The notes below the pieces were generated by a model, which saw nothing but the letters and a program-made list of their open reading frames with translations, had not been told where the DNA came from and did not search any database. From a bacterium (GTDB lineage Bacteria > Spirochaetota > UBA4802 > UBA5550), in assembly GCA_024224995.1 (NCBI GenBank), contig JAAENB010000776.1, positions 1 through 9,316 on the forward strand: a stretch of 9,316 nt of DNA, read 5' to 3'. This document shows positions 1-9,316 of the stretch, in pieces. The number at the start of each line of letters is the position of its first letter. The first letter of the stretch is position 1. Made by a program: the position numbers and the translations under genes.

Positions 1-372
1 ACCGGTACAACAAATGGTGCTGTTAATGCTCTTGGCAACCTGATAATTGGATATAATGAGCTGCGAACTGATACTTACGGACTTACTTACGGAGCTGATG
101 ACAAAAGCGGTTCTCACAATCTTGTTCTTGGGAGAAATCATAATTACCCATCATTCGGCGGAATTATCCTTGGATCATTAAATACAGCCGGAGCGGAAGG
201 TAACTTTGTGGCAGGACATGAGAACTTTGCTTCGGGCACTTATTCCAGCATAACCGGAGGTCGTTCCAACAGAGCAGGCAGCGCTCCTTACTCAACTGTA
301 AGCGGCGGTATTGGCAGGACTGCTTCCGGTGATGGTGACTGGGCAGCCGGCTCGTATTGGCAGGATTATTAA
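1..372 (+). CDS. Beta-roll (YadA-head-like) surface protein, C-terminal part
   Basis: The frame is open from the first base to a TAA at 370-372 and gives 123 residues; the start lies outside the window. The protein is Gly/Ser/Asn rich with degenerate repeats of the type SSITGGRSNRAGS and STVSGGIGRTASG. These resemble the left-handed beta-roll head repeats of trimeric autotransporter adhesins and of related repeat proteins in environmental bacteria. The segment GSHNLVLGRNHN followed by a GGIILGS stretch is typical of the region just before such repeats. The chain stops at WAAGSYWQDY with no coiled-coil stalk and no beta-barrel anchor, so it is either a secreted or otherwise attached repeat protein, or a shortened one. 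The family call rests on repeat pattern only; exact function is unknown. Confidence 0.72.
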   Translation, partial: TGTTNGAVNALGNLIIGYNELRTDTYGLTYGADDKSGSHNLVLGRNHNYPSFGGIILGSLNTAGAEGNFVAGHENFASGTYSSITGGRSNRAGSAPYSTVSGGIGRTASGDGDWAAGSYWQDY

Positions 373-390
373 AAATTTTCCCGCAGTTTT

Positions 391-418
391 CGTTGGAACG
401 CACGGACGTGTTCCAACG
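391..418 (+). terminator. Hairpin after the beta-roll gene, possible weak terminator
   Basis: CGTTGGAAC (391-399) pairs perfectly with GTTCCAACG (410-418), 19 bp after the stop codon. The following sequence is only moderately T-rich, with no clean T run, so termination is plausible but not certain. Confidence 0.4.
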
Positions 419-484
419 GTACTTATTTCTATACTTCCACTTTGAACTCCGGTAAAAGCTGCTTATTCCTCTGTAACTTATTTC

Positions 485-513
485 TTGACATTTTGCCCTA
501 TTTCTGATAGGGT
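485..513 (+). promoter_or_regulatory. Candidate promoter for the PrsW-led cluster
   Basis: A perfect TTGACA (485-490) is followed after 17 bp by TAGGGT (508-513), a poor -10 match (3 of 6). The inverted repeat CCCTAT (496-501) / ATAGGG (507-512) lies in the spacer and overlaps the -10, where a repressor site could sit. The ideal -35 and the position ahead of a five-gene cluster support it; the weak -10 lowers confidence. Confidence 0.4.
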
Positions 514-570
514 ATTAATTGGCACAAAAAGACTGTTTAATAGTGCAAAATGGGGTGAAAACCAATTAAT
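514..570. repeat. Inverted repeat between promoter and first gene, possible operator or leader stem
   Basis: ATTAATTGG (514-522) is the exact reverse complement of CCAATTAAT (562-570), with 39 bp between. It would enclose most of the putative leader and abut the start region of the PrsW-like gene, so pairing could affect translation start. Nine AT-rich bases can recur by chance. Confidence 0.35.
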
Positions 571-573
571 GAT

Positions 574-1305
574 TTGATAAATATTCTCATATCACTTCCT
601 ATGGCTGCTGCTCCGGCATTATTGTTGGTATGGTATTATTACAGGCAGGATAGAGAGAAACCGGAGCCAAAAGGGCTTGTAATAAAGATATTTTTACTGG
701 GTATTGTTAGTATTGTTCCGGCAATGCTTCTGGAAATGTTAGTCCAGTTCCTGGGCAGTACCCTGGACAATTTTCCTGTGCTGGTTAATTTATTCAGGGC
801 TTTTATTGTTGCCGGTTTATGTGAAGAGCTGGTAAAGCTGCTGGTGGTAAAACAGTTTGTTTATAACAAAATTGAGTTCGATGAAGTTATGGACGGAATT
901 GTTTATACGATTGTAGCCAGCCTGGGATTTGCCTGTTTTGAAAACGTGCTGTTTGTTATTAATGGCGGATTGCCGGTAGCTATTATGCGGTCGTTTACTG
1001 CCGTTCCCATGCATGCCCTGGCATCGGGGATGATGGGATTTTATATTGGCAAAGCGAAATTTGCCGGTACAAAAAAGGAAGAAATATCATTCATGATGAG
1101 GGGGCTTATTATTGCCGTACTGATACATGGTTTATACGACTTTGTCCTTTTTATTGAACCGTTCCTGGCATCTGTTTTTAGCGAAGAGATCGGGGTTTTT
1201 GTTTCTTTAACGATTTTTCCATTAATGATATTTGTTTTTTTTATTTTGAAAGGAAAGATTAAGTCCGCTATTACTGAAGATATACGTGAAGGTAGGACGG
1301 AGTAG
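574..1305 (+). CDS. PrsW-family intramembrane protease
   Basis: This 243-residue, highly hydrophobic protein has the layout of PrsW (the CPBP-like clan of glutamic membrane proteases), which cuts membrane anti-sigma factors in Bacillus. The N-terminus has a membrane segment followed by WYYYRQDREKPEP, a typical PrsW opening. Conserved motifs are CEELVK (E84, E85, K88), FEN (F122, E123), MHA (H147) and HGLYD (H185, D189). These supply the two glutamates and two histidines expected of the active site. TTG at 574 is taken as start. GGGGTGA at 552-558 is the nearest Shine-Dalgarno-like sequence but sits 15 nt away. An ATT at 565 has better spacing, and ATG 601 would cut into the first helix. It leads a plus-strand cluster, 37 bp before the PilZ gene. 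No sigma or anti-sigma gene is visible, so the substrate is unknown. Confidence 0.87.
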   Translation: MINILISLPMAAAPALLLVWYYYRQDREKPEPKGLVIKIFLLGIVSIVPAMLLEMLVQFLGSTLDNFPVLVNLFRAFIVAGLCEELVKLLVVKQFVYNKIEFDEVMDGIVYTIVASLGFACFENVLFVINGGLPVAIMRSFTAVPMHALASGMMGFYIGKAKFAGTKKEEISFMMRGLIIAVLIHGLYDFVLFIEPFLASVFSEEIGVFVSLTIFPLMIFVFFILKGKIKSAITEDIREGRTE

Positions 1306-1342
1306 CGGAATATTTGAATAAGTCCTTATTGGGACTGGGCTG

Positions 1343-1672
1343 GTGATTATGAAGGCAGATGAGAGAAGAAGAGATGAACGAGTTGATTTAAATAAGGATT
1401 ATTATTACCTGCCCGGTGATAGTAATCATGAACATGAATGCGTTGTTAAGAATATTTCTATTACCGGGGCCTGTATTACCGCGCATGATAAATTGAACGC
1501 GGATGAGATCCTCTTTTTGAATATTCGTGCCTCAAAAGAAATTGTTCTTAAAGCAAAGGTTGTGTGGAGGACTGACGCTGAATATGGCCTGCTCTTTCTT
1601 CTTGACACAAGCGAAGAATTTGAAAATATTAGTTTTATTATGAATAATTATGCCATTAATATTAATAAATAA
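1343..1672 (+). CDS. Small PilZ domain protein, probable c-di-GMP receptor
   Basis: The product is 109 residues and essentially one PilZ domain. It carries both signature elements of c-di-GMP binding: RxxxR (R9-R13 within ERRRDER) near the N-terminus, and NxSxxG (N37, S39, G42 within KNISITGACI). It then follows the beta-strand pattern of the family, including LKAKVVWR and a YGLLFL strand. No output domain is attached, so it probably acts by binding a partner protein. GTG 1343 and ATG 1349 are both possible starts; the motifs are unaffected. It is 37 bp after the PrsW-like gene and 24 bp before the AAA+ gene, so co-transcription is likely. A c-di-GMP link to the membrane protease or ATPase next door is inferred from position only. 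Confidence 0.87.
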   Translation: MIMKADERRRDERVDLNKDYYYLPGDSNHEHECVVKNISITGACITAHDKLNADEILFLNIRASKEIVLKAKVVWRTDAEYGLLFLLDTSEEFENISFIMNNYAININK

Positions 1673-1696
1673 GAAATAATACCGGGAGTTCCTGTT

Positions 1697-3721
1697 ATGC
1701 CTTCAACTAAAGAAATCGAAAGCCAATTAAAAGAGATTTATAATTGGCTCCTGGTATCGAATAAAAAGTTTATACTCAATGAACTGCAATCAATCCTGGG
1801 TAAAAATGAAACAATCGAAGATATCCTGGAAGGATCATTTAATGGGATCTCATCTCGAACAAAAGGAACCGAACCTGCCGGGATCGTATGCCTTACCAAC
1901 AGGCAGCTGGTGTTTCTCTCAACGGAAAAATCAAAACGGGGCCATGAGCTTGTGACGTTTGATGAAATAGATGATATTGAATATGAAAAAACCTATTCTT
2001 CCGCGAAAGTATCAATTCACCGGAGCGGGGGAAAAGAAACTGTTGTCTTTAAATCATTTGTTACGGAAGCCCCGGTTAAGCGGTTTATCGACCGTATTAC
2101 GGAGAAGGCCGGGAGCGGCGTTATTTATCAAAAAGACAGCTCTACATCAATGATCGATGATATTACCAATCTTTTTGCCAGCCGTTCTTCGCTTCCCGGT
2201 TTCCTGGACAAGATCAAAAATGCTGCTGATGATCTTATGGACAACAATATGAGAATCTCGGATAATGTATCAAATGAGTTGTCGGGCGGAATGGCGGGAA
2301 ATATCCCCGGAGCGGGAGAGGATGTTATCAATTTGAATTTTTTATTCCTTGAAGCAAAGAAGATCTATACGGGGCTGCATGGGTATCTCAATTTTAACAA
2401 TGATCTGCGGTTTAAAGAGATGCTGGTAAATGATTTTATTGTGCTTTCTTCTCTCTGTAGTATTGCCGATGGCGCCCTGCTGGACAATGAATTGCTCTTT
2501 ATGTCAATGGTCCTTATGCCGCTTAATCCCGACAACGCTCCTGAAATAGAAGAGCAGGCAAAAAGATTATTCCGCTTTGATCTTTTTCCGCCGGATCAAA
2601 AAGAAAATATCCTCAATTTCTGGAACAGGATTTCCCGGCATATTAAAGACTCAAAAATTGAAATTGACGGGAATATGCTAAAATCTCTTGAATATCTCAG
2701 GGGATACGACAAAGAACACGGGAGCGCTCATTTCGACAAACTTGCTTCGCTCTTCCATACCTACGCGGAATGCTTAATGAAAGCCGACGGCCGGATTGAT
2801 AAAAAAGAAGAAGAAAGACTAAAACAAATTGGAGTTCTTATTTATTCGAAAGAAGGAGCTCCCGGAGTCTCTGTAGACCCAGCTGAAGAAGAAGAAACCC
2901 TTGAAGAGGTTATGGTAAAGATCAATAAATTGATTGGCATGCAAAATATCAAAGATGAAATTAACACCTTTATCAATTTAATTAAAGTCCAAAAAGAACG
3001 AAAAGACCGGGGATTGCCCACAACCCCTTTATCGCTGCATGCTGTTTTTTACGGCCCTCCCGGTACCGGGAAGACTACTATCGCGCGCCTTCTTGGCAAG
3101 GTTTACAAATGCCTGGGCTTGCTGGAAAAAGGACAGCTCGTGGAAACAGACCGTGCCGGCCTGGTGGCCGGTTATGTTGGGCAGACTGCTATTAAGGTCG
3201 ATGAAATTGTTCAAAAATCCCTTGACGGGATCTTATTTATTGACGAAGCCTATTCCTTAAGCCCGCCCGACGGAGGAAAAGACTTTGGCCAGGAAGCCAT
3301 TGACGCCATCTTAAAAAGAATGGAAGATTACCGGGAGCGCTTTGTTGTCATTGTGGCGGGCTATCCCGATGAAATGAAAAAATTTATTTATTCAAACCCC
3401 GGCCTTAAGTCCCGTTTTAGCAGGTATTTTTATTTTGATCATTATGAACCCGAGGAGTTAATACAAATATTCGATATTTTTAGCAACAACGTCTCTTTTG
3501 TCGTTACACCCGAAGCCAGGGACAAATTGCTTTCTCTTCTTGGGGAGTTTTATGTTACCCGGGACAAAACGTTCGGGAACGGCAGACTTGTTCGAAATAT
3601 TTTTGAAAAAATCGTTGAAAGACAGGCTAACAGGATCGCGGGAATCACTCCCCTGACCGATGAGATTTTGTGCTCCATTACGGAAGAGGATGTTCCGGCT
3701 AAGGATGATATGGTGCAGTAG
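1697..3721 (+). CDS. CbxX/SpoVK-type AAA+ ATPase with PH-like and TerB-like N-terminal domains
   Basis: This 674-residue, three-part protein starts at ATG 1697 with GGGAG 8 nt upstream. Residues about 20-135 resemble a bacterial PH (YokE-like) domain, with strands such as GIVCLTNRQLVFLS and ELVTFDEIDDIEY. Residues about 230-385 resemble a TerB-like helical domain, with two acidic ADG motifs, SIADGALLDNE (255-265) and KADGRIDKKEE (362-372). Residues about 400-665 are a CbxX/CfqX (SpoVK, EccA-like) AAA+ module. It has Walker A GPPGTGKT (453-460), GYVGQT pore-loop region (492-497), Walker B ILFIDEA (512-518), AGYPDEM (554-560), arginine finger in NPGLKSRF (R573) and sensor 2 FGNGR (626-630). All ATPase residues are intact. 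Family members form hexameric remodelling machines; the client here is unknown. The N-terminal PH part may place it at the membrane. It sits third in a probable operon with the PrsW-like and PilZ genes. Confidence 0.9.
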   Translation: MPSTKEIESQLKEIYNWLLVSNKKFILNELQSILGKNETIEDILEGSFNGISSRTKGTEPAGIVCLTNRQLVFLSTEKSKRGHELVTFDEIDDIEYEKTYSSAKVSIHRSGGKETVVFKSFVTEAPVKRFIDRITEKAGSGVIYQKDSSTSMIDDITNLFASRSSLPGFLDKIKNAADDLMDNNMRISDNVSNELSGGMAGNIPGAGEDVINLNFLFLEAKKIYTGLHGYLNFNNDLRFKEMLVNDFIVLSSLCSIADGALLDNELLFMSMVLMPLNPDNAPEIEEQAKRLFRFDLFPPDQKENILNFWNRISRHIKDSKIEIDGNMLKSLEYLRGYDKEHGSAHFDKLASLFHTYAECLMKADGRIDKKEEERLKQIGVLIYSKEGAPGVSVDPAEEEETLEEVMVKINKLIGMQNIKDEINTFINLIKVQKERKDRGLPTTPLSLHAVFYGPPGTGKTTIARLLGKVYKCLGLLEKGQLVETDRAGLVAGYVGQTAIKVDEIVQKSLDGILFIDEAYSLSPPDGGKDFGQEAIDAILKRMEDYRERFVVIVAGYPDEMKKFIYSNPGLKSRFSRYFYFDHYEPEELIQIFDIFSNNVSFVVTPEARDKLLSLLGEFYVTRDKTFGNGRLVRNIFEKIVERQANRIAGITPLTDEILCSITEEDVPAKDDMVQ

Positions 3722-3808
3722 GGGAGGGAAGGTTATCGGTTATCGGTGGCCTTGCGGGCCGGGTGATCGGTGGAGAGGGAGGGCACGCCGTGCCCGTACC
3801 GATGGATA
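3722..3808. other. Repetitive GC-rich spacer with short hairpins
   Basis: The gap between the AAA+ stop and the chosen archaemetzincin start contains GGTTATC repeated in tandem (3731-3744), a second ATCGGTGG copy, a GGCC-loop-GGCC hairpin (3749-3761) and a perfect GGGCAC-GCC-GTGCCC hairpin (3781-3795). No T run follows either stem. It reads as non-coding, which argues against a GTG start at 3770 for the next gene. Confidence 0.5.
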
Positions 3809-4438
3809 ATGATGAGGAAAATTTTGAGAAAAAAAAATAAGATTTATATTATATTAATATCGGCATTATTGCTTTCTTCTTTGTTGGCTGCTGCTGAGAG
3901 TAAGGTTGTTGTGGCGGTGCAGCCTTTTGGTAAGATTAATAAAAAGATTGTTGCTGTTGTTGCTGCGGGCATTGAAAAAGTTTATACTGTTGAAGTGGTT
4001 ATTTTGCCTCGGAAGAAATTGCCTGCCAATGCTTATTATCCGCCGAGAAAGCGGTATCGCGCCGGGAAGATCCTTGATTATTTGTCCGGTATTGTAAAGC
4101 CGGAACAAACAAAGATTGTAGGACTCACAAAACGGGATATTTCCACGACTAAAGGAAAGTTTTATGACTGGGGTATATTTGGTCTCGGCACTATTGATAA
4201 TAAACCCTGTGTTGTCTCTACCTTCAGGCTTCGCAGGGGCAGGGTTTCCGAAGCCTTTTTCAGAGGACGGCTTATTAAAGTAGTTAACCATGAACTGGGG
4301 CATACTTTTGGGATACCTCATTGTCCGTCAAAGGGCTGTCTTATGCAGGATGCCAGGGGGACCATTAAAACCGTTGATGCCGAATCGGGCGCGTTTTGTG
4401 AAACATGCAAGGAACACCTGAAAGGTTTGTTGCGGTAG
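3809..4438 (+). CDS. Secreted archaemetzincin-type zinc metalloprotease
   Basis: The core motif fits the archaemetzincin signature HExxHxxGx3Cx4CxMx17CxxC exactly. HELGHTFGIPHC carries zinc-binding H161, H165 and H171, catalytic E162 and C172. C177 and M179 follow, then 17 residues, then CETC (C197, C200), a likely second zinc site. ATG 3809 is preferred (209 residues; ATG 3812 is equivalent). It begins MMRKILRKKNKIY followed by a hydrophobic run ending in LLAAAES, a clear signal peptide. A longer frame from GTG 3770 would prefix 13 residues encoded by the repetitive spacer and hide the signal. The ribosome binding site is weak. Archaemetzincins are usually cytosolic, so export is odd. The next gene starts 9 bp downstream, implying co-expression. 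Family call is firm; substrate unknown. Confidence 0.9.
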   Translation: MMRKILRKKNKIYIILISALLLSSLLAAAESKVVVAVQPFGKINKKIVAVVAAGIEKVYTVEVVILPRKKLPANAYYPPRKRYRAGKILDYLSGIVKPEQTKIVGLTKRDISTTKGKFYDWGIFGLGTIDNKPCVVSTFRLRRGRVSEAFFRGRLIKVVNHELGHTFGIPHCPSKGCLMQDARGTIKTVDAESGAFCETCKEHLKGLLR

Positions 4439-4447
4439 TGTGATAAA

Positions 4448-5419
4448 ATGATAATACCGGATCACATTCTACTGGGTACTGCTGTTGCCCAGGTTTCCGC
4501 TTCCAAAGACAGGGCCGCGTGGCTTTCTATTCTTTTTTTGTCGATTTTTCCTGATGCCGATATTATTCTCGGACTGCCCGGTACTGCTGCCTATTTAAAT
4601 AATCACCGTATTTATACGCATAATATTTTTTTTGGTATTATTGTTAGCTTGCTGTTAACCATTCTTTTTTTCCGAAAAAGCAGGTTTTCGTTTCCCCGGT
4701 TTTTCGCGCTTTGCATGAGCGCTTTCCTGGGGCATGTTTTTCTTGATTGTTTAAATGCCTTTGGGACTAAAGTTTTTTTCCCGCTTTCTCATATACGGGT
4801 TGCTTTTTCTTTCCTGTTTGAGTTCGATATTATTTTTTCACTTCTTTTGTATGGCGCTGTTGGGATAATTTTTTTTATGAAAGAGCCGCCTCTCTTCCGG
4901 AAGCTGGGGCTCCTTTCTTTGTGCCTGGTATACGCCTTAATCGTTGTTCCCTTTTTTAAAAATAAACAAATTGACCGGTACGACAGTCAATTCCGGAAAG
5001 CTTCCGGGCATTCCGGGTATATTTCCCGGGAGTGTTATCCCTGGTTTTGGCAGCACTGGAGAGCTGTGTATGAACTGGACAAGCAATATTGCCTCATTGA
5101 AAAAAATATTGATAATACCTATAGTAAAAGATCCGATAGTAATTTCGATTTTGAAAGCACTCCGGATACAACAGACAAGAACAAAGAATACCGGGTTGAA
5201 TTTTATGACAAATATCCTCCCTCCTATGATGAGATCCGTGAGCTTGAGGTTGTTAAAGCCTACCATCGATATACCGACTCCGCCGCGTTCAGGGAAAAGA
5301 ATAAAAAAATAGAGATGTTCAGCATGCGATACCCTGAAACAGTCTATAAAGTAACCCTGGAACGAGTTAACGGTTCCTGGAAATTCACCGACATGACCGG
5401 GGCTTCCGCCCGGGATTAA
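4448..5419 (+). CDS. Membrane-bound metal-dependent hydrolase, YdjM/YbcI (DUF457) family
   Basis: This 323-residue inner-membrane protein opens MIIPDHILLG and has the family's dispersed metal-ligand-like residues: H6, D36 and D38 in FPDADI, H53/H58 in HRIYTHN, H96 and D100 in GHVFLDCLNAFG. Roughly five hydrophobic segments fall at about 24-42, 59-76, 83-105, 121-143 and 152-170. A soluble C-terminal part of about 150 residues follows, with YPWFWQHW (around 198-205), as in longer family members. ATG 4448 is the first start, 9 bp after the archaemetzincin stop. No strong Shine-Dalgarno is visible, so translational coupling is likely. Biochemical function in the family is poorly known; hydrolase is inferred from the conserved His/Asp set. 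Its stop is 1 bp from the convergent DAHP synthase remnant. Confidence 0.86.
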   Translation: MIIPDHILLGTAVAQVSASKDRAAWLSILFLSIFPDADIILGLPGTAAYLNNHRIYTHNIFFGIIVSLLLTILFFRKSRFSFPRFFALCMSAFLGHVFLDCLNAFGTKVFFPLSHIRVAFSFLFEFDIIFSLLLYGAVGIIFFMKEPPLFRKLGLLSLCLVYALIVVPFFKNKQIDRYDSQFRKASGHSGYISRECYPWFWQHWRAVYELDKQYCLIEKNIDNTYSKRSDSNFDFESTPDTTDKNKEYRVEFYDKYPPSYDEIRELEVVKAYHRYTDSAAFREKNKKIEMFSMRYPETVYKVTLERVNGSWKFTDMTGASARD

Positions 5420-5420
5420 G

Positions 5421-5654
5421 CTAAACCGGTCGTTTATCTACCATTTCCGAAAGAGGCTTAAGCCGCTTCATGAGCTGTTCGAACTTGTCGGGCCGCAGTG
5501 ACTGGCTTCCGTCACAGAGCGCACTCTCCGGTGTTATATGACATTCGATCATGAGTCCGTCTGCGCCGGCCGCGATTGCTGCCAGGGACAGGGGTTCTAT
5601 TAATTTCCAGTTTCCTGCCGCGTGTGTTGGGTTTTCCTGCATTAGTACGATCAT
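5421..5654 (-). pseudogene. DAHP synthase C-terminal remnant (first step of the shikimate pathway)
   Basis: This 77-residue reading frame matches only the last quarter of type I-beta DAHP synthase (usually about 330-350 residues). Recognisable motifs are NPTHAAGNW (family PSHAAGK/R), AAIAAGADGLMIECH (family IEVH) and ALCDGSQSL (family DGPQSL). Three of the enzyme's four metal ligands are present (H11, E37, D48). The Cys ligand and the whole substrate-binding N-terminal barrel are missing, so it cannot be an active enzyme alone. The frame is closed upstream by an in-frame TAA two codons before the ATG, and beyond that lie terminators, not coding sequence. Oddly, GGAGGT sits 5 nt before the ATG, so the remnant may still be translated. 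DGSQSL in place of DGPQSL suggests some drift. Confidence 0.8.
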
Positions 5655-5659
5655 GGCTT

Positions 5660-5665
5660 ACCTCC
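5660..5665 (-). promoter_or_regulatory. Strong Shine-Dalgarno ahead of the DAHP synthase remnant
   Basis: On the minus strand the sequence reads ACGGAGGTAAGCC then ATG, a six-base match at 5-nt spacing. It is unusual before a truncated gene and sets the start at 5654. Confidence 0.6.
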
Positions 5666-5676
5666 GTTTTTTTTAC

Positions 5677-5708
5677 AAAAAAAAAGGCCGCCTGCGAGTT
5701 TGGCGACC
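5677..5708 (-). terminator. Rho-independent-type terminator, proximal of two
   Basis: On the minus strand GGTCGCC (5708-5702) pairs with GGCGGCC (5692-5686) across a 9-nt loop, followed by nine Ts (5685-5677). One pair is a U-G wobble on the minus strand but a forbidden C-A on the plus strand, which favours minus-strand function. It lies about 20 nt before the DAHP synthase remnant start. Confidence 0.72.
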
Positions 5709-5730
5709 TGTATATGGTGGTTTATACCAT

Positions 5731-5762
5731 TAAAAAAGGCCGCCGGCTTCTCGCCTGCGGCC
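5731..5762 (-). terminator. Rho-independent-type terminator, distal of two
   Basis: On the minus strand GGCCGC (5762-5757) pairs with GCGGCC (5743-5738), with an inner GGC/GCC pairing after one A-G mismatch, and six Ts follow (5737-5732). The stem plus T run is a textbook intrinsic terminator for leftward transcription. Confidence 0.75.
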
Positions 5763-5766
5763 TCTG

Positions 5767-5856
5767 AATATTACAATATCCACAAAAGCTACAAACGAGC
5801 TGTGCTATAAAAATAGTACCAAAAGTAAAAATAGCTTTTGTGGATGTTGTAATATT
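5767..5856. repeat. Long inverted repeat, 25-bp arms around a 40-nt loop
   Basis: The arm 5767-5791 matches the reverse complement of 5832-5856 at 24 of 25 positions; the one difference would be a G-U pair in the minus-strand RNA (an A-C mismatch on the plus strand). Key arm sequence is ATCCACAAAAGCTA. A smaller stem, GTGCTAT (5802-5808) with ATAGTAC (5812-5818), lies inside the loop. No ORF is present. It could be a small palindromic mobile element or a leader structure; it lies directly upstream of the two terminators in the leftward direction. Confidence 0.65.
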
Positions 5857-6033
5857 TATTATTCATTGTTTTTAATTTATAACTTTATTTTTTCTTTAAT
5901 TGTCCGGGCCGCCTGGCCCTTCCCAAAATATTAAATATGACCGTACGACAAAATAGCTCCATTTGTCAATAAAAAAATCATATATTTAAGTCTACTACTA
6001 TCACAGGCAGCACTTTCAATTTGCAGATTTTAG
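5857..6033. other. AT-rich intergenic stretch without a gene
   Basis: No plausible ORF or RNA gene is seen. One small GC stem, GGGCC (5906-5910) with GGCCC (5915-5919), stands out. A minus-strand TTGACA (5969-5964) has no -10 at normal spacing, so a leftward promoter is not supported. Confidence 0.45.
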
Positions 6034-6043
6034 AACAATGTCA

Positions 6044-6148
6044 GGGAATAAGTCCCGGCTTTCCGGAACAGGAGACACGGAAGTCGACGCCCCTGTGTAA
6101 TACACGATGTATTATCACAGGGGTGGAGGAAAGCCGGGACTTATTCCC
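6044..6148. repeat. Perfect 21-bp inverted repeat with nested second stem
   Basis: 6044-6064 is the exact reverse complement of 6128-6148 (GGGAATAAGTCCC at the outer edge). Inside, CCCCTGTG (6090-6097) pairs with CACAGGGG (6116-6123), continuing through TAATAC/GTATTA with a single bulged base. The outer GGGAAT also belongs to the terminal repeat of the surrounding element, so two folds compete. Confidence 0.8.
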
Positions 6149-6188
6149 GAGCGCACCTAGTAAATAAATGATTTCTACTCTGGAGTAT

Positions 6189-6206
6189 GCGCAGCTAACG
6201 CTGCGC
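6189..6206. repeat. Perfect 7-bp hairpin
   Basis: GCGCAGC (6189-6195) and GCTGCGC (6200-6206) flank a TAAC loop. This is the first of three back-to-back hairpins. Confidence 0.75.
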
Positions 6207-6207
6207 G

Positions 6208-6252
6208 AGGGATGGGGGTTGAGGGGGCGAAGCCCCCTCAACCCCCATCCCT
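6208..6252. repeat. Perfect 21-bp palindrome with GAA loop
   Basis: 6208-6228 is the exact reverse complement of 6232-6252, leaving a 3-nt loop. The arms are almost pure purine or pyrimidine (GATGGGGGTTGAGGGGG). Such a stem can extrude as a cruciform or block polymerase, and is a possible bidirectional transcription barrier although it has no T run. Confidence 0.85.
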
Positions 6253-6255
6253 CCT

Positions 6256-6275
6256 CGCGGCGCGGAAGCGCCGCG
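6256..6275. repeat. Perfect 8-bp GC hairpin with GGAA loop
   Basis: CGCGGCGC (6256-6263) pairs with GCGCCGCG (6268-6275) around a GGAA tetraloop. It lies 3 bp after the preceding palindrome. Confidence 0.8.
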
Positions 6276-6367
6276 TCTCCGAATTACGTATAACGTTGGT
6301 AAGCTCGGGAAAGATCAGGCTCATTCCCTGACAATGTTAGTTCATGAAAATCAAATATTTTTAGGGC

Positions 6368-6395
6368 TTGACCTTTAGAAAAATTAGGGTATTAT
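6368..6395 (+). promoter_or_regulatory. Sigma70-type promoter for the vault-protein gene
   Basis: TTGACC (6368-6373) and TATTAT (6390-6395) are each 5 of 6 to consensus with a 16-bp spacer. Transcription would start near 6402, giving a leader of about 30 nt to ATG 6432. That leaves only some 9 nt before the alternative ATG 6411. Confidence 0.6.
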
Positions 6396-6416
6396 ACATA
6401 CTTTAAAAACATGTTT

Positions 6417-6423
6417 AAGGAGG
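6417..6423 (+). promoter_or_regulatory. Shine-Dalgarno that fixes the vault-protein start
   Basis: AAGGAGG ends 8 nt before ATG 6432, ideal spacing. The upstream in-frame ATG 6411 has no such site and would place the Shine-Dalgarno inside the coding region. Confidence 0.8.
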
Positions 6424-6431
6424 GCTCAGGT

Positions 6432-9065
6432 ATGCCGGAAGAAACCAGACGAGAAAGAGATCTTATTTTAGCTCCAAATGAATATGCCTTTATTCTTGAT
6501 GAAACCAAGGGGAATGTTATTAATTATGTAGGCCCTCATAAAACAAGCCTCGCCAATACCGATCAACCTGTGGCGTTTAACCGCAAATCGAAACGGTTTG
6601 AGCGTTGTTCCCTTGAAGTAGCCACGAGCATGTTCGCCATTGCTCCTGAAGGGTGGTATATTGTTTTAAAGAATCCCGCGCAGGATAACAAACATCCCCG
6701 GGAAGGAACCGCCAACAGCCTCACCGAATTGAACGTGGGACGAAAGGTGAATATTCCCGGTCCTGTTTCTTTCGCGCCGTGGCCGGGACAAATGGTGCGG
6801 GTAATAAAAGGACATCACCTGCGTTCCAATCAATACCTTATTGTTCGAGTATATGATGATGAAGCTGCCAGGGCTAACTGGGGTAAAGCGGTTATTAAAC
6901 CGCAAACTATCGGCTCTGTTGACAGCGCCATTGAACCGGGAGAACCCGGTACGGGAACCGAACCGGCACCCGCGCCCGGCCCTACCGGAACGACCGGGGC
7001 GGCAGATCCCGCAAGCCCGGAAAAGCCGGCCACTGCTGTTGAGGTTAAATCCGATGCCGAGATCCCGGACCTGACCCTGGGAAAACTCCTGGTTATTAAG
7101 GGGACCGATGTTTCGTTTTACATTCCTCCCACGGGAATTGAAGTTGTTCCCGACAGGAACGGGGAGTATGTACTCAATGCTGTTGTGCTGGAACGCCTGG
7201 AGTATTGTATTTTATTAAGTGAAGACGGTAATAAGCGCTATATCAAAGGCCCGGCCGTGGTCTTTCCGCTGCCCATTGAAGTTTTTGTTATGGAAAACGG
7301 AGCCCGTAAATTTAAGGCCATTGAATTGAATGAGATTAGCGGGCTGTATATAAAGGTGATTGCGCCGTACGAGGAAGGCAGCACGAAATACCGGGTTGGC
7401 GATGAGCTGTTCATCACCGGAAAAGACCAGATGATCTATTTCCCCCGTCCCGAACATGCCATTGTCCGCTACGGAGACCGGGAAGTCAATTATGCTGTTG
7501 CCATACCCGCGGGAGAGGCCCGGTATATTTTAAATCGTCTTTCCGGACAGATTACCCTGCAAAAAGGCCCCAGCATGTTTTTACCCGATCCCCGGAAAGA
7601 GGTCATTGTTCGCCGGGTTCTGCCGCCCCGGATCGTGGATTTGTGGTTTCCCGGGAACCAGGAAGCGATGGAATATAACAGGCAGCTTATGGATATTATG
7701 ACCGAGGAAAAGGAAGTTATTGCCGACGGGGAAATCCGGAAACATTTCGCGAAGCAGAAAAAGGGGCAGGCGCAGGAAATGGATATGGACGACCTGCAGG
7801 AATTTGAAGAATTACAGGCACAGGAAGAGATTGAAGGAGCGGAAGGGGTTTTCGGCGACCAGTTTACCCGGAAACAGTCATTTACTGCTCCGAGAACTGT
7901 CACCCTCGATACCAAGTATGAAGGCGCGGTTTCCATTAATGTGTGGACCGGTTACGCGGTGATGGTTATTAGTAAAACCGGGGACCGTAAGGTTATTGCC
8001 GGGCCCAAAACATACCTGCTGGAATATGATGAAACCCTTGAAACAATAGAATTTTCCACCGGTACTCCAAAGCGGGACGATAAATTGGTAAAGACCGTTT
8101 ATTTGCGGGTGCTGCATAATAAGGTTTCGGATATTGTCTCTGCCGAAACAAAAGATCTGTGTGAAGTGAATGTTACTCTTTCGTACCGCGTAAACCTGGA
8201 AGGAGAACCGGAGAAATGGTTCGACGTGGAGAATTATGTTAAATTTATAACAGACCATATGCGATCTATGCTCCGGCATGCTATCCGGGGATACGGCGTT
8301 GAAGTGTTTTATGCCGATGCCATCTCAATTATCCGGGATACTATATTAGGCACCCAGGGTGCAGAGGGGAAACGGCCCGGTCGTATTTTTGAAGAAAATG
8401 GCATGCGTATTTATGATGTGGAAGTTCTTGATGTTACTATTGGGGATGATATTATTGAAGACCTGTTAATTGACGCGCAGCATAATACCGTGGGTAAGAC
8501 CCTGGAGATAGCCGCGGAAAAGCGGAACCTGGAATTTACGCTGGAAAAGGAAAACATCAAACAGAAGGTTGCGGAGGCTGAGGCCGTTACCCTGCAAACA
8601 ACATTAACCCTGGATATAGAAGAGGTCCAAAAGCGTTTGGAACTGAACCTGGCCGGCATTAAATCTGAAATTGAAGCGGAGAAGAAAAAACTCACGGCCA
8701 AATGGACAGAGCAGGAACTGCTCGAAAAGATCAGCGGTTCGGAGCTGCTTCGCCAAAAAGCCCGGTCCGATTTTGAGCTTTCCGTTTCGCAGCAGCAGAT
8801 TGTGCAGCGGATTGAAGAGCTGAAGGCCGAAGTTGAAGCAGTGGTAAATAAAGCTCAGGCTATTTCGCCCCAGCTTATTGCCGCATTGCAGGCATTTTCC
8901 GACCGGTCCTTAGCTGAAAGTATGGCCGAAAGCATGGCTCCGCTCGCTATTCTTGGAGGCAAAAGCGTTGCCGATGTTTTTTCACAGCTCCTGAAAGGAA
9001 CGGTTCTGGAAAAAGTTATTAGTACAACTGCCGGGCAGGTAGAGAAGGTTGTTGATAAGAAGTAA
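6432..9065 (+). CDS. Bacterial major vault protein (MVP) homologue
   Basis: The 877-residue product follows the MVP plan and length (animal MVP about 860-890), judged against MVP recalled from memory. Residues 6-158 and 207-403 hold MVP-type beta repeats: GPHKT (34-38), YIVLKNPA (76-83), IYFPRPEHAIV (335-345), GPSMFLPD (379-386). A Pro/Gly/Ala linker (165-201) and a charged linker (about 423-478) interrupt them. Residues 483-688 match the SPFH-like shoulder: GPKTYLLEYDE (524-534), STGTPKR (542-548; MVP SAGRPKR), DIVSAETKD (MVP DVITIETAD), KWFDVENYV (MVP KLFSVPDFV) and FEENG (653-657; MVP FPQNG). Residues 689-808 are a cap-type coiled coil. Residues 809-877, with AISPQLI and ADVFSQLL, match the cap ring (MVP ALGPGTI and INLFSTAF). 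No signal peptide or membrane segment is seen, so it should be cytoplasmic. In eukaryotes MVP builds the hollow vault shell. A plain SPFH protein would lack the repeats and cap ring. Confidence 0.88.
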   Translation: MPEETRRERDLILAPNEYAFILDETKGNVINYVGPHKTSLANTDQPVAFNRKSKRFERCSLEVATSMFAIAPEGWYIVLKNPAQDNKHPREGTANSLTELNVGRKVNIPGPVSFAPWPGQMVRVIKGHHLRSNQYLIVRVYDDEAARANWGKAVIKPQTIGSVDSAIEPGEPGTGTEPAPAPGPTGTTGAADPASPEKPATAVEVKSDAEIPDLTLGKLLVIKGTDVSFYIPPTGIEVVPDRNGEYVLNAVVLERLEYCILLSEDGNKRYIKGPAVVFPLPIEVFVMENGARKFKAIELNEISGLYIKVIAPYEEGSTKYRVGDELFITGKDQMIYFPRPEHAIVRYGDREVNYAVAIPAGEARYILNRLSGQITLQKGPSMFLPDPRKEVIVRRVLPPRIVDLWFPGNQEAMEYNRQLMDIMTEEKEVIADGEIRKHFAKQKKGQAQEMDMDDLQEFEELQAQEEIEGAEGVFGDQFTRKQSFTAPRTVTLDTKYEGAVSINVWTGYAVMVISKTGDRKVIAGPKTYLLEYDETLETIEFSTGTPKRDDKLVKTVYLRVLHNKVSDIVSAETKDLCEVNVTLSYRVNLEGEPEKWFDVENYVKFITDHMRSMLRHAIRGYGVEVFYADAISIIRDTILGTQGAEGKRPGRIFEENGMRIYDVEVLDVTIGDDIIEDLLIDAQHNTVGKTLEIAAEKRNLEFTLEKENIKQKVAEAEAVTLQTTLTLDIEEVQKRLELNLAGIKSEIEAEKKKLTAKWTEQELLEKISGSELLRQKARSDFELSVSQQQIVQRIEELKAEVEAVVNKAQAISPQLIAALQAFSDRSLAESMAESMAPLAILGGKSVADVFSQLLKGTVLEKVISTTAGQVEKVVDKK

Positions 9066-9075
9066 AGGGCTCTCA

Positions 9076-9218
9076 AGAAACTAAAATTTGCTTGTGCGCG
9101 GGCTTGAAAGTATGGTCTCTTTGGATTGCTGCGGAACTCCCTTCGGTCAAACAGTCCTCACAACCCAAAGAGACCATACTTTCAAGCCGGATGCAGCTCG
9201 CAATATTATTTAGTTTCT
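9076..9218. mobile_element. Palindromic element with 10-bp terminal repeats and a perfect 24-bp stem
   Basis: AGAAACTAAA (9076-9085) and TTTAGTTTCT (9209-9218) are exact inverted repeats. Inside, 9101-9124 is the exact reverse complement of 9165-9188, around a 40-nt loop containing CGGAACTCCCTTCGGTCAAA. There is no ORF. It starts 10 bp after the vault-protein stop and a T-rich TATTTTTTCC (9223-9232) follows, so it may also end that transcript. It looks like a non-autonomous palindromic mobile element. Confidence 0.6.
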
Positions 9219-9292
9219 AACGTATTTTTTCCCCGCTACACAGGGTCAGTCGTGTCTTAATATACCGAAAAACGTAGTTCGGAATGTAAATT

Positions 9293-9316
9293 ATGCCTAC
9301 CAGGAGTGATGCCTCG
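9293..9316 (+). CDS. Possible start of a gene running off the right edge
   Basis: ATG 9293 opens an 8-codon frame (MPTRSDAS) to the edge. A second ATG at 9309 (MP, then cut) has AGGAG just upstream, but at only 2 nt spacing. Small REP-associated tyrosine transposases often begin MPR or MPxR and occur beside palindromes, but eight codons cannot establish that. Reported only as a lead. Confidence 0.22.

What the first reader, a model, noticed from the sequence alone, without database searches (positions are those of the whole stretch)
6432..9065. A bacterial major vault protein homologue with its own promoter
Vaults are best known as huge eukaryotic ribonucleoprotein shells; bacterial MVP homologues are rare and little studied. 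Here repeats, shoulder, coiled-coil cap helix and cap ring appear in the right order, with many short motif matches across the shoulder and cap (STGTPKR, ETKD, WFDVENYV, FEENG, AISPQLI). The gene has a clean promoter and Shine-Dalgarno and no frameshift, so it looks active. No TEP1, VPARP or other vault partner is in the window, so a bacterial particle would have a different content or none.
Basis: partly seen in the sequence, partly recalled or inferred. Interest (0 to 1): 0.88.

Follow-up and report, generated by a model that had tools for sequence, protein, structure and literature searches.

The report
Short vault protein in bacteria, phages
This bacterial gene encodes a shortened relative of the protein that builds vaults, the giant barrels of animal cells whose purpose is unknown, and relatives of it turn up in many bacteria and in very large phages, which would give vault biology simple systems to study.

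Summary
The core observation holds. [quoted passage not shown] a profile of 33 bacterial relatives, no canonical MVP among them, matches solved MVPs at 1.3e-49; a profile-profile match is colinear over 697 columns; a model (pLDDT 81) matches vault chains best (Foldseek 9e-34, flotillin 5e-7). It is not canonical MVP: I count seven repeats, not nine, with an insert and a helical linker; the cap ring is unproven. 'Rare' is wrong: 105 relatives in species genomes, 80 kept, 12 phylum labels, and 195 in viral contigs, 15 of the 80 kept being over 200 kb, plus INPHARED phages of 735 and 462 kb, 41-42% identical over 98%. In the tree the window sits in a clade of 28 bacterial rows without viral ones. 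Most likely it self-assembles into a soluble, shortened vault-like cage; assembly, closure and cargo are inferred. Ro60-type TROVE genes are modestly commoner in carriers (odds ratio 2.8), which larger genomes and kinship may explain.

The parts
6368..6395 (+). promoter-like site TTGACC-16-TATTAT
   Evidence: number of such sites no higher than in shuffles (6 found, 5.1 expected), so weak
6417..6424 (+). Shine-Dalgarno AAGGAGGG, 7 nt before the ATG
   Evidence: read from the sequence
6432..9065 (+). MVP-like protein gene, 877 aa, 97.9 kDa, pI 5.15
6456..6611 (+). vault-type repeat 1 (residues 9-60)
   Evidence: strands in model, pLDDT over 90; aligned to canonical R1
6540..6563 (+). KTSLANTD (residues 37-44): longest invariant run of the 44-row close family, aligned to residues 34-41 of animal MVP in R1, part of the waist
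   Evidence: role at a waist inferred
6624..6782 (+). repeat 2 (residues 65-117)
6792..7151 (+). repeat 3 (residues 121-240) with a Gly/Pro/Ala-rich insert at about 162-204
   Evidence: insert pLDDT under 50; insert variable
7164..7322 (+). repeat 4, aligned by sequence to canonical R6 (residues 245-297)
7323..7484 (+). repeat 5, aligned by sequence to canonical R7 (residues 298-351)
7485..7619 (+). repeat 6, aligned by sequence to canonical R8 (residues 352-396)
7626..7901 (+). linker (residues 399-490), helical then disordered
   Evidence: 43 and 18 residues without counterpart in a cyanobacterial MVP
7914..8066 (+). repeat 7, aligned to canonical R9 (residues 495-545); Vault_3 match at 515-558 below cut-off
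8115..8447 (+). MVP shoulder (SPFH-type) domain, residues 562-672
   Evidence: PF11978 2.5e-25, over cut-off
8448..8858 (+). cap helix, one long helix, residues 673-809
8871..9032 (+). C-terminal segment (residues 814-867) in the place of the cap ring
   Evidence: colinear in hhalign, mostly pLDDT under 65: not proven

Best explanation
A soluble member of the MVP superfamily that self-assembles by side-to-side packing of its repeats, shoulder and cap helix into a thin-walled half barrel, and probably closes into a two-ended cage by repeat 1 meeting repeat 1 at the waist, i.e. a shortened vault (seven repeats instead of nine). Shown here: homology, domain order, a seven-repeat model, no membrane segment, no gene neighbour conserved beyond close relatives, wide occurrence in bacteria and huge phages. 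Inferred: assembly, closure, particle size (shorter than an animal vault), and function. Most likely function: a cytoplasmic container that sequesters a cargo encoded elsewhere in the genome, RNA-protein complexes being the best current guess.
Against: No particle has been seen. The window protein itself misses the Vault_3 cut-off and hits no other vault-repeat model. Animal waist residues I36, Q38, D39, N40 and R42 align with S39, A41, N42, T43 and Q45 here, so a waist contact would use other residues. The waist segment does not stand out in the wider 33-row alignment (longest invariant run 2, elsewhere), and only 7 of 78 viral proteins keep KTSL[AS]. Cap ring low-confidence. Foldseek TM-scores over the whole chain are low (0.23-0.44 of the query for full vault chains) with rmsd near 80, probably because the long chain bends differently. 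The second model's alignment held 9 canonical MVPs among 109 rows, which may have guided it.
Confidence: 0.72

Rival explanations
1. A membrane-scaffold SPFH protein (flotillin/stomatin type) that forms a half cage on the inner membrane, with the repeats as an added stalk.
Against: No hydrophobic segment; window has no Band_7 match at 0.1; seven MVP-type repeats precede the shoulder, where canonical SPFH proteins have a membrane motif (PMC13100048, passages).
Confidence: 0.1
2. An open half vault, ring or sheet: side contacts kept, waist closure lost, so a cup rather than a closed cage.
For: Human waist residues not conserved; half vaults of animal MVP exist (PMC13347060, passages).
Against: The waist-aligned segment is the longest invariant run of the close family.
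Confidence: 0.15
3. Functional rival, compatible with the first: the shell of an RNA-handling particle working with a Ro60-type (TROVE) or RNA-repair partner, as the vault with TEP1 in animals.
For: TROVE match at E up to 0.001 in 31 of 80 carriers, 29 over cut-off. Within Myxococcota 3 of 11 PF11978-positive against 6 of 129, within Cytophagales 12 of 32 against 41 of 199; Mantel-Haenszel OR 2.8, p 0.006. In 82 viral loci: an RNA ligase family in 10 and a second in 6, a family whose longest member is an HD-kinase in 13, an RNA-binding DUF2828 family in 7 (some loci are near copies of one another).
Against: 49 of 80 carriers have no TROVE match; several matches are weak and partial. PARP also leans the same way (5 of 30 over cut-off against 1 of 30), so large, complex genomes may explain it; kinship is not corrected and the genome sets overlap. 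DUF2828 lies within 6 kb in 5 of 13 records, expected 1.85, P 0.025, but the 6-kb limit was set after seeing the distances and these phages are related.
Confidence: 0.2
4. A recent gift from a eukaryote to a bacterium.
For: Canonical-type MVPs do exist in cyanobacteria.
Against: About 22% identity to canonical type; a diverse bacterial family clustered by phylum label (12 changes, least possible 11) and a deep split from cyanobacterial MVPs. No eukaryotic sequence was in the trees.
Confidence: 0.02

Closest known systems
Canonical major vault protein (solved vaults 4v60, 9r86, 9bw5)
   Same: repeat, shoulder, cap-helix order; similar length; homologous over nearly the whole length
   Different: seven repeats not nine, insert in repeat 3, helical linker before the last repeat, waist residues changed, no partner known
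Cyanobacterial canonical-type MVP (P0121 and relatives, many named 'colicin uptake protein')
   Same: bacterial, same superfamily
   Different: five Pfam vault domains and 981 bits to human MVP; about 22% identical to the window
SPFH scaffolds (flotillin, stomatin, prohibitin, HflK/C)
   Same: SPFH-type shoulder followed by a long helix
   Different: membrane-bound, no vault repeats (PMC13100048, passages)
'Predicted vault protein' of Borg archaeal elements (PMC12660748, one passage)
   Same: vault-like protein on a giant prokaryotic element
   Different: sequence not compared here

Membership tests
MVP superfamily | MVP shoulder domain (PF11978) over cut-off | tested here: met
   2.5e-25, 89.2 bits against cut-off 25
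MVP superfamily | tandem vault repeats before the shoulder | tested here: met
   hhalign of N-terminal part 99.1%, 1.1e-18; repeat stretch of the 33-row profile 3e-11; model. Pfam repeat models below cut-off for the window itself
MVP superfamily | long cap helix directly after the shoulder | tested here: met
   helix 673-808/809 in both models
MVP superfamily | cap ring after the helix | tested here: inconclusive
   colinear in hhalign, low model confidence
Canonical MVP | nine repeats R1-R9 | tested here: not met
   seven repeats by my count on the model's strands; about two missing in the alignment
Canonical MVP | waist contact residues of R1 | tested here: inconclusive
   human I36, Q38, D39, N40, R42 not kept, but the segment is the longest invariant run of the close family
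Vault ribonucleoprotein particle | 39-fold half vaults joined in a 78-mer | not testable with these tools
   needs electron microscopy
Vault ribonucleoprotein particle | TEP1, PARP4 and vault RNA partners | tested here: inconclusive
   none in this 9.3-kb window, but no whole genome is held. In genomes of relatives TROVE in 31 of 80, DUF4062 in 6 of 30, PARP in 5 of 30 over cut-off, as single domains, not shown to be TEP1 or PARP4
SPFH membrane scaffold | membrane anchor before the SPFH domain | tested here: not met
   highest 19-residue hydropathy 1.18; amphipathic or lipid anchors not tested

The most novel reading that the evidence does not exclude
Bacteria and huge phages build closed, shortened vaults. 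Phage-encoded vaults, diverse and deep in the tree, would be a new kind of intracellular compartment of large phages, perhaps holding RNA-repair or Ro60-like complexes, and the vault would be a prokaryotic invention older than eukaryotes.
Probability: 0.3. Interest if true: 0.95.

Novelty: new variant of a known kind. Interest (0 to 1): 0.72.

Why it matters
Vaults were first seen in 1986 and their function is still called unknown (PMC7618893, passages). Papers seen here still state that vaults are absent from prokaryotes (PMC9778704, passages; PMC11855390, abstract in the listing) or that prokaryotic ancestry is unresolved (PMC7916137, passages). A large seven-repeat bacterial family, with named strains such as Saprospira grandis, Nannocystis exedens, Enhygromyxa salina and Thermoflexibacter ruber among the carriers, makes function testable by gene deletion. 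Its presence in phage genomes of 462 and 735 kb and on many other large viral contigs is a lead that I met in none of the papers searched.

Tried and rejected
First model (44 close homologues) had pLDDT 51.5 and an unfolded N-terminus; a second used a 109-row alignment. Gene neighbourhood in bacteria: 73 of 80 loci had an MVP ORF by my ORF picker (7 did not; cause not checked, probably longer overlapping ORFs). No window neighbour recurs; the largest other cluster is in 9 loci at scattered positions; small clades share neighbours, e.g. one downstream gene in 4 loci of Eremiobacterota type. DUF4062, the NADase domain of TEP1: 6 of 30 against 3 of 30, p 0.47. Plasmids: no match. Rfam: none at gathering; at lax E-values only below-cut-off rows, mostly microRNA families on a hairpin. 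Kinship of the phage DUF2828 family to Ro60: PDB search gave only a chance row; only its vWA part matches TROVE proteins (hhalign 1.4e-9), so unproven. Of 20 viral neighbours scanned with PHROGs had no family, 6 only unknown or ATPase families, 5 a named one: two major head proteins (L190 270 bits; L139 a 26.7-bit fragment), a DNA polymerase, an RNA-binding protein, an NAD synthetase. None of the six scanned from L204 and L205 was a phage hallmark. NAD/ADP-ribose pocket of the shoulder: residues not found in the passages read, not tested. Daly 2013 on bacterial MVP homologues is not held; known only through PMC7916137.

Full report
Observation. The ORF starts at ATG 6432 after AAGGAGGG, ends at 9065 and is intact. 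The promoter-like site is real as a string, but such sites are as frequent in shuffles. Pfam gives MVP_shoulder 2.5e-25, over cut-off, and Vault_3 1.2e-5, below cut-off; Band_7 does not appear at E up to 0.1. NCBIfam gives nothing for it.

Homology to MVP. phmmer of the single protein finds MVPs in the PDB at 6.9e-11. The profile of 44 close relatives reaches 1.9e-22 and that of 33 diverse bacterial relatives, with no canonical MVP among them, 1.3e-49, including the repeat stretch at 3e-11. Profile against profile, that alignment and 25 cyanobacterial canonical-type MVPs match over 697 columns in order, 1.2e-42; the N-terminal 500 residues alone give 99.1% and 1.1e-18, the C-terminal part 99.7% and 4.4e-26. 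The larger figures with the 109-row alignment are inflated by the 9 canonical rows in it and I do not lean on them. Of the 33 members, at E up to 0.01, 33 hit MVP_shoulder, 33 Vault_3, 12 Band_7, 5 Vault, 5 Vault_4.

Waist. The longest invariant run of the 44-row family is KTSLANTD, residues 37-44; the next longest is 4, and 3 of 2000 shuffles reach 8. In the HMMER alignment it falls on animal residues 34-41, in the R1 region where half vaults meet; the human contact residues listed in PMC13347060 (passages) are not the same here. That the segment makes a waist is inference. It does not stand out in the 33-row alignment, and 7 of 78 viral proteins keep KTSL[AS].

Occurrence. The protein search scored 7997 candidates, those sharing most words, and 6522 pass 1e-3; the 120 listed are 59% identical or more. 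In species genomes 131 stretches matched the patterns and 105 encode a relative, 80 kept; 78 of these treed carry 12 phylum labels, largest Bacteroidota 32 and Myxococcota 15 (labels follow submitters' titles). PF11978 in 30 of 30 carriers re-searched and 0 of 14 control genomes. Rates over the Pfam cut-off, each set including its seed genome: Myxococcota 11 of 140 (some of these are the divergent or paralogue forms), Cyanobacteriota 4 of 244 (one is canonical type), Bacteroidota 1 of 296, the seed itself, Cytophagales 32 of 231. Patchy, not rare overall. The tree clusters by phylum label (12 changes, least possible 11) and puts the window beside Desulfococcaceae rows at 68% identity or less; a relative of these is my guess for its source, as no genome is held.

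Phages. tblastn finds three INPHARED records: two of 735,411 bases with the same coordinates, one of 462,018; 41-42% identity over 98%. A 735-kb genome is described in PMC7162821, whose main text has no 'vault' (passages); that the records are this genome is inferred from length. In IMG/VR 262 stretches matched, 195 encode a relative, 80 kept, 15 of these on contigs over 200 kb. Ten viral proteins scanned: MVP_shoulder over cut-off in 10 of 10, Vault_3 in 9 of 10. L190 (395 kb) has a major head protein 7 kb away, L126 a homologue of it (1.3e-74), L144 a phage-type DNA polymerase. The scanned neighbours of L204 and L205 show no hallmark. In the tree, 28 of 29 bacterial rows, the window included, form one supported clade; all 40 viral rows lie outside it in several deep clades, one paired with the remaining bacterial row L061. 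But 8 unlabelled database rows also lie outside, three of them beside viral rows, and some of the 8 are named as bacterial MAGs, so bacteria do not form a single clade. IMG/VR fragments may include misassigned bacterial DNA. The jumbo-phage review PMC13282480 has no 'vault' in its main text.

Function clues. Bacterial neighbours are not conserved beyond small clades. TROVE at E up to 0.001: 11 of 30 carriers against 0 of 30 non-carriers, 20 of 50 further carriers, Myxococcota 3 of 11 against 6 of 129, Cytophagales 12 of 32 against 41 of 199 (one genome with a match below cut-off was counted with the 199); the last two combined give OR 2.8, p 0.006. DUF4062 (6 of 30 against 3 of 30) and PARP (5 against 1 over cut-off, not tested) lean the same way, so the TROVE signal may be a large-genome effect; kinship is not corrected and several genomes are in more than one set. 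Viral loci often hold RNA ligase, kinase, phosphoesterase and an RNA-binding DUF2828 family, but DUF2828 is in 13 of the 50 longest records only and its linkage to the vault gene is weak.

Known or new. Searches of the paper library listed no study of this family that I recognised; listings show only the best rows, and most subscription papers are not held. PMC7916137 (passages) reports putative bacterial homologues from Daly 2013 and calls prokaryotic origin unresolved; PMC12660748 (passage) names a predicted vault protein in Borgs; PMC9605863 (passage) TROVE proteins there. Databases already label some relatives 'major vault protein'. Hence new variant of a known kind, not categorically new.

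Noticed in passing
L204:17992-20421, L205:17995-20478, L124-L203: Vault-family genes in huge phages (735 kb, 462 kb) and 80 viral contigs; in several deep clades outside the main bacterial one.
   Followed up: partly
L103:6171-8816 (-), P0121-P0240: Cyanobacteria carry canonical-type MVPs with five Pfam vault domains, often named 'colicin uptake protein'; 981 bits to human MVP.
   Followed up: partly
L093, L101, L102, L097-L099: A second, divergent MVP-like paralogue of about 900-960 aa in Nannocystis and other Myxococcota genomes, 29-31% identical to the window (L093 not in that alignment).
   Followed up: partly
L100:2561-3982 (-): A protein of about half length (473 aa) with an MVP shoulder in a Sericytochromatia genome.
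   Followed up: no
window 6207-6253, 6044-6148, 5767-5856, 9101-9188: Long near-perfect inverted repeats in the spacers on both sides of the gene, 21-28 nt arms at 96-100%; perhaps mobile palindromic elements or terminators.
   Followed up: no
window 574-5419: Neighbours: PrsW-type protease, PilZ, a bPH-AAA (CbbX/SpoVK-like) protein, archaemetzincin (M54), YdjM; none found near the 80 bacterial relatives.
   Followed up: partly
window 6432-9062: The gene is richer in G+C (48.9%) than the other five genes measured (35-44%).
   Followed up: no
L184:16903-22466: A 323-kb viral contig has an RNA-binding phrog_850 protein and an NAD synthetase near its vault gene; animal vault shoulders bind NAD and ADP-ribose (PMC13174449, section read).
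   Followed up: no
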